In this document: positions 1-64,000 of the stretch, piece by piece
Layout: every line of letters starts with the position of its first letter
Numbering within the stretch: position 1 is the first letter of the stretch
Source of the DNA: Gemmatimonadaceae bacterium
GTDB lineage: Bacteria > Gemmatimonadota > Gemmatimonadetes > Gemmatimonadales > Gemmatimonadaceae
Direction of reading: 5' to 3'
Length of the DNA stretch: 64,000 bases
Assembly: GCA_020851455.1 (NCBI GenBank)
Contig: JADZCT010000029.1
Coordinates: 124,001-188,000, forward strand
Program-made: the position numbers and the translations under genes
The notes under the pieces: model-generated
Database searches by the model: none
Told to the model about the DNA's origin: nothing
Seen by the model: only the letters and a program-made list of their open reading frames with translations

Positions 1-204
1 ATGCCCAAAGGGTCGTTCCGCATCAAAGGGGGGCGCGTGGACATTCACTTTCTTCCGCCGATCCCCACCGAGGGGCTCACCTACGACGACCGCGACCGCC
101 TCGCCGTCGAGACGCGCGATGCGATCGCGGGCCTGCTCGAGCGCGAGTACGGCGTTGCGAGCCCGCCGTGGAATCCACGTGGACCGTCGTCACCCGCTCC
201 CTGA
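1..204 (+). CDS. C-terminal end of a probable 1-acyl-glycerol-3-phosphate acyltransferase (5' truncated)
   Basis: Only the last 67 codons are in the window and the gene starts upstream of base 1, so the ATG at base 1 is probably internal. The segment has the look of a PlsC C-terminus: a Gly-Ser-Phe then VDIHFLPPIPTEGL stretch, like the substrate-proximal strand of lysophosphatidate acyltransferases, followed by an amphipathic helix ending in a Pro-rich tail. PlsC enzymes make phosphatidic acid at the inner membrane. The HX4D and EGTR motifs would lie upstream, so the family call rests on the tail alone. The 153 bp between it and eno hold no clear signal. Confidence 0.5.
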   Translation: MPKGSFRIKGGRVDIHFLPPIPTEGLTYDDRDRLAVETRDAIAGLLEREYGVASPPWNPRGPSSPAP

Positions 205-309
205 ACACGGTGCGCGCCGGGCACCGGGCGCGCGCATGCGCAGGGGTTGACGCTCGATGCCACGGCTGCCTGCCCCATGCCATCGCGAAACCCGATTGGC
301 CATCTTTAA

Positions 310-1644
<1,335 letters not shown>

Positions 1645-1719
1645 GCGCCACGGGCGACGCGCACGGCATGGCGGGGTGACCGCCGAGCGTCGCGGGGCGT
1701 CTTGAGGTTGGTTCCCAGG

Positions 1720-2061
1720 ATGCCACCGCGCAAGAGTTCTCCGTCATCAACCTCCGTCGGCCGCGTGGCCGTCCGCGTGGCGATTGCCGCTGCCTGCCTG
1801 GCGGTTGCCGGCTTTGCCATCCAGGGCGGAGAATGGAGCACGTCCGACCTCATCGCGCAGAAGAGGCGCATTGCCCGGCTCGAGACCTCGGTTGATTCGT
1901 TGCAGCACGTGGTGGACTCGCTCAAGGCGTACCGCCACAGGATCCAGACCGACCCGGCGCTGCAGGAGCGAATAGCCCGCGAGGAGTTCGGCATGGTGAA
2001 GGGGAACAAGGAACTGCTCTACCGGTTCACCGAACCCGCCCGGGCCGGCGGTGGGCGCTGA
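1720..2061 (+). CDS. ftsB: Septum formation initiator, FtsB/DivIC family
   Basis: A short protein of 113 residues from the ATG at 1720. A TTG at 1702 would add six residues, but the ATG has a GAGG about 12 nt upstream. After a basic N-terminus comes one membrane helix (VAVRVAIAAACLAVAGFAI), then a coiled coil rich in Leu/Ile/Val heptads (DLIAQKRRIARLETSVDSL) and the FtsB-type end with RIARE followed by FGMVKGNKELLYRF. FtsB joins FtsL and FtsQ in the divisome and links septal peptidoglycan synthesis to FtsZ. Position directly after eno supports the call. Confidence 0.85.
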   Translation: MPPRKSSPSSTSVGRVAVRVAIAAACLAVAGFAIQGGEWSTSDLIAQKRRIARLETSVDSLQHVVDSLKAYRHRIQTDPALQERIAREEFGMVKGNKELLYRFTEPARAGGGR

Positions 2062-2118
2062 GGCCTGCGAGGGCGGCGCTTGACCCGGCAGCCGGCCGGG
2101 GTATCTTTACACCACTGA

Positions 2119-2192
<74 letters not shown>

Positions 2193-2201
2193 CTCGATGG
2201 T

Positions 2202-2236
2202 GAAGGCCCGGCCGCCCGGTCGGGCCTTCGTCATTT
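2202..2236 (+). terminator. Hairpin after tRNA-fMet, likely terminator
   Basis: A perfect 9-bp inverted repeat, GAAGGCCCG (2202-2210) with CGGGCCTTC (2221-2229), encloses a 10-nt loop and is followed by a weak T-rich run (GTCATTT). It separates the two tRNA genes, so the second tRNA probably has its own promoter. The short T-tract makes efficiency uncertain. Confidence 0.6.
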
Positions 2237-2276
2237 GCGCACGGCGCGCTATTTTTCAAGGCTCCAGCGGGATCGG

Positions 2277-2350
2277 GGCAGGGTAGCTCAGGTGGTTAGA
2301 GCACGGCACTCATAATGCCGGGGTCGAGGGTTCGAGTCCCTCCCCTGCTA
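2277..2350 (+). tRNA. Elongator tRNA-Met (CAU)
   Basis: Full cloverleaf: acceptor GGCAGGG pairs with CCCTGCT (first pair G-U), the D arm contains AGCTCAGGTGGTTAGAGC, the anticodon arm is CGGCA-CTCATAA-TGCCG, the T arm is GAGGG-TTCGAGT-CCCTC and the discriminator is A. The CAU anticodon could also belong to a tRNA-Ile2 precursor that needs TilS. However, the variable and anticodon-arm context (GAGCAC before the stem, GGGGTC after it) resembles elongator Met. CCA is not encoded. Confidence 0.9.
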
Positions 2351-2497
2351 TTTGCGCGAGAGGCGGAATCGGCGGCAGGTCGCCGGACGGTTGGCGCCGA
2401 CGGATCGCCGCGCGACATGCGCGCTCGATAGTATTGTGTGCAGCGGGCGATGCGCAACCTTGCCGCGCCCTGCAAGCAATCACCGCCCTTGCCTTCG

Positions 2498-2510
2498 TAC
2501 AGTACCGCAC
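2498..2510 (+). promoter_or_regulatory. Putative leaderless-type -10 box for the sortilin-like gene
   Basis: TACAGT (2498-2503) lies 7 nt before the ATG at 2511. The RNA would therefore start at or next to the start codon, and no Shine-Dalgarno is visible. No convincing -35 is seen. Confidence 0.4.
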
Positions 2511-5500
2511 ATGGCCATGATTACGCGCCTTCGCTCCCTCGCCGCCGCCCTCGCAGTTCTCCCGACGCTTGCCGCGGCGCAGTCGCCATTCGACGGCCTC
2601 GAGTTCCGGTCGATCGGGCCGGCCGTGATGGGTGGCCGCGTGCAGGATCTCGAAGTTGATCCGCGCGACAAGGCGGTCATCTATGTCGCCGCGGCGACCG
2701 GCGGCATCTGGAAGACGACGAACCACGGTAATACCTGGACGCCGATCTTCGAGGGCCAGCCCGACAACACTTTCGGCGACCTCGCCCTCTTCGCCGGCGA
2801 CTCGCGCATCGTCTGGGCGGGCACGGGCGAGCAGAACAACCGGCAGAGTTCTTCGTGGGGCGGCGGCATCTACCGCTCCGGCGACGCGGGCGCTACGTGG
2901 ACCTTCATGGGACTCGGGAACACGGCTTCGATTGGCCGCGTGCTCACGCATCCAACAGACCCGAACATCGTATACGTGGCTGCAGTCGGAAACCTCTGGA
3001 AGCCAACGACGGATCGCGGACTGTACAAGACGACGGACGGCGGCAGGACGTGGAACAAGATCCTCTACGTTGACAGTCTCACCGGCGCAACCGAAGTGGT
3101 AATGGATCCGCGCGACCCGAACGTGCTCTACGCCGCCACCTACCAGCGGATCCGAAGCGGCTTCGGGTTCAACGGCGGCGGCCCGGGAAGCGCGGTCTGG
3201 AAGTCAACCGACGCCGGCGCGAACTGGAAGAAGATCGAGAACGGAATACCGCAGGGCGACAAAGGGCGCACGGGGCTCGCGATCGCGCGTTCGAACCCGA
3301 ACATCCTGATCGCCACGATCGAGCACGCGACGGGCACGGGTACCTACCGCACCGAGGACGGCGGCGCTACATGGCGCCGCATGAGCGCGTCGAACCCGCG
3401 GCCGATGTACTTCAGCAAGCCGTACATTGACCCCACGAACGACATGCGCGTCTGGGAACTCGGCGTGCAACCGTCGCGTAGCGAAGATGGCGGCGCAACG
3501 TTCCGCACGATGCCAAACTCGCCCATCTACGACCTCGGCCTCAAGGACGACCACCACGTCCTCTGGACGGACCCTGCCGACAACACCCACCTCCTCCTCG
3601 GCGGCGACGGCGGCCTCCACGAGAGCTGGGACATGGGCATCACATATCGCCGGATCAACAACTTCGCGATCGGCCAGTTCTACCGCGTTGCGGTTGACGA
3701 CCGCGACCCGTACTGGATCTACGGGGGCCTTCAGGACACGCACTCCTGGATGGGGCCCAGTGCCACGAGCCACTGGCTCGGCATCCTGAACTCCGACTGG
3801 GTGCAGATCGGCTTCAGCGACGGGATGGGCCAGGCGGTTGACCTGAAGGGGCCGCGCTACGTGTACTCGACGTCGAGTGGCGGCAACATCACGCGCGTGG
3901 ATGCAGTGACCGGCGACCGCATGGATATCCAGCCGGTGGCGCCCGCGGGCGAGACGTACCGGTACGACTGGAGCGCGCCTGTAGTAGCCTCGCGGCACAC
4001 ACCGGGAACCGTATACCTCGGCGCAAACAAGCTGCTCATCTCGAGAGACTTCGGGTCCACGTGGACCGCAACAAGGGACCTCACGCGGCAGATCAACCGC
4101 GACACGTTGCGCATGGCGGACGGCGTGCTCAACAGCGACATCAAGCTGTCGCGCAACGATGGCGAGTCCATCAGCGAGATCACGACCGTGTCGGAGTCGC
4201 CGCTCGACCCGCTCATCCTCTGGGCAGGTACCGACGACGGCAACGTGCAGTTGACGCGCGACGGCGGCAAGACGTGGGTTGAGCTGAGCGGCAACATCAG
4301 CGGCGTGAAGAACGGTACGTTCGTGGACCGGATCGTCGCGTCGTCGGCGGGGAAGGGCACAGCGGTGGTGACCTTCGACGGCCACCGCGCGGGTGACTTC
4401 ACGCCTTACGCGTTCCGCACTACGGATTTCGGCCGCACCTGGAACCGGGTCACCGACGGCTTCCTGCCGGACGCGCCGCTCCGGAGCATCACGGAATATC
4501 CGGGCAAGGCCAACATTCTCTTCGCCGGTACCGAGCGTCACTTCTATTTCACCGTTGACTCGGGCGCACACTGGACGCGATTGGCGTCGAACCTGCCCAC
4601 CACGCGCTACGACGACATCGTAGTGCACCCGCGCACCAAGGACATAGTGATCGGCACGCACGGCCGCAGCATCTGGGTACTCGACGACGCCTCGCCGTTC
4701 GCCGAGTGGACGCCGCAGGTGGCGGCAAAGCGGGCGCACTTGTTCACGCCTCGCGCCGCGACGCTGCTCCTTTACCGGTCCGACGTGTCCACGGCCGCGC
4801 ACATGATTTACGCCGCCGAGAACCCCGCCGAGGGGGCCACGTTCACCTACTACCTCTCGCGGCCCGCCGCGAACGTGAAGCTGACGGTGACGAACGCCGC
4901 CGGCGCGGTGGTGCGCGAACTCACCGGGCCTGGCGTGGCGGGCAAACTGCAGCGAATCAACTGGGATCTGCGCTATCCGCCGCCCGCCGCCGGGTTCGGT
5001 GGGCGTGGGGGGCCGCCCGAAGCCGGCGCTGGCGGCCGGGGCGGACGAGGCGGTGCGGGCGGCGCCGGCGCCGGCGCCGGCGGCCGCGGCGGGAGAGGCG
5101 CGGCGATCCAGGATCTTCCCGAGCCGCTGCCCGTACCCGCGCACACGATCGGAGCGCGGGGAATGTACGTCGCGCCCGGAACGTTCACGGTGACGATGGA
5201 GGTTGACGGCGAGAAGCAGGCGAAGCCGTTCACGGTCCGCGCCGACCCCAACGCGCCGATGACCGTGGCAGACCAGCAGGCGCGCGTTGCGTTCCTGCTC
5301 GAGGCGCAGGACGTGCAGGCGAAGCTCACGGCCGCAGCCGCCGAGCTCAACACCCGGCGCGCCGCCGCAACGGGCGACGAAGGAACCAGGCTGAACGCAC
5401 TCGCCGAGCGGCTCGGCGTCGCTGCCGCGGCTGGCGGGCGCGGGGGACGCGGAGGTCGCGGTGGACCAGCAGGAGCGCTGGCAGGGCTGCAGGGCCAGTT

Positions 5501-5621
5501 CAACGGCAGCGGCACGCAGCAAGGCAGTCTCATGCCACCTACCGGTACCCAGCGTGCAGTCCTCGCCGAGGCAAAGCGCGCACTCGCCGAGATCAACGCT
5601 GCGCTCGGACGGAAGCCATGA
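2511..5621 (+). CDS. Secreted VPS10/sortilin-like BNR-repeat protein
   Basis: This gene encodes 1,036 residues from the ATG at 2511, which gives a clean signal peptide (MAMITRLRSLAAALAVLPTL then AAAQ). An in-frame TTG at 2352 would only add a basic non-homologous lead that touches the tRNA. The first 700 residues or so hold repeated Asp-box/BNR turns such as SGDAGATW, TTDGGRTW and STDAGANW, typical of ten-bladed sortilin-like beta-propellers. The C-terminal third is a beta-sandwich-like region interrupted by two Gly-Arg-rich linkers (about 4996-5100 and 5430-5475). Such proteins are very common in Gemmatimonadota and Bacteroidota and are exported. The substrate is unknown; glycosidase or peptide-binding roles are both possible. 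Confidence 0.85.
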   Translation: MAMITRLRSLAAALAVLPTLAAAQSPFDGLEFRSIGPAVMGGRVQDLEVDPRDKAVIYVAAATGGIWKTTNHGNTWTPIFEGQPDNTFGDLALFAGDSRIVWAGTGEQNNRQSSSWGGGIYRSGDAGATWTFMGLGNTASIGRVLTHPTDPNIVYVAAVGNLWKPTTDRGLYKTTDGGRTWNKILYVDSLTGATEVVMDPRDPNVLYAATYQRIRSGFGFNGGGPGSAVWKSTDAGANWKKIENGIPQGDKGRTGLAIARSNPNILIATIEHATGTGTYRTEDGGATWRRMSASNPRPMYFSKPYIDPTNDMRVWELGVQPSRSEDGGATFRTMPNSPIYDLGLKDDHHVLWTDPADNTHLLLGGDGGLHESWDMGITYRRINNFAIGQFYRVAVDDRDPYWIYGGLQDTHSWMGPSATSHWLGILNSDWVQIGFSDGMGQAVDLKGPRYVYSTSSGGNITRVDAVTGDRMDIQPVAPAGETYRYDWSAPVVASRHTPGTVYLGANKLLISRDFGSTWTATRDLTRQINRDTLRMADGVLNSDIKLSRNDGESISEITTVSESPLDPLILWAGTDDGNVQLTRDGGKTWVELSGNISGVKNGTFVDRIVASSAGKGTAVVTFDGHRAGDFTPYAFRTTDFGRTWNRVTDGFLPDAPLRSITEYPGKANILFAGTERHFYFTVDSGAHWTRLASNLPTTRYDDIVVHPRTKDIVIGTHGRSIWVLDDASPFAEWTPQVAAKRAHLFTPRAATLLLYRSDVSTAAHMIYAAENPAEGATFTYYLSRPAANVKLTVTNAAGAVVRELTGPGVAGKLQRINWDLRYPPPAAGFGGRGGPPEAGAGGRGGRGGAGGAGAGAGGRGGRGAAIQDLPEPLPVPAHTIGARGMYVAPGTFTVTMEVDGEKQAKPFTVRADPNAPMTVADQQARVAFLLEAQDVQAKLTAAAAELNTRRAAATGDEGTRLNALAERLGVAAAAGGRGGRGGRGGPAGALAGLQGQFNGSGTQQGSLMPPTGTQRAVLAEAKRALAEINAALGRKP

Positions 5622-5725
5622 GGCTCGATGGGCTGGCGCGGCGCGCTGGACGGGTGAGTGATCTACCTCGACACGTCGGGCCGCCTACCATCCGCGCGCA
5701 AGCTTAGTTAGCGTACACTCGAGAA

Positions 5726-5806
5726 GCCGACGGGGGTGCCCCGCGTGTTGCGGAGCTGAGATCACACCCCGAAACCTGATCCGGTTAGCACCGGCGGAGG
5801 GAGTGC
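5726..5806 (+). promoter_or_regulatory. TPP (thiamine pyrophosphate) riboswitch
   Basis: The conserved THI-box elements occur in the correct order: GGGGGTGCC (5732-5740), GCTGAGA (5755-5761), ACCCCGAAACCTGAT with GATCCGGTTAGCACCGG, and the closing GGCGGAGGGAG (5793-5803). The last element contains the GGAGG Shine-Dalgarno (5796-5800), 10 nt before the ATG of the receptor gene at 5811. Ligand binding could therefore hide the ribosome binding site directly, giving translational repression when TPP is plentiful. No rho-independent terminator is present between aptamer and gene. Confidence 0.95.
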
Positions 5807-5810
5807 GGCA

Positions 5811-7916
5811 ATGACGCGAACAAGCGCCCTTGCATTTTGTCTTCCATTGTGCGTTGCCGTGGCGCTGAGCGCCGCGGCACAGGCGCACGCGCAGGCGACC
5901 CGAGCCGACAGCACGCAGCGTCGCGACACGCTCGAGTCTGTGGTAATCCGCGCCATGCGCGCGCCGGCGGCGTCGCCGGGCGCGAGGGCCGTCGTGACCC
6001 GCGAGGAATTGCAGCGTAGGAACGCGGGCCAGGACGCGCCCATGATCCTGGAGTCCACGCCATCCATCACGGCGTACTCGGAGGCGGGCGGATTCTCGGG
6101 GTATAGCTACGTGCGATTCCGCGGACTCGACCAGACGCGCCTCAACATCACGCTCGACGGCGTGCCGCTGAACGACCCGGAGGATCAGGTGCTCTACTTC
6201 TCCAACGTGCCGGACCTGCTCGGCTCGGTGTCGTCTGTGGAAGTGGGGCGGGGCGTCGGGGCGAGCACGTTCGGGACGGCGCCGTTCGCGGGCTCGCTGA
6301 GCTTCGAATCCATCCCGCTTGCCACTACGCCGCGCGGCGCGCAGGCTGGAGCAACCGGTGGGTCGTTTGGAACGTGGCGCGCGAGCGCCGAGGGATCAAC
6401 GGGCGTGAGCAGCAACGGGTTCGCCGCTTACGGACGGTTCTCACGGCAGGGAACGTCGGGGTACCGCCATCACTCCGGCAACGATTCATGGTCGGGGTTT
6501 GGCTCGGCTGCGTGGTTTGGAACGCGCGACGCGCTGAAAGTGACGGCAATGGCCGGGCTCTCAGGGACGCGCCTTGCGTACTACGCGGCGCCCGAGTCCG
6601 TGCTTGCGGTGGACCGCCGGGCGAATCCTGTCACTGCCGCAGAAGGCGATCGCTTCCACCAGGAGATGGTGAGCGCGCAGTACTCGCGCTCGCTCCGCGG
6701 CGGACTCGACGGAATCCTGCTCGTGTACCGCAACTCCGCCGCCGGCGCCTACGACGCCTGGTTCGGCGACGGCGAGGCAGGAGCGCCGGTGTACGGCAAC
6801 TTCGGGCTGGCGCACGTATGGCAGGGCGTTACGACCGCGTTCACCTGGACCGGCGCGAGCTGGAACGCGGCGCTTGGCGGCACCGCGTCGGATTACCACC
6901 GCGACCACTCCCTCGCGATGCGTCCCGACCTGTCGGCAACAGAGTACGCGAACCGCGGCGTGAAGCGTGAGGCAGCGGCGTTCGCAAAGGGAACATTGCG
7001 ACGCGGCGCGTGGAGCGTGGGTGGAGACCTGAATGTGCGCTACGCGCATTTCCTCTACGAGCCATCCGCCAACGCGGGGATCCGTCCGCAGCCGGCAACG
7101 TGGCGTTTCGTGAACCCGAAGGCCGGCTTACGCTGGGATGGCGGCGCAGTGTCGTGGTACGCGAACGCGGGGCGCTCGTGGCGGGAACCGGCGCGCACCG
7201 ACCTGCTCGCCGGGGCCGACGACATCAACGCCAAGAACGTGAACGAGCTGCTGCCGCTTTCCCGCGTGCACCCGGAGAAGGTTGACGATTACGAGACCGG
7301 CGTGGTGGTCCGCGGCGCGCGCGCCTCTATCACGGCGAACGTGTTCGCGATGGAGTTCCGGAACGAGATTGCGCCGATCGGGAGAATCGCCCTCACGGGC
7401 GCGCCGCTGCGCAAGAACGTGCCGTCGAGCTACCGGCGGGGCATGGAGCTCGACGGCAGCATCGAGTTCGCGCACGGGGAGCGGCTCACGGGTAACGCGA
7501 CGGCGATGACTGCGCGCATCAGCGAATACGACGACGAAGTCAACGGCGCTGTGTACCGAAACGTCGAACCCTTGCTCACTCCGCCGCTGACCGCGAACCT
7601 GCGCTGGACGCACGACGCAGGCGCCGTTGCAAACGGGCGCCTGCGCGTTGACCTCGCGGGACGGCACGTGGCCGCGATGAACCTCGCAAACGATGGCAAC
7701 GGCGCGATGAGCGTCCCGGCCGCGTCGTTGCTCGACGCCTCGCTGTCGTGGGACGCCCCGGCGACTTCGCTGCGCCTCGACGTGTACAACGTGCTCGATG
7801 CCAACGCGTACGCGGGCGGGTACACCGACGGACACCAGCGCTACCTGTTCCCGATCGCCACGCGCAACATGCTGCTGACGGTGCGCCGGACGCTCGGCGC
7901 CAGCGCGGCGCGCTAG
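5811..7916 (+). CDS. TonB-dependent outer-membrane receptor, probable thiamine transporter
   Basis: This gene encodes 701 residues with a signal peptide (LALCLP-like core ending near AAQAHAQA). Next come a short acidic TonB-box region (DTLESVVIRA), a plug domain (residues about 45-170, with ITLDGVPLNDPEDQV and VEVGRGVGASTFG) and a long beta-barrel ending in the LFPIATRNMLLTVRR strand. The family imports scarce ligands across the outer membrane using TonB energy. The TPP riboswitch immediately upstream, whose 3' side carries this gene's ribosome binding site, points to thiamine or a phosphorylated form as the ligand. No inner-membrane partner (PnuT or ThiBPQ type) lies nearby. The stop codon overlaps that of the convergent gene by 4 nt. 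Confidence 0.88.
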   Translation: MTRTSALAFCLPLCVAVALSAAAQAHAQATRADSTQRRDTLESVVIRAMRAPAASPGARAVVTREELQRRNAGQDAPMILESTPSITAYSEAGGFSGYSYVRFRGLDQTRLNITLDGVPLNDPEDQVLYFSNVPDLLGSVSSVEVGRGVGASTFGTAPFAGSLSFESIPLATTPRGAQAGATGGSFGTWRASAEGSTGVSSNGFAAYGRFSRQGTSGYRHHSGNDSWSGFGSAAWFGTRDALKVTAMAGLSGTRLAYYAAPESVLAVDRRANPVTAAEGDRFHQEMVSAQYSRSLRGGLDGILLVYRNSAAGAYDAWFGDGEAGAPVYGNFGLAHVWQGVTTAFTWTGASWNAALGGTASDYHRDHSLAMRPDLSATEYANRGVKREAAAFAKGTLRRGAWSVGGDLNVRYAHFLYEPSANAGIRPQPATWRFVNPKAGLRWDGGAVSWYANAGRSWREPARTDLLAGADDINAKNVNELLPLSRVHPEKVDDYETGVVVRGARASITANVFAMEFRNEIAPIGRIALTGAPLRKNVPSSYRRGMELDGSIEFAHGERLTGNATAMTARISEYDDEVNGAVYRNVEPLLTPPLTANLRWTHDAGAVANGRLRVDLAGRHVAAMNLANDGNGAMSVPAASLLDASLSWDAPATSLRLDVYNVLDANAYAGGYTDGHQRYLFPIATRNMLLTVRRTLGASAAR

Positions 7917-8341
7917 GCGGAGTCGCCCGAAGAAGAAGGCAGGCCCGCGCCAGTGGCTGGCGTGTGCGCGGGCACCTCGGCAGGAGGGGACGGCCGTTGC
8001 GCGAGCATGTCTGCTACGGCGCGCGCAACGATCGCTGCGCATACCGCGAGCAATCCCGGGAACGCGAGGGTGAGCCCGTACACGCCCACGGGCCGCATGC
8101 GGAGCACACCGCCAAGGGTGGAGGCCATCACGCCCACCGGTCCCTGCCAGGCGTCCCAGACGAGGAGGGCAGCCCAGGCAAGTATCGCTGCGACGCCGGT
8201 CACGACTGGCCCGCCGCGGTCGCGCCGGGTCATGGCGCCGAAGGCCGCCGCGGCGAGGGGCACCGCCCACCATGAGACGAGCGTTGCGAACACGAACGCT
8301 GCCGCTACCAGCACGGTGCGAAGCGCGAGCTGGCGTGTCAT
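7913..8341 (-). CDS. Hypothetical membrane protein, four predicted helices
   Basis: A 142-residue protein with about four hydrophobic segments (LALRTVLVAAAFVFATLVSW, AVPLAAAAFGAM, VTGVAAILAWAALLVW, VYGLTLAFPGLLAVCAAIVA) and a Pro/Ala-rich cytoplasmic-type tail. I do not recognise a family. Its ATG overlaps the stop of the penicillin acylase gene (ATGA), so the two are translationally coupled. It ends tail-to-tail with the TonB-dependent receptor gene, the two stop codons overlapping. Confidence 0.7.
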   Translation of the reverse strand: MTRQLALRTVLVAAAFVFATLVSWWAVPLAAAAFGAMTRRDRGGPVVTGVAAILAWAALLVWDAWQGPVGVMASTLGGVLRMRPVGVYGLTLAFPGLLAVCAAIVARAVADMLAQRPSPPAEVPAHTPATGAGLPSSSGDSA

Positions 8342-10914
8342 GGAGCCGCCCTGAATGCGAGCCGTGACGACGTGCTGGCCGGCAGGAGATCATCGGGGCG
8401 GCGCGGGAAGCGGAGCGAATCGAGGGTGCCCGCGCTCCACTTGCCGAGGTTGTCGGCGTAGCGCGGACTGGCAGGGTTGCCCGACTGGCCGCCGGGGTAG
8501 GTTCCCCATGCCCGGACCTGGTCGCCGAGTTCCACCACCATGCGCCAGCTCGCGCCGTGGTTTCCGTCGCCGAACGAAGGGCTAACCGAGCCTGGCCCGC
8601 CGGTGACGGGCACGTTGGCGCGCGACAGCGGCGCAATTCCGAGCAGGTGGCGCACGAGCGCGTGCCGGGAGGCACCCCAGCGCCACGCAGGCCCCGGTGG
8701 ACCCAGGCGGCCGGTCACGCTGCGCCAGGCGGCGGCGAGACTCGCGCGGATGATGTCGTCGCGGCGTTCGCGCACTCCGGGACTCGAGCGATCGTCCCAC
8801 CAGGCGTTGTCCGGGTCCTGCATCAGCTCCAGGAGGATGACAGACTCCGGGGTGGAGATCCTCGCCTCGCGACCGGAACCGGCTGGCCTGAGCTCGTCCC
8901 ACGTGCGCGACGCGAGTTCGTCCAGCGCGGCTTCGTAAAGCACCGCCTGTTCGTTGTCGCCGCGATACGTGCCGTCCCACGCCTCCAGCGTTGCGGCCAC
9001 GCGCGCGAGCGTCGAGTCGCGGTGCGCGCCTTCCCTGGCGGCGCGCACCAGGAACGGCATGAAGAGCGCCGTCTGCGCGCTGACGGGATCAACCTGCATG
9101 CGGCGCATCTTGTCGGGCGTGACGGCGGAGTCGGCCCGCAGGACAGCATCGAGCCGCATCGCGCGCCACGGAGACGGCCAGTTCCAGCCGAAGTAGCGCG
9201 GATCAACGCGCGGGTCCTTGGGCTGCTGGTTCGCCGACACGAGGAATCCCTGCGGCGGGTCGAACGCCTGGGGGTAGTCTGCAAGGGGAAGCCAGCCCCG
9301 CCAGTCGTTCGCGCTCGATGCGCCGTCAATCAGCACGTCGCCACGCGGCGCCGTGGGCGACCGCACGGGAAAGCGTGCCGTGGACCGGATCGCGATATGG
9401 CCGCCACGATCGGCCACGGCGAAGTTCTGCGCGGGCGCGAAGAAAGCCGCCATCGCCTGCATCAACCCCATCGCGCTCTCGGCGCGCGCGGCGCCGAGGA
9501 ACGGCGCGGTGGCGTCGTATCCGTCGGTGACGGTCCAGCGGCGCGAGACCCACGCGCCGCCGGAGCGCAGCATCGGGCCGCGGTGCGTTTCGTAAATCGT
9601 GTCGGTGGCGAGCACGCGGGCGCCTCGCCCGTGAATCACCTCCACGCGGGAGCGCAGCGGCTTCCATTCGCCGTCGAGCCGGTAGCGTGTGGGGTGCGCG
9701 GCGTCGTCAACCGTCTCCACGAAGTAGTCGGCGACGTCGGCGCCGGTGTTCGTCACCGTCCACGCGAGGTCGCGGTTGAAGCCGATGGGCGGCAGCGGCG
9801 TCCCGATGAATGTGACGCCATAAACGTCGAGCGTGTCGGGCACGACGAGGTGTGCCTCGTACCAGACGGACGGCAGGGTGAGCGAGAGGTGTGGATCGCC
9901 CGCCAGCAGCGCCTTGCCGCCCGCCGTGCGCCGCGGCGACACGACCCAGTTGTTGCTGCCGACGGCGGCGTCGTCGTGCGAGCGGACGGGCGGGAGCGCG
10001 AGGGGCTCGTCGGAGCGGAACGCGCTCCCTGCCGGCCCGAGGTCAATCGCGCCGCCGAGTGCGCCGATGAGGCGCGCCCGCGCCTCGATTTCGGCGAGCG
10101 CCACATGGGCGCGGGCGCTGTCAACCGCGGGGGAAGGAGGGGGAATGACTCTCCAGTCGAAGCGCGGAGCGTGCTGCCCGTTGGGTTGTATCGGCTCCTG
10201 GATGGGGTTGTCGCGCGGGAAGAGCGCATCGGTTGCGGCAGCGCCGACGAGCGCTTCGGTTGCCGCACGCCGGAGCTCGCCGTCGCTGTAGGCGAGGGTG
10301 AGCCCCATCCGCGCGAACAGGTACGCCGAGTAAACGGGCTCCCACCGCTGAGGGCGCGCGCCGAGCAGGCGGAATTCGAAGGGGACGTCGGCACGGCGCA
10401 TGCCATGCAGGTATGCGTTGACGCCGTCGGCGTATGCCGCGGCGATGACGCGCGCCGTGGAGGTGGGCGGGAGCGCCTCGAAGCCGCGGCGGGCTGCGTC
10501 GGCAAGGCCTTGCGCGCGGGCCTGGCGGTCGAGCGCGAGCGCGCGGTCGCCCACGAGCTCCGAGAGGGTTCCGGCCACCGCGCGCGCCTGAAGTTCCATC
10601 TGGAAGAGCCGGTCGCGGGCATGGATGTAGCCCATGGCCCGGGAGGCGTCGGCAACCGAGTTGGCGAATACGTGCGGCACGCCGCGGTCGTCGAACCGGA
10701 CGTCAACCGGAGCCCCAAGGTGCGGGATCGCCGCATCCGCTGCCCGCGGCGGCGTGGCGGAGCGCGCGAGTGCCCACACGCCACTCACGGGATCGAGCAG
10801 CTGCCCGAGCGGCGGCGCCCCCGCGACCGGCGCGCCGCCAGCATACAGTGTGCCGGCAAGCACCACGGCTGCGAGGCCAACGGTGGCGGCGGGGGTGCGG
10901 CGGCGCGCCGTCAC
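8338..10914 (-). CDS. Penicillin acylase family (Ntn-hydrolase) protein
   Basis: This gene encodes 858 residues from a GTG start, a normal size for the S45 precursor. An N-terminal hydrophobic segment (AATVGLAAVVLAGTLYAGG) serves as signal or anchor. The alpha-chain region carries the family stretch DDRGVPHVFANSVADASRAMGYIHARDR (shown here only to locate it, residues about 75-102). The N-terminal nucleophile is Ser at about residue 320 in VGSNNWVVSP, followed by LLAGDPHLSLTLPSVWYEAHL-type sequence. These enzymes mature by self-cleavage before that Ser and hydrolyse amide bonds of beta-lactams or acyl-homoserine lactones in the periplasm. The substrate cannot be read from sequence. It lies 22 nt after the nitronate monooxygenase-like gene. 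Confidence 0.9.
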   Translation of the reverse strand: MTARRRTPAATVGLAAVVLAGTLYAGGAPVAGAPPLGQLLDPVSGVWALARSATPPRAADAAIPHLGAPVDVRFDDRGVPHVFANSVADASRAMGYIHARDRLFQMELQARAVAGTLSELVGDRALALDRQARAQGLADAARRGFEALPPTSTARVIAAAYADGVNAYLHGMRRADVPFEFRLLGARPQRWEPVYSAYLFARMGLTLAYSDGELRRAATEALVGAAATDALFPRDNPIQEPIQPNGQHAPRFDWRVIPPPSPAVDSARAHVALAEIEARARLIGALGGAIDLGPAGSAFRSDEPLALPPVRSHDDAAVGSNNWVVSPRRTAGGKALLAGDPHLSLTLPSVWYEAHLVVPDTLDVYGVTFIGTPLPPIGFNRDLAWTVTNTGADVADYFVETVDDAAHPTRYRLDGEWKPLRSRVEVIHGRGARVLATDTIYETHRGPMLRSGGAWVSRRWTVTDGYDATAPFLGAARAESAMGLMQAMAAFFAPAQNFAVADRGGHIAIRSTARFPVRSPTAPRGDVLIDGASSANDWRGWLPLADYPQAFDPPQGFLVSANQQPKDPRVDPRYFGWNWPSPWRAMRLDAVLRADSAVTPDKMRRMQVDPVSAQTALFMPFLVRAAREGAHRDSTLARVAATLEAWDGTYRGDNEQAVLYEAALDELASRTWDELRPAGSGREARISTPESVILLELMQDPDNAWWDDRSSPGVRERRDDIIRASLAAAWRSVTGRLGPPGPAWRWGASRHALVRHLLGIAPLSRANVPVTGGPGSVSPSFGDGNHGASWRMVVELGDQVRAWGTYPGGQSGNPASPRYADNLGKWSAGTLDSLRFPRRPDDLLPASTSSRLAFRAAP

Positions 10915-10936
10915 GCGAGTGGCACCTGGCGCCTGT

Positions 10937-11947
10937 TCACGACGGGGAACCTATGGATCTGCGCCATGCTTCGCCAAGCTCGCGCACTATGTCGCCAGCC
11001 GGGCGGACGTCGTGTATTTCGGCGACTGATTTCCCGGCCTGCCAGTACTCGTGCGCGCCCTCGCTCTTCAGTCCCTTCTTCAGCGAAATACCAGAGCGTA
11101 CGGCGTACAGCGCGCGCATCCAGTGTTTCCTGCGGCGACCTCTCAGCATCCAGCGGGCAACCGGGCCGGCGCGCGTGCCTGTGCGCCGCACCCACTCGTT
11201 GTTGATCACGGAAACCGGGATGCCGGTGAGGCGCTCGGTGAGGACGATGTCGCCTTCCCCCGCCGCCACCACCGCGCGCTTGTACGCGTTGCTGGCGGAA
11301 CACTCCGTGGTTGCGATGAACCGCGTGCCGATCTGCGCGCCGGCGTAGCCGAGCTGCAGCATTCTTACGAAGCCCTGCGCGCCGCCCACCCCTCCCGCTC
11401 CCACCACGGGCAGCCCGAACGGCACGAGCGCTTCCATCAGCTGTTCCGGGGAGAGGAGGCCCGCGTGTCCGCCGGCGCGGTTGTTCACGGCGATGAGGCC
11501 ATCCACACCCGCATCCACGGCTTTCGCGGCCCATCGGCCGTCGGTGACGTCGTGGAACACCATGCCGCCCACGGCGTGCACGCGGTCCACGACCCAGCGC
11601 GGCTTGCCGAGCGACGTCACCACGAACCGGATTCCTTCTTCGAGCGCGATGTCGAGCCAGCGCGTCATCCGCTCGTGGTAGTAGCGCGACGACTGCTCGA
11701 TGAGGGCGTTGAATCCGATCGGACGCCGAGTGAGAGATCTGATGCGCCGCAGTCCGGACCGGAACTCGTGCCCGTGCACGTAGGTCAGCGCCGCCGGCTG
11801 CACGACGCCGATCCCGCCCGCTTCGGATACTGCCGCAACGAGTTCCGGGTTGCTGCAGGGGTACATCGCCCCGCCGATCAGCGGATAGTCAATGCCCAGC
11901 CGCGCGACGAGGGCCTGGCTCGCGGAGCCAGCGGATGAGAGGGTCAT
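10937..11947 (-). CDS. Nitronate monooxygenase / 2-nitropropane dioxygenase-like FMN protein
   Basis: This gene encodes 336 residues from the ATG at 11947, which overlaps the stop of the DUF4442 gene (ATGA). It is a TIM-barrel flavoprotein of the NPD family. Visible features are an N-terminal LGIDYPLIGGAMYPCSNPELVAAVSEAGGIGVV, the internal GVDGLIAVNNRAGGHAG, and phosphate-binding GAGGVGGAQGFVRMLQLGYAGAQIGTRF (each given by its key residues only). These enzymes oxidise nitronates or act as enoyl-reductase relatives (FabK). FabK is an alternative call, but the SNPELVAAVSEAGG and GGHAG pattern fits the broader NPD group. Confidence 0.85.
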   Translation of the reverse strand: MTLSSAGSASQALVARLGIDYPLIGGAMYPCSNPELVAAVSEAGGIGVVQPAALTYVHGHEFRSGLRRIRSLTRRPIGFNALIEQSSRYYHERMTRWLDIALEEGIRFVVTSLGKPRWVVDRVHAVGGMVFHDVTDGRWAAKAVDAGVDGLIAVNNRAGGHAGLLSPEQLMEALVPFGLPVVGAGGVGGAQGFVRMLQLGYAGAQIGTRFIATTECSASNAYKRAVVAAGEGDIVLTERLTGIPVSVINNEWVRRTGTRAGPVARWMLRGRRRKHWMRALYAVRSGISLKKGLKSEGAHEYWQAGKSVAEIHDVRPAGDIVRELGEAWRRSIGSPS

Positions 11948-12423
11948 TGGCGCGGCCCGAGTCGCCATGTGGCCGTGGCACGCGCCACCAGGTCGCCAGC
12001 CGAGTCGGTAATCTCGGCGATGAAGTCGTGGTCGGCTTCCTGCGCGAGATTCGGCAGCTCCGCTCGCGATTCCGCCGTGACGCGCCCGCGCGCCTTCTTG
12101 AAGTACTCCATGCGAAAACCGGTGACGATACCCCTGTACCCCGGCGGCAGCGCGGCGTTGATCGCGGCTCCGCTGGCGAACTCCGCCACGTTCGCGAGGG
12201 CGATGGCGTGGATGGAACCCAGGTGCTGTTCGATGCCGCGATGCTGGACGATCGAGATACGCGCGTAGCCAGGCTCGAGCACCTCCACCCGCGGCGACAC
12301 CGATCCCGTGTACGGGATGGCCCGTTTCACGGCGAAGGCGAAGAGCCACCGTCCGCCGGGCACTGGCGCGAGCTTGCGCCACAGCCGGAGGAGTCGCTGG
12401 CCTGCTGGCTCTGGTTGAGTCAC
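11944..12423 (-). CDS. DUF4442 hotdog-fold protein (thioesterase-like)
   Basis: From the GTG at 12423 the product is 159 residues, the usual size for DUF4442/YiiD-C proteins. A TACGCT box 7 nt upstream supports that start. The N-terminus has RLLRLWRKLAPVPGGRWLFAFAVKRAIPYTGS, then a hotdog core (GSIHAIALANVAEFASGAA) and the strand pattern EADHDFIAEITDSAGDLVARATATW typical of acyl-CoA thioesterase relatives. The family is predicted to bind acyl thioesters. Coupling with the NPD and acylase genes suggests metabolism of acylated or nitro compounds, but that is a guess. Confidence 0.75.
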   Translation of the reverse strand: MTQPEPAGQRLLRLWRKLAPVPGGRWLFAFAVKRAIPYTGSVSPRVEVLEPGYARISIVQHRGIEQHLGSIHAIALANVAEFASGAAINAALPPGYRGIVTGFRMEYFKKARGRVTAESRAELPNLAQEADHDFIAEITDSAGDLVARATATWRLGPRQ

Positions 12424-12436
12424 GCAGGGAAGCGTA
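12424..12436 (-). promoter_or_regulatory. Putative leaderless-type -10 box for the DUF4442 operon
   Basis: Read on the minus strand, TACGCT (12436-12431) is followed by 7 nt and the GTG start at 12423. No Shine-Dalgarno is present, which fits a leaderless mRNA. Confidence 0.4.
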
Positions 12437-12500
12437 ATGGTGCGGCCATGCCCACGCACCCCGCCGGGCGAAACCCGGCAGGGGTGTCGGCGATTCTCCA

Positions 12501-12531
12501 TTGGCGCAGCACCTGCCTCCGGGGCTATCAT
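12501..12531 (+). promoter_or_regulatory. Putative sigma-70-type promoter
   Basis: TTGGCG (12501-12506) and TATCAT (12526-12531) are separated by 19 nt and lie about 33 nt before the ATG at 12565. That gene also has a GAGGA ribosome binding site, so this is a conventional leadered unit. Confidence 0.4.
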
Positions 12532-12564
12532 AGGCAGTTCACTTACCCCTTCCGCGAGGATTGG

Positions 12565-13101
12565 ATGCCAGAGGGCTCGAGGAGAACGTTCAGGGAGGGA
12601 TTGGCGGTCGGCCTGATTGCCTACGCCGCGGTCGCGCTGTTCTACGGGGTGTTCGACGTCCTCGCGGCCCGCGGCCCGCTCTACACGGTGAACGTGCTGG
12701 GGCAGGCCGTCTTCCGCGGGGTGCGAAGCCCATCGGTGCTCGAGCTGCCGATTCCGCTGGACATGACGGCGATGCTCTGGTACAACGCAGTGCATCTTGT
12801 TGTATCGCTCGCGATCGGGCAGGTAGTGCTCGCCCTCGTTGACCTCGCCGTGCGCTATCCGAACCGCTCTGGCTTCGCCTTCACGATCATGCTGGCCGGG
12901 TTCGTCGTGACTGTGGTTGGCATCGGCGTGGTAACGGAGCCGCTTCGGCCGGTGTTGCCCTGGTGGTCCATCGTGGTGGCGAACGCGCTCGCGGTTGTGA
13001 TCAGCGCAGCGTACGTTGGATCCCGCCGGCCCGGCATCTGGCGCGCGTTGACAGCGTTTGCGCGCAAGAGCGCGGTGCCGCCAGCGGCGGGCATCCGCTA
13101 G
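12565..13101 (+). CDS. Hypothetical four-helix membrane protein
   Basis: The ATG at 12565 is preceded by GAGGA (12556-12560) and yields 178 residues. There are four hydrophobic helices (LAVGLIAYAAVALFYGVFDV, AMLWYNAVHLVVSLAIGQVV, GFAFTIMLAGFVVTVVGIGV, WWSIVVANALAVVISAAYVG) and a basic C-terminal tail. No family is recognised and it stands alone, divergent from the DUF4442 gene and convergent with the nos operon. Confidence 0.75.
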   Translation: MPEGSRRTFREGLAVGLIAYAAVALFYGVFDVLAARGPLYTVNVLGQAVFRGVRSPSVLELPIPLDMTAMLWYNAVHLVVSLAIGQVVLALVDLAVRYPNRSGFAFTIMLAGFVVTVVGIGVVTEPLRPVLPWWSIVVANALAVVISAAYVGSRRPGIWRALTAFARKSAVPPAAGIR

Positions 13102-13144
13102 GCCGGAGGAGCCGGCATCAGCCCAGCGACAGGGGCGGGCAGCA

Positions 13145-13183
13145 AGACGCCGGAGCCGCGCACTGGGCGCGACTCCGGCGTCT
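13145..13183. terminator. Long hairpin between convergent genes
   Basis: An 11-bp perfect stem, AGACGCCGGAG with CTCCGGCGTCT, is extended by an inner CGCGC/GCGCG stem across one mismatch. It lies between the 178-residue membrane protein gene (+) and the cytochrome gene (-), where a bidirectional terminator is expected. No T-run follows on either strand. Confidence 0.55.
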
Positions 13184-13194
13184 CGCTCGAAGGG

Positions 13195-13629
13195 CTACTT
13201 CGCGTCCACCTTGTGGCTCAAGCTGTAAACATATGCCGCAACCGCCCGGTGCTGCGCGGGCGTCATCGGGGCGCCGCCGAACGGAGGCATCACGCCCGCC
13301 GCCTTGGTCGGGTTCATCACGCCCGTTTCGATCGTGTGGTAGATTGCGGTATAGGTGCCGTCGCTGTGCAGCCACTCCTGGTCGGTGAGGTCGGCTGCCT
13401 GCGGGCCGCCCTTGCCATTGGGGCCGTGGCAGGCCTGGCACGACACCGCGCCGATCATGCCGTGGAAGACGCTGTCGCCGAGTGCGAGCTCGGCCTTGGT
13501 GATCGTGTTCGGGTCGAGGTTCACGACCGCTGCCGGGGTGTCATCGGAATCCCTGTGGGACTCGGTCTTCTCTTCCTTGCCGCAGGCGATCAGGGCCGTG
13601 GTGCAAGCAACGAGCGCAACGAACCGCAT
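13195..13629 (-). CDS. Lipoprotein c-type cytochrome of the nos operon
   Basis: This gene encodes 144 residues from the ATG at 13629, which has a good AGGAG five nt upstream. The signal ends in a lipobox (TTALIAC), so the mature protein is probably lipid-anchored. One haem site is visible (CQACHGPNGKGG) with a downstream Met ligand candidate in GVMPPFGGAPMT. It is the last gene of the nos run, 31 nt after nosY. Clade II nos clusters usually include small cytochromes, which are proposed to pass electrons from the quinol/bc1 chain to NosZ, so that is the likely job here. Confidence 0.85.
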   Translation of the reverse strand: MRFVALVACTTALIACGKEEKTESHRDSDDTPAAVVNLDPNTITKAELALGDSVFHGMIGAVSCQACHGPNGKGGPQAADLTDQEWLHSDGTYTAIYHTIETGVMNPTKAAGVMPPFGGAPMTPAQHRAVAAYVYSLSHKVDAK

Positions 13630-13660
13630 GTACACTCCTAATGTGAGTTGATCGGATCGG

Positions 13661-14449
13661 TCAGAAATCACGGCGCCGGAATCGGCGGCCTGCGATGGCA
13701 AACGGCGCCGCGATCCAGATCGCGAGTGCCGTTGCGGCAATGACCGTTCCAAGGGCTGACCCAAAACTACGCCGGAACAGGGCTCCGGTGTAGCCCATCA
13801 TGGCCGGGGCATCCAGTTGCGTCAGAACCAGGCCCCGGGCGATGTCAACCGGGTTGGCCATCATCAGGGCTATCATGGGCTTCTCCAGCGGCCATGCGTC
13901 GAACGAGACGGCGATCGCCAGGAGGCCGGCGTCGTAGAGCACGGTGAGGAGGAGCCAGGCGCCGATGGCCATCCCGACTCCCCGCAGCCGGTCGTCGCTG
14001 TAGAGCGCGATCGCGACCGCAATTGCCGCGCACGCCACGCTGAGGCCGATCCCGGCGCTCAGCAGCACGGCCACCCCGCCGAAGCCCGCGCCGGCGCCGG
14101 CGTGGAGCGCGAACGGAAGGCCGGCCCCCACGGCGAAGGCGCCGGCAAGCGGCAGCGCGAGGCCCATGAAGTGACCGAGGAAGAGATCCCGCCGCGCGAT
14201 TGGCTGCGCCAGGAGCAGCTCGATGAACTCGCGCGAGGAGTAGATGTACATCGCCCCGAACACGAGCGACACGAGCGGAATCACCAGGAGGAGCACGTTC
14301 AGGAGGCTGAGCAGCACCTGCGGCCCGGTTCCCTGGAACCAGAAGAGCGACTCGGTGAGGACGAAGAATCCAGTCGCGTAAGCGAGCATCCAGCGGTTTC
14401 GGGCCAGTTCGCGGATACCGGAGTCGAGGACGGTGGACGTAGTGCTCAT
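13661..14449 (-). CDS. nosY: NosY, ABC transporter permease for NosZ maturation
   Basis: A 262-residue membrane protein with six hydrophobic segments and the ABC-2 pattern MYIYSSREFIELLLAQPIARRD, which is highly typical of NosY. Its start overlaps the stop of nosF by 4 nt. NosDFY forms an inner-membrane complex that delivers sulfur or processes copper for the CuZ cluster of nitrous oxide reductase. Confidence 0.93.
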   Translation of the reverse strand: MSTTSTVLDSGIRELARNRWMLAYATGFFVLTESLFWFQGTGPQVLLSLLNVLLLVIPLVSLVFGAMYIYSSREFIELLLAQPIARRDLFLGHFMGLALPLAGAFAVGAGLPFALHAGAGAGFGGVAVLLSAGIGLSVACAAIAVAIALYSDDRLRGVGMAIGAWLLLTVLYDAGLLAIAVSFDAWPLEKPMIALMMANPVDIARGLVLTQLDAPAMMGYTGALFRRSFGSALGTVIAATALAIWIAAPFAIAGRRFRRRDF

Positions 14450-15195
14450 TGTGCGGCCGCCATCCCGGGCGTGGCGCGCGCCGCCGTACCGTTGGCAGAG
14501 GCGCGCATCAGGGTGACGATCGCGTCTTCCATCCGGCTCGTCTCAGTTTGCGAGAGGAGTTGGCCCATTGACCCCGTGAAGCGCAGCAGCCCGTCGCAGA
14601 GGAACGCGACGTCATCGGCAAGGTCCTCGAGTTCGCTGAGCACGTGCGACGTGACGATCACCAGGCGGCCGTCGTCGCGCTCGCGCCTGACCCGCGTGCG
14701 CAGCACGCCCGCCGCGACAGGGTCGAGGCCGGCCGTTGGCTCGTCCATGATGAGGATGGACGGCCGGAAGAGGAAAGCGATTGCTGCGTTGACCTTCTGG
14801 CGCGTGCCCCCGGAGAGCTTCCCCACGGGCCGCTCCCACTCGGAGCCAAGGCCGAAGGACTCGACGAGGTCGGTGTCGCGCGCGGCGCCCGCGCGCAGGG
14901 CGGATACCAGCTCAACCAGCTCGCGCACCTTGAGGTGCTCGGGGAATGCCGCTGCCTGCGGCATGTATCCGATGGCGTTCCGGTAGCTCCCGGTGGCGTC
15001 GAGGGGAGTTCCATTCACTTTGACTTCCCCTGCGTCGGCGCGGGCCAGGCCGAGCAGGATCTTCATCAGCGTCGTCTTGCCGGAGCCGTTCGGCCCCACC
15101 AGCGCGGTGACGCGCCCCGGCGCCACATCGAGCGACACGCCCTCGAGGACCCGCCGGTCGCCATAGGCCTTCCGGATTTCGTGAAACGAGATCAT
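14446..15195 (-). CDS. nosF: NosF, ABC transporter ATPase for NosZ maturation
   Basis: A 249-residue ABC ATPase with Walker A GPNGSGKTT (residues about 34-42), a Q-loop near YMPQAAAFPEHL, signature LSGGTRQKV, and Walker B plus D-loop ILIMDEPTAGLDP. It is coupled by 4-nt overlaps to nosD upstream and nosY downstream. It powers the NosDFY complex needed for the CuZ centre. Confidence 0.94.
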   Translation of the reverse strand: MISFHEIRKAYGDRRVLEGVSLDVAPGRVTALVGPNGSGKTTLMKILLGLARADAGEVKVNGTPLDATGSYRNAIGYMPQAAAFPEHLKVRELVELVSALRAGAARDTDLVESFGLGSEWERPVGKLSGGTRQKVNAAIAFLFRPSILIMDEPTAGLDPVAAGVLRTRVRRERDDGRLVIVTSHVLSELEDLADDVAFLCDGLLRFTGSMGQLLSQTETSRMEDAIVTLMRASANGTAARATPGMAAAQ

Positions 15196-16442
15196 TCCCG
15201 AGGGGGGTGCATGAGTGGGTGCTCGTCGACCAGCGTGTTCGGGGTGAGCACCGGCATGACCCGTTCCACCGTGTCGAGGATGCCTACCAGCGGGCTCCGC
15301 AGCAGGAGCAGCGCGGGCGGGTGCTGTTCGATCACCAGCCCGAACAGGCGCACCGGACGGAACGGCACGTCGCCAATGCCGTCGCGGTCGAGGTCATAGC
15401 CGCGGTAATTGTCCCACCAGTTGCGGTCGAAAGTGGACGTCGAGAATTTCGCGCTCGTGACGACGTCGAATGCGTTCCCGGCGAAGCGGTTGCCAGTGAA
15501 CCGGTTGTCCCCCGCGCTCCCGGACACCCTCACCGCGAACCCGTTCCTGGTGAAGGCGTTGCCCCGGATGTCGAGGCGCATCGCGCCGTCGAGCGAGACG
15601 CCGACTGTGTTGCCGGTGAAGTCGTTGCCGCTCACTTCGCCGTCAATGATCTCCTTGAGCAGGAGGCCGTAGGCCGCTGGCCCAACGGCATCGGTGAACC
15701 GGTTCCCTCGTATGACGACGTGGTGGCTGTACATCACGGTGACGCCCGCCCCGTTGCCGGTGAAGGTGTTGTTCTCGTACCGGCAGGAGTCGGAGTACAT
15801 GAAGTGCAGGCCGTACCTCGTAACGGCGATGACTTCATTCTCCTCGGCCGCGCTCGACGCCGAGAACTCGAAGTAGATGCCGTCACGATGTCCGCGCACG
15901 TGGTTGCGCACGACGCGCGTCGCGGGCGAGTACCAGAGGTGTATGGCATTGCCCGTGGTGAACTCGTTGCCGCGGGTGGCCTCGACCTGATTGTCGCGCA
16001 CGAGGCAGCCGACGGATCTGCTGAGGTAGATGCCGAACGCGTTCTCGTACACGCGGTTCTGCTCGATCACGCAATCCCGCGCGTCGCGAACCAGCAGGCC
16101 TGCGCGATCGTCGGTTGCCGCGAACCCGCTGCCGGTGAGCGCAAGACCGCGCACCGTCACGCTGTCGGCAGCCACGATGAGCACCGTGTGGTTGCCCGAG
16201 CCGGTGAACTCCGGCCAACCGCGCCCCTCGATGACGAGCCGCGGGACGCTAACCGTGATGGTCGGCTCGGCGTACCGGCCCGCCTGAACGACTATCCGGT
16301 CACCGGGCTTCGCCCGGGCGAGCGCGGCCGCAAGAGTTGGGACTGCCGATCCCGGAGCCACGACGATCTCCGTGGCGGCACCGGGACGCGCGACGGCTAA
16401 CGCCGCAAGAAGCACGGCGGAGCGAACCGGCGCCTGCATCAT
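15192..16442 (-). CDS. nosD: NosD, periplasmic copper/sulfur-delivery beta-helix protein
   Basis: This gene encodes 416 residues from the ATG at 16442 (a second ATG follows directly), overlapping the nosL stop. A signal peptide (SAVLLAALAVARPGAAT) precedes a right-handed beta-helix built from repeated NRVYENAFGIYL, NTFTGNGAGVTV and NDFTGNTVGVSL-like rungs. The C-terminal FDRNWWDNYRGYDLDRDGIG and PVRLFGLVIEQHPPALLLLR motifs are characteristic of NosD. It is the periplasmic partner that hands material from NosF/NosY to apo-NosZ. Confidence 0.94.
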   Translation of the reverse strand: MMQAPVRSAVLLAALAVARPGAATEIVVAPGSAVPTLAAALARAKPGDRIVVQAGRYAEPTITVSVPRLVIEGRGWPEFTGSGNHTVLIVAADSVTVRGLALTGSGFAATDDRAGLLVRDARDCVIEQNRVYENAFGIYLSRSVGCLVRDNQVEATRGNEFTTGNAIHLWYSPATRVVRNHVRGHRDGIYFEFSASSAAEENEVIAVTRYGLHFMYSDSCRYENNTFTGNGAGVTVMYSHHVVIRGNRFTDAVGPAAYGLLLKEIIDGEVSGNDFTGNTVGVSLDGAMRLDIRGNAFTRNGFAVRVSGSAGDNRFTGNRFAGNAFDVVTSAKFSTSTFDRNWWDNYRGYDLDRDGIGDVPFRPVRLFGLVIEQHPPALLLLRSPLVGILDTVERVMPVLTPNTLVDEHPLMHPPRE

Positions 16443-16936
16443 GGCGTGGTGTGCGTGTGGGCGTCGCCAGTGCCGGCGAGCAGGTCGCCCCAGGCCACCA
16501 CGGAGCCGCCAAGAACGCCGCGGCTTCCTTCGGCGGCGCCGGGCGTGGCAAATGCGGCGATTGCGTTGCCCATTGGCGCCTGCACGGAGATCCCGCGAAG
16601 AAACCCGGCCGCCTTCACGTCCACGAGGGCGCCCGGATGCTCGAAGTCGAGTACGTAAATCCCGGCAATGGATGCTGTGTCTGCTCCATGAATCCACGCC
16701 GTCATGCAGTCTATTGAGTCGAAGGTCTCCACGCGTCCGGTCCGGGTCACGACCTCACCCCCGAACCGCGGGTCGGAGATCGTCATCTTGCAATAAGCGC
16801 AGGCATCCTCGTTGAACGCAATGGCCCGCGGCGACGGCGGTCCGCAGGCCAGCGCTGCGGTCGCCGCGAGCAACGCCAGAACGCCGCGGACGCCGGGGCG
16901 GCGCTGCGGCGGCCGCCCCGATGCCTTGGCGTGCAT
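16439..16936 (-). CDS. nosL: NosL, copper-chaperone lipoprotein
   Basis: This gene encodes 165 residues from the ATG at 16936, overlapping the stop of the preceding gene. The lipobox is LAATAALAC. The metal-binding NosL signature appears as DACAYCKMTISDPRFGGEVV, followed by FDSIDCM. NosL binds Cu(I) on the periplasmic side and helps load the CuZ site through NosD. Confidence 0.92.
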   Translation of the reverse strand: MHAKASGRPPQRRPGVRGVLALLAATAALACGPPSPRAIAFNEDACAYCKMTISDPRFGGEVVTRTGRVETFDSIDCMTAWIHGADTASIAGIYVLDFEHPGALVDVKAAGFLRGISVQAPMGNAIAAFATPGAAEGSRGVLGGSVVAWGDLLAGTGDAHTHTTP

Positions 16937-17562
16937 CACGCTGCTGCCGGAGGGACGTGCACGGCGTGGCCCGCAGGCGCCCCCGAGCCCTGCCGCGTGC
17001 GACCCGGGAAGAAGATGGCCGCCGTAGCCAGGCCGCCCGCGAGCGCCAGGAGCCAGCCACCCGACGCGGGCCACGAGGTGGCGCGGAAGTTCAGCAACTG
17101 CTTGGATCCTATCAGGGGTGGCTGGTACGACATTCCGGGAACCTGAATGATCGCGTGTGGGTCGAGGTTGTGCCCGTAGTCATAACCCCACCTGTACATG
17201 TCAGCCAGGCCGCCGAGCATCACCACCGCAAAGGCGCCCATCCAGAGCATGGCGGGCAGCCGACGGCCAAGCGCCGCGATCCCCAGCCCTCCGACCGCAA
17301 GGACGATGAATACTGGCCGCATGAACCGAAGTTCCGGAATCTCGTCGGGTTCGATCACGGCCATCCCGATGTAGTGATTCAGGTTGTTGATCGAACCGAG
17401 GTCGCCTTCCTTGAGCCCGTCTATCTTGTGAGAGCTGATCAGGAGGCCAAGCCCTTCCGGGTACTGCGGCGCGATGAGGTCGATGCGCCAGAGCGGGAGC
17501 AGAACGGACACTCCGACGAGCAGGCTCGCGACGGCGAGGAACACCCGGGCGCGACGACTCAT
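16936..17562 (-). CDS. nosB: NosB-like inner-membrane protein of clade II nos operons
   Basis: This gene encodes 208 residues from the ATG at 17562, 73 nt after nosZ. An N-terminal helix (VFLAVASLLVGVSVLLPLW) is followed by a polar loop with PQYPEGLGLLISSHKI and DGLKEGDLGSINNLNHYIGM, then three further helices. Genes of this type sit between nosZ and nosL in clade II (Sec-dependent) nos clusters and are often named nosB. Its function is unknown. The symbol rests on position and membrane topology, so it is less certain than its neighbours. Confidence 0.75.
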   Translation of the reverse strand: MSRRARVFLAVASLLVGVSVLLPLWRIDLIAPQYPEGLGLLISSHKIDGLKEGDLGSINNLNHYIGMAVIEPDEIPELRFMRPVFIVLAVGGLGIAALGRRLPAMLWMGAFAVVMLGGLADMYRWGYDYGHNLDPHAIIQVPGMSYQPPLIGSKQLLNFRATSWPASGGWLLALAGGLATAAIFFPGRTRQGSGAPAGHAVHVPPAAA

Positions 17563-17635
17563 CGCCGCACCCGGGCTGCAGTGGGGAACCGCAGCGCCAG
17601 CCGCACCCCTGCTGCGGTCCCCGTCATTGCATGTA

Positions 17636-19633
17636 TCACTTCTTCGCCGCGTTGTCGGCCGTCTTCGCAAGCTTCGACAGCGTCCCCTTCAGCGGCACGT
17701 TCGAACCCGGCGGTGACACCCGCAGGTAGCCCTGCATCTCCTGGTGCAGTGCAGAGCAGAAGTCGGTGCAGTAGAACGGATAGATCCCGACACGCTGCGG
17801 TACCCAGCGGAGCGTCCGTGTTTCGCCGGGCATAATCAGCAGTTCTGCGTTGTTGTTGCCCATGATGCCAAGGCCGTGCGGGATGTCCCAGTCCTGCTCG
17901 AGGTTGGTCACGTGGAACATCACGGTGTCGCCGAGCATGATCCCTTCGATGTTGTCCGGCGCGAAGTGCGAGCGGATGGCGGTGAGGCGCAGGTGGACGA
18001 CCTTGCCCTGCCGCGTCACGCCGGTCTCGTTCTCGCTCCGGCTCACGTTCGGGTGCTTGTTGTCGGCGAGCTTGAAGTACTTCACCTGGCGGTCCTTGAT
18101 CTTCGATGCCAGGATGGCCTGCGCGTAGTGCGGCTCGCCCTCGGTCGGGAAGTCGAGCAGGAGCTTCATCTTGGGGCCGGTGATGTCGTAGAGCTGCGCG
18201 CTCTGCGTGAGCTCCGGACCGGTTCCGAGGTAGCGGTCCTTGGTGATCTTGTTGAGTGCGATCACGTAGCGACCGGTCGGCTTTGAGGTGCCGCCGCCCG
18301 GGACGAGCAGGTGGCCGATCGAGTAGTACGCGGGCACCCGGTCCACCACTTCGAGCGAGGAGACCTTCCACTTCACGATCTCCGACGAAATGAAGAACGA
18401 CGTATAGGCGAATCCCTTGTCGTCGAACTCGGTGTGCAGCGGGCCGAGGCCGCCGCTCTTCACTTCGCCCACCAGGGTAGACTCGTACTTGAGTACCGGA
18501 ATGCCGTCGCGCTCGCCGTCGAAGTCCTTCGCCTCGATCGCCTTGATCATCTTACTGAACGAGTGCACCGGAATGAGCGCGGCGAGCTTGCCCCCGGCCG
18601 CGATGTACTCGCCGGTCGGGTCCACGTTCACGCCGTGCGGCGACTTTGGCGTCGGAAGGAAGTAGGTCGAGTTCGGGCAGTCCTTCGGCGTCAGCTGCGT
18701 CACGGTGTTCTCGACCGTGCTGTGCGCGATCCGCGTCGCGGAGTCAACCGTGTTGTGGTAGTACGTGGCTGGAACCTGGCGCGCCTTGCCGGCCTTCACG
18801 CAGGCCTCGAGGTTCTTCCAGTTGATCGCCGCCACGAAGTCCTTGTCGTTCTGCGACGCATTCACCTCGAGCAGTGAGTTGGCCTGCTCGGTGTTGTACG
18901 ACGTGAGGAACATCCAGCCATGACTCGGCCCCTTGCCGGCATGGGCGAGGTCGTAGTCATAGCCGGGCATGACGAGCTGGAACGCAATGCGCATCTTGCC
19001 GGGGTCGTTCGCGACCACGAACGACACCTGACCGTTGAAGTCCTTCTTGTAGTCCGCGATCGGGACGTCGCGGTTGGGTACCGGCACCGAGAAGCGGGTG
19101 GAGGCGACAACGTATTCGCTGTTCTCGGTGATGAACGGAGACCCGTGGTTGCCCGCCGCATTGGGGATTTCGAGGATTTCGTCGGTCTCCATGCGCGTCA
19201 GGTCAATGCGGGCGACCCGCGGCGTGTTGTTACCGTTAATGAAGAGCCAGCGCCCGTCATCCTCGCCCTTGGTCTGCGAGAGCGCGGGGTGGTGGGCGTC
19301 GTCCCAGGGGACGAAGCCGTAGCTCGTGTTGAGCATGGGCTTGGTCTCTTCGCTGTAGCCATACCCGTTCTCCGGGTACTGCGAGAACACGGGGATGGTC
19401 TTGAAGCGGCGTCCCGATGGCAGCCCGTACACGCCAACCTGCCCGTTGAACCCGCCGGACATGAACGCGTACATCTCGTCGTAGCTGCCGGGCGCCACGT
19501 ACACGCGCGTGGCGGCGTCGCTTGCGGTGAGCCCCGAACCGGCCTTGCCGCCGGCGCAGGAGTAGGCGACACCAGCGAGTACGACCGCTGCGGCGGCGGG
19601 CAAGAGCCGGCGGCGGATGAGCGAAGAGGCCAT
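17636..19633 (-). CDS. nosZ: Nitrous oxide reductase, clade II (Sec-type) NosZ
   Basis: This gene encodes 665 residues from the ATG at 19633, with AAGGA about 8 nt upstream. The N-terminus is a Sec signal with no twin-arginine motif, which marks clade II. It contains AGVAYSC, so a lipid anchor is possible though the lipobox is imperfect. The seven-bladed propeller includes the CuZ histidine pair in WDDAHHPALS. The cupredoxin end has the CuA site CTDFCSALHQEM (Cys622, Cys626, His630, Met633) and an upstream WDIPHGLGI His. The enzyme reduces N2O to N2 in the periplasm. It heads a seven-gene leftward operon. Confidence 0.97.
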   Translation of the reverse strand: MASSLIRRRLLPAAAAVVLAGVAYSCAGGKAGSGLTASDAATRVYVAPGSYDEMYAFMSGGFNGQVGVYGLPSGRRFKTIPVFSQYPENGYGYSEETKPMLNTSYGFVPWDDAHHPALSQTKGEDDGRWLFINGNNTPRVARIDLTRMETDEILEIPNAAGNHGSPFITENSEYVVASTRFSVPVPNRDVPIADYKKDFNGQVSFVVANDPGKMRIAFQLVMPGYDYDLAHAGKGPSHGWMFLTSYNTEQANSLLEVNASQNDKDFVAAINWKNLEACVKAGKARQVPATYYHNTVDSATRIAHSTVENTVTQLTPKDCPNSTYFLPTPKSPHGVNVDPTGEYIAAGGKLAALIPVHSFSKMIKAIEAKDFDGERDGIPVLKYESTLVGEVKSGGLGPLHTEFDDKGFAYTSFFISSEIVKWKVSSLEVVDRVPAYYSIGHLLVPGGGTSKPTGRYVIALNKITKDRYLGTGPELTQSAQLYDITGPKMKLLLDFPTEGEPHYAQAILASKIKDRQVKYFKLADNKHPNVSRSENETGVTRQGKVVHLRLTAIRSHFAPDNIEGIMLGDTVMFHVTNLEQDWDIPHGLGIMGNNNAELLIMPGETRTLRWVPQRVGIYPFYCTDFCSALHQEMQGYLRVSPPGSNVPLKGTLSKLAKTADNAAKK

Positions 19634-19812
19634 GTCAGGATCCTTGGGAATCAAGAGGAGGGGTAACCCGGTTGTCCATGGCTGGTGGCGTTGACCCAAC
19701 TGCCATGAGAAGACGGGTGAACGATGCGCACGCCCGGTTGGTGCAGTAACCGCATTGTTCCCGACTGCCGGTAGGGGTATCCCCGACGTCCATGCCGGGG
19801 TAATGTACGCAG
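19634..19812. promoter_or_regulatory. Divergent control region between nosZ and oligopeptidase B
   Basis: This 179-bp region holds both promoters. An 11-bp dyad, GGGGTATCCCC (19774-19784), is the clearest symmetry. A TAATGT box (19801-19806) lies 6 nt before the GTG of the rightward gene, again a leaderless arrangement. No FNR/NNR-type TTGAT-N4-ATCAA box was found, so how nosZ responds to oxygen or nitrogen oxides is not visible. Confidence 0.4.
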
Positions 19813-21900
19813 GTGAACTCCGGTAACGATCCGGCGCCGCCGGCAGCCGCGCGCATCCCCTCGCAGACCGTTCTCCACGGAGAAACCCGCGTGGACGACT
19901 ACGCGTGGTTGCGGGAGCGTTCCGATCCAGCGGTTATCGCTTACCTGGAGGCCGAGAACGCTTTCACGGACGCCGTGATGCGGCCCACCGAGGGTCTGCA
20001 ACAGACGCTCTACGACGAGATGGTCGCGCGCATCCGTGAGGACGACTCGCAGCCGCCGGTCAGGCGCGACGACTGGTACTACTACTCGCGGACCGAGCAG
20101 GGCAGGGCATACCCCATCTATTGCCGCCGGCATGGATCGCCCGAAGCCCCCGAGGAGGTCTTCTTCGACCAGAACGAGGCCGCGTCGTGGCACGAGTACT
20201 ACCAGCTTGGGGCGCTGGCGGTAAGCCCGGACCACCGCCACCTCGCCCTGCTGGTGGACACCAGTGGTTACGAGGCGTTCACGCTTCGGATCCTCGACCT
20301 CGCAACCGGCGTGTGGCTGGCCGACAGCGTGGACAACCTCGGGTTCGGGCTTGCATGGGCCAGCGATGGGGCAACGGTGTTCTACACGACCACCGACGAG
20401 GCGAAGCGCAGCAACGCGGTTTGGCGGCACCGGATCGGCGCGCCGACGGAGGCCGACGCCCCGGTTTACCGCGACGACGATCCGGCATTCAACGTAGGCG
20501 TTGCGCGCGCGCGTGACGGGCGCTGGGTCGTGGTGTCGAGCGCAAGCTTCACGAGCGGAGAGACGTGGCTTGTGGACGCACACGCGCCGGACACTCCGCC
20601 CGTATGCGTCCGACGGCGGCAGCCGGGCGTGGAGTACGAGGTGTCGCCCGGCGGCGACTGGCTGTACGTGCTTACGAACGAAGGCGGAGCGCGCGACTTC
20701 AAGGTGATGCGCGCCAGCGCGTCGTCCCCTGCCGGGTGGCGCGAGTGGCTGGAACACCGTCCGGGAGTATTCGTCGAGGGCATTGACGTCTTCCGCCGTC
20801 ACGCAGTGGTGCTGGAGCGGCATGACGGGTTGCGCAGGGTCAGGATCATCCTTCTTGGCGATCACGCTGCCGCGGCGGGGCGGGCGCCGGCCGCCGAGCC
20901 GGATTCGTTCTTCGTGGACTTTCCCGAGCCCGCCTACGATGTGACGCCAGGGTCAAACCCCGAGTTCGACACGGGCGTCTACAGGTTCACCTATTCTTCC
21001 TTCGTCACGCCGGATTCGGTCTACGACTTCGACGTCGTCACCCGAAGCCGCGCGCTTCTCAAGCGCGACGACGTACTCGGTGGCTACGATCCCGCCGCCT
21101 ACCAGGTGGAGCGAATCGGGGCGCGGGCGCGGGACGGAGCCGTGGTGCCCATCTCCCTGGTGTACCGCACGTCGTTCGCGCGTGACGGCGCCCGGCCGCT
21201 GCTGCTTTACGCGTACGGCGCCTACGGCTACAGCACGGAAGCGCGCTTCGACCATTCACGCGTTTCGCTGCTGGATCGGGGCTTCGTGTTCGCCATCGCG
21301 CACGTCCGCGGCGGGCAGGAGATGGGCCGGGCGTGGTATGACGACGGCAGGATGATGAAGAAGATGAACACGTTCGCCGACTTCATTGACTGCGCGGAAC
21401 ACCTGATAACGGAGGGCTATACGCGACGCGAGCGACTCGTGGCGCGCGGCGGCAGCGCCGGCGGTCTGCTCGTGGGGGCCGTGGCCAATATGCGGCCCGA
21501 CCTGTTCAGGGCGATCGTCGCGGACGTTCCGTTCGTGGATGTGATCAACACCATGCTCGACGACACGATTCCGCTCACGGCGCAGGAGTGGGAACAGTGG
21601 GGGAATCCGCGATCGCGTGAGGCGTATGAGTACATGCGCAGGTATTCGCCGTACGACAACGTGCGGCCAGCGGACTATCCGGCGATCCTGGCGACGAGCG
21701 GGATCAACGATCCGCGGGTGGCGTTCTGGGAACCTGCCAAGTGGGTGGCGAAGCTCCGGGCAACCAGGACGGGCGGCGGCACGCTCCTGCTCAGGATGAA
21801 GATGGAGTCCGGCCACGGAGGTGCGTCGGGGCGCTACGGCCGAATCCGCGAGCAGGCGTTCCGTTACGCGTTCATCCTTCGCGAGGCCGGTGCCGCGTGA
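19813..21900 (+). CDS. ptrB: Oligopeptidase B-like S9 serine peptidase
   Basis: This gene encodes 695 residues from a GTG start, the usual size for oligopeptidase B. The N-terminal half is a beta-propeller (DDYAWLRERSDPAVIAYLEAEN opening, given by its key residues). The catalytic domain has the nucleophile in RGGSAGGLLVGAV, the acid in TSGINDPRV and the His in MESGHGGASGR. Upstream of the nucleophile are AYGAYGYS and HVRGGQEMGRAWY, both diagnostic for PtrB. The family cleaves short peptides after Arg or Lys. No signal peptide is present, so it is probably cytoplasmic. Confidence 0.9.
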   Translation: MNSGNDPAPPAAARIPSQTVLHGETRVDDYAWLRERSDPAVIAYLEAENAFTDAVMRPTEGLQQTLYDEMVARIREDDSQPPVRRDDWYYYSRTEQGRAYPIYCRRHGSPEAPEEVFFDQNEAASWHEYYQLGALAVSPDHRHLALLVDTSGYEAFTLRILDLATGVWLADSVDNLGFGLAWASDGATVFYTTTDEAKRSNAVWRHRIGAPTEADAPVYRDDDPAFNVGVARARDGRWVVVSSASFTSGETWLVDAHAPDTPPVCVRRRQPGVEYEVSPGGDWLYVLTNEGGARDFKVMRASASSPAGWREWLEHRPGVFVEGIDVFRRHAVVLERHDGLRRVRIILLGDHAAAAGRAPAAEPDSFFVDFPEPAYDVTPGSNPEFDTGVYRFTYSSFVTPDSVYDFDVVTRSRALLKRDDVLGGYDPAAYQVERIGARARDGAVVPISLVYRTSFARDGARPLLLYAYGAYGYSTEARFDHSRVSLLDRGFVFAIAHVRGGQEMGRAWYDDGRMMKKMNTFADFIDCAEHLITEGYTRRERLVARGGSAGGLLVGAVANMRPDLFRAIVADVPFVDVINTMLDDTIPLTAQEWEQWGNPRSREAYEYMRRYSPYDNVRPADYPAILATSGINDPRVAFWEPAKWVAKLRATRTGGGTLLLRMKMESGHGGASGRYGRIREQAFRYAFILREAGAA

Positions 21901-21922
21901 GCGCGGGTGGCATATTTCGGGG

Positions 21923-23611
21923 ATGACGGAACCAGATGCTTCCCCACGGCCGAACTTCATCCGTGACATGGTCGTCGCCGACGCCGGGTCCGGCAGGTTC
22001 GGCCGGCCGGTCAAGACCCGCTTCCCGCCGGAACCGAACGGCTTCCTGCACATAGGCCACGCGAAGTCCATCTGCCTCAACTTCGGCATAGCGCGCGACT
22101 TCGCCGGCGCGTGCAACCTGCGGTTCGACGACACCAACCCGTTCACCGAAGACGTCCGGTACGTTGATGCGATCCGCGAGGACGTTCGCTGGCTCGGCTT
22201 CGAGTGGGCCGAGGAGCGCTACGCGAGCGATTACTTCGAGCAGTTGTACGAGTTCGCCGAGCGTCTGGTGAGGAAGGGCAAGGCGTACGTGGACTCGCAG
22301 TCCGAGGAGGAGATCCGGCAGGGGCGCGGAACCGTCACGACTCCCGGCTCCGACAGCCCGTTCCGCGGGCGCGGCGTTGACGAGAATCTCGATCTGCTCA
22401 GGCGGATGCGCGACGGCGAGTTCGCAGACGGGGCGCATGTGCTCCGCGCCCGCATTGACATGGCGCACCCCAACATGGTGATGCGCGATCCGCTCCTGAT
22501 GCGGATCCGCAAGGCCAGGCACTACAGGCGCGGCGACGCATGGTGCCTGTATCCCCTCTACGACTACGCGCACGGGCTCTCCGACGCCATCGAAGGCGTG
22601 ACTCATTCGCTCTGCACGCTCGAGTTCAAGGACAACAACGACATCTACCGGTGGCTCGTGCGGGAGGTTGGCTTCGAGCGGCCGCCCGAGCAGACCGAGT
22701 TTTCGCGCCTCGAGCTCGACTACACGGTGGTGAGCAAGCGCAAGCTCCTTCGTCTCGTAAACGAGGGCCGCGTGGCCGGCTGGGACGACCCGCGCATGCC
22801 GACGATTGCCGCCCTTCGCCGGCGCGGCGTGCGGCCCGAGGCAATCCGCGCATTCGCCGAGGCCGTTGGTGTATCGCGCAAGCCGCAGCGCACCGAGATC
22901 GGGATCCTCGAGCATTCGATCCGCGACGACCTGAACATGGAGGTGCCTCGCGTGCTTTGCGTGACAAAGCCGCTGAAGGTCGTGCTCACGAATTACCCTG
23001 AAGGCCAGGTCGAGGAACTCGACGCGCCCTACTTCCCGCACGACGTGCCCAGGGAGGGCTCGCGCAAGGTGCCGTTCTCGCGCGAGATCTTCATAGAGCA
23101 GGACGATTTCATGGCCGACCCGCCAAAGAAGTTCTTCCGTCTTGCCCCGGGCCGGGAAGTGCGGCTCCGCTACGCTTACTTCATCACGTGCAACGAAGTG
23201 ATCATGGACGAGGCGGGCAACGTGACGGAGCTCCGCTGCACGTACGATCCGGCAACCCGCGGAGGCGACGCGCCCGATGGCCGGAAGGTGCAGGGCACGA
23301 TCCACTGGGTGTCCGCGGCGCGCGCTCTCGACTGTGAACTCCGGCTCTACGACCGGCTGTTCCGCGCCCCGGATCCGGAAGGAACGGGCGAAGACGATTT
23401 CTTCGCGAACCTGAACCCGGATTCGCTGGTGAAGCTTGCCGGCGCCAAGGTGGAGCCGAGCGTCGCGGCCGATCCCCCAGGCACGCGCTACCAGTTCGAG
23501 CGCACGGGGTACTTCTGGCCCGACCCCGTGGACTCGATGCCCGGCGCGCTCGTCTTCAACCGCATAGTGACGCTCCGCGACAGCTGGGCGAAGGTCGCGG
23601 CGAAGCGCTAG
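21923..23611 (+). CDS. glnS: Glutaminyl-tRNA synthetase
   Basis: This gene encodes 562 residues from the ATG at 21923, 22 nt after ptrB, with a CATATT box 6 nt upstream. Class I motifs are FPPEPNGFLHIGHAKS (HIGH at residues 43-46) and the KMSKS counterpart VVSKRKL (about 269-275). NLRFDDTNP, LDYTVVSKRK and the C-terminal anticodon-binding beta-barrels match GlnRS rather than GluRS. The enzyme charges tRNA-Gln directly. GlnRS is patchily distributed in bacteria and was probably acquired horizontally in many lineages. Confidence 0.96.
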   Translation: MTEPDASPRPNFIRDMVVADAGSGRFGRPVKTRFPPEPNGFLHIGHAKSICLNFGIARDFAGACNLRFDDTNPFTEDVRYVDAIREDVRWLGFEWAEERYASDYFEQLYEFAERLVRKGKAYVDSQSEEEIRQGRGTVTTPGSDSPFRGRGVDENLDLLRRMRDGEFADGAHVLRARIDMAHPNMVMRDPLLMRIRKARHYRRGDAWCLYPLYDYAHGLSDAIEGVTHSLCTLEFKDNNDIYRWLVREVGFERPPEQTEFSRLELDYTVVSKRKLLRLVNEGRVAGWDDPRMPTIAALRRRGVRPEAIRAFAEAVGVSRKPQRTEIGILEHSIRDDLNMEVPRVLCVTKPLKVVLTNYPEGQVEELDAPYFPHDVPREGSRKVPFSREIFIEQDDFMADPPKKFFRLAPGREVRLRYAYFITCNEVIMDEAGNVTELRCTYDPATRGGDAPDGRKVQGTIHWVSAARALDCELRLYDRLFRAPDPEGTGEDDFFANLNPDSLVKLAGAKVEPSVAADPPGTRYQFERTGYFWPDPVDSMPGALVFNRIVTLRDSWAKVAAKR

Positions 23612-23617
23612 CGAACG

Positions 23618-24277
23618 CTAGTCCTGCGGGACGCCGTCGAAGAACTCCACCATCCCCGTCTCGATCGCGTACTCCGCGCCGACCACGACGAGGCCGTCGC
23701 TTGCGGCAAGCTGCTCCAGGATCCGCGATCCGTGTCGGAGCTGGTTCGCCGAAGCCCGGACATTCGCGCGCACTGCCCTGAGCGAGAGGGCATCACGATC
23801 CCCGGCGAGGTTCGTCCTGACGAGCGGCTCCACGACCGGCCGAATGCGGTCCACGATGTCGGTGACCCCGCGCGGCTGCCCCGTCGCCGGGTGCAGGACG
23901 GCATCTATCGTTGCTCCCACGGCGCCGCACTGGGTGTGCCCCATCACGACCACGAGCCGGGTCCCAAACGCTTCGGCGGAAAACTCCACGCTTGCGATCA
24001 CCGACGGCGCCACGACGTTTCCCGCCACCCTGATCACGAAGAGGTCGCCCACCCATTCGTCGAAGATGATTTCCGCCGGAACTCTCGCGTCGGAGCAGCC
24101 CAGCAGGATGGCAAACGGCTTGTGCTCCACGGTCAGCCTGGTGTGAACGGTGGCCGCAAGTGCGCCGCGCTGGCCCGCCAGGTGTGCCCTGAACCGCTCG
24201 TTTCCTGCGCGCAACCGGGCCAGCGCTTCCCGCGCTCTCATTGGCAAGTTGGGATCCGTTGGAAGGGGGATCGTCAA
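23618..24277 (-). CDS. can: Beta-class carbonic anhydrase
   Basis: A 219-residue protein interconverting CO2 and bicarbonate. Zinc ligands are Cys61 in LLGCSDARVP (with the Asp63-Arg65 dyad), His114 and Cys117 in VVMGHTQCGAV. The strand FVIRVAGNVVAPSVIASVEF is typical of the family. The gene is convergent with glnS (stops 6 nt apart) and divergent from the DUF305 gene across 37 bp. Confidence 0.95.
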   Translation of the reverse strand: MTIPLPTDPNLPMRAREALARLRAGNERFRAHLAGQRGALAATVHTRLTVEHKPFAILLGCSDARVPAEIIFDEWVGDLFVIRVAGNVVAPSVIASVEFSAEAFGTRLVVVMGHTQCGAVGATIDAVLHPATGQPRGVTDIVDRIRPVVEPLVRTNLAGDRDALSLRAVRANVRASANQLRHGSRILEQLAASDGLVVVGAEYAIETGMVEFFDGVPQD

Positions 24278-24278
24278 G

Positions 24279-24314
24279 TTGGCGGGTGGGAGCCGCCCGC
24301 GCTATGTTGGGCGG
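24279..24314 (+). promoter_or_regulatory. Putative leaderless promoter of the DUF305 gene
   Basis: TTGGCG (24279-24284), an 18-nt spacer and TATGTT (24303-24308) lie 6 nt before the ATG at 24315. No Shine-Dalgarno is present. The whole divergent spacer with the carbonic anhydrase gene is only 37 bp. Confidence 0.5.
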
Positions 24315-24977
24315 ATGCACCCCATCTCGCCCCCCCGAAAAGCCCGGCGTATCGCCGCGGCGGCCGTTCTGGCGCTTGGCTTTGCCGGCTCTGTTTGCGC
24401 GGCGCAGGGCAGGCCAAAGACCGGACCTGGCGCCGCAAAGGATCGCGCCAGGGCCGACAGCGCCCGCCTTCCGTACACGAAGGCAGACATTGACTTCATG
24501 GCAGGGATGATTCACCATCACGCCCAGGCGATCGTGATGTCCAGATGGGCGCCGACCCACGGGGCCAGTCTGGCGACGCAGCGTCTCTGCGAGCGGATCA
24601 TCAACGCGCAGAGCGACGAGATCAGCATGATGCAGCACTGGCTCGAAGACCGCAACCAGCCGGTGCCGGAACCAAATGCGAAGGGTATGCCGATGGACAT
24701 GGGCGGCATGCAGCACATCAAGCCGATGCCAGGCATGCTCACCGACGCCCAGATGGCCGAGCTCGACGCGGCCCGGGGCGTCGAGTTCGACCGGCTCTTC
24801 CTCACCTTCATGATCCAGCACCACAAGGGTGCCGTGACCATGGTGAAGGATCTGTTCAGCCACCGCGGGGCGGGGCAGGACGAGACCGTGTTCAAGTTCG
24901 CCTCCGATGTCGAGACCGATCAGACGACGGAGATCAACCGGATGGCCACGATGTTGTTGCAGCTCGGCGCGCCGTAA
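24315..24977 (+). CDS. DUF305 family secreted protein (ferritin-like, Met/His-rich)
   Basis: This gene encodes 220 residues with a signal peptide (IAAAAVLALGFAGSVCAA). The DUF305 core is duplicated: FMAGMIHHHAQAIVMSRWA in the first half and FLTFMIQHHKGAVTMVKDLF in the second, each with the conserved paired histidines. Between them is a Met-rich strip (MPMDMGGMQHIKPMPGM), which suggests copper or other metal binding. DUF305 proteins are exported and often found with copper-handling genes. It is followed 50 nt later by an LVIVD protein, a pairing that suggests a joint extracytoplasmic role. Confidence 0.88.
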   Translation: MHPISPPRKARRIAAAAVLALGFAGSVCAAQGRPKTGPGAAKDRARADSARLPYTKADIDFMAGMIHHHAQAIVMSRWAPTHGASLATQRLCERIINAQSDEISMMQHWLEDRNQPVPEPNAKGMPMDMGGMQHIKPMPGMLTDAQMAELDAARGVEFDRLFLTFMIQHHKGAVTMVKDLFSHRGAGQDETVFKFASDVETDQTTEINRMATMLLQLGAP

Positions 24978-25027
24978 CGCGGCGCGCCGCGATTCTCCCC
25001 AATCGCACGGTACAGGAGACACGCCAG

Positions 25028-27019
25028 ATGATTCGTTTCCCGTTAATGCGGGCCGTGGCCGCGGGCGCCGCGGCGTTCGCGATGACGGCATGCGCCAGCA
25101 GCAACATTCCTCGCCAGGACATGTCGTCCGCGCCGGCGCCGGCGGGCAGGCCCGACCCCCGGGTCGGTCTCAGGCCGGGGCTGATGGATGCGGGCGAGGC
25201 AGTCAGCAACCTCAGAGTCCTTGCCAGGGCGCCGTCGCCGCCGGGATTCCTCGGCATCACGAACTCCGACCTCGCATTCACCGGCAACTACGCCATCCAG
25301 GGCAACTACAACGGCCCTGTCATCTGGGACATCTCGAACCCGGCAGCGCCGAAGCTCGTTGTGGCGGTCACGTGCCCGGCTTCGCAGAACGACGTGTCGG
25401 TTTACCGCGACCTGCTCTTCATGTCGGCGGAGGCGAACAACGGGCGGCTGGACTGCAAGCCGGGGGGTGTCCCTGAGCAGGTGAGCAAGGATCGCATTCG
25501 CGGTGTCCGTATCTTCGATATTTCGGACATTCGCAACCCGAAGCTCGTCGCGAGCGTGCAGACGTGCCGTGGCTCGCACACGCACACCGTGCTCGAGTCG
25601 CCGTCGGACATGCAGAACGTGTACATCTACATCTCCGGGTCGGCCGGAACACGCTCGCCCGATGAACTCCCAGGCTGCCTCGCGGTCGCGCCCAATCAGG
25701 ATCCCCGGTCAACCCTGATGCGGATCGAGGTCATCAAGGTGCCGCTCGCGCATCCCGAGCAGGCGGCGATCGTGAATCGCGCCAACATCTTTGCAGGCCT
25801 TACGGAAGTGCCGTCGCATGGCGAGGCCGAATCAGACCGCGCGGCTGCCGCCAAGGCCGCTGCCGCGGCGAGGGCGGCGGGCGGCTTCGTGGCCCGGACG
25901 CCAACCGGCGACGAGCTGGTTCTGGGCGGCGGGTTCACCGGCCCGATGCTCGACAGCATCGTGAAGGCGCGTGGCGGCTCCGGCGCGCCGACCGGCGCCG
26001 ATAGCGCGGCGCTGCGCGCCAACATAGACAAGATCATCGCACCGTTCTTTGGAGGCGCGGCCAAGGCCGGCGACCCGATTCCGGTCAACCGGCAATGCCA
26101 CGACATCACGGTTTACCCGGCGCTGGGGCTCGCAGGCGGCGCATGCGAAGGCCACGGGCTGCTGCTCGACATCAGCGACCCGGTCAATCCGGTGCGGCTC
26201 GACGCGGTTGCGGACTCCAACTTCTCCTACTGGCACTCGGCCACGTTCAGCAACGACGGCAGCAAGATCCTGTTCTCGGACGAGTGGGGCGGCGGCGGCG
26301 CGCCCAAGTGCCGCGCAACCGACAAGAAGGAGTGGGGCGCGGACGCCATCTTCACGATCGAGAACCGGAAACTCAAGTTCCAGAGCTACTACAAGATTCC
26401 CGCTGCGCAAACCGAGCAGGAGAACTGCGTGGCGCACAACGGATCGCTTGTTCCGATCCCTGGACGCGACGTGATGGTACAGGCGTGGTACCAGGGCGGA
26501 ATCTCGGTGTTCGACTGGACCGATCCCAGGCACCCGCAGGAGATCGCGTTCTACGACCGCGGCCCGGTGGACGGATCCCGCATGGTCATGGGCGGGTCGT
26601 GGTCCGCGTACTGGTACAACGGCATGCTCGTCAGCTCGGAGATCGCCCGCGGCCTCGACATAGCCGAACTCACGCCCAGCCAGTTTCTCACCCAGAATGA
26701 GATAGACGCGGCCAAGACCGTGCGCTGGCAGGAACTGAATGTGCAGGGGCAGCCCGCCATTTCATGGCCGGCGAGCTTCCCGCTCGCGCGCGCTTATACG
26801 GATCAGCTCGAGCGCAGCAAGTGCCTCGCGCCCTCGCGCGTGGCGGCCGTTCGGGGGGAGCTGGCGACGGCCGAAAAGGCGTCGGGGCAGGCGCGACGCC
26901 AGGCCCTCGCGGCACTCTCGTCGCAGCTCGATAACGACGCGCGCTCCTCGTGCGACGCCCCGAAAGTCCGGAAGTTGCGCGAGGCCGTGGGCGGCCTCCA
27001 GAATCAGGTGGTCCCATGA
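25028..27019 (+). CDS. LVIVD-repeat (beta-propeller) lipoprotein
   Basis: This gene encodes 663 residues from the ATG at 25028, preceded by AGGAG. The signal peptide ends in a lipobox (FAMTAC). LVIVD-type blades such as GPVIWDISNPAAPKLVVAVTC, GVRIFDISDIRNPKLVASVQT and GLLLDISDPVNPVRLDAV (key residues) repeat through the protein, interrupted by an Ala-rich helical insert near residues 270-290. The C-terminal 80 residues are helical. Function is unknown. Proteins of this family are surface or periplasmic, and the gene follows a DUF305 partner. Confidence 0.85.
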   Translation: MIRFPLMRAVAAGAAAFAMTACASSNIPRQDMSSAPAPAGRPDPRVGLRPGLMDAGEAVSNLRVLARAPSPPGFLGITNSDLAFTGNYAIQGNYNGPVIWDISNPAAPKLVVAVTCPASQNDVSVYRDLLFMSAEANNGRLDCKPGGVPEQVSKDRIRGVRIFDISDIRNPKLVASVQTCRGSHTHTVLESPSDMQNVYIYISGSAGTRSPDELPGCLAVAPNQDPRSTLMRIEVIKVPLAHPEQAAIVNRANIFAGLTEVPSHGEAESDRAAAAKAAAAARAAGGFVARTPTGDELVLGGGFTGPMLDSIVKARGGSGAPTGADSAALRANIDKIIAPFFGGAAKAGDPIPVNRQCHDITVYPALGLAGGACEGHGLLLDISDPVNPVRLDAVADSNFSYWHSATFSNDGSKILFSDEWGGGGAPKCRATDKKEWGADAIFTIENRKLKFQSYYKIPAAQTEQENCVAHNGSLVPIPGRDVMVQAWYQGGISVFDWTDPRHPQEIAFYDRGPVDGSRMVMGGSWSAYWYNGMLVSSEIARGLDIAELTPSQFLTQNEIDAAKTVRWQELNVQGQPAISWPASFPLARAYTDQLERSKCLAPSRVAAVRGELATAEKASGQARRQALAALSSQLDNDARSSCDAPKVRKLREAVGGLQNQVVP

Positions 27020-27075
27020 CGCGCTGGCATTTCGCGCACAACCCCGCCGTTCGAATCCGGAAAGTGGAGTTATCC

Positions 27076-28785
27076 ATGCACAACCGCTTGAAGTGTCGTT
27101 CGCGCAGCGCCTTCGCAGGCACCGCAATCCTCCTGCTTGCCCCGCTCGCAGCGCCTCTGGCATTCGCCCAGGAGAAGGTTGACGCCTCCACGATCGAGCG
27201 CATCAAGGACGAGGCGATGAACCGCTCGCAGGTAATGGAAATCGCGAGCTGGCTCAGCGACGTCTACGGCCCGCGGCTCACCTGGTCGCCAAACGTGCAG
27301 AAGGCGGCGAACTGGGCGATGGGCGAGATGAAGAAGTGGGGCCTCGTCAACGTCCGCCTCGAGGATTGGGATACGCCGGCCGGCCTCGGCTGGCAGAACG
27401 ACCGTTTCTCCATGAACGTGGTGTCGCCTTCGTCGTTCATCGTCGAGGCGGTGCCGCGCGCATGGTCGCCAGGCACGAAGGGGGTGGTGACAGGGCAGGC
27501 GGTCCGCGTGGAGGCGGGTTGCCTGAACGAAGCCAAGCCACGGTATGCGGGCAAACTCCGGAACGCGTTCATCCTCGTTGCCGACCCCGTAAACGCGGCG
27601 GTGAATGAGTTCGCGCCCTCCGCGACGCGCTACGCCGACTCGACTCTCGCGCGCATGGCCGCAGCCACGCTCGACGCCGCGGGTCGGGGCGGACGGGCTG
27701 GTTTTGGGCGGGGCGGCGCCGTGCCGGTACGGTCGGCGATCTGCCAGCAGCAGTTCACGGCCGACTCGATCGCCGCGGCGAGTTCCGGGCGTGGCGGACG
27801 CGGCGGCTTTGGCGGACGCGGCGGATTCAGCCCAACCGACGTGAGCGTCCTCAACTGGCTTGCGGCTGAAGGCGCCGGCGCAGTGCTCCTCGGGGACGCC
27901 CGCCACACGGGCGGCGTCATCGGCACCGACAACGGCTCGCCCCGCACCCCCGACGCACCCCAGGTGGCCGTCGTGCATCTGGCGCAGGAATCTTACGGAC
28001 GCATCGCGCGCATGATCGAGAAGAAGGTGCCAGTCACCATCTCGCTCGACATGAAGAACACATTCTTCCCGGCGAACAAGTCATCGTTCAACATCCTTGG
28101 CGAAATCCCGGGCACCGATCCCGCGCTCAAGGATGAAGTCGTCATGATCGGAGCCCACTTCGACTCATGGCACTCCGGTACCGGCGCGACCGACAACGCC
28201 GCCGGTTCGGGCGTGATGCTCGAAGCCATGCGCATCCTCAAGGCCCTCGACCTCAAGCCGCGACGCACCATTCGCATCGCGCTCTGGACCGGTGAGGAAC
28301 AGGGACTCCTCGGCTCGCGCGCCTACGCGGCGAAGCACTTCGGCACGAGCGATGAGTCGGGCTTTCATCCAGCCGCCGAGCAGGAAAGAATCGCGGCGTA
28401 CTTCAACGTTGACAACGGGAGCGGGAAGATCCGCGGCGTGTACCTGCAGGGTATAGAGGCCGAGCGGCCGATTTTCGATGCCTGGATGGGTCCGTTCAAG
28501 GCAATCGGCATGAACACGTTGACCATCTCGAATACCGGCGGCACGGACCACCTCTCGTACATCAGCGCCGGACTGCCCGGGTTCCAGTTCATTCAGGATC
28601 CGCTCGACTACGACACCAAGACGCACCACACCAACCAGGACGTCTTCGAGCGGCTCCAGCCCGACGACATGAAGTTCAACTCGGCGGTCGTTGCTGCCTT
28701 CGCATGGCAGGCTGCGCAGCGCGACGAGAAGCTGCCGCGCCCGCCCATGCCCGGTCCCACGGGCGGCCGCGGCGGCATTCCCTGA
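27076..28785 (+). CDS. Secreted M28 family zinc aminopeptidase
   Basis: This gene encodes 569 residues from the ATG at 27076 (GGAG 6 nt upstream). An ATG at 27016 overlapping the previous stop is less likely because 27076 gives a clean signal peptide ending LAAPLAFA. Zinc-binding residues are visible: GAHFDSWHSG (His361, Asp363), ATDNAAGS (Asp373), TGEEQGLLGS (Glu407-Glu408), FNVDNGSG and the late THHTNQD. A protease-associated-like domain with two Arg-Gly-Gly-rich loops (about 27678-27730 and 27781-27835) is inserted before the catalytic core. It probably releases amino acids from peptides outside the cytoplasm. Confidence 0.92.
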   Translation: MHNRLKCRSRSAFAGTAILLLAPLAAPLAFAQEKVDASTIERIKDEAMNRSQVMEIASWLSDVYGPRLTWSPNVQKAANWAMGEMKKWGLVNVRLEDWDTPAGLGWQNDRFSMNVVSPSSFIVEAVPRAWSPGTKGVVTGQAVRVEAGCLNEAKPRYAGKLRNAFILVADPVNAAVNEFAPSATRYADSTLARMAAATLDAAGRGGRAGFGRGGAVPVRSAICQQQFTADSIAAASSGRGGRGGFGGRGGFSPTDVSVLNWLAAEGAGAVLLGDARHTGGVIGTDNGSPRTPDAPQVAVVHLAQESYGRIARMIEKKVPVTISLDMKNTFFPANKSSFNILGEIPGTDPALKDEVVMIGAHFDSWHSGTGATDNAAGSGVMLEAMRILKALDLKPRRTIRIALWTGEEQGLLGSRAYAAKHFGTSDESGFHPAAEQERIAAYFNVDNGSGKIRGVYLQGIEAERPIFDAWMGPFKAIGMNTLTISNTGGTDHLSYISAGLPGFQFIQDPLDYDTKTHHTNQDVFERLQPDDMKFNSAVVAAFAWQAAQRDEKLPRPPMPGPTGGRGGIP

Positions 28786-28823
28786 TCGGCCAGGCCGCCT
28801 TGCTCGGCGATTGACACGAACGA

Positions 28824-28857
28824 AGAGCCCCCGGTGGCGTGAGCCACCGGGGGTTCT
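28824..28857. terminator. Strong bidirectional hairpin
   Basis: A 15-bp stem (one G-U pair) with a GTGA tetraloop lies midway between the convergent M28 and DUF5117 genes. It is the most stable hairpin in the window. There is no uridine run, but its position and symmetry fit a bidirectional transcription end or 3' stabiliser. Confidence 0.75.
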
Positions 28858-28869
28858 GTGCTCCGGCGG

Positions 28870-31452
28870 TTACTTCCGTGGGTCGAGTATCTCGCCGATC
28901 CTGTAGTCGGCTGCCTGGAGGTGGGCGCGCGTTTCGCGATCACCTGACTTCGCAACAGCCGCGCGTACCGAAGCGCGCAGCGATGCCAGCTCTGAGCGCA
29001 ACTGTGACTTTGCATCCTCCACCAGTGCGCCGCCTGGCGGTGCCTGCGCCGCCGCTGCGCCGGCAGCTGGAGCAGGCGGGTTGAGTTTGGAGTTCACCAT
29101 GTCGAGATACCGGTTCTGCAGGCCGCGCCGGTACACATCAATCTTCGGCGCGGCTGCCGACAGCTCGCTCCACAGCCCCTTCTGCACGTCGTCCACCATC
29201 TCGAGGAGCGTGTACTGGCCCGCGTGCATCGCAGGCTGCTCGACCAGCCGGTTGAGCCGCGCATTCTGGAAGAGCGCGGTCAGCACGCGACCCTGCGCGT
29301 TGCCGATGCGGTCGAGCATCCCGTTTGCCTCTATCCGCAGCGCAATGTCCGGGCGGATCAGGTACTTCGGCGTCTTGAAGACTTCGTCATTGAGAAACTT
29401 CACCGCCTCGGCCTGGCGCGCACGCGACAGCGGCTCGTACACATTGCCCGGCTGGCCGCCGGACTTGTACTGGACCGGCGCCCCCGCCACGACGGTCGTC
29501 ACGTGCGCCGCCTCCGTGGCCCACTGGCCAATGGTGCGGTCGTACAGGCCCGCCAGAAGTTCGTTGTCGTCGGTCGGGCGCGTTCCCGCCGGCACGACGT
29601 AGCCCATCACGCGCTCGATGTTCCTGAAGCCGAGCCGCGTGGACTTAACCGGATCCGCATCGCCTACTGCCTCGCTCTGCGTTCCGAAACCAAACGGGTT
29701 GTTGGCGCTGAAGCGGTACCAGGGAATCGTGTCCTGCATCCGCAGCCACTGCTCCAGTTGTGGCACCTCTTCCTGCCACGTTCGCGCGTTCGGGAGCTCC
29801 TTGTAGCCGTACATGATCGTGTAGTTGTCCCACGGACCGATGCGCGGGTAGATGTCGGAGAGGGGGATTCCGTCCTCCGGCTGCGCAACGTAGTTCATCC
29901 GCGAATAGTCCATGATGCTTGGCGTGTGGCCCATCTTCGCCACCCACGTCTTGCTGCGAACGCTGTCGGCGGGATACGTGGAGCTTCCGATCTGGTCGTG
30001 CTGAAGGCCGATCGTGTGGCCAACCTCGTGAGCCACACCCCACTGGATCATCGTGCCCATGAGGTCGTCCGGGAACGGGATCTGGCGGGCGCGCGGGTCA
30101 ACCTGCGCGGCCTGCGTGAAATACCAGTACTGCATCAACTGGATGAGGTTATGGAAGATGCGCGACGATCCATTCAGGATCTCGCCGCTGCGAGGGTCGT
30201 GCACGTGCGGGCCAACGGAGTTTTCTACGGTGGACGGCAGCCAGCGAACCATCGTGTGGCGGATGTCTTCGGGCGACCAGTCGGGGTCGTTGGCCGGCGG
30301 ATCCGCCGCGACGATCCCATTCTTGAAGCCCGCCGCCTCGAATGTCGGTTGCCACGACTCGATCGCCTTCCGGATGTACGGCTTCCACTTGGCCGGGGTA
30401 TCGGGGTCAACGTAGTAAGTGATCGGCTGTCTGGGATAGCAGAGGTTGCCTTCGCGGCGGTCCGAGCACTCGAGGCGCCAGCGCGTGACCCACTGACGCG
30501 CAGTGGCGCGCTGGTCGGGCGACGAGAAATCCGTGGTGCCCGCCGTGAAGAGTCCGATGCGTTCGTCGGCCTTGCGCGGGCGCATGGGCGTCTCCGGGAG
30601 CTTGATCATGCTCCAGTGTGCGAGTACGCTTTGCGCCGCGGGAGCTCCGGCCGCGCCGCCACGGCCGCCGCCGGTCACCGTGCCGCCAGCGGCCTGGGGC
30701 GTGCCCGTCTGCGTTGCCTCGACCTCGACATTTTGAGGGAACGCCGCCGTTCGCTCGATGTACGACCGCGTCTGGTCTACGGTCCCGCGGATCGCGGCAA
30801 GTTCCTGCACGTTCGTCGTGAAGAGACGGGTGACCTCGACGACGGCGGCGCTATCCGGGCCGTAGGCCTCTACGTTGAGCGTCGCAATCACCGGGCCGTA
30901 GTTGGAGTTCTGTACGGCGCGGTATTCTGGCTGCGTAGGGTCGGCAGTGATATCGAACGAGACCTTGCGCAGCACCACGCGGTTGCCGTGCCGTTCCCAG
31001 TGCACCGCAAGGTCCAGGAACTGGTCGCCGCCATAGTTCCCGAACGTATTGCCCTGCGGCGGCGCCGCGGCCGCGCGCGCGAAGCGACCGGTCATGAGCA
31101 TGTCCTTGTCGAGTTCGCGCGCGGGAATCTCGAAGTAGAGCCGGTCGCCGATGGTGTGCACCTTGAACAGTCCCGCCTTCGTCCTGGCGTCGCTCGTGAT
31201 GACGCGGTTGTACGGGCGCGGCTGCGCGGCCGCCTGGGCCGCGGGCGCTCCGCCACGGCCGCCGGCCTGGGCAGCCGTGGAGTCGGCGGGCGCAGGAGCG
31301 TTTCCCGGCAACTCCGCGCCACCCCGCCCGCCCCTCGCAGCGGCAGGGGGCGCGCCGGACGACGGAGCCGGTGTGGGCGCGGGCGCGGGCGGCGCGCACG
31401 CGCCTGCCATGAGCAGGAGCACCACTGGTGCCTTGAAGAAATTGGGAAGCAT
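28870..31452 (-). CDS. Secreted zinc metalloprotease, DUF5117/DUF4953 family
   Basis: This gene encodes 860 residues from the ATG at 31452, with a lipoprotein signal ([10 protein letters not shown]). After a Pro/Ala and Arg-Gly-Gly-rich linker comes the DUF5117 domain. The catalytic domain then has a metzincin-type zinc site [12 protein letters not shown] (His475, Glu476, His479, Gly482, His485) and a Met-turn-like [11 protein letters not shown]. This large protease family is abundant in Bacteroidota and Gemmatimonadota and is thought to degrade proteins at the cell surface. The gene is divergent from the amidohydrolase gene. Confidence 0.92.
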
Positions 31453-31569
31453 CGTTCTCGGAGGTTTGGACTGGGAGCGACTGACGACGCCGCTGAAGAT
31501 GCCCTCCGTGGCGGAAAACCGCCACGCCGTCGTGCTCCCCGCGACCGGGCGGACCTGGATCCTCGCGCC

Positions 31570-31582
31570 TAGATTCTCAGGC
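31570..31582 (+). promoter_or_regulatory. Putative leaderless-type -10 box for the amidohydrolase
   Basis: TAGATT (31570-31575) is followed by 7 nt and the ATG at 31583, with only a weak AGG between. A clear -35 was not found. Confidence 0.4.
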
Positions 31583-32872
31583 ATGAGAACGCCACATGCC
31601 TGTCTTCTCGCAGCAGCCGTCGCAATCGCCGCGTCACGGCCCGCCAATGCTCAGCGTGGCGGGCCGCAGCGTGATGTTCCCATCCTCGTTCGGGATGTGA
31701 CGGTGATTGACGGCACCGGTGCGCCGGCCCGGCCGCACCAGGACCTCCTGATACGCGGTGGCAAGATCGCCGCGCTCGGCCCCACGGGCGCCCTCGGTCA
31801 GGCGCCCGATTCCGTGATTGATGCAGCCGGCCTCTTTGCGATCCCGGGGCTCATTGACGCGCACACACACCTCGGTAACGCGCCGTGGGAGCAGCGAGCT
31901 GCCACGCTCAAGGGCGCCATCATGGGCGGCGTCACGAGCGTGCTGACGCTGGCTGACGACGCGCGCTCCAACGGCGACCTTCAGCGCGCCGTAGTAGCGG
32001 GCCAGATCCAGGGCCCGAGGGTGTACTACGTGGCGCTGTTCGGCGGCCCGGCGTTCTTCAGCGACCCGCGCGTGCTCGACGCCTCGCGCGGGTATGCCCC
32101 TGGCACCGCGCCATGGATGCAGTCCGTGGGAGAAGGCACCAACTTCGCCGAGGCGGTTACCCTGGCGCGCGGCACCGGCGCCATGGGCGTGAAGCTCTAC
32201 GCCGCGCTCGACTCCGTTACCGTTGCGCGCGCTACGGCCGAAGCGCACAGGCAGGGGATCAAGGTCATCGCCCATTCCGCGGTTTTCCCCGGGAAGCCAG
32301 GCGACCTCGTCGCGGCCGGCGTAGACATGCTCGCACACACGCCGTACCTCGTCTGGCAGGGCAGTTCCCGGTCAGACAACTTCCTCGTGCGCGCGAACGG
32401 CGACTTCCTTGGCGTTCCAGCCAACTCGCCCGCGATCGAAAACCTCCTCGCGATGATGAAGCAGCGTGGCACCGCCCTCAATCCCACGTTCTGGGTATTC
32501 GAGCGGGGGGCGCCCGACTCGCTGCTGAATGTGCGCACTCCGTGGATGTACGCCGTTACCCGCAGGGCCAACGAACTTGGCATCCGAATCGTGGCGGGAA
32601 CCGACGGCCTTTACAACCCGCGTACGGATTCTCTGCCGACGCTGCACCACGAGCTCGAGGTGATGGTCGAGCACGGCGGCCTTACTCCGCTGCAGGCGAT
32701 CACGTCTGCCACGTTGAACGGCGCGTGGGCCTGCGGCGCCGATGCGACATCCGGCTCGCTCGTGGTCGGGAAGGATGCGGATCTCCTGCTGCTCACCGCG
32801 GACCCTTCCGCGGATATCCGGAACACGCGCGCGATCCGGCACGTGGTGCAGGGAGGGCGCGTGATCCGGTAG
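31583..32872 (+). CDS. Secreted metal-dependent amidohydrolase (imidazolonepropionase-like)
   Basis: This gene encodes 429 residues with a signal peptide ([18 protein letters not shown]). The amidohydrolase fold shows the metal motif [11 protein letters not shown], a Lys candidate in [11 protein letters not shown], His residues in [12 protein letters not shown] and DMLAHTPYL, and the late Asp in [12 protein letters not shown]. It ends with [17 protein letters not shown]. The family hydrolyses cyclic amides, dipeptides or lactones. Substrate is not predictable. The spacer to the divergent protease gene is about 130 bp. Confidence 0.88.
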
Positions 32873-32894
32873 CGCTGCGCGCTGCCGGGCGCTA

Positions 32895-32929
32895 CCCGAT
32901 CGCCAACGCGCGCGGCGGTGGCGATCGGG
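32895..32929. terminator. Inverted repeat between convergent genes
   Basis: CCCGATCGCCA (32895-32905) and TGGCGATCGGG (32919-32929) form an 11-bp perfect stem with a 13-nt loop, between the amidohydrolase (+) and pntB (-) stops. It has no T-run and is a probable bidirectional terminator. Confidence 0.55.
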
Positions 32930-32938
32930 CTGCCGCCG

Positions 32939-34459
32939 CTAGTGTCCTTCGTCGAGCGCCTTGATCTCCTTGATCAGGTTGCCCAGCACGCCCTTCGCGT
33001 CGCCGTAGATCATGAAGGTGTTGTCCTTTGTGAAGAGCGGGTTCTCCACCCCGCTGAAGCCCGTGCCCTTGCCGCGCTTCACCACGAACGAAACCTTCGA
33101 CGTCCACGGCCGGAAGATCGGCATGCCGTAGAGCGGCGACGCTTTGTCGTCCTCGGCGTCGGGATTTACGATGTCGTTCGCGCCGATGATCACCGCGATG
33201 TCGGCCGTCTGCAGCACGCGATTGGCGTCCTCCACGTCGGTGAGGAGCGCGCCGTAGTCAATGCCGGCCTCGGAGAGGATGACATTCAGGTGGCCCGGCA
33301 TGCGCCCGGCAACCGGGTGAATCGCGTAGCTGACCTTGCCACCATGCTTCTCGACCAACTCGTGAAGCTCGCGGCACACATGCTGGGCCTGCGCCACGGC
33401 CATGCCGTATCCGGGGATGATCACCACGCTGCCGGCGTACGCAAGCTGCGTCGCAGCGTCTTCGACCGAGATCGTCTTGGGCTCCTTCGCCGGGCCGGCG
33501 TCCTTGCCCTTCGACGACGGCGCGGAGCCGAACGCGCCGAAGATGATGTTGGCGAACGAGCGGTTCATCGCCTTCGACATGATGATCGAGAGGATAAAGC
33601 CGCCGGCTCCCTCGAGCGCGCCCGCGATGATGAGCACGTTGTTTCCGATGGCAAACCCCGTCGCGCTGGCAGCAAGCCCGGCGTACGAGTTGAGCAGTGA
33701 GATCACCACCGGCATGTCGCCGCCGCCGATGGGAAGGACCATCGAGACGCCGAGGAAGAAGCCGAGCCCGACGATCGTGTAGAACGCCCACGCCGTGTCG
33801 GGGTTGTAGATCAGCACTCCGAGCGAAATCAGCGCCACCCCGATGAGCGTGATGTTGAAGGCGTTCTGCCCGGGGAACGTGATCGGGCGCCCGGTGATCA
33901 GCTCCTGCAGCTTGCCGAACGCCATGAACGAGCCGGTCACCGTGAGCGCCCCAAACAGCACCTCGAAGCCGATCGCCGCCGCGACACCGCTGCTCATTCC
34001 CGGCATCATGCCGTCCATGCCCATCGTGAACGAATGCCGGTACTCCACTATTCCCACCAGCGTCGCCGCGATCGCGCCGAACGCGTGCGAGAAGGCGATG
34101 AACTGCGGCATCGCCGTCATCGGAACCTTCATTGCCATCGGGTAGCCGATGATCGCGCCGACCACGAGGCCGATGATGATGTACTGGTAGGTGAGGATGT
34201 GCGCGTTGAGCAGCGTGCCGATCACCGCGAACAGCATGCCGAAGGCGGCCTGCTGCATGCCCAGCCGTGCCTGCGCCGGCCTGGTGAGCGAGCGGAGGCC
34301 GAGGATGAACAGGACCGCCGCAATGAGGTACGTGGCCTGGATTACCAGGTCGCGCGTGCCCAGCTCGGCCGACGAGAGGCCGTCCTGCGGGAGGAGGGCC
34401 GCGAACACGCCGGCCATCGAATGCATCGAGGCCGCCAGGGTGGGGATCGCTGCGGTCAC
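32939..34459 (-). CDS. pntB: NAD(P) transhydrogenase beta subunit
   Basis: This gene encodes 506 residues from a GTG that overlaps the stop of the small alpha subunit gene (GTGA). The N-terminal two-thirds hold eight or nine membrane helices. The C-terminal NADP(H)-binding domain III shows VVIIPGYGMAVAQAQH, YAIHPVAGRMPGHLNVIL, GANDIVNPDAEDD and the lid VVKRGKGTGFSGVENPLF. With the alpha subunits it forms the proton-translocating enzyme that makes NADPH from NADH at the inner membrane. Confidence 0.96.
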   Translation of the reverse strand: MTAAIPTLAASMHSMAGVFAALLPQDGLSSAELGTRDLVIQATYLIAAVLFILGLRSLTRPAQARLGMQQAAFGMLFAVIGTLLNAHILTYQYIIIGLVVGAIIGYPMAMKVPMTAMPQFIAFSHAFGAIAATLVGIVEYRHSFTMGMDGMMPGMSSGVAAAIGFEVLFGALTVTGSFMAFGKLQELITGRPITFPGQNAFNITLIGVALISLGVLIYNPDTAWAFYTIVGLGFFLGVSMVLPIGGGDMPVVISLLNSYAGLAASATGFAIGNNVLIIAGALEGAGGFILSIIMSKAMNRSFANIIFGAFGSAPSSKGKDAGPAKEPKTISVEDAATQLAYAGSVVIIPGYGMAVAQAQHVCRELHELVEKHGGKVSYAIHPVAGRMPGHLNVILSEAGIDYGALLTDVEDANRVLQTADIAVIIGANDIVNPDAEDDKASPLYGMPIFRPWTSKVSFVVKRGKGTGFSGVENPLFTKDNTFMIYGDAKGVLGNLIKEIKALDEGH

Positions 34460-34773
34460 TTGACCCCCTGCCCGGGCGCCGGCGCGGCACCACCCTTCTG
34501 CTGGCCCTTGAACATCGCGAGCATGCGGTCGGTAATGAGGAATCCTGCTACGACGTTCGTCGCGGCGCAGATCACGGCAATCATGCCGAGGATTGTCGAG
34601 AGCTTGCCGTAACGCCCGCCCGCGGCAACGATCGCGCCCACCAGCGAGATGCCGGAGATCGCGTTCGTCGCGCTCATGAGCGGCGTGTGCAGGAGCGGCG
34701 GCACGCGCTGGATGACGATGAAGCCGACGAAGCCGGCCAGAATGAACACGTACAGTTGGAAGATCTGGAGCAT
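34456..34773 (-). CDS. pntAB: NAD(P) transhydrogenase alpha subunit, membrane part
   Basis: A 105-residue protein with three or four helices and the conserved TPLMSATNAISGISLVGAIV that follows the NAD domain in fused PntA. Separate alpha-1 and alpha-2 chains are the common arrangement outside enterobacteria. It ends in a short Lys/Pro-rich tail and overlaps pntB. Confidence 0.93.
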   Translation of the reverse strand: MLQIFQLYVFILAGFVGFIVIQRVPPLLHTPLMSATNAISGISLVGAIVAAGGRYGKLSTILGMIAVICAATNVVAGFLITDRMLAMFKGQQKGGAAPAPGQGVK

Positions 34774-34821
34774 TGTGTGGTTACCGTTGGTTCGAACAGC
34801 CGTGCGGCCGTGGGCAGGCGG

Positions 34822-35910
34822 TTATGCCTTGACCAGCATCGGGCCGGTGATTTCGTCCGCCTCGTCAATCACGAGCGCGCCGTCCTTGATCACGTGGTTC
34901 AGGAACGTCAGGACGTTGCGCGAGTACATCTGCGACGCGTGGAAGGCGGCCGTGGACGGCAGGTTGAGCGGGCCGATGATGGTCACGCCGTGCACGTGCA
35001 CCGTTTCGCCCGGCTTCGTGCCGACGGCATTTCCACCAGTCTCGCAGGCCAGATCTACGATCACCGAGCCGGGCTTCATCCCCTTGAGCGCCTCGTCCGT
35101 GACGAGCACGGGGGCCCTCCTGCCGGGGATGGCCGCCGTCGTGATCACGAGGTCCATGTCCCTCACGTGGGCAGCGATGGCCGCCTGAGTCGCGGCTTCC
35201 TGGTCGCTCGTCTGGGCCTTGGCGTAGCCGCCCTCGCCCACCGCTGAGACGGCCGACACGTCGAGCTTCATCAGCGTCGCGCCAAGCGAGAGAATCTGCT
35301 CGGCGGCCGCCGGACGCACGTCGAAGCCGCTTACGAGGGCTCCAAGCCGCCTGGCGGTGGCAATAGCCTGAAGGCCTGCGACTCCCGCGCCAACGACGAA
35401 CACCTTGGCCGGCGCCAGCGTGCCCGCCGCCGTGGATAGCATGGGCAGGAGCTTCGGCAGGTGCTCGGCGCCAAGCAGCACCGCCTTGTAACCGCTCACC
35501 GTGGCCTGAGACGACAGTACGTCCATGGACTGTGCCCTGGTGATGCGCGGCACCCGCTCGAGTGCGAGCAGCTTCACCCCGCTCCCCGTGAGGGTCGCGA
35601 GGCTCCGTGCCTCACCCGCGGGCGCCCAATACGACACGAGCGCCGTACCGGAGGGCAGGGCGCTCGCTTCATCCTGGGTCACCGGCTGTACCTTGCACGT
35701 GACCGTCGCTCCAGCGACCGTGGATGCGAAATCGCCGGCGATCGTGGCGCCGGCTTTCTCGTACTGCTCGTTTGTGAAGCCAGCGGCGAGGCCGGCGTCT
35801 CGCTCGACTTTGACGGTGTGGCCCGCCTTCACGAGGCGGCCAACGCTTTCGGGGACGAGCCCGACGCGCCTCTCCAGCGCGGCGTGCTCTTTTGCGACTG
35901 AGATTTGCAT
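34822..35910 (-). CDS. pntAA: NAD(P) transhydrogenase alpha subunit, NAD-binding part
   Basis: This gene encodes 362 residues from the ATG at 35910. The sequence begins MQISVAKEHAALERRVGLVP, typical of PntA/alanine dehydrogenase folds. It has RITRAQSMDVLSSQATVSGYKAV and the Rossmann motif VVGAGVAGLQAIATARRLGA, then QTSDQEAATQ and the DLVITTAAIPGRRAP segment. It forms soluble domain I of the transhydrogenase. It is the first gene of pntAA-pntAB-pntB, with 48 nt before pntAB. Confidence 0.95.
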   Translation of the reverse strand: MQISVAKEHAALERRVGLVPESVGRLVKAGHTVKVERDAGLAAGFTNEQYEKAGATIAGDFASTVAGATVTCKVQPVTQDEASALPSGTALVSYWAPAGEARSLATLTGSGVKLLALERVPRITRAQSMDVLSSQATVSGYKAVLLGAEHLPKLLPMLSTAAGTLAPAKVFVVGAGVAGLQAIATARRLGALVSGFDVRPAAAEQILSLGATLMKLDVSAVSAVGEGGYAKAQTSDQEAATQAAIAAHVRDMDLVITTAAIPGRRAPVLVTDEALKGMKPGSVIVDLACETGGNAVGTKPGETVHVHGVTIIGPLNLPSTAAFHASQMYSRNVLTFLNHVIKDGALVIDEADEITGPMLVKA

Positions 35911-35946
35911 GCGCCATAAAGTAGCAACGCGCACAGCTTCCTTGAA
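35911..35946 (-). promoter_or_regulatory. Putative leaderless promoter of the pnt operon
   Basis: On the minus strand, TTCAAG (35946-35941), a 17-nt spacer and TACTTT (35923-35918) are followed by 7 nt and the ATG at 35910. No Shine-Dalgarno is visible. Confidence 0.45.
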
Positions 35947-36529
35947 CCGCACGGTGCAAGCATTTCGGCGCCGCGACGACTTGTCGGCGCGTGGAAGGTC
36001 GGTCGGGACGGGTGCGGAAACCGCCCCGTCTGCGTTCGCGCTGGCCCCGGCGGCTCCTGGCGGCCAGCGGCCCGCACCCCCGACGTTTCGTTGCGCAGCC
36101 CCAGGCATTCCGGCGTCGAAGCCGCGATTCGGCATGGGTTCGCCACAGGAATGTTGAAATGCATGGTAATGCGATATATAACATTATGTATACAGTGCTA
36201 AACTTATGAATAATGCCAGTTTAGCCATGTGACTATAATTTGCATTCTCACCGTTGCTGGCCGTGTGAATATGCAGTAACGCGGTGCATGCGCCAGCCAC
36301 GTGTGCATGCAGTTCGCTCTGATATCACAAAGGTGTCTTCCACTCGCGATCGTTGGCCGGTGGCGTCCGCGAGCCGGTGCTCAACGGCGCGTGGCTGACG
36401 GCAGCCGTGAGGCGGGCATCGCATCGTTCGGGCTGCAGCGCGGAGCGGGATGCCGACGAGGGGTGGCGCGGCGCGATCGGTTCCTGCCAGGCATGGATAA
36501 CTGCCAGCTTGGCTTGCGCCTGCTTCTGC
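35947..36529. other. 583-bp intergenic region with an AT-rich island
   Basis: This is the longest non-coding stretch in the window. Its left part is ordinary GC-rich sequence. Bases about 36,155-36,265 are strikingly AT-rich (ATATATAACATTATGTATAC, then a TATAAT at 36234-36239), unlike anything else here. Two GTGCATGC copies follow near 36283 and 36304. No convincing ORF, tRNA or terminator is present. It could be a promoter for an unrecognised small RNA, or the scar of a lost element. Confidence 0.5.
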
Positions 36530-37597
36530 TCAGTCCTGAACGTGGAAAGTGCCAGCGGCCTTCTGCTGCTGGTATCCCATCGCCTTGAGCCGGGCGATCC
36601 TGAGCGGCATCGGAGGGTGCGTCGCGAGGAGGTTCGCCACGAACCCTTCCTTCAGGTTCACTGCGCGGCCCAGCGGGTCGGCGATGCAGAGGTGCGCGGC
36701 GCCGCCTTTGATGGTCGTCGTGGGTGCCGACTGATCCTCGATCTTCTCCAGGGCGCTGGCGAGCGCAAGTGGGTTGCGCGTGAACTGGGCGCTCATGGCA
36801 TCGGCCAGGTACTCGCGATTCCGGCTGATCCCCACAGCCATGAGGCGGGTCACTATCGGAGCCATGATCCAGCTTACGATCCACAGGACGAGAACCACCG
36901 CGACGAGCGGACCGAGATTGTTGCTCCGCCCCCGTCCGCTGCCGCTGCTCCCGCCGCTGACCCGCCCCCCTCCCCCGGACTGCCCGCCGAGCATCTGGAA
37001 GCGGAGTATCCGGCCGACGCCATCTGACATGAGCGCGACGGCCCCGACGAGCCCGGCGACCATCGTCATCATCTGGGTGTCCAGGTTCTTGACGTGGCCC
37101 ATCTCGTGGCCGACGACCGCCTGCAACTCGTCGCGTGTGACGATGTTCAGCAACCCCGTGGTGACGGCGATGTGGGAGTGCAGCGGGTCGGTGCCGGTGG
37201 CGAACGCGTTCGGGTCGGGGTCGTTCACCACCCAGAGGCGTGGCCGCGGCACGCCAGCCGCGATGGACATCTCGTCAACGACGTTGGCCAGCATCTTCTC
37301 GCCTGGGGTCTGTGGGTCGGTGACCTCCACCGCCCCGGTGGACCAGAGGACCTTGCTGGCGCCCGTCTTGCGTATGTACGCGACGAGCCCGGCTGCGATC
37401 ACGGCCATGAGGGCGCCGAGAACGGGGAACGAATGGTGGTAAGCCCCGGGGGGCAGCCCTCGCGTGTACATATACGCGAGCCAGTCGCCCCCGAGGCCGA
37501 GCCAGAGGAAGAACACCACGAACGTTACGACGAGCAGGCGCGAGCGCCCGCGGTTGGCTTCCTGCTGCGAAAAGAGGTCCTGCGGTTCGGCGGTCAT
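36530..37597 (-). CDS. M48 family membrane zinc protease (HtpX-like)
   Basis: A 355-residue inner-membrane protein. Two N-terminal helices (VVTFVVFFLWLGLGGDWLAY, VLGALMAVIAAGLVAYI) are followed by DPNAFATG, the zinc motif VVGHEMGH, more helices, and the third-ligand motif NREYLADAMSA. A Gly/Ser-rich cytoplasmic loop (GGQSGGGGRVSGGSSGSGRG) separates the membrane pairs. HtpX-type proteases degrade damaged membrane proteins. It lies 16 nt after lemA, a common pairing, and has a GGAG ribosome binding site. Confidence 0.93.
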   Translation of the reverse strand: MTAEPQDLFSQQEANRGRSRLLVVTFVVFFLWLGLGGDWLAYMYTRGLPPGAYHHSFPVLGALMAVIAAGLVAYIRKTGASKVLWSTGAVEVTDPQTPGEKMLANVVDEMSIAAGVPRPRLWVVNDPDPNAFATGTDPLHSHIAVTTGLLNIVTRDELQAVVGHEMGHVKNLDTQMMTMVAGLVGAVALMSDGVGRILRFQMLGGQSGGGGRVSGGSSGSGRGRSNNLGPLVAVVLVLWIVSWIMAPIVTRLMAVGISRNREYLADAMSAQFTRNPLALASALEKIEDQSAPTTTIKGGAAHLCIADPLGRAVNLKEGFVANLLATHPPMPLRIARLKAMGYQQQKAAGTFHVQD

Positions 37598-37613
37598 GAG
37601 CGCTCCCGCGCCC

Positions 37614-38189
37614 CTACTTCATGCCCAGATCCACCTTGGGCACGGCCTTCTCGGCGTCGTCCGTGATCTCCCAGAGTTCTGCTGGCATGGCCCCGGCAAG
37701 TCCGGCCACCAGCGACGTCGGGAACTGGTGCTGCCTCGTGTTGTACTGGGTGGCCGTGTCGTTGTACAGTTGCCGGGCGAAGCCGATCTTGTTTTCCGTG
37801 CTCGTCAGCTCTTCCTGGAGCTGACCGATGTTGTTCGTGGCCTTCAGATCCGGGTACGCCTCGACCACGGCAAGGAGCTTGCCGAGCGCCCCGGTGAGTT
37901 GCTGTTCAGCGGCGGCCATCCTGGCGACGTTCTGGATGTCGCCGCCCGAGACTTTGAGTGCCTGGTTCCTGGCCTCGACCACGGCCTGGAGGGTCTGCTT
38001 CTCGAACTGCATCGCCCCCTTCACGGCCTCGAGAAGGTTTGGGATGAGGTCATGGCGGCGCTTGAGCTGGACGTCAATCTGCTTGAGCGCGTTCTGCGTC
38101 TGGAACTTGAGCGCGATGAGGCCGTTGTACGCGCCGACGAGCCAGAAGGCGACGGCAACGATGGCGATGATGACGATGATCGGGCCCAC
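37614..38189 (-). CDS. lemA: LemA family protein
   Basis: The GTG at 38189 is preceded by AGGAG at 5-nt spacing and gives 191 residues starting with GPIIVIIAIVAVAFWLVGAYN, the usual LemA membrane anchor. An ATG at 38219 would add ten residues without support. The core contains QIDVQLKRRHDLIPNLLEAVKG and AYPDLKATNNIGQLQEELTSTENKI, both diagnostic. LemA proteins are helical membrane-anchored partners that frequently sit beside M48 proteases. Their role is unclear. Confidence 0.93.
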   Translation of the reverse strand: MGPIIVIIAIVAVAFWLVGAYNGLIALKFQTQNALKQIDVQLKRRHDLIPNLLEAVKGAMQFEKQTLQAVVEARNQALKVSGGDIQNVARMAAAEQQLTGALGKLLAVVEAYPDLKATNNIGQLQEELTSTENKIGFARQLYNDTATQYNTRQHQFPTSLVAGLAGAMPAELWEITDDAEKAVPKVDLGMK

Positions 38190-38302
38190 GGAGACTCCTG
38201 CAAGAGGTGGGTACAGCATGGAGCCGGAAGGCGCTTCACGCAATCACTACGGGACCTGCGCCGCGCTGTTTCGGGGGTCTGCCGGGAGCGGAGCCACCGG
38301 CG

Positions 38303-38333
38303 CAAAAAAATGGGCCGGCGTGCGCCGGCCCAT
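38303..38333 (-). terminator. Rho-independent terminator for the 60-residue membrane protein gene
   Basis: On the minus strand, a ten-pair GC-rich stem built on ATGGGCCGGC is followed by a run of seven T. This is the only textbook intrinsic terminator in the window. It lies 20 nt after the stop of the small gene. Confidence 0.9.
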
Positions 38334-38353
38334 GGTCTCACGCCCGGCGAAGG

Positions 38354-38536
38354 CTACTTGCCCTTCGCGGCCTTCTTCGCGGCGCGCGCGTCCTGGATCC
38401 ACGCGAGCGGCATGAGGAACAGTGGCGTGAGGAACATGCCGAGGAGCGTGTTCACCCAGAGGAGCGCGGTGAAGAAGGCGCCGAGGCCAATGCCGGCAAC
38501 GAGAATGCCGAGTGGTCCGCCGTAGAAGGTCTCCAT
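38354..38536 (-). CDS. Small membrane protein, 60 residues
   Basis: The protein from the ATG at 38536 has two hydrophobic helices (PLGILVAGIGLGAFFTALLW and LLGMFLTPLFLMPLAWI) and a basic tail (DARAAKKAAKGK). Support for its reality comes from a TAAGAT box 7 nt before the ATG and a strong terminator just after it, so it is its own transcription unit. No family is recognised. Confidence 0.75.
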   Translation of the reverse strand: METFYGGPLGILVAGIGLGAFFTALLWVNTLLGMFLTPLFLMPLAWIQDARAAKKAAKGK

Positions 38537-38554
38537 GCGCAATATCTTAGCAGC
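38537..38554. promoter_or_regulatory. Shared bidirectional -10 element between the 60-residue gene and tilS
   Basis: Only 18 bp separate the two divergent start codons. TATCTTA (38543-38549) reads as TATCTT on the plus strand, 6 nt before the tilS ATG. It reads as TAAGAT on the minus strand, 7 nt before the other ATG. Both transcripts would be leaderless. Confidence 0.5.
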
Positions 38555-39532
38555 ATGCCGACGAGCGGTAAAGCGGGTGCGCGCTCCGGAGCCGCCGGGG
38601 GCGCTGAAGGCGCTGTATTTCGCGCGGTGGAGTCGCTGCCTCCTGGGCCGTGGCTGCTCGCCGTCTCGGGAGGCCGCGACTCCATGGTTCTGATGGATGC
38701 GTGTGACGCCCGGCGCCGCGGCGACATCGCCGCGGTGGCAACGTACGACCACGGCACGGGCCCCGCCGCGACGCGTGCGGCCATGCACGTCGAGGCAGAG
38801 GCGTTGCGGCGGTCCCTCCCAGTGGTTGCCGGCAGGTCGTCGAGGCCGGTGGAGGCGGTCGGCGAGGCGGCATGGCGGAGCGCGCGCTGGGCCTTCCTCG
38901 ACGGATGGGCGGCGGATCTCCGCTCCCGCGTCGTTACGGCGCACACCCGCGACGACCAGGCGGAGACGATCTTCATGCGACTCCTGCGCGGCGCCGGCCC
39001 GCGAGGGATGGCGGCGATGCGGGCGCCGACGCCGGTGCTGCGCCCCTTCCTCGGCCTCGACCGCGCGACCATCGCCCTTTACGCCGCCGCGCGGCGCGTG
39101 AAGTGGGTCGAGGATCCGTCGAACCAGCGGCTGGTTCATTTCCGCAACCGCGTGCGGCTCGAACTCCTCCCGGCGTTCGAGGAGGCGCGGCCGGGCTTCA
39201 CCGACTGGCTCGTCTCCCTCGGCGAGCGAGCGGCCGAGGTCCGGGATGGGATCGCGCGCGCGGTGGACGCGCTCTCCGGCGTTGCCGACGCAGGTTCTGG
39301 AGGCAAGGCGGTTGCGGTGGCGTCAACGGCGCTGGAGGGGTATGGCGAGGCGGAGCTGGAACTGCTCTGGCCCGAGATCGCGGCGCGCGCGCGGGTCGCG
39401 CTGGACAGGCGCGGCCTGAAGCGCCTTGTCGCGGAAGCGGCGCGGCTGAGGGTGGGCGCGGCGATCCCGCTTGCCGGGGGCGCCAGCGTATCGCGCACCG
39501 TGTCTACGCTCGTGGTTCGGGCCGGTGAGTGA
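38555..39532 (+). CDS. tilS: tRNA(Ile)-lysidine synthase
   Basis: This gene encodes 325 residues from the ATG at 38555. The PP-loop is LLAVSGGRDSM (SGGRDS at about 38-43), followed by AAWRSARWAFLDGW, TAHTRDDQAETIFMRLLRGAGPRG and DPSNQRLVHFRNRVRLELLP, all conserved in TilS. The C-terminal substrate-binding part is short. The enzyme converts C34 of CAU-tRNA-Ile2 to lysidine so that it reads AUA. It begins the conserved tilS-hpt-ftsH order. Confidence 0.95.
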   Translation: MPTSGKAGARSGAAGGAEGAVFRAVESLPPGPWLLAVSGGRDSMVLMDACDARRRGDIAAVATYDHGTGPAATRAAMHVEAEALRRSLPVVAGRSSRPVEAVGEAAWRSARWAFLDGWAADLRSRVVTAHTRDDQAETIFMRLLRGAGPRGMAAMRAPTPVLRPFLGLDRATIALYAAARRVKWVEDPSNQRLVHFRNRVRLELLPAFEEARPGFTDWLVSLGERAAEVRDGIARAVDALSGVADAGSGGKAVAVASTALEGYGEAELELLWPEIAARARVALDRRGLKRLVAEAARLRVGAAIPLAGGASVSRTVSTLVVRAGE

Positions 39533-39563
39533 ACCCGCGGGCGAATTGCGACTATAATTATCC
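39530..39563 (+). promoter_or_regulatory. Putative leaderless promoter of hpt-ftsH
   Basis: A perfect TATAAT (39553-39558) lies 5 nt before the ATG at 39564. The -35 is weak (TGAACC at 39530-39535, 17-nt spacer). No Shine-Dalgarno is present, so hpt is probably translated from a leaderless mRNA even though tilS is just upstream. Confidence 0.6.
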
Positions 39564-40156
39564 ATGATGACGGTTGCAGCTTCATCCGCCGCTGGCGTGG
39601 CCGACCCGCGCCTTCTGGGTCGCGACGTTCGCAGGATCGCGTTCGACGCCGAGACTCTCCGCGCTCGGGTGCGCGAGCTTGGCGCGGAAATCACGGCCGC
39701 GTACCCGGACGGGGATCTTCACGTGCTCGGCCTCCTGAAGGGAAGCTTCGTGTTTCTTGCGGATCTGGTGCGCGAGATACGCCGGCCGTTGTACGTGGAC
39801 TTCGTCGTGGCCGCCAGCTATGGCGACGCGATGGTGTCGTCGGGGCACGTGCGCCTGGTGTACGCGCCGGAGGCGAGCCTCGAGGGCAAGCATATTCTGC
39901 TCGTCGAGGACATAGTTGACTCCGGCCGGACGCTGCAGGAGTTGAAGTCGCTTCTGTCGGCCCGGCGGCCGCGCTCGCTGGAGATATGCGCGCTGCTGCA
40001 CAAGCGCATCGCCGCCCAGCCGGCGGTGCCCGTGCGGTTCGTCGGCTTCGATGCGCCAAACGAGTTCCTGGTCGGGTACGGGCTGGACCACGCCGAGAAT
40101 TTTCGCCACCTGCCGTACGTGGCGAGCCTGAAGCAATCAGAGGCAGTGACTGACCG

Positions 40157-40160
<4 letters not shown>
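39564..40160 (+). CDS. hpt: Hypoxanthine phosphoribosyltransferase
   Basis: A 198-residue type I PRTase that salvages hypoxanthine/guanine to IMP/GMP. The PRPP motif is [20 protein letters not shown]. The N-terminal [19 protein letters not shown] and DFVVAASYG match Hpt, as does the C-terminal [23 protein letters not shown]. The stop overlaps the ftsH ATG. Confidence 0.95.
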
Positions 40161-42139
<1,979 letters not shown>

Positions 42140-42176
42140 GCATCGCCGGCGTTGGTGCCGCACCCTGGGTGAGCGC

Positions 42177-42225
42177 GCGACATGTCGCTTGTTCGGGTGC
42201 GTAGGTGCAGGTATTTTACCACGTT
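42177..42225 (+). promoter_or_regulatory. Promoter with abutting palindrome, upstream of yggS-divIVA-ileS
   Basis: TTGTTC (42189-42194), a 17-nt spacer and TATTTT (42212-42217) form a good promoter, with transcription expected at or near the ATG at 42226 (8 nt after the -10). A perfect 12-bp palindrome, GCGACATGTCGC (42177-42188), touches the -35 box and looks like an operator. No Shine-Dalgarno is present. Confidence 0.6.
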
Positions 42226-43014
42226 ATGCAATTTTCGGACCTCCAGGCGCGACTTGCCGATGTACGCGGACGGATTGACGCGGCCCGCGCGCGTGGCGGG
42301 CACGAGCAGGACGTCCGGATCGTAGCGGTCACGAAGAACCACGGCCCCGACGCGGTGCTCGCGGCACTCGACGCGGGAGTCACCGACGTCGGCGAGAACA
42401 GGGTGCAGGAGGCCCTGGTGAAGCAGGATGCGATCGGCGCCATGGCGGCGACGGCGGGGAATACGGCGGCGCGCGATTCGCGGGGCGCGTTCTCCGGGCC
42501 TGTTACCGGCCCGCGCTGGCATCTGATCGGCCACTTGCAGCGCAACAAGGTGAAGCACCTCGACCGGTTCGCGTTGTTTCATGCGGTTGACTCGAGCCGG
42601 CTTGCCGACGCGCTCGCCGACCTCGGGCTCAAGCGGGGGCGCTTTTTCGACGTGCTCCTCGAAGTGAACGTCTCCGGCGAGGAGTCGAAGGGCGGCTTTG
42701 CGCTCGGCGAAGTGGAGCGCGAGGCAGAACGGCTTGCGGCTGGTGCGGGCCGCGCCGTCGAGGATGGCGTGAGGCGGGACGGGGAGGGAGGGCTGCGCGT
42801 CCATGGTGTGATGACGATGGCGCCGCTGGGCGCTGGCACGGCGACGCTCCATCGTGTCTTCGCGCTTGCCCGCGAGGCCGGAGCGCTCTGTCGCCGGGCC
42901 GGGCATCCCGCGCACGAACTTTCGATGGGAATGAGCGGCGACTTCGAGATTGCAGTTGAGGAAGGAGCGACGATGGTGCGGTTGGGCACCGTTCTGTTCG
43001 GGGACCGCCAATGA
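42226..43014 (+). CDS. yggS: YggS/PROSC-type pyridoxal phosphate homeostasis protein
   Basis: This gene encodes 262 residues from the ATG at 42226; a GTG at 42205 is possible but lies within the -10 region. The PLP-binding Lys is in IVAVTKNHGPD. WHLIGHLQRNK, LLEVNVSGEESKGG, VHGVMTMAP and ELSMGMSGDFEIAVEEGATMVRLGTVLFG are all conserved. An Ala/Gly insert before the WHLIGH strand makes it about 30 residues longer than usual. It buffers free PLP. Its stop overlaps divIVA. Confidence 0.93.
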   Translation: MQFSDLQARLADVRGRIDAARARGGHEQDVRIVAVTKNHGPDAVLAALDAGVTDVGENRVQEALVKQDAIGAMAATAGNTAARDSRGAFSGPVTGPRWHLIGHLQRNKVKHLDRFALFHAVDSSRLADALADLGLKRGRFFDVLLEVNVSGEESKGGFALGEVEREAERLAAGAGRAVEDGVRRDGEGGLRVHGVMTMAPLGAGTATLHRVFALAREAGALCRRAGHPAHELSMGMSGDFEIAVEEGATMVRLGTVLFGDRQ

Positions 43015-43616
43015 ACGATGAAGTATTCCACCTGACGCCGGTTGACGTTCGCCGGTTCGAATTCGGCACGGCCCTTCGCGGCTATGACAAAGCGCGCGTG
43101 GATCAGTTCAAGGAGCAGGTTGCCGACGAGCTCGAGCGGATGGCACGGGTCAGCCAGGATCTCGAGGCAAAGGCGCGCGGGTTCCACGAGCAGTTGCGCG
43201 CGTTCCGTGAGCGCGACAAGGCGCTCAACGAAGCGCTCGTCTCGGCGCAGCAGATGCGTCAGGAGACGAAGGAGCAGGCCGAGCGCGAGGGGCAGCTCAT
43301 CCTCAAGGAAGCGCAGATGGAAGCCGAGCAGCGCGTGCGGAGTGCGCAGCAGGATGCCGAGCAGCGCGTCCGCTCCGCCCAGCAGGAGGCGGACCGGCTG
43401 GTCGAGGATGCCAGGGTGGAAGTGCGCAAGCTGGAGCGGCAGGCCGACGCGCTCGAGCGCATGAGGCGCAGCTACATCGTTCAGTTGAAGAAGATGGCCG
43501 AGCAGCAGCTGGCCGAGCTCGCGGCGGCCGAGCGTGCTCCGATGCCCGGGCGTCCAACGCCGATCGATCCGTCGGAGGCAGTAGGCCCCGAAGCGGAGGG
43601 CGACGGCGATCAGTAG
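43011..43616 (+). CDS. divIVA: DivIVA-domain coiled-coil protein
   Basis: A 201-residue protein. The N-terminal HLTPVDVRRFEFGTALRGYDKARVDQF is the membrane-curvature-sensing DivIVA head. The rest is a long coiled coil, including an exact-length tandem repeat of 11 residues (AEQRVRSAQQ followed by D, then again with E). DivIVA proteins recruit division or polarity factors to poles and septa. It overlaps yggS and precedes ileS, which is a common neighbourhood. A polarity role is notable given the MglA genes in the same run. Confidence 0.88.
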   Translation: MNDEVFHLTPVDVRRFEFGTALRGYDKARVDQFKEQVADELERMARVSQDLEAKARGFHEQLRAFRERDKALNEALVSAQQMRQETKEQAEREGQLILKEAQMEAEQRVRSAQQDAEQRVRSAQQEADRLVEDARVEVRKLERQADALERMRRSYIVQLKKMAEQQLAELAAAERAPMPGRPTPIDPSEAVGPEAEGDGDQ

Positions 43617-43692
43617 CACGGTTCACCCAGGGGGCATCCCCCGCTTCGACATCCTTCCGGCAGAGTGGTCTGCCAGCGACCTCGAGCTTGCG

Positions 43693-46600
43693 ATGCTCGG
43701 GCGATGGAAGGCCGATGGTACCGTCGAGCGCGCGCTGGCGCTGGGCGCGGACGGCTCGCGGCCCGTCTTCACGTTCTACGACGGCCCGCCCACGGCGAAT
43801 GGCCGGCCGGGAATCCACCATGTGCTGGCGCGCACGGTGAAGGATCTCTTCTGCCGTCACCGGGCGATGAGCGGATTCTACGTTCCGAGGAAGGCCGGGT
43901 GGGACACGCACGGACTGCCCGTCGAGATCGAGGTCGAGAAGGCCCTTGGCATCAGCGGCAAGCAGGATATCGAGCGCATCGGGGTTGAGGAGTTCAACCG
44001 GCGTTGCCGCGAGAGCGTGTGGCGCTACCGCGAGGAGTGGGAACGGCTCGTCGAGCGGATCGCGCACTGGCAGGACTACGCGCACCCGTACGTCACGTAC
44101 GAGAACTCGTACATCGAGAGCGAGTGGTGGGCGCTCAAGACGCTCTTCGACCGCGACCTCCTCTACCGCGGCCACAAGATCCTGCCGTACTGCCCGCGCT
44201 GCGGCACAGCTCTCAGTTCGCACGAAGTCGCGCAGGGTTACGACGACGTCGAGGATCCGTCGGTGTACCTCGCGCTGGACCTTCGTGACGAAGCTGGCGT
44301 CGCGCGCGAGGGCTCCGGCCGGAGGGCCGGCGGCGACGGGCCTGCGCGCCGGCGGATTCTCGTGTGGACAACGACGCCATGGACCCTCGTGTCGAACGCC
44401 GCGCTGGCGGTGAACCCCGCTCTCCGTTACGTCGAGGTCCGGAAGAAGTCAGGGCGCGACTGGACCGCGGTCCTCGCCGAGGCGCGCGCCGCCGCGGTGC
44501 TCGGCCAGGGCTGGGAGGAGCGGTGGGACGTCGTTGCGACGTTCACGGGCGGTGAACTGGCTGGCCTCCGGTACGAGCGGCCGCTTGACTGGGTGGCTTA
44601 CCCCGAGGGCACGAACCACGAGGTGATCGTCGCCGAGGACTTCGTGTCGGCCGACGACGGCACCGGCGTGGTGCACATGTCGCCTGCGTTCGGCGCCGAC
44701 GACTACGCCGCGGGCCAGCGCCACGGCCTCGCATTTGTTCAGCCGGTGAACGCGCGCGGCGAGTTTCCGGCAGAAGTGCCCGTGGTTGGCGGGAGGTGGG
44801 TGAAGGATGCCGATCCGCTCATCATCGAGGAACTCAGGAAGCGTGATGTCCTCTGGAAGGCGGGCACGATCACGCACTCGTACCCGCACTGCTGGCGGTG
44901 CGACACCCCGCTGCTCTACTACCCGCGCACGTCGTGGTTCGTGCGCACGACGTCATTCGCGGCGGAGATGCTGGCGCGGAACGCGGCAATCAATTGGGTG
45001 CCTCCCGAGACTGGATCGGGCCGCTTCGGCGAGTGGCTGGCCAACAACATTGACTGGGCGATCTCGCGCGACCGGTACTGGGGCACTCCGCTGCCGATCT
45101 GGGTGTGTGACCGCGACGATTCGCATCGTGTTGCCGTCGGTTCGTTCGCGGAACTTGCGCGCGCTTCCGGAAGCCCGCTGCCGGAGCCGTTCGACCCGCA
45201 CAAGCCGTACATAGACGCGTGGGAAATCCCGTGCGCGACGTGTTCCGCCGGCAGCGCGGGCACGATGAGACGCGTACCGGAAGTGATTGACGCATGGTTT
45301 GACGCGGGCTCCATGCCGTTCGCGCAGTGGGGCTATCCGCACGCTCCGGGCAGCATCGGGAAAGTGGCGCGCGAGTTTCCCGCCGATTTCATCGCCGAGG
45401 GAGTAGACCAGACGCGCGGCTGGTTTTACTCGCTTCTGGCCATCGCGACCGGTCTTGGCGAGGCGGGCGGCGCGGGCGGGGCGCCGGGCGGCGATGGCGC
45501 GGGCGGCGCGGGCGGCGCGGGCGGCGAACGCGGTGGAGCCACCCTGCCCGGCGGCCTCCCCAACAACGGCAAGGGGACCCCGTCGCCGTACAGGAACATC
45601 GTGGTGCATGACCACGTGCGCGACGCGAACGGGCTCAAGATGTCGAAGTCACGCGGCAACGCGGTGGACCCGTGGGCGGTGATGGAACGGCACGGGGCGG
45701 ATGCAACGCGCCTCTTCCTGGTTTCGTCGTCGCAGATGTGGGTACCGAAGAACTTCGACGAGCGCGCGATCCGTGAGAACGCGGGCCGGTTCCTCGTCAC
45801 GCTCCGCAACCTCTACCAGGGGTCGTTTGCGCAGTACGCGAACTTCGGCTGGGAGCCATCGCCGCTCGACCCGCTGCCGGCGCAGCGGCCGCTGCTCGAC
45901 CGCTGGATCCTGTCGCGGCTCGCGGACGTCGAGTCCGGGTGCGACGCGATGCTTGGGCGCTACGATGCGACCGGTGCGGCGCGGCTGCTGATGGATTTCG
46001 TGGACGGCGACGTATCGAAGTGGTACGTGCGACTTGCGCGCCGGCGCTTCTACGACGTGACTTCGGACGACAACCGCGCGGCGTTCGCGACGCTGCACGA
46101 GGTGCTCTCGTCAACGTGCCGTCTGCTGGCGCCGTTCGCGCCATTCGTGTCTGCATGGATCTACGCCGCCCTCAACGAGGGCGCGGACGTGCACACGCAG
46201 GGCTACCATCTCCGCGGCGCCGACAGGGCGGGCGCCGGGCGTGACGTGGCGCTCGATGCGGCGATGGCGGAGGTGCGCGAACTGTCGAGGCTCGGGCGTG
46301 CTGCGCGCGAGGAGGCGAAGGTCAACGTGCGCCAGCCGCTCGCGCGGATGGTCTGCGTCACGCACGGGCTGGATGGTGCGGCCCGGGCGCTGCTCGCCGA
46401 CCTCACGCCGCTGCTCGCGGCCGAGATGAACGTGAAGACCGTAGAGTATGCCAACGACGCAACTGCGCTCGTGACGCTGGCGGCGAGGCCCAACTTCCGG
46501 TCACTCGGCAGGGTTTTCGGCAAGGCGACACCCGACGCCGCTGCTGCGGTGTCGGCCCTCGACGCGGCCGCGCTGCGGGCGTTCGAGCGTGGCGAGCCAG

Positions 46601-47007
46601 TGGAGATCGAGGCGGGCGGGCGCACGCACCGCATGACGGCCGATGACCTCGTCGTCGTGCGAAAGGCGAGCGGCGCCCTCGCGGTGCAGCAGGAAGGCGC
46701 CAGGTTTGCCGCGATTGACGCGACGGTGACCCCGGAGCTTCGTGACGAGGGAATCGCGCGTGAAGTTGTCAGCCGGACGCAGCGGCTCCGCAAGGAGACC
46801 GGGCTCAAGGTGAGCGACCGTATTATTCTCAGGATTGCCGGAAGCCCGGTAGTTGCCGGCGCGGTGCGGGCGCACCGTGAATGGATAGCGGGGGAGGTGC
46901 TGGCGCGGGATATCGTGTTCCCCGAAACGATGTCCGGCCACAAGGGATCCGTCGAGCTCGAGCTCGACGGCGAAACGGCGACGATCGCCCTGACCGAGGA
47001 CGCATGA
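43693..47007 (+). CDS. ileS: Isoleucyl-tRNA synthetase, IleRS2-like with a GIHH active-site motif
   Basis: This gene encodes 1,104 residues from the first canonical start, the ATG at 43693. Homology-like sequence (FDILPAEWSASDLELA) continues upstream in the open frame with no ATG, GTG or TTG back to a stop at 43582. The class I motif is NGRPGIHHVLART (residues 37-49), with GIHH in place of the usual HxGH. KAGWDTHGLPVEIEVEK, the CP1 editing region, WGTPLPIW and KMSKS (649-653) are present. A Gly-rich insert of about 40 residues (590-632) precedes KMSKS. The enzyme charges tRNA-Ile. The sequence fits the eukaryote-like type 2 group, which is often mupirocin-insensitive. Confidence 0.95.
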   Translation: MLGRWKADGTVERALALGADGSRPVFTFYDGPPTANGRPGIHHVLARTVKDLFCRHRAMSGFYVPRKAGWDTHGLPVEIEVEKALGISGKQDIERIGVEEFNRRCRESVWRYREEWERLVERIAHWQDYAHPYVTYENSYIESEWWALKTLFDRDLLYRGHKILPYCPRCGTALSSHEVAQGYDDVEDPSVYLALDLRDEAGVAREGSGRRAGGDGPARRRILVWTTTPWTLVSNAALAVNPALRYVEVRKKSGRDWTAVLAEARAAAVLGQGWEERWDVVATFTGGELAGLRYERPLDWVAYPEGTNHEVIVAEDFVSADDGTGVVHMSPAFGADDYAAGQRHGLAFVQPVNARGEFPAEVPVVGGRWVKDADPLIIEELRKRDVLWKAGTITHSYPHCWRCDTPLLYYPRTSWFVRTTSFAAEMLARNAAINWVPPETGSGRFGEWLANNIDWAISRDRYWGTPLPIWVCDRDDSHRVAVGSFAELARASGSPLPEPFDPHKPYIDAWEIPCATCSAGSAGTMRRVPEVIDAWFDAGSMPFAQWGYPHAPGSIGKVAREFPADFIAEGVDQTRGWFYSLLAIATGLGEAGGAGGAPGGDGAGGAGGAGGERGGATLPGGLPNNGKGTPSPYRNIVVHDHVRDANGLKMSKSRGNAVDPWAVMERHGADATRLFLVSSSQMWVPKNFDERAIRENAGRFLVTLRNLYQGSFAQYANFGWEPSPLDPLPAQRPLLDRWILSRLADVESGCDAMLGRYDATGAARLLMDFVDGDVSKWYVRLARRRFYDVTSDDNRAAFATLHEVLSSTCRLLAPFAPFVSAWIYAALNEGADVHTQGYHLRGADRAGAGRDVALDAAMAEVRELSRLGRAAREEAKVNVRQPLARMVCVTHGLDGAARALLADLTPLLAAEMNVKTVEYANDATALVTLAARPNFRSLGRVFGKATPDAAAAVSALDAAALRAFERGEPVEIEAGGRTHRMTADDLVVVRKASGALAVQQEGARFAAIDATVTPELRDEGIAREVVSRTQRLRKETGLKVSDRIILRIAGSPVVAGAVRAHREWIAGEVLARDIVFPETMSGHKGSVELELDGETATIALTEDA

Positions 47008-47429
47008 CGATGGCGGACGCCACCGGCGGACAGAAGACGTTCAAGCCCATGAGCAAGAAGAACCTGGCCCATTTCGAGAAGCGGCTGCTCCAGGAGCGCG
47101 CCAGGGTGCTGAAGGAACTCGGCCACCACGACGAGACGTACGGGAGCACGCCGCAGGGCGCGGGCGGCGACTTGTCGTCGTACTCGTTCCACATGGCCGA
47201 CCAGGGTACGGACGCGATGGAGCGGGAGAAGGCATTTCTTTTCGCGAGCCAGGAGGGGCGGTTCCTCTGGCACATAGACCAGGCGCTGCGCCGGCTCTAC
47301 AAGACGCCGGAGAAGTACGGCCAGTGCCATGGCTGCGGGGGCGAGATCGCATTCGACCGCCTCGACGCGCTGCCGCATGCCCGGTATTGCATCAACTGCA
47401 AGCAGAAAGAGGAAGATGGAAAGCGCTGA
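47004..47429 (+). CDS. TraR/DksA-type C4 zinc finger protein
   Basis: This gene encodes 141 residues from the ATG at 47004, overlapping the ileS stop (a second ATG is at 47010). An N-terminal coiled coil (MSKKNLAHFEKRLLQERARV) is followed by the zinc finger CHGCGGEI and CINCKQKEE (CxxC-17-CxxC). The acidic coiled-coil tip of true DksA is not obvious. DksA-like proteins bind the RNA polymerase secondary channel and modulate rRNA and stringent promoters. Linkage with ileS and lspA is common. Confidence 0.9.
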   Translation: MTMADATGGQKTFKPMSKKNLAHFEKRLLQERARVLKELGHHDETYGSTPQGAGGDLSSYSFHMADQGTDAMEREKAFLFASQEGRFLWHIDQALRRLYKTPEKYGQCHGCGGEIAFDRLDALPHARYCINCKQKEEDGKR

Positions 47430-47997
47430 GACCGGCGGGCCGCGGCCGCTTGCCTACCCGCGGAGCTTCTTCCTGGTCGTCGCGGGGATCTTTGCCGCCG
47501 ACCAGCTTACGAAGCTGGCTGCCGTTGACCTGCTGACGTCGGCCTACGTGCCGCGCCCGGTACTCGGCGACCTGCTGCGGTTCACGCTCGTGTACAACCC
47601 CGGCGCGGCATTCGGCCTGCACCTTGGGTCGAGTTCGAGATGGATCTTCATGGGGCTCACGGCGGGCGCTCTGGTACTCCTCTCGCGTCTCTACGTGGAG
47701 ACGCGGCCCGGCGACTTTGTCCGCACGTTCTCCATTGCCCTCGTCAGCGGCGGCGCAATGGGCAACCTGCTGGACCGGATTCGCTCGGCGCGTGGCGTGG
47801 TTGACTTCATTGACGTGGGCATCGGAAGTTCGCGATGGCCAACGTTCAACGTTGCCGATATGGCGGTGAGTGTGGGCGCCATCCTGCTGGCCTGGATCCT
47901 CTGGCGCGAGGACGTTGAACGCCATCGTGCCGCTGGGGGGGGGGACGCCGCCGCGGCGGCGGGGTCGAATGAACCCGACGCACCGGTTCGAGGTTGA
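47416..47997 (+). CDS. lspA: Lipoprotein signal peptidase (signal peptidase II)
   Basis: This gene encodes 193 residues from the ATG at 47416 (AGAGG just upstream), overlapping the previous gene. Four helices and the catalytic aspartates Asp120 (GGAMGNLLDRI) and Asp148 (FNVADMAVS) are clear, as is VYNPGAAFGL. The enzyme removes signal peptides of lipidated prolipoproteins, several of which are encoded in this window. The Gly/Ala-rich C-terminal tail is about 30 residues longer than usual and is coded partly by a run of ten G; it overlaps the rluD start by 29 nt. Confidence 0.95.
   Translation: MESAETGGPRPLAYPRSFFLVVAGIFAADQLTKLAAVDLLTSAYVPRPVLGDLLRFTLVYNPGAAFGLHLGSSSRWIFMGLTAGALVLLSRLYVETRPGDFVRTFSIALVSGGAMGNLLDRIRSARGVVDFIDVGIGSSRWPTFNVADMAVSVGAILLAWILWREDVERHRAAGGGDAAAAAGSNEPDAPVRG
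47935..47944 (+). repeat. Homopolymeric G10 tract in lspA
   Basis: Ten consecutive G occur near the 3' end of lspA, 25 nt before the rluD ATG. The rluD frame is open through and upstream of the tract. A one-base slip could therefore fuse the LspA and RluD frames. Confidence 0.85.
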
Positions 47998-48943
47998 CGC
48001 CCCGGCCCGCCTCGACATCCTCGTGGCGCGGGCGCTCGACATATCGAGGACGCGTGCCGCAACGCTGATCGCTACGGGCCGCGTGGAGGTTGACGGGCGG
48101 CCGGAGCGCGCGAGCTTCGTCGCGCCCGCCGGCGCGCACGTGGCCGCTGACGTTCCGGCGCCGGAGTCGCGCGAAGTCATCCCGGAGGACATCCCGGTTT
48201 CGGTCGTGTACGAGGACGATGATCTGCTGGTTGTTGACAAGGCCGCCGGCATGGTCGTGCACCCGGCGCCAGGGAACTGGACGGGGACGCTCGTTAACGC
48301 GCTGCGAGGGCGCGGCCAGAGCCTTGCCCCGGGAGGAGGGGAGGAGCGCGCTGGACTCGTGCACCGCCTGGACAAGGAGACGTCTGGGCTGATGATCGTC
48401 GCGAAGACGGAGCGCGCGCACCGGATTCTCTCCACGGCGATCGCGGGACGTCGCGTGGCCCGCCGTTACGCCGTCCTCTGCTGGGGCCACCTTGACGGCG
48501 ACCTCGTGACGGTTGACAGGCCGATCGCGCGCGACCCCCGCGACAGGCGGCGAATGGCGGCGACGCCCGCCGGCCGCCCGGCGCGAACCGACTTCCACCG
48601 GCTGGCCCGTTTCGCGAGCACGGACCTGCTGCGCGCGCACCTTCACACCGGCCGCACGCACCAGATCCGCGTTCACCTCGCCTCCATCGGTCACCCGGTC
48701 GCTGGCGACGACGCCTACGGGGGCGGCGGGGCCCGACGGCTGGTTGGCTTGCCTCCCCGGCGTCATTTCCTTCACGCCGCCTGGCTCAGATTCCGGCACC
48801 CCGTCACCAACGTGGAGATGGACATCAGATCACCGTTGCCGCGTGACCTGCGCACCTCTTTGGAAGCGGCGTCGGAGATGGCAGATTTGATTGCCCACCC
48901 CGATCCCCTGGAGTACCTTGGCTTCTATAGAGTTGACGGGTGA
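47969..48943 (+). CDS. rluD: RluA-family 23S rRNA pseudouridine synthase (RluD-like)
   Basis: This gene encodes 324 residues from the ATG at 47969. An N-terminal S4-like RNA-binding domain (RLDILVARALDISRTRAATLI, RVEVDG) precedes the catalytic domain with the nucleophilic Asp in LVHRLDKETSGLMIVAKT. RTHQIRVHLASIGHPVAGDDAYGG is conserved. The enzyme isomerises uridines in 23S rRNA helix 69. The gene follows lspA, as in many genomes, and its 3' end overlaps the start of the chemosensory genes. Confidence 0.93.
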   Translation: MNPTHRFEVDAPARLDILVARALDISRTRAATLIATGRVEVDGRPERASFVAPAGAHVAADVPAPESREVIPEDIPVSVVYEDDDLLVVDKAAGMVVHPAPGNWTGTLVNALRGRGQSLAPGGGEERAGLVHRLDKETSGLMIVAKTERAHRILSTAIAGRRVARRYAVLCWGHLDGDLVTVDRPIARDPRDRRRMAATPAGRPARTDFHRLARFASTDLLRAHLHTGRTHQIRVHLASIGHPVAGDDAYGGGGARRLVGLPPRRHFLHAAWLRFRHPVTNVEMDIRSPLPRDLRTSLEAASEMADLIAHPDPLEYLGFYRVDG

Positions 48944-49373
48944 ATTGCCGGGCCGGCGGCTGCTCAGGTTCAGGGCTGCGGGTGAGATGTATGCATGCGA
49001 CCTGGGTGTTGTCAGGGAGATCGTGCGCGTCCGCCCCGTCACGCGTCTGCCGGGCACGCCGGCGTGGGTGATGGGGATCATGAACCTTCGGGGTACGCTC
49101 CTGACGGTCGTGGATCTGTCGGCGCGGCTTGGCGGGACGGACGTCAGGCCTCCTGCGGTGGTGATGGTGGTGGAAGCGGCGGGGCGCCGGATCGGGCTCG
49201 GCGTCGAAGCGGTGGTGGATGTCGCCGACGCGGCGGCGCCTGCTGGCGATGAAGATGCATGGCATGATGCCGGCAGCGCGCGGGCTGGCGCTGTGAACCT
49301 CGGGGACGGGGCCGGCGGCGCGGTTCAATGGTGCGAAGTGGACGCCATTGCCCGCGAGGCACTCGCAGTCTAG
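48918..49373 (+). CDS. cheW: CheW-like scaffold protein
   Basis: The likely start is the TTG at 48918 (GGAG 4 nt upstream), giving 151 residues. A TTG at 48891 is an alternative, and both lie inside the rluD 3' end. The CheW SH3-like core shows RRLLRFRAAGEMYACDLGVVREIVRV, LPGTPAWVMGIMNLRGTLLTVVDLSARLG and the second half with RIGLGVEAVVDV. CheW couples receptors to CheA. It opens the chemosensory run, 23 nt before cheY. A Gly/Ala/Asp-rich loop replaces part of the last strand. Confidence 0.88.
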   Translation: MASIELTGELPGRRLLRFRAAGEMYACDLGVVREIVRVRPVTRLPGTPAWVMGIMNLRGTLLTVVDLSARLGGTDVRPPAVVMVVEAAGRRIGLGVEAVVDVADAAAPAGDEDAWHDAGSARAGAVNLGDGAGGAVQWCEVDAIAREALAV

Positions 49374-49396
49374 GCGAACAGTCAGCCGGGGGTTAC

Positions 49397-49759
49397 GTGG
49401 CGCATACAGTCCTCATCTGTGACGACGCGATCTTCATGCGAACGATGGTCGCGGACATCCTCCAGCAGGCCGGATACGAGGTGGTCGGCGAGGCCAGCAC
49501 GGGGAAGGAGGCAGTCGAGAAGTACAAGCAGCTCCGTCCGGACCTGGTCACGATGGACATCGTGATGCCGGACATGGGAGGAATTGACGCGGTACGCGAG
49601 ATCACGGAGTACGATCCGCGCGCTCGCGTGCTCATGTGCAGCGCCATGGGGCAGCAGGCGCTGGTGGTCGAGGCGATCCAGGCGGGCGCAAAGGATTTCG
49701 TCGTGAAGCCGTTCCAGCCGAGCCGCGTGCTCGAGGCGGTCCAGCGCGTTCTCGCCTGA
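49397..49759 (+). CDS. cheY: CheY-type response regulator
   Basis: This gene encodes 120 residues from the GTG at 49397. It is a stand-alone receiver: acidic pair in LICDDAIFMRT, phosphoacceptor Asp54 in VTMDIVMPDMGG, CSAMGQQ switch Ser and Lys104 in FVVKPFQPSR. There is no output domain, so its output is protein-protein binding. It sits between cheW and cheA, indicating that it is the phosphorylation target of this CheA. Confidence 0.95.
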   Translation: MAHTVLICDDAIFMRTMVADILQQAGYEVVGEASTGKEAVEKYKQLRPDLVTMDIVMPDMGGIDAVREITEYDPRARVLMCSAMGQQALVVEAIQAGAKDFVVKPFQPSRVLEAVQRVLA

Positions 49760-49801
49760 GGCGCGCGCGGACGGCGTTTCCTCCTCGACCCGATCCGGAC
49801 C

Positions 49802-51700
49802 GTGGCGCTCGATTCGGCCAGATACGCGGAACTATTCCGTAGCGAGAGCCAGGACCAGCTCGCGACGATCAACCGCGCTCTCCTCGCGCTCGAGGAAGAG
49901 CCCGGCTCGGCTGGTGCGGGCGCGGACGTGTTCCGCGCCGTTCACACGATCAAAGGCATGAGCGCCACGATGGGCTACCATGCGGTCGCTGAATACGCGC
50001 ACGAACTCGAGACGCTGCTTGACCGGATGCGCGGGTCCGGAGACCGCATGACTCCGGTGGTGATGGATGCGCTGTTTGCGGCTGCCGACGCGCTCGAGGC
50101 CGGCGTGGCCGCGGCATCGGAATCGGCCGAGCGGACGCCTGCGATGTCGGAAGCGCTCGAGAACCTCGGGTCGGCGTTCGGCGTGGGCCGGCCGGCGGCC
50201 AGCCCAGCGGCCGCGGCGGACGGCCAGCCGGACCCCTTCGACGGTCCCGGAGTGATCCTGCGGATAAGGCAGTCGCCCGGCACCACGATGCCTGGTGTGC
50301 GCGCCTACCTCGTCGCGCGCAACCTGGCGGCGATCGGCGAGGTGGCGGCGATGAGCCCGCCGCTGGAGCTGCTTCAGGCGGCGGCTGCGCCGCAGGGTTT
50401 TGCGGTGCGCCTCGTGACGAGGGCGTCAGCGACCGAGATAGAGGCGGCGGTTCGCGCGGCTGGCGACATCGAAGCCGTGCAGGTGGACATGGCTGGCCGC
50501 GCGCGCAAGCGTCCCGCGACGCCGCTCGACACGGCCGTGAGCGAGCCGGTCTCCGCCGGGCCCCGGCAGGCGAAAATTGACCTTGCGCGGCTCGACACGA
50601 TGATGAATCTCATCGGCGAGCTGGTGCTTGTCCGCGGACGGCTGCTGCAGCTCGCCGCCGCACTTGGCGATGATGCGCTGGACGATACCGTTCAGGCGAC
50701 CGCCCGGCTCGTAGGCGACCTGCAGGGCGAGATCACAGCCAGTCGCATGGTGCCGGTGGGGCAGGTGTTCGACCGATTCCCGCGCATGGTGCGCGACGCC
50801 GCGCGCAGCTTGGGGAAGGAGGTGCGCTTCGAGGTGGAAGGGCGCGACATCGAGCTCGATCGCGCGCTGCTCGACGAGATGGCCGAGCCGATCGTGCACC
50901 TCCTGCGGAACGCGGTGGATCACGGTCTGGAGGGCCCGCAGGAGCGTGCCGTCGAGGGGAAACCTGCGACCGGGACGCTCGTGCTGGCGGCCAGCCGCGA
51001 CCGGTCTGCCGTGCTCGTCATGGTCGCGGACGACGGCCGCGGGATTGACCGCGCGCGCGTGCTGGAGCGGGCGCGCGCGGCGGGCCTGGTCGCGCCGGAC
51101 ACGCGTGAACTGGACGACGCCGAGCTGCTTCGCTGCATCGCGCACGCCGGGTTCTCGACGAAGGAGGCGGTGACGAGTCTCTCTGGCCGGGGCGTTGGCG
51201 TGGATGCGGTGGTGAACCGCGTGCGCGCGCTCGGCGGGTCGGTGGAACTGCGGACCGTTGCCGGCGCCGGCTCGACGTTCACGCTGCGCCTGCCGCCAAC
51301 GGTGGCGATCATTCGCGCATTGCTCGCCCGCGCGGGACGCGAGCACTACGTGCTACCGCTTACGCACGTGCGCGAGACGCTCGCGTACGATTCCCGGGTC
51401 GTGGGGCAGGACGGCGGTCGCGACGTGCTTACGCTGCGCGACGAGGTGCTGCCGTTGCGCGACCTTCGCGACGTGGTGCATCTGGATGCGCCGCAGGTGG
51501 TGGGCGCCGAGCGCGAGATCGTCGTGTTCGAGCGCGGCGGGCGGCGCGGCGGCCTCGTAGTTGACGAGCTCGTTGGCCAGGAGGACGTGGTAGTGAAGCA
51601 GTTCGACCCGGCGCATGGAGCGCTGGCGCTGTTCACGGGCGCGACGATCCTCGGAGACGGCGTGCCCGCACTGATCATGGATCTTGGAAGCCTCCTCTAG
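49802..51700 (+). CDS. cheA: CheA chemotaxis histidine kinase
   Basis: This gene encodes 632 residues from the GTG at 49802. Domains in order: HPt with phosphorylated His48 (FRAVHTIKGMSATMG); a P2 CheY-binding-like domain (ILRIRQSPGTTMPGVRAYLV); P3 dimerisation (KIDLARLDTMMNLIGELVLV); HATPase with N box HLLRNAVDHGLEGP and G boxes VADDGRGID and GVGVDAVVNRVRALGG; and a C-terminal CheW-like P5. It autophosphorylates in response to receptors and passes phosphate to CheY and CheB. Confidence 0.96.
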   Translation: MALDSARYAELFRSESQDQLATINRALLALEEEPGSAGAGADVFRAVHTIKGMSATMGYHAVAEYAHELETLLDRMRGSGDRMTPVVMDALFAAADALEAGVAAASESAERTPAMSEALENLGSAFGVGRPAASPAAAADGQPDPFDGPGVILRIRQSPGTTMPGVRAYLVARNLAAIGEVAAMSPPLELLQAAAAPQGFAVRLVTRASATEIEAAVRAAGDIEAVQVDMAGRARKRPATPLDTAVSEPVSAGPRQAKIDLARLDTMMNLIGELVLVRGRLLQLAAALGDDALDDTVQATARLVGDLQGEITASRMVPVGQVFDRFPRMVRDAARSLGKEVRFEVEGRDIELDRALLDEMAEPIVHLLRNAVDHGLEGPQERAVEGKPATGTLVLAASRDRSAVLVMVADDGRGIDRARVLERARAAGLVAPDTRELDDAELLRCIAHAGFSTKEAVTSLSGRGVGVDAVVNRVRALGGSVELRTVAGAGSTFTLRLPPTVAIIRALLARAGREHYVLPLTHVRETLAYDSRVVGQDGGRDVLTLRDEVLPLRDLRDVVHLDAPQVVGAEREIVVFERGGRRGGLVVDELVGQEDVVVKQFDPAHGALALFTGATILGDGVPALIMDLGSLL

Positions 51701-51714
51701 TCGGGACCGGAACA

Positions 51715-52323
51715 TTGGCTGACGCCAGGGAATTGACCCCAGAGCAGCTCGACGCCCTCCGCGAGGTCGCGAACATCGGCGCGGGGCACGCCGCAACGGC
51801 CCTGAGCGAGATGACGGGGCAGCGGATCATGATCAGCGTGCCGCGCGTGAACATCGCGCCGCTCGATGACGTGCCCAACCAGATATCGCTCGGCGAGGAG
51901 CCCGTAGCCGCGGTGCTCATGCAGATGATGGGCGACCTTTCGGGGCTCACGCTGCTCGTGTTCCCGCAGGCCTCGGCGCTGCGGGTGGCGTCGCTGATGA
52001 TGCAGCGGCCCGCTACGGAACTCGGCGCCATCGAGCAGTCGGCGATCAAGGAGGCCGGGAACATCCTTGGCTCGTCGTACATGAACGCGCTCGCGGAGTT
52101 CATGGGGATGATCCTGATGCCCTCTCCTCCGTCGCTCGCGGTGGACACGTCGCACGCCGTGCTCAGTTCTACGTATGTTGAGGTGGGCGGCGGCGCCGAA
52201 TACGTGTTCTGCGTGGAGAGCGAGTTCGTGCTGCAGGAGAGCAGGGAGCGCGTGCGCGGCCTGTTCCTGCTGCTGCCGGATCCATCGAGTCTCACGGCGG
52301 TGCTCAAGGCCGTGCGCGTGTGA
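51715..52323 (+). CDS. cheC: CheC-type CheY-P phosphatase
   Basis: This gene encodes 202 residues from the TTG at 51715. The two pseudo-symmetric phosphatase helices are visible: LREVANIGAGHAATALSEM and IEQSAIKEAGNILGSSYMNAL, each with the conserved Glu and Asn. CheC dephosphorylates CheY-P and forms a feedback pair with CheD. cheD is indeed present later in this run. Its stop overlaps the next start. Confidence 0.93.
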   Translation: MADARELTPEQLDALREVANIGAGHAATALSEMTGQRIMISVPRVNIAPLDDVPNQISLGEEPVAAVLMQMMGDLSGLTLLVFPQASALRVASLMMQRPATELGAIEQSAIKEAGNILGSSYMNALAEFMGMILMPSPPSLAVDTSHAVLSSTYVEVGGGAEYVFCVESEFVLQESRERVRGLFLLLPDPSSLTAVLKAVRV

Positions 52324-55067
52324 TGACGAGCCCTGCGGGCACGGAACGCGATCGCGAGGCGCTGCGGTCATTCGCCCGGCGGATAGACCCGTCGGACGCT
52401 GGCGCGCACAACAACCTGGGCGTCCTGTACTACAACAAGGGGCTGTTCGAGGACGCCGCCACCGCTTTCACCCGGGCCCTCGAACTGGACCCGAAGATGC
52501 AGGTCGCCCAGCGGAACCTCGAGGTCGCCTACCTCAATACCGGCTACTACGACCGCAGCGTGGCCCATCTGCGCGAGCGGCTGCGGACGCGGGCAGACGA
52601 CCGCGACGCGCGCTGGGATCTGGGCCGCGCGTACGCGCTGCTCGGCCAGCACGATGACGCCGTCGCCGAGTTCAAGACCCTCCTCCGGTACCGCGCGAAC
52701 GACCTCGGCGCCATTACACAGATCGGCATGGTCGAGAAGGCGCGGGGTAACCTCGCCGATGCACAGCACTGGTTCGAGGAGTCACTCAAGCTGGACCCCG
52801 ATAGTTCGGTGACCCATTTCTCGCTCGGGGAGGTGTTCTACAACCAGGGACGGCACGAGGATGCCCTTCACGCGCTCGAGCGCGCCGTCAAGCTCAATCC
52901 CGACAATCCGGACGCGCACTTCCTGCTGAGCTTCGTTTACGGTGACATGGGAAGGCACGAGGAGGCGCGCGCCGCGAGCAAGCGCGCAGTGGAGCTGAAT
53001 CCTGCCCTTTCCCGCGCGCAGGCCAACCTTTCCATTGACCGGTACAACCCGGAAAAGTACGAGGAACTGCTCACCCAGCGGCAGGAGCGCGCGCAGCGCA
53101 AGTCGGCGCACCAGATGAAGGTGGCCGAGGGCGCGCACCTGGCGCACTACAACCTTGGCGTCGCGTTCCGCCAGAAGGGGTACTACACCGAGGCGCTTCG
53201 CGAGTATCGCCTCGCGCTCGACCGCGGCGAAGACCGTGAGCTTGCCCTGCAGGCGATGGCCGAAGTGCACCTGCTTCGGAAGGATTCCGCGGCAGCGCTG
53301 GAGCTCTATGACCAGTTGCTGGCCGCGCATCCGGGGCGGCCGAAACTCTGGAACGAGCGCGGGCTCGCATTGCACCAGGAGAGCCGGCACGCCGACGCCG
53401 CGGAGAGCTACCGGAAGGCCGTCGAGGCGGACCGGACGTACGCGATCGCCCACAACAACCTCGGCGTGGCGATGTACCACGTGGGCGACCGCGACGGGGC
53501 CGTTGATGCGTTCCGCGACGCGCTCCAGGCAAGTCCCGGCTTCGTGAAGGCCCGCCTCAACATGGCGCTGCTGCTGACGAAGAGCCGGCGCTACCAGCTC
53601 GCGCTGGAGGCGTACCGGAAGGTGCTCACGACGGATGGCGAGAACCCTGCCGCGTGGAACGGAATAGGGCTCGTGCTCGCGGAGCTGCGGAAGTTCGAGG
53701 ACGCCCGCAACGCCTACGCCCGGGCAATCCAGGCGCGCCCTGCGTATGCCGAAGCGCACTACAACCTCAGCTTCGCGCTCAGCAATCTCGGCGATTTTGA
53801 GGGCGCGCTGCGCGAGACGAAGCGGGCGCTCGAGCTCGACCCTTACTACGTGCCGCAGAAGTTCGAGCTCGCGATTGACCTCGAGTTCGAAGATCCGGAC
53901 CTGGCCATCCAGCCCGACCTCGGCTCGGAGCGGCGTGTGAGTGCGGAGGTGGAGTCGTTCTCGTTCGACCCGCGGTTGCTCGACACGCTCTTCACCGAAC
54001 TGGCGCCGGAGCCGGACGCGCCCACGGATGTCCCAACGGGCGGTGAAGCAGTTGATCCCTACGCAATGGCGGCCGACTACCTCACCAAGGGGTTGTTCGA
54101 CCGGGCAATGGCAGAGGCGAGCAGGGCGCTGAATCGCGGAGCGAACGCGGCAACCGGGCACGCGCTACTCGGGGACATTCTCTGCCGGCAAGGCGCCTAC
54201 GGCGACGCGATCGAGCACTTCAGGTCAGCGGTGGAAGCGGATCCCGCGCATGCGCAGGCGCGCAGGGGCCAGGCGCAGGCGCTGTTGATGCTCGGGCGCG
54301 GTGCCGAGGCCGCGGAGGTCGCCGACCTCCTTCTCGCGGAAGCGCCGGGCGACGCCGACGCGCTGATGCTTGCGGCCAGCTGCCGGTTCGAAGCGGGAGA
54401 CCCGGCGCGCGCGCTCGAAGCGCTCGACGCGGCGCGGGTGGCGGCCCCGGGGCGCGCAGACGTGCTCCGCTGGATCGGGAACATCGCTCGGTCGCTGGGC
54501 GACGCGGAGGGTGCGATCGCGGCGTACCGCGATGCGCTCGCGCTCGATGGCGACTTTGCCGTCGTGCGGTTCGACCTTGCTCGGCTCCTCGTGCAGCGGG
54601 ACGCGTGGAGCGAAGCCGAGGCAGAGCTGAATGCCGCGCTGGACGCGGTGCCGACGTACACGGAAGCTACTCTCGAGCTCGCCCTGCTGAAGCGGCGCAC
54701 GGGCCGTCCATCGGAAGCGATCGGGATCCTGGTGGAACTCCTCGAGCGCGATGTGTACAGCTTCGACGGCCTGATTGCGCTCGGCGAGACGCTGGTGGAG
54801 ATGCGGCGCATGGCGGACGCCGCGGTGCCTTTCAGGCGAGTGCTCGCGTTCGACGCGGCCAACGTTGCGGCTGTCTTCTACGAGGGGATCCTGCTCGCGG
54901 AGCAGAAGCGCTACAAGGAGGCAATCGCGCGCTGGGAGCGTGTGGTCGAGCTCGAGCCGGCGGGCGAGTTCGCGCGCAGGGCGCGGCGTGAGGCGAGGAG
55001 CGCGGCCGACCTGCTCAAGGTGTTTGGCGACGCTGCGGCGCGCGCCGAGCGGGCGGAGGGACGGTAG
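52323..55067 (+). CDS. Large TPR scaffold protein
   Basis: This gene encodes 914 residues from the ATG at 52323, overlapping the cheC stop (TGATG). Nearly the whole chain is tetratricopeptide repeats, for example AHNNLGVLYYNKGLFEDAAT, AHYNLGVAFRQKGYYTEALR and AEAHYNLSFALSNLGDFEGA. They are split into two arrays by an acidic linker at about residues 540-580 (LAPEPDAPTDVPTGGEAVDP). There is no signal peptide, so it is likely a cytoplasmic protein-binding scaffold. Its stop is immediately followed by the PATAN gene start. Confidence 0.9.
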   Translation: MTSPAGTERDREALRSFARRIDPSDAGAHNNLGVLYYNKGLFEDAATAFTRALELDPKMQVAQRNLEVAYLNTGYYDRSVAHLRERLRTRADDRDARWDLGRAYALLGQHDDAVAEFKTLLRYRANDLGAITQIGMVEKARGNLADAQHWFEESLKLDPDSSVTHFSLGEVFYNQGRHEDALHALERAVKLNPDNPDAHFLLSFVYGDMGRHEEARAASKRAVELNPALSRAQANLSIDRYNPEKYEELLTQRQERAQRKSAHQMKVAEGAHLAHYNLGVAFRQKGYYTEALREYRLALDRGEDRELALQAMAEVHLLRKDSAAALELYDQLLAAHPGRPKLWNERGLALHQESRHADAAESYRKAVEADRTYAIAHNNLGVAMYHVGDRDGAVDAFRDALQASPGFVKARLNMALLLTKSRRYQLALEAYRKVLTTDGENPAAWNGIGLVLAELRKFEDARNAYARAIQARPAYAEAHYNLSFALSNLGDFEGALRETKRALELDPYYVPQKFELAIDLEFEDPDLAIQPDLGSERRVSAEVESFSFDPRLLDTLFTELAPEPDAPTDVPTGGEAVDPYAMAADYLTKGLFDRAMAEASRALNRGANAATGHALLGDILCRQGAYGDAIEHFRSAVEADPAHAQARRGQAQALLMLGRGAEAAEVADLLLAEAPGDADALMLAASCRFEAGDPARALEALDAARVAAPGRADVLRWIGNIARSLGDAEGAIAAYRDALALDGDFAVVRFDLARLLVQRDAWSEAEAELNAALDAVPTYTEATLELALLKRRTGRPSEAIGILVELLERDVYSFDGLIALGETLVEMRRMADAAVPFRRVLAFDAANVAAVFYEGILLAEQKRYKEAIARWERVVELEPAGEFARRARREARSAADLLKVFGDAAARAERAEGR

Positions 55068-56126
55068 ATGGCGATCGAGGGACCGCTGCGCGAGCTCGGT
55101 ATCCACGACGTCTTCCAGCTCCTCGACCTGAGCCGGAAGACGGGGACGCTTCACGTCACGTCGGAACTCCGCGACAACTCGGGGCGCGTGCTCTTCCGCC
55201 AGGGCCGCGTGGTCGGCGCCAACATCAAGAGCAACCCGCTGCGGATCGGCGATCTGCTGCTGCGGAAAGGTCGCGCGACCGAGGCCGAAATCGAGCGCGC
55301 ACTCACCCAGCAGCGGGAGGCCGGCGGCACGCGCCGCCTGGGCGACTTCCTCATTGACTCGGGGGTGGTGACGGCGAAGGAACTCGAGCGGGAGGTACGC
55401 TTACAGATCGAGGCAGCTGTGTTCGAGCTGCTCTCGTGGAGCGAAGGCCACTTCCGTTTCGAGGACGGCGGCACGCCGGAGCACGAAGGCAGCATCGCGA
55501 GCGTCTCGACCGAGTCGCTCCTTATGGAGGGCGCCCGTCGAATTGACGAGTGGTCGCGGATCGTTGACCGGGTTCCCAGTCTCGGCTGCATACCCGCCCT
55601 CGCGCCGCTTCCGGACGACGGCGCACCGCCTATGGACCTGCTGCCGGGCGAGTGGGAGGTGCTCACGCTGATTGACGGCGGCCGCGACCTGAGGCAGATC
55701 GCCGAGACGCTCGTGCGGCCGGAGTTCGACGTCGCGAAGGTGGTATACGGGTTGGTCGCCACCGGAGTCGTCGAACTGAGGCCGCCGCTCCGGGTGTCGC
55801 GCCCCATGAAGCGGCTCGAGGTGCCGGCCGTGGAGGAAGGGGCGGCAGATCTGGCGGCAGATCTGGCGGCGGAGCCGGGCGCGCCCGGCTCCGCCGCTGG
55901 CCTGGCGCATGGCGCCGCGGCAGCCGGCACTGACGCGATTCCCGATATGGATCTGTACGCGCGCGGAATCGAGGCGCTGCGCGCCGCCGACCTCTCGGCG
56001 GTGGTGAAGGCGTGGGCGCAGTTCCTGCAGTCGCACCCGTACGACCCCCGTGCGCCCGAAGTTCGCTCCGGCATCGAGGCGGCGATGAAGCTGCGGGCGA
56101 TGACCGGAGGAGTCGCCGGGCCATGA
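55068..56126 (+). CDS. PATAN (DUF4388) protein with tandem MshEN-like motifs
   Basis: A 352-residue protein. It opens with a PATAN/DUF4388 domain (GPLRELGIHDVFQLLDLSRKTGTLHV). Within it, residues 59-82 and 90-113 each fit the 24-residue MshEN pattern (R-[LI]-G, L at 6, G at 10, aliphatic at 17 and 21, Q at 24), separated by 7 residues. A winged-helix-like part (LIDGGRDLRQIAETLV) and an Ala-rich linker with two copies of ADLA follow. PATAN domains occur in signalling proteins linked to gliding, pili and two-component pathways. c-di-GMP binding is inferred, not shown. Confidence 0.85.
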   Translation: MAIEGPLRELGIHDVFQLLDLSRKTGTLHVTSELRDNSGRVLFRQGRVVGANIKSNPLRIGDLLLRKGRATEAEIERALTQQREAGGTRRLGDFLIDSGVVTAKELEREVRLQIEAAVFELLSWSEGHFRFEDGGTPEHEGSIASVSTESLLMEGARRIDEWSRIVDRVPSLGCIPALAPLPDDGAPPMDLLPGEWEVLTLIDGGRDLRQIAETLVRPEFDVAKVVYGLVATGVVELRPPLRVSRPMKRLEVPAVEEGAADLAADLAAEPGAPGSAAGLAHGAAAAGTDAIPDMDLYARGIEALRAADLSAVVKAWAQFLQSHPYDPRAPEVRSGIEAAMKLRAMTGGVAGP

Positions 56127-57040
56127 TGGGTCCCGACGACATCCGCGTCCTGAGCGACGCTCTGGCGGCCGACCCGGGGAGTCTGGTGTTTCTTCAGCTT
56201 GGGGAGGCGCTGCGGAGGCAGGGGCAGCTCGATCTGGCGTGGCGCGTGGCGATGCGCGGAGCCGAGCGCCATCCCCAGCGTCCCGATGCGCACGACCTGC
56301 TGGCGCGCGTGGCGGCGGATCGCGGCGACCTCGACCGGGCGCGATCCGCGTGGGAGTCCGCGCTTGCGCTCTCTCCGGGCCATCCGGCGGCGCAGAAGGG
56401 GCTCGGGTTCCTGTTCTTCCAGCAAGGGCTGAGGGCGGATGCAGAGCGTCTGCTTGCCGCGGCGCAGGCGGCCGACCCCGCCGACGCGTCTCTTGGCGCC
56501 GCCCTGGCGAAGATCCGCGCGATCGGCGCCGATCCCGCGGACGCCGATGACGCCGCACAGGTCCGTCCGATGGCGCCCACCCCTCCGCGCGCATCAGTGG
56601 CGATCGCTCCGCCTTCTGCACAGCCGCGCACGACCCAGGCGATTGCCGCGCCCGCGCCGTTTGCACCGGCTCCGGCGGATCCGCGCGACGTCTTCGCGGG
56701 CGTGCTGCCCGATGAAACCCACGCGGCGCTCTTCCTGGACGCCGACGGGCTGGTCGTCGCTGGGCGGTACAAGGCGGCGGACGGCCGTGACGTGTCGGCC
56801 GACATCGGCGCGCAGCTATCGGGCGTGAGCGATGAGGCGTCGCGGGCGATGCGCCACCTCGGTCTCGGGGCGTGGACGCATCTTGCCGTCGAGGCGGAGC
56901 AGGCGAGTGTCGCCATGGCGCCGGTTGGCGACGGCGTCGTGCTGGTAGCCGCGCCGCGCCGCGTGCCGCTCGGGTTCGTGCGGCGCATGCTGGATCGCGC
57001 GGCGGAGCGCGTGAAGCGATGGGTGGAGAGCGGGACATGA
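56123..57040 (+). CDS. TPR protein with a C-terminal roadblock/LC7 domain
   Basis: This gene encodes 305 residues from the ATG at 56123, overlapping the previous stop. Residues 1-130 form about three TPR helical pairs (LGEALRRQGQLDLAWRVAMRG, ARVAADRGDLDRARSAWESA). A Pro/Ala-rich linker follows, then a roadblock/LC7-like domain (ALFLDADGLVVAGRYKAADG and VAMAPVGDGVVLVAAPRRVPLGFVRRML). Roadblock proteins regulate or recruit small GTPases such as MglA, encoded three genes downstream. Confidence 0.8.
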   Translation: MMGPDDIRVLSDALAADPGSLVFLQLGEALRRQGQLDLAWRVAMRGAERHPQRPDAHDLLARVAADRGDLDRARSAWESALALSPGHPAAQKGLGFLFFQQGLRADAERLLAAAQAADPADASLGAALAKIRAIGADPADADDAAQVRPMAPTPPRASVAIAPPSAQPRTTQAIAAPAPFAPAPADPRDVFAGVLPDETHAALFLDADGLVVAGRYKAADGRDVSADIGAQLSGVSDEASRAMRHLGLGAWTHLAVEAEQASVAMAPVGDGVVLVAAPRRVPLGFVRRMLDRAAERVKRWVESGT

Positions 57041-57384
57041 CGTCGCCTTACGCTACGATCCTGGCTGGCCTCATCCGTCACCGGGGAGTGAAGGGCTGCC
57101 TCGTGGTTGGCGAGACCGACGGGCTGCTCGTGGACTCCACGCTTCAGTTCGGGGTCAACGGCCAGATATTCGCGGCACTCACTGCGTCGCTCTTCCGAAA
57201 GGCGCGGCGCGCCTCCCAGGCAGCGGGGCTCGGCGACGCCGCGTTCGTCCAGCTCGAAGCCGAGAACGGCCGCGTCTGCGCAGTGGGCCGCGGCGAACTC
57301 GTGCTGGTCGTCGTCGCCGAGCCGCGGGTGAACCTCGGTCTCGTTCGCGTGGACATGCTGAAGGCCGTGGAGGCGCTCGCGTGA
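57037..57384 (+). CDS. Roadblock/LC7 domain protein (MglB-like)
   Basis: A 115-residue single-domain protein from the ATG at 57037, overlapping the previous stop. The roadblock fold is shown by VKGCLVVGETDGLLVDSTLQ, a central helix with ALTASLFRKARRASQ and the strand ELVLVVVAEPRVNLGLVRVDML. MglB homologues of this type act as GTPase-activating partners of MglA. Confidence 0.85.
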   Translation: MTSPYATILAGLIRHRGVKGCLVVGETDGLLVDSTLQFGVNGQIFAALTASLFRKARRASQAAGLGDAAFVQLEAENGRVCAVGRGELVLVVVAEPRVNLGLVRVDMLKAVEALA

Positions 57385-57851
57385 AGCTTCAGGTCGCCGC
57401 CGACTGGGTGGAGCAGCCGCTCAAGGCGTTCGTTGACGACGCGCGCGCCGAGATCGCTGTGCTGATGCATCCCAGCGGCCAGGTGCTGGGGCAGTTCGGG
57501 TTCGCCCGATCCGTTGACGTCCAGACAGCGTGCGCGCTCAGCGCGGCGATCTACGCATCGGCCGGCGAGCTCGGCAGGCAGATGCAGGGGAAACCGTTTA
57601 CGGTGATGCACTACGCGGGCAAGGCGAGGCAGATGTTCCTCGCGCCAGTGCCGATAGACGGTGGCACGCTGCTCCTGCTCGCCGTGTTCGGGGAGGAGAG
57701 CACGCTCGGCCTGGTGCAGGTCTATTTCCAGGACTTCCAGCGAGCGGCGGCGCAGGCGGCGCCGCACTGGACGGGAGCGGAAACGGCTCTCGCAAGCGAT
57801 TTTGAGGTGGAACTGAACAGGAACCTTGCGGCAATGTTCGGGAGAACCTGA
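57381..57851 (+). CDS. Roadblock/LC7 domain protein adjacent to mglA
   Basis: This gene encodes 156 residues from the GTG at 57381 (GTGA overlap). It is a roadblock fold: VLMHPSGQVLGQFGFARSVD, CALSAAIYASAGELGRQMQG and GGTLLLLAVFGEESTLGLVQVYF, with a longer C-terminal helix. Being next to mglA, it is the best candidate for the MglB-type GAP, though the 115-residue protein could fill that role instead. Confidence 0.83.
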   Translation: MKLQVAADWVEQPLKAFVDDARAEIAVLMHPSGQVLGQFGFARSVDVQTACALSAAIYASAGELGRQMQGKPFTVMHYAGKARQMFLAPVPIDGGTLLLLAVFGEESTLGLVQVYFQDFQRAAAQAAPHWTGAETALASDFEVELNRNLAAMFGRT

Positions 57852-57891
57852 TGCCAGCCGTTCGTCCGGTCGCCACATCACTGCGAGCACC

Positions 57892-58491
57892 GTGTCGCTA
57901 GTCAACTACGCCACGCGCGAGATCACGTGCAAGATCGTCTACTACGGCCCGGGGCGGTCGGGTAAGACGACGAACCTGCACTACATCTACGGGCAGGTGC
58001 CGGGCGACCGGAAGGGGCAGATGGTGTCGCTGGCAACCCAGACCGACCGCACGCTCTTCTTCGACTTCCTGCCGATCGACCTCGGCACGATCTCGGGGTT
58101 CTCGACCAGATTCCAGCTCTATACCGTACCGGGCCAGGTGTACTATGCGACGACGCGGCGGCTCGTGCTGCAGGGCGCAGACGGCGTGGTGTTCGTCGCC
58201 GACAGCCAGTCCCGGCAGCTCAAGGAGAACGTCGAGAGCTTCCAGGATCTGCACGCGAACCTGGCCGAGCACGGCGTGGCGGCGCGCGACGTGCCGCTTG
58301 TCATTCAATACAACAAACAGGACCTTCCGCGCGACATGATCATGAGCCCCGACGAACTGGACGAGCAGCTCAACTTCCGGGAGGTGCCGTCCTTCGCGGC
58401 GGACGCGCTGCACGGGCCAGGTGTATTCGTGACCCTGAGGGCGATCTCGGAACAGGTGCTGCAGCGACTGTCGGGGAAGGGAGGCCGCTGA
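57892..58491 (+). CDS. mglA: MglA-type Ras-like GTPase
   Basis: This gene encodes 199 residues from the GTG at 57892, giving the classic opening SLVNYATREITCKIVYYGPG. The P-loop is GPGRSGKT (19-26). The switch II region reads YTVPGQVYY, where MglA proteins have Thr in place of the Ras DxxG Asp. VVFVADSQ and NKQD (guanine specificity) are present. MglA sets leading-pole identity for gliding and type IV pili in Myxococcus and Thermus. Its stop overlaps the next start by 1 nt. Confidence 0.95.
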   Translation: MSLVNYATREITCKIVYYGPGRSGKTTNLHYIYGQVPGDRKGQMVSLATQTDRTLFFDFLPIDLGTISGFSTRFQLYTVPGQVYYATTRRLVLQGADGVVFVADSQSRQLKENVESFQDLHANLAEHGVAARDVPLVIQYNKQDLPRDMIMSPDELDEQLNFREVPSFAADALHGPGVFVTLRAISEQVLQRLSGKGGR

Positions 58492-60386
58492 TGCGCCTCG
58501 ATACCAGGTTCACGTTCGACACGCTGGTCGTCGGCGGGGGCAACCGTCTGGCTGCGGCAGCCGCGCGCGCGGTCGCCGAGCAGCCGGGCTCGGCTTACAA
58601 CCCGCTCTTCGTCTACGGCACGACGGGCCTCGGCAAGACGCACCTGATGGGCGCGATCGCGCAGCTCGCGATGCAGCTCCAGCCCGGGATCGAGCTCGAG
58701 TACCTCTCGCTCGAGGAGTTCATGGGCCAGATGCACGCCGCCATTTCCGCCGGCGAGCTCGAGACGTTCACGCGCCGGTACGAGGCGGTGGGGATGCTGC
58801 TCCTCGATGACGTGCAGTTCATCGCGGGCCGCCGCGAGACGCAGGGCGAGCTCCTCCGGCTCTTCGAGCGGATGCAGATGCAGGGCAGCCAGATCGTGCT
58901 GACGAGCGACCGCCCGCCATCGGAGCTGGACGACGTGGACGACCGGCTGGTGAGCCGGCTTTCCGGCGGATTGATCGTTGACGTAACCGCGCCGGACTTC
59001 GAGACCCGCGTGGCGATCCTCCGCACTCTCTGCCGCGAGCGGAAGCTGGCGTTCCGCGACGGGATGCTCGAGGAACTCGCGCGTTTCGAGTTCAACAACG
59101 TGCGCGAGCTGCAGGGCGCGCTCAACCGGCTTGCCGCGCACCAGGCAATCGGGCTCGCCGACGTGGCCCCGCGCCCCAGTCGGCAGGCGCAGCGACCGGT
59201 GAACGAGTTCGAGAGCTTCCTGAGCGAAGTTGCGTCGGCCGTGCAGGAGCACGTGGAGTCGTGGCGGACGCGTCTGCGCGAGCGCATCGCCTACTGGTCG
59301 GGCGAGGGTTACCGCACCGGCGTGCTGCAGCGCGCGCTCGACCTGCAGAAGGAGCCCGACCTCGACGGGCTGCTCGCAACGTATACGGCAGCCGTGGAGC
59401 ATTTGAAGCGGCTGGAGAAGGCGGCGTCCGGCGCCGACGAGCGACTCGGCGCCGATCCGGTCTTTCGCGACCCGGAGCGCCTCGGCGAGGCCGAGGACCT
59501 CGTGGAGCGCGCCCTGTCGGGGCAAACGCCGCCCGCGGCGCCGAACGCGTCGTTCCAGCGGGAGGGGTTCGACGTTGGCCCGTCAAACCAGCTCGCGGCT
59601 CACGCTGCCGACGAGGTGGTGGCTGCCCCGGGCGCGACTTACAACCCGCTGCTCATCCACGGCCCTTCAGGCGTAGGCAAGACGCATCTGCTGCACGCCA
59701 TTGGGAACGCGCTGGCCCTTGGTGCGGGCGACGGCGAGGCCACGCGGGCCGTGGGTTGCGTGCACGCGCAGAAGTTCATGGACGGACTGATCGCAGCCAT
59801 CCAGAACGGGACGGTCGAGCGGTGGCGCACCCGCTACGCGGGCGTGAGCGCGCTGCTCATTGATGACGTCCAGTTCGTCGCCGGCAAGGAACGCACGCAG
59901 GAGGAGTTCTTCGCGCTGTTCAACACGCTCGTGAGCGAGGGGAGGCAGGTCGTGCTCACGAGCGACAGGCCGCCCGGCGAGATTCCGGACCTCGAAGCGC
60001 GCCTGAGATCCCGCTTCGAGGGCGGGCTGGTCGTAGCGATCCAGCCGCCGGATCGCACGCTGCGCGAGCGCCTCTTCACGCGTTACCTGGAGCACGCTGG
60101 CCGCCCCGCGCCGCCCGAACTGGTCCACACGCTCGCCGAGCAGCCGGTGCAGAGCGTACGCGAGATCATCGGCGTCGTGAACCGGCTGGGCGCCGTGGCC
60201 GACGCCAGCAATGCCCCGCTCACGCCCCAGCTCGCGCGGGCGGAGCTCGGGATGCCCACGCCGCTCGCAGGCGTGCCGGCGGTGCAGCGCTCGCGCGGCA
60301 CTCGGGATGCGTCATTCCTCGACGTGGAGAAGGTGATCTGGGAATGGCCGGCCGTCGCTGACCGCCTCATCGAGGAGTATCGCTGA
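58491..60386 (+). CDS. Tandem DnaA-type AAA+ protein lacking a DNA-binding domain
   Basis: A 631-residue protein with two DnaA-like AAA+ modules. Module 1 (residues 1 to about 225): Walker A GTTGLGKT (43-50), Walker B LLLDDVQF, sensor I LTSDRPP, Arg-finger region RLVSRLSGGL, sensor II NVRELQGALNRL. Module 2 (about 360-585): GPSGVGKT (391-398), LLIDDVQF, LTSDRPPGEI, RLRSRFEGGL, SVREIIGVVNRL. A helical linker joins them. The helix-turn-helix domain IV of DnaA is absent; instead the protein ends in IWEWPAVADRLIEEYR. Both ATP sites look intact. Overlaps with mglA and the PATAN-TPR gene indicate a role in the signalling system, not in replication. Confidence 0.88.
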   Translation: MRLDTRFTFDTLVVGGGNRLAAAAARAVAEQPGSAYNPLFVYGTTGLGKTHLMGAIAQLAMQLQPGIELEYLSLEEFMGQMHAAISAGELETFTRRYEAVGMLLLDDVQFIAGRRETQGELLRLFERMQMQGSQIVLTSDRPPSELDDVDDRLVSRLSGGLIVDVTAPDFETRVAILRTLCRERKLAFRDGMLEELARFEFNNVRELQGALNRLAAHQAIGLADVAPRPSRQAQRPVNEFESFLSEVASAVQEHVESWRTRLRERIAYWSGEGYRTGVLQRALDLQKEPDLDGLLATYTAAVEHLKRLEKAASGADERLGADPVFRDPERLGEAEDLVERALSGQTPPAAPNASFQREGFDVGPSNQLAAHAADEVVAAPGATYNPLLIHGPSGVGKTHLLHAIGNALALGAGDGEATRAVGCVHAQKFMDGLIAAIQNGTVERWRTRYAGVSALLIDDVQFVAGKERTQEEFFALFNTLVSEGRQVVLTSDRPPGEIPDLEARLRSRFEGGLVVAIQPPDRTLRERLFTRYLEHAGRPAPPELVHTLAEQPVQSVREIIGVVNRLGAVADASNAPLTPQLARAELGMPTPLAGVPAVQRSRGTRDASFLDVEKVIWEWPAVADRLIEEYR

Positions 60387-62008
60387 TGGCGATCAAGGGC
60401 AGCCTCAGCGAAGCGAGCCTCCCGGACGTGCTCCAGCTTCTCTCGATGGGGAAGAAGACAGGATGCCTCTCCGTGACGCATCGTAGCAACTTCGGGTCCA
60501 TCTTCTTCGACAGGGGAAAGATCTCCTACGCCGCGATCGTGAACCGGCGCGACCGGCTTGGCGATACGCTGGTCAAGGCTGGCAAGATCTCGCCGCAGCA
60601 GCTCGACCAGGCCATCGCCGCGCAGGCGAAGGCCCGCGATACGAGGCTCGGCGAGATCCTGGTGGACCTGGGGATCATCACACGCGAGGAGCTTTACCAG
60701 CAGATCCGCGTCCAGATCGAGGAGGCGGTCTACTACCTCTTCACGTGGTCCGAGGGGACCTTCAACTTCGAGGCCGACGTAGTCCCCGAACGGCAGGACT
60801 TCCTCGTCTCGATCAACCCGGAGTCGCTGCTGCTCGAGGGCGCGCGGCGGGTTGACGAGTGGGGCATGATCGAGAAGAAGATTCCGTCGTTCGATATTGT
60901 CTTCGAGCTCGATCGTGCGCGTCTGGACGCGAGCGGCGCGCAGCTCACCGCGGAGCAGATGGCCGTCATCCCGCTGATAGACGCGCAGCGCGACGTGGCG
61001 GGCATCGTCGAGGATACGGGGCTGGTGGAGTTCGAGGTCGGCAAGGCGCTGTACGGCCTCGCGACCGCCGGGTTCCTGCACCGGGTAGGCCGGTCGAAGA
61101 CTCCGGCGGCAACCGTAGCGACCGACGCCCGCGTGGAGGAGCACCGCAACCTCGGCATCGCTTTCTACCGGACCGGCATGCTGGACGAGGCGGCGCGGGA
61201 GTTCCAGCGTGTCACCGAGCTGCGGCCCGGCGACCAGCACGCGCGCTTCCACCTCGGGCTCGTGCACCTGCGCATGGGCCGCAACGACGCTGCCGTGGCG
61301 AACCTCGAGCAGGCCTCGCATGCCCGGTCGGCCACGCCTGCCGTCTTCCATAATCTTGCGTTCGCGTTCGAGCGCATGGGCGAGTCTGCGCGGGCAAGGG
61401 AGGCGCTTGCGGAGGCACTCCACCGGGGAGGGGGCCGGGACCCGCGCGTGCACACTTCGATGGGTGTGCTCGCGCTCCGCGACGGCGCGCTCGGTGCCGC
61501 GGAGGCCGCGTTCGCCACCGCGCGATCACTGTCGGGGAACAGGCCGCCAAGCACGGCATGGTTTCACTTCGCGGCGCTGACGGCGGCGCTCGGCGGCGGC
61601 CTGGACCGCGCGATCGCGCTGCTCGAGGAAGGGACATCTGCATACCCGTCGGCGGCCGTGCTTCACAACAACCTCGCGGTGACGCTGGAGCGGCGCGGGA
61701 GGTTCGAGCGGGCGCTCGAAGCAGCCGAGCGGGGCGTGGCCGAGGACCCTGGCCTCGCGCAGCTGCACAAGAACGTTGGCGACCTGCAGTACCGAATGGG
61801 TGCGTTCGACGAGGCGCTCGACGCGTACCAGCGCGCGGTCAAGTGCAACGCCTCGCTCGGAAGTGACGTGTGGCTGAAGCTTGGCAACATCCACCTCCGG
61901 CGGCGCGAGCGTGACGAAGCCATCAGGTGCTGGGAGCGCGCGCTGGAGGTGGATCCCGGGCATCCGATCGCGAGGCAGAACCTCGAGGCCGCGCGGGCGC
62001 AGGGATGA
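60386..62008 (+). CDS. PATAN (DUF4388)-TPR protein with tandem MshEN-like motifs
   Basis: A 540-residue protein, start overlapping the AAA+ gene stop by 1 nt. The N-terminus (MAIKGSLSEASLPDVLQLLS) resembles that of the other PATAN protein. Residues 57-80 and 87-110 match the 24-residue MshEN pattern with a 6-residue spacer (RLGDTLVKAGKISP opens the first, RLGEILVDLGIITR the second). TPRs fill residues 250-535 (HRNLGIAFYRTGMLDEAARE, LHNNLAVTLERRGRFERALE). It looks like a paralogue of the first PATAN module joined to a TPR scaffold. Confidence 0.87.
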   Translation: MAIKGSLSEASLPDVLQLLSMGKKTGCLSVTHRSNFGSIFFDRGKISYAAIVNRRDRLGDTLVKAGKISPQQLDQAIAAQAKARDTRLGEILVDLGIITREELYQQIRVQIEEAVYYLFTWSEGTFNFEADVVPERQDFLVSINPESLLLEGARRVDEWGMIEKKIPSFDIVFELDRARLDASGAQLTAEQMAVIPLIDAQRDVAGIVEDTGLVEFEVGKALYGLATAGFLHRVGRSKTPAATVATDARVEEHRNLGIAFYRTGMLDEAAREFQRVTELRPGDQHARFHLGLVHLRMGRNDAAVANLEQASHARSATPAVFHNLAFAFERMGESARAREALAEALHRGGGRDPRVHTSMGVLALRDGALGAAEAAFATARSLSGNRPPSTAWFHFAALTAALGGGLDRAIALLEEGTSAYPSAAVLHNNLAVTLERRGRFERALEAAERGVAEDPGLAQLHKNVGDLQYRMGAFDEALDAYQRAVKCNASLGSDVWLKLGNIHLRRRERDEAIRCWERALEVDPGHPIARQNLEAARAQG

Positions 62009-62832
62009 AGGAGGCACGCGACCCCGCCGGAGGACTGCTCTCGCTCGCAGAGCAGATTGCCCGCGAGCGCGGGGTCGCCGTAGGCAGCTACAAGCAGGGC
62101 TGCCTCGAGCGGCGGATCGCGGCGCGGATGCGGGCGACGGGCGCCGCCGACTTCGACGCCTACGCTGGAATGCTGCGCGCGAACCCTGCGGAGTACGACG
62201 AACTGCTCGACGCCCTGACCATCAACGTCACGCATCTCTTCCGCGATGCCGACGTTTGGGAGGCCGTGGCGGCCCGCGTGCTCCCCGAGTTGTGGGCAAT
62301 GCCCGGCCCGGTGATCCACACATGGGTCGCCGGGTGCGCGAGCGGCGAGGAGGCATATACCGTGGCGGCGCTCTGGCACCGGTTTCTCGAAGAGCGAGGC
62401 GAGCTGCGCCGCATCGGGCGCGTGCGGATTACGGCTACGGATCTCGACCCGGACGCGCTCGCGCGCGCTGTGGCCGGCCGGTACGACAGGGAGGCCTTCA
62501 GACAGACGCCGCAGGACGTGCGCACGCGCTACTTCTCGCCGTCGGAGCCGCACGTCGTCGTGCCGGAACTCCGCCGCCGGATCACGTTCGTCAGGAGCGA
62601 CCTGCTCGCCACCGCCCAGCCCGTCACGTCCGTGCACCTGCTGACGTGCCGGAACGTGCTGATCTACTTCGACAAGCGGGCGCAGGACGCGATCTTCCGG
62701 CGCTTCCGATCGGCACTCGTGCCGGGCGGATACCTCGTGGTGGGCAAGGCGGAGGCGCTCCTGGGGGAGTCGCGGCGGCTGTTCGACGCGGTGGATCACT
62801 CCGTGCGATTCTTCCGGAGGCCGGCACCGTGA
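62005..62832 (+). CDS. cheR: CheR chemoreceptor methyltransferase
   Basis: This gene encodes 275 residues from the ATG at 62005. An N-terminal helical domain (YKQGCLERRIAARMRATG) is followed by the SAM-binding domain: LTINVTHLFRDADVW, HTWVAGCASGEEAYTVA, ITATDLDPDALA and LLTCRNVLIYFDK. It methylates Glu residues of chemoreceptors. No receptor gene is in the window, so targets are encoded elsewhere or beyond the right edge. Confidence 0.96.
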   Translation: MKEARDPAGGLLSLAEQIARERGVAVGSYKQGCLERRIAARMRATGAADFDAYAGMLRANPAEYDELLDALTINVTHLFRDADVWEAVAARVLPELWAMPGPVIHTWVAGCASGEEAYTVAALWHRFLEERGELRRIGRVRITATDLDPDALARAVAGRYDREAFRQTPQDVRTRYFSPSEPHVVVPELRRRITFVRSDLLATAQPVTSVHLLTCRNVLIYFDKRAQDAIFRRFRSALVPGGYLVVGKAEALLGESRRLFDAVDHSVRFFRRPAP

Positions 62833-63311
62833 CCGAATTGAACGTTGCGATCGCCCGGCACGGCGTGGTGCGTGCTCCGGGCAGGCTGCTCTGCGTTGGT
62901 GTGGGTTCGTGCGTGGTGATTGCGCTTCACGACCCCGCCAGCGGCACGGGTGCGCTTGCGCACGTGCTGCTCCCCGAGGCGCCGCCGGGCGCCGCCAGCG
63001 CGGGTGGTCATCCGGCCCGGTATGCCGTCACGGCAGTGCCGTTGCTCGTCGGCGCGCTCAGGGCGCGCGGCGCTGAGGGGCCGTACGTGGCGAAGATCGC
63101 CGGGGGTGCGACGCTGTTCCCTGAACTCCGGCCCGCGCAGGGCCGAATCGGGCCGCGGAACGTAGAGGCGGCAAGGAAGGCGCTGGGGGACGCAGGGATA
63201 GCGGTGGCCGCCGAGGATACCGGGGGATGGGCAGGGCGCTCGGTGGTGTTCGACGTGGCGACGGGCAAGATGGCCGTGCGGCTCGCGGGGGGCGAGACGC
63301 ATGTCCTGTAG
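62829..63311 (+). CDS. cheD: CheD receptor deamidase / CheC partner
   Basis: This gene encodes 160 residues from the GTG at 62829, overlapping cheR. The catalytic Cys is in CVGVGSCVVIALHDP and the His in ALAHVLLPEA. KIAGGATLF and the GRIGPRNVEAARKAL helix are typical. CheD deamidates receptor Gln residues and stimulates CheC, which is encoded earlier in the same run. Confidence 0.93.
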   Translation: MTELNVAIARHGVVRAPGRLLCVGVGSCVVIALHDPASGTGALAHVLLPEAPPGAASAGGHPARYAVTAVPLLVGALRARGAEGPYVAKIAGGATLFPELRPAQGRIGPRNVEAARKALGDAGIAVAAEDTGGWAGRSVVFDVATGKMAVRLAGGETHVL

Positions 63312-64000
63312 GCGGGCGTACAGCGTATTGGTCGTGGACGACAGCGCGCTCATTCGCGCGCTCCTGCGCGATGTCGTGGGAGAGATGGAGGGATTCGAGG
63401 TCGCCGGCACCGCCGGCGATGGGCGTGAGGCCGTCGCGGCAGTGAAAGCCCTCATGCCGGACATCGTCACGCTCGACATCGAGATGCCCGGGTGCGATGG
63501 CCTCTCGGCGCTTGCCGAGATCATGCGCGATGCGCCGCGCCCGGTGATCATGCTGAGCGGCGCTGCGTCCGAGGGAGGCGTGGATCTCGCGTTGCGGGCG
63601 CTGGAGCTTGGGGCAGTGGATTTCGTTGCAAAGCGCGAGGGCGCAGGCGGCGGGGCGATGGAGGCGCGGCTGCGGGCCGCCTTGCTTGCTGCCGCGGGGG
63701 CGAACCCGGGCGCGATTGCGCCAGCCGCACTCCGGACGGCGCGTGTCTTGACTGCGGAGCCCTCACTTGGCGTGCAGGCGCCGGCGCGCGCCGCGGTCGC
63801 GGTCGCCGCGAGTACCGGCGGGCCGCGGGCGCTCGCTGAAGCAATGGCAAGCCTGAGCGCGGACCTCGACGCGGCGATTGTCATCGTGCAGCACATGCCG
63901 GCCGCGTTCACCGCCGGGCTTGCGCGACGCCTCGCCATGCTCGGGCCGCTCCACGTGAGCGAGGCAAGCCACGGCGAGATGCTTATCGCCGGACGCGCGT
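63301..64000 (+). CDS. cheB: CheB receptor methylesterase (3' truncated by the window edge)
   Basis: Translation from the ATG at 63301, inside the last 11 nt of cheD, gives 233 residues before the window ends. The receiver domain has VLVVDDSALIRAL, phosphoacceptor Asp59 in VTLDIEMPGCDG, and SGAAS. The methylesterase domain has the catalytic Ser171 in AASTGGPRAL and His198 in VQHMPAAFTAGLA. The late Asp lies beyond the edge. It removes methyl groups added by CheR and is activated by CheA. Confidence 0.94.
   Translation, partial: MSCRRAYSVLVVDDSALIRALLRDVVGEMEGFEVAGTAGDGREAVAAVKALMPDIVTLDIEMPGCDGLSALAEIMRDAPRPVIMLSGAASEGGVDLALRALELGAVDFVAKREGAGGGAMEARLRAALLAAAGANPGAIAPAALRTARVLTAEPSLGVQAPARAAVAVAASTGGPRALAEAMASLSADLDAAIVIVQHMPAAFTAGLARRLAMLGPLHVSEASHGEMLIAGRA

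Follow-up and report, generated by a model that had tools for sequence, protein, structure and literature searches.

A predicted bidirectional promoter with one near-symmetric -10 element in the 18-bp gap between tilS and a divergent small gene in Gemmatimonadaceae

How two divergent genes could both be transcribed from the few base pairs that separate them is the question raised by one locus in a 2.96-Mb draft genome of a Gemmatimonadaceae bacterium. The window analysed here is a stretch of 64,000 nt from that genome, in which a 60-aa gene on the minus strand and tilS on the plus strand are divided by exactly 18 bp, GCGCAATATCTTAGCAGC (Table 1), the ATG of the small gene lying at 38536-38534 and that of tilS at 38555-38557. 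A sequence-only reading had proposed that TATCTTA in this gap is a single -10 element used in both directions, and the coordinates and spacings that it gave are correct: 6 nt (38549-38554) separate TATCTT from the tilS ATG and 7 nt (38543-38537) separate TAAGAT from the ATG of the small gene. The comparative analysis presented here makes it likely that the gap is a bidirectional promoter of the housekeeping type, with one near-symmetric -10 and both genes leaderless.

Table 1. Features of the tilS/small-gene locus in window coordinates; promoter parts and leaderless starts are predictions.
Feature	Position	Strand	Remarks
Shared -10, TATCTTA / TAAGATA	38543..38549		forward hexamer TATCTT 38543-38548, reverse hexamer TAAGAT 38549-38544; TANNNTA in 40/40 loci
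18-bp intergenic region, predicted core of a bidirectional promoter whose two starts coincide with or adjoin the ATGs	38537..38554		identical 18-bp layout in G032
tilS, tRNA(Ile)-lysidine synthetase; leaderless start predicted	38555..39532	+	TIGR02432, PF01171; 6-nt spacing in 40/40 relatives
Small-protein gene (60 aa, hydrophobic, conserved); leaderless start predicted in this genome, leader present in most relatives	38354..38536	-	
TTTACC, -35-like hexamer for the small gene	38567..38572	-	within tilS codons 5-6, 17 bp from TAAGAT
TGC preceding TAAGAT (extended -10, small-gene direction)	38550..38552	-	G at -14 in 33/40 loci (column 8 = C)
Intrinsic-terminator-like hairpin and T run directly after the small gene	38310..38333	-	10-pair stem, TTTTTT tail

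Both genes that flank the gap are real. The match of TilS to TIGR02432 is above cutoff, and PF01171 is matched as well; the closest relatives of this tilS that carry a name are from Gemmatimonadaceae. The 60-aa protein belongs to no family in Pfam or NCBIfam; relatives of it, with which its start aligns, are present in 164 of the 179 genomes available for the family, and at nearly every locus examined its gene adjoins tilS and diverges from it. Given the terminator-like hairpin directly downstream of the small gene, the transcript is likely to carry that one gene. The site is not called by a consensus promoter scan, since such a scan demands a good -35.

RNA polymerase with the housekeeping sigma factor would melt TATCTTA from either orientation. 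In the tilS direction it would read TATCTT, with no recognisable -35, and start at the A of the ATG or beside it to give a leaderless mRNA. In the small-gene direction it would use the extended -10 TGC-TAAGAT together with a TT-type -35 in tilS codons 5-6, and a start at the ATG or one base before it would again yield a leaderless mRNA. By the -7 rule tilS would start at 38555, the A of its ATG, and the small gene at 38537, one base before its ATG and 18 bp away; one base further on lies the A of the small-gene ATG itself, so that the predicted starts are 18-19 bp apart. Opposed polymerases should exclude each other, because A-11 and T-7 of one direction are T-7 and A-11 of the other.

Leaderless starts of this kind look common in the window genome, given how TANNNT is enriched shortly before gene starts: across 1.2 Mb of the 2.96 Mb, with genes taken from a simple home-made gene finder, TANNNT stands 6 nt before 23 operon-first ATGs against 3.0 expected per position (Poisson, 3e-13), with 11 further cases each at 7 and 8 nt. 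TANNNT-N6-ATG, the arrangement at tilS, is thus the commonest leaderless layout of this genome, and the small gene with its 7 nt falls within the same range of about 6-8 nt. The signal is confined to gene starts, as TANNNT-N6-ATG counted over the whole genome is not enriched (157 against 161 in the control). The counts point to leaderless genes being common in this lineage. Immediately beyond tilS, at 39550-39572 of the window, TATAAT lies 5 and 8 nt upstream of two consecutive ATGs of a phosphoribosyltransferase gene, another start of leaderless type.

Junctions between tilS and the small gene were gathered from relatives, giving a set of 40 shared-promoter loci from three genera (g1, g29 and g31; 17+11+12) and a comparison set of 25 distant loci. 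In every one of the 40, exactly 6 nt separate a TANNNTA, mainly TATCTTA or TATGTTA, from the tilS start codon (ATG or GTG), whereas anywhere from 6 to 76 nt lie between the element and the small gene. On the tilS tree T0, A1, T5 and A6 of the element show zero changes, against 5-16 in the other spacer columns, and the upstream flank has diverged nearly to randomness (0.0-0.6 bits per column). A-11 and T-7 are therefore reciprocal within one element throughout the set, all four of the bases concerned being unchanged. The fixed spacing bears on the reading in which only the small-gene promoter is real and tilS is transcribed with a leader from further upstream. The reverse direction does carry more promoter elements, namely an extended -10 and a -35-like TT, but a reverse promoter has no need of a constant 6-nt distance to tilS; moreover, a leaderless-type TANNNT is kept at tilS in distant genera, and the tilS layout is the one most used by leaderless-type genes in the window genome. 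That reading is accordingly very improbable.

The opposite simplification holds that the promoter is a one-way leaderless tilS promoter, that transcripts of the small gene come from elsewhere, either from a start within tilS or through read-through, and that the reverse reading is due to chance. It gains something from the leaderless -10 preference of the window genome, TA[T/G]NTT, which TATCTT fits better than TAAGAT does, and from 25 further loci in which tilS retains a TANNNT, 5-8 nt ahead of a potential start codon. It fails to account for the A that follows TANNNT, a base specific to the reverse -10: this A is present in 40 of 40 shared loci and in 2 of 25 distant tilS loci, and the corresponding position is A in 11 of 58 other leaderless-type sites of the window genome. 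Nor does column conservation reveal any other conserved -10 in the small-gene leader of the shared group. In most distant loci, by comparison, a separate TATCTT-like -10 lies some 22-45 nt upstream of the small gene.

A second constraint on the reverse direction lies inside tilS. Codon 6, whose AA sits at the -35 position of the small-gene promoter with a 17-bp spacer, reads GAA or AAA at all 40 loci that share the promoter, and in none of the 25 distant loci does it end in AA. The codon has undergone 5 Lys/Glu interchanges on the tilS tree and no change of its third base, against a mean of 13.1 changes over 298 tilS third positions, of which only those of start or Met codons are as fixed. In the background, GAA and GAG stand at 196 : 464 and AAA and AAG at 20 : 61. 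T is likewise enriched at -23 and -22, the same -35 positions, across the 58 leaderless-type sites of the window genome. A promoter can, it appears, keep a synonymous position of the adjacent gene from changing. The sequence-only reading had placed the -35 regions of both directions inside the opposite coding sequences; this may hold for the small-gene direction, with the -35-like TTTACC and its invariant TT at a 17-bp spacer, and not for the tilS direction, where no -35 is conserved. The reverse -10 is also extended, 33 of the 40 loci having G at -14 and the window a full TGC-TAAGAT.

The one-way tilS promoter is thus unlikely, and the proposal that one -10 serves both directions has found comparative support. 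Conservation of bases that are specific to each direction argues for RNA being made both ways, and provides natural comparative evidence that use of the reverse -10 is under selection rather than noise. Since most distant small genes carry a -10 of their own, promoter sharing and its two constraints, the reverse A and codon 6, appear and vanish together.

Strong conservation by itself is no proof of promoter function, and compact palindromic operators exist. A further alternative to the two-way promoter would have TATCTTA serve as an operator bound by a regulator, or codon 6 act as a downstream signal for translation. The distances of 6-7 nt from the element to the start and of 17 bp to the TT, however, are those of a promoter, the site agrees with the genome-wide -10 and -35 preferences, and the codon-6 AA is absent where tilS is of leaderless type without sharing its promoter, all of which leaves this explanation with a very small probability. 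Two variants among the relatives are recorded here. In L112 (G146) the element is inverted, so that TAAGATA faces tilS and TATCTTA faces the small gene; the 6-nt spacing and the codon-6 AA are retained. In L161 and L165 (genus g7) TAACTTA lies 6 nt before tilS, there is no other clear -10 for the small gene and the codon-6 AA is absent; these loci are a possible independent case of promoter sharing.

The bidirectional promoter need not be leaderless on both sides. With the tilS spacing fixed and the distance to the small gene variable, one element appears in most relatives to serve a leaderless-type tilS and a leadered small gene. The sequence-only reading took both products to be leaderless, which is upheld as a prediction for the window genome and G032 and does not extend to the other relatives, where the small gene has a leader of 32-76 nt. 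The two genomes with the doubly leaderless 18-bp form form a pair on the tilS tree and share the layout with different flanks, the gap in G032 reading CAT GGCGCG TATCTTA ATGAG ATG. Because the form at tilS is present in only two related genomes, it could be the product of one historical deletion.

The same layout occurs once more in the genome. The full pattern CAY-N6-TANNNTA-N5-RTG has 2 occurrences in the 2.96 Mb, against 0 for the reversed-pattern control, and both fall exactly between divergent genes. The second (G000:C93:3454-3477; loci L212, L284-L287, L290 and L298) is an 18-bp gap between holB, encoding DNA polymerase III delta', and a divergent gene that we take, from its sequence, to encode a P1-family (DmpA-like) peptidase; an NCBIfam search with a longer frame of this gene returned no family. 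Six genomes of the genus to which the window genome belongs carry CAT-N6-TATCTTA-N5-GTG at holB, with the peptidase frame starting at that CAT in 6/6, while the holB layout of other members of the genus differs, TATCTT being followed in most by T, G or C. In g31, 8 matches fall exactly on the holB start and 7 of them have the peptidase gene divergent beside it; in the eighth, G144, a P1-family-like peptidase gene was not found on the holB contig. The 18-bp form at holB therefore spans 14 genomes of two genera, with an adjoining divergent peptidase gene in 13. The holB copy has no TT at the -35 positions of a 17-bp spacer.

Searches across the family delimit this recurrence. TATSTTA in the symmetric pattern gave 18 matches against 1 in the control in the 35 genomes of g1 and g31, and 4 against 14 in the other 144 genomes; the loose pattern with any TANNNTA is not enriched across the family (62 against about 68). 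The loci surrounding tilS, pooled across the family, were left out of the statistics because the same orthologues are repeated. On balance, Gemmatimonadaceae probably have a recurrent 18-bp promoter class in which a single TATCTTA would yield two fully leaderless divergent mRNAs, the start codon coinciding with or adjoining the start site and the outer elements being able to constrain codons of the opposite gene; it would include at least tilS and holB, and would have arisen at tilS through collapse of a leader.

Other compact arrangements were encountered in the course of these searches. At G000:C87:107203-107230 (L278) a 22-bp gap that holds two abutting -10s of leaderless type (CAT GGTACAACCCTAAGTTTAACGA ATG) separates trpS from a divergent inositol-monophosphatase-like gene, and at G000:C85:83345-83370 (L267) a 25-bp gap between a response-regulator-like gene and an unnamed divergent gene holds overlapping TATATT and TATACT. 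Two candidates were rejected: a 17-bp version at C45:52943-52965 is not a divergent pair, one side being a mere 32-aa frame, and the CAT of a 19-bp pattern at 19791-19815 of the window is not a gene start, the nearest predicted minus-strand gene beginning at about 19633.

If the locus works as proposed, a two-way -10 and leaderless genes would be joined at about the smallest size possible, 18 bp between two working genes. Should the polymerases exclude each other, tRNA modification by TilS would be tied to expression of a conserved small hydrophobic protein. No Gemmatimonas start-site map was found in the literature searched, and a survey of bacterial leaderless genes (PMC3160421) does not name Gemmatimonas. 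Neither was any bacterial report found there that joins a bidirectional -10 to leaderless genes, although coverage was incomplete and this absence is weak evidence.

Each half of the arrangement is known, and what appears to be new is their fusion. Like the tilS locus, ordinary divergent promoter pairs have two divergent genes with the control between them, but their -10s are separate and tens of bp apart, which is the state in the majority of distant genera. A -10 adjacent to the open reading frame gives leaderless mRNA in Deinococcus-Thermus (PMC12340547) and in mycobacteria (PMC3898074), and these promoters share with the tilS locus a TANNNT that precedes the start codon by a few nt and often lacks an accompanying -35; the Deinococcus paper (PMC12340547) does not mention divergent or bidirectional use. 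Symmetrical -10 elements that fire both ways have, as the sequence-only reading stated, already been reported in bacteria: in the bidirectional promoters described by Warman and Grainger the -10 is near-symmetric, A-11 and T-7 are reciprocal and the divergent starts lie 7-25 bp apart, most often 18 (PMC12825309, PMC10268837), while leaderless products are not mentioned (PMC12825309). The tilS element resembles these promoters in its one near-symmetric -10, its reciprocal A-11/T-7 and predicted starts 18 or 19 bp apart, and differs from them in being bounded by two start codons and in having a conserved -35-like element inside the opposite gene.
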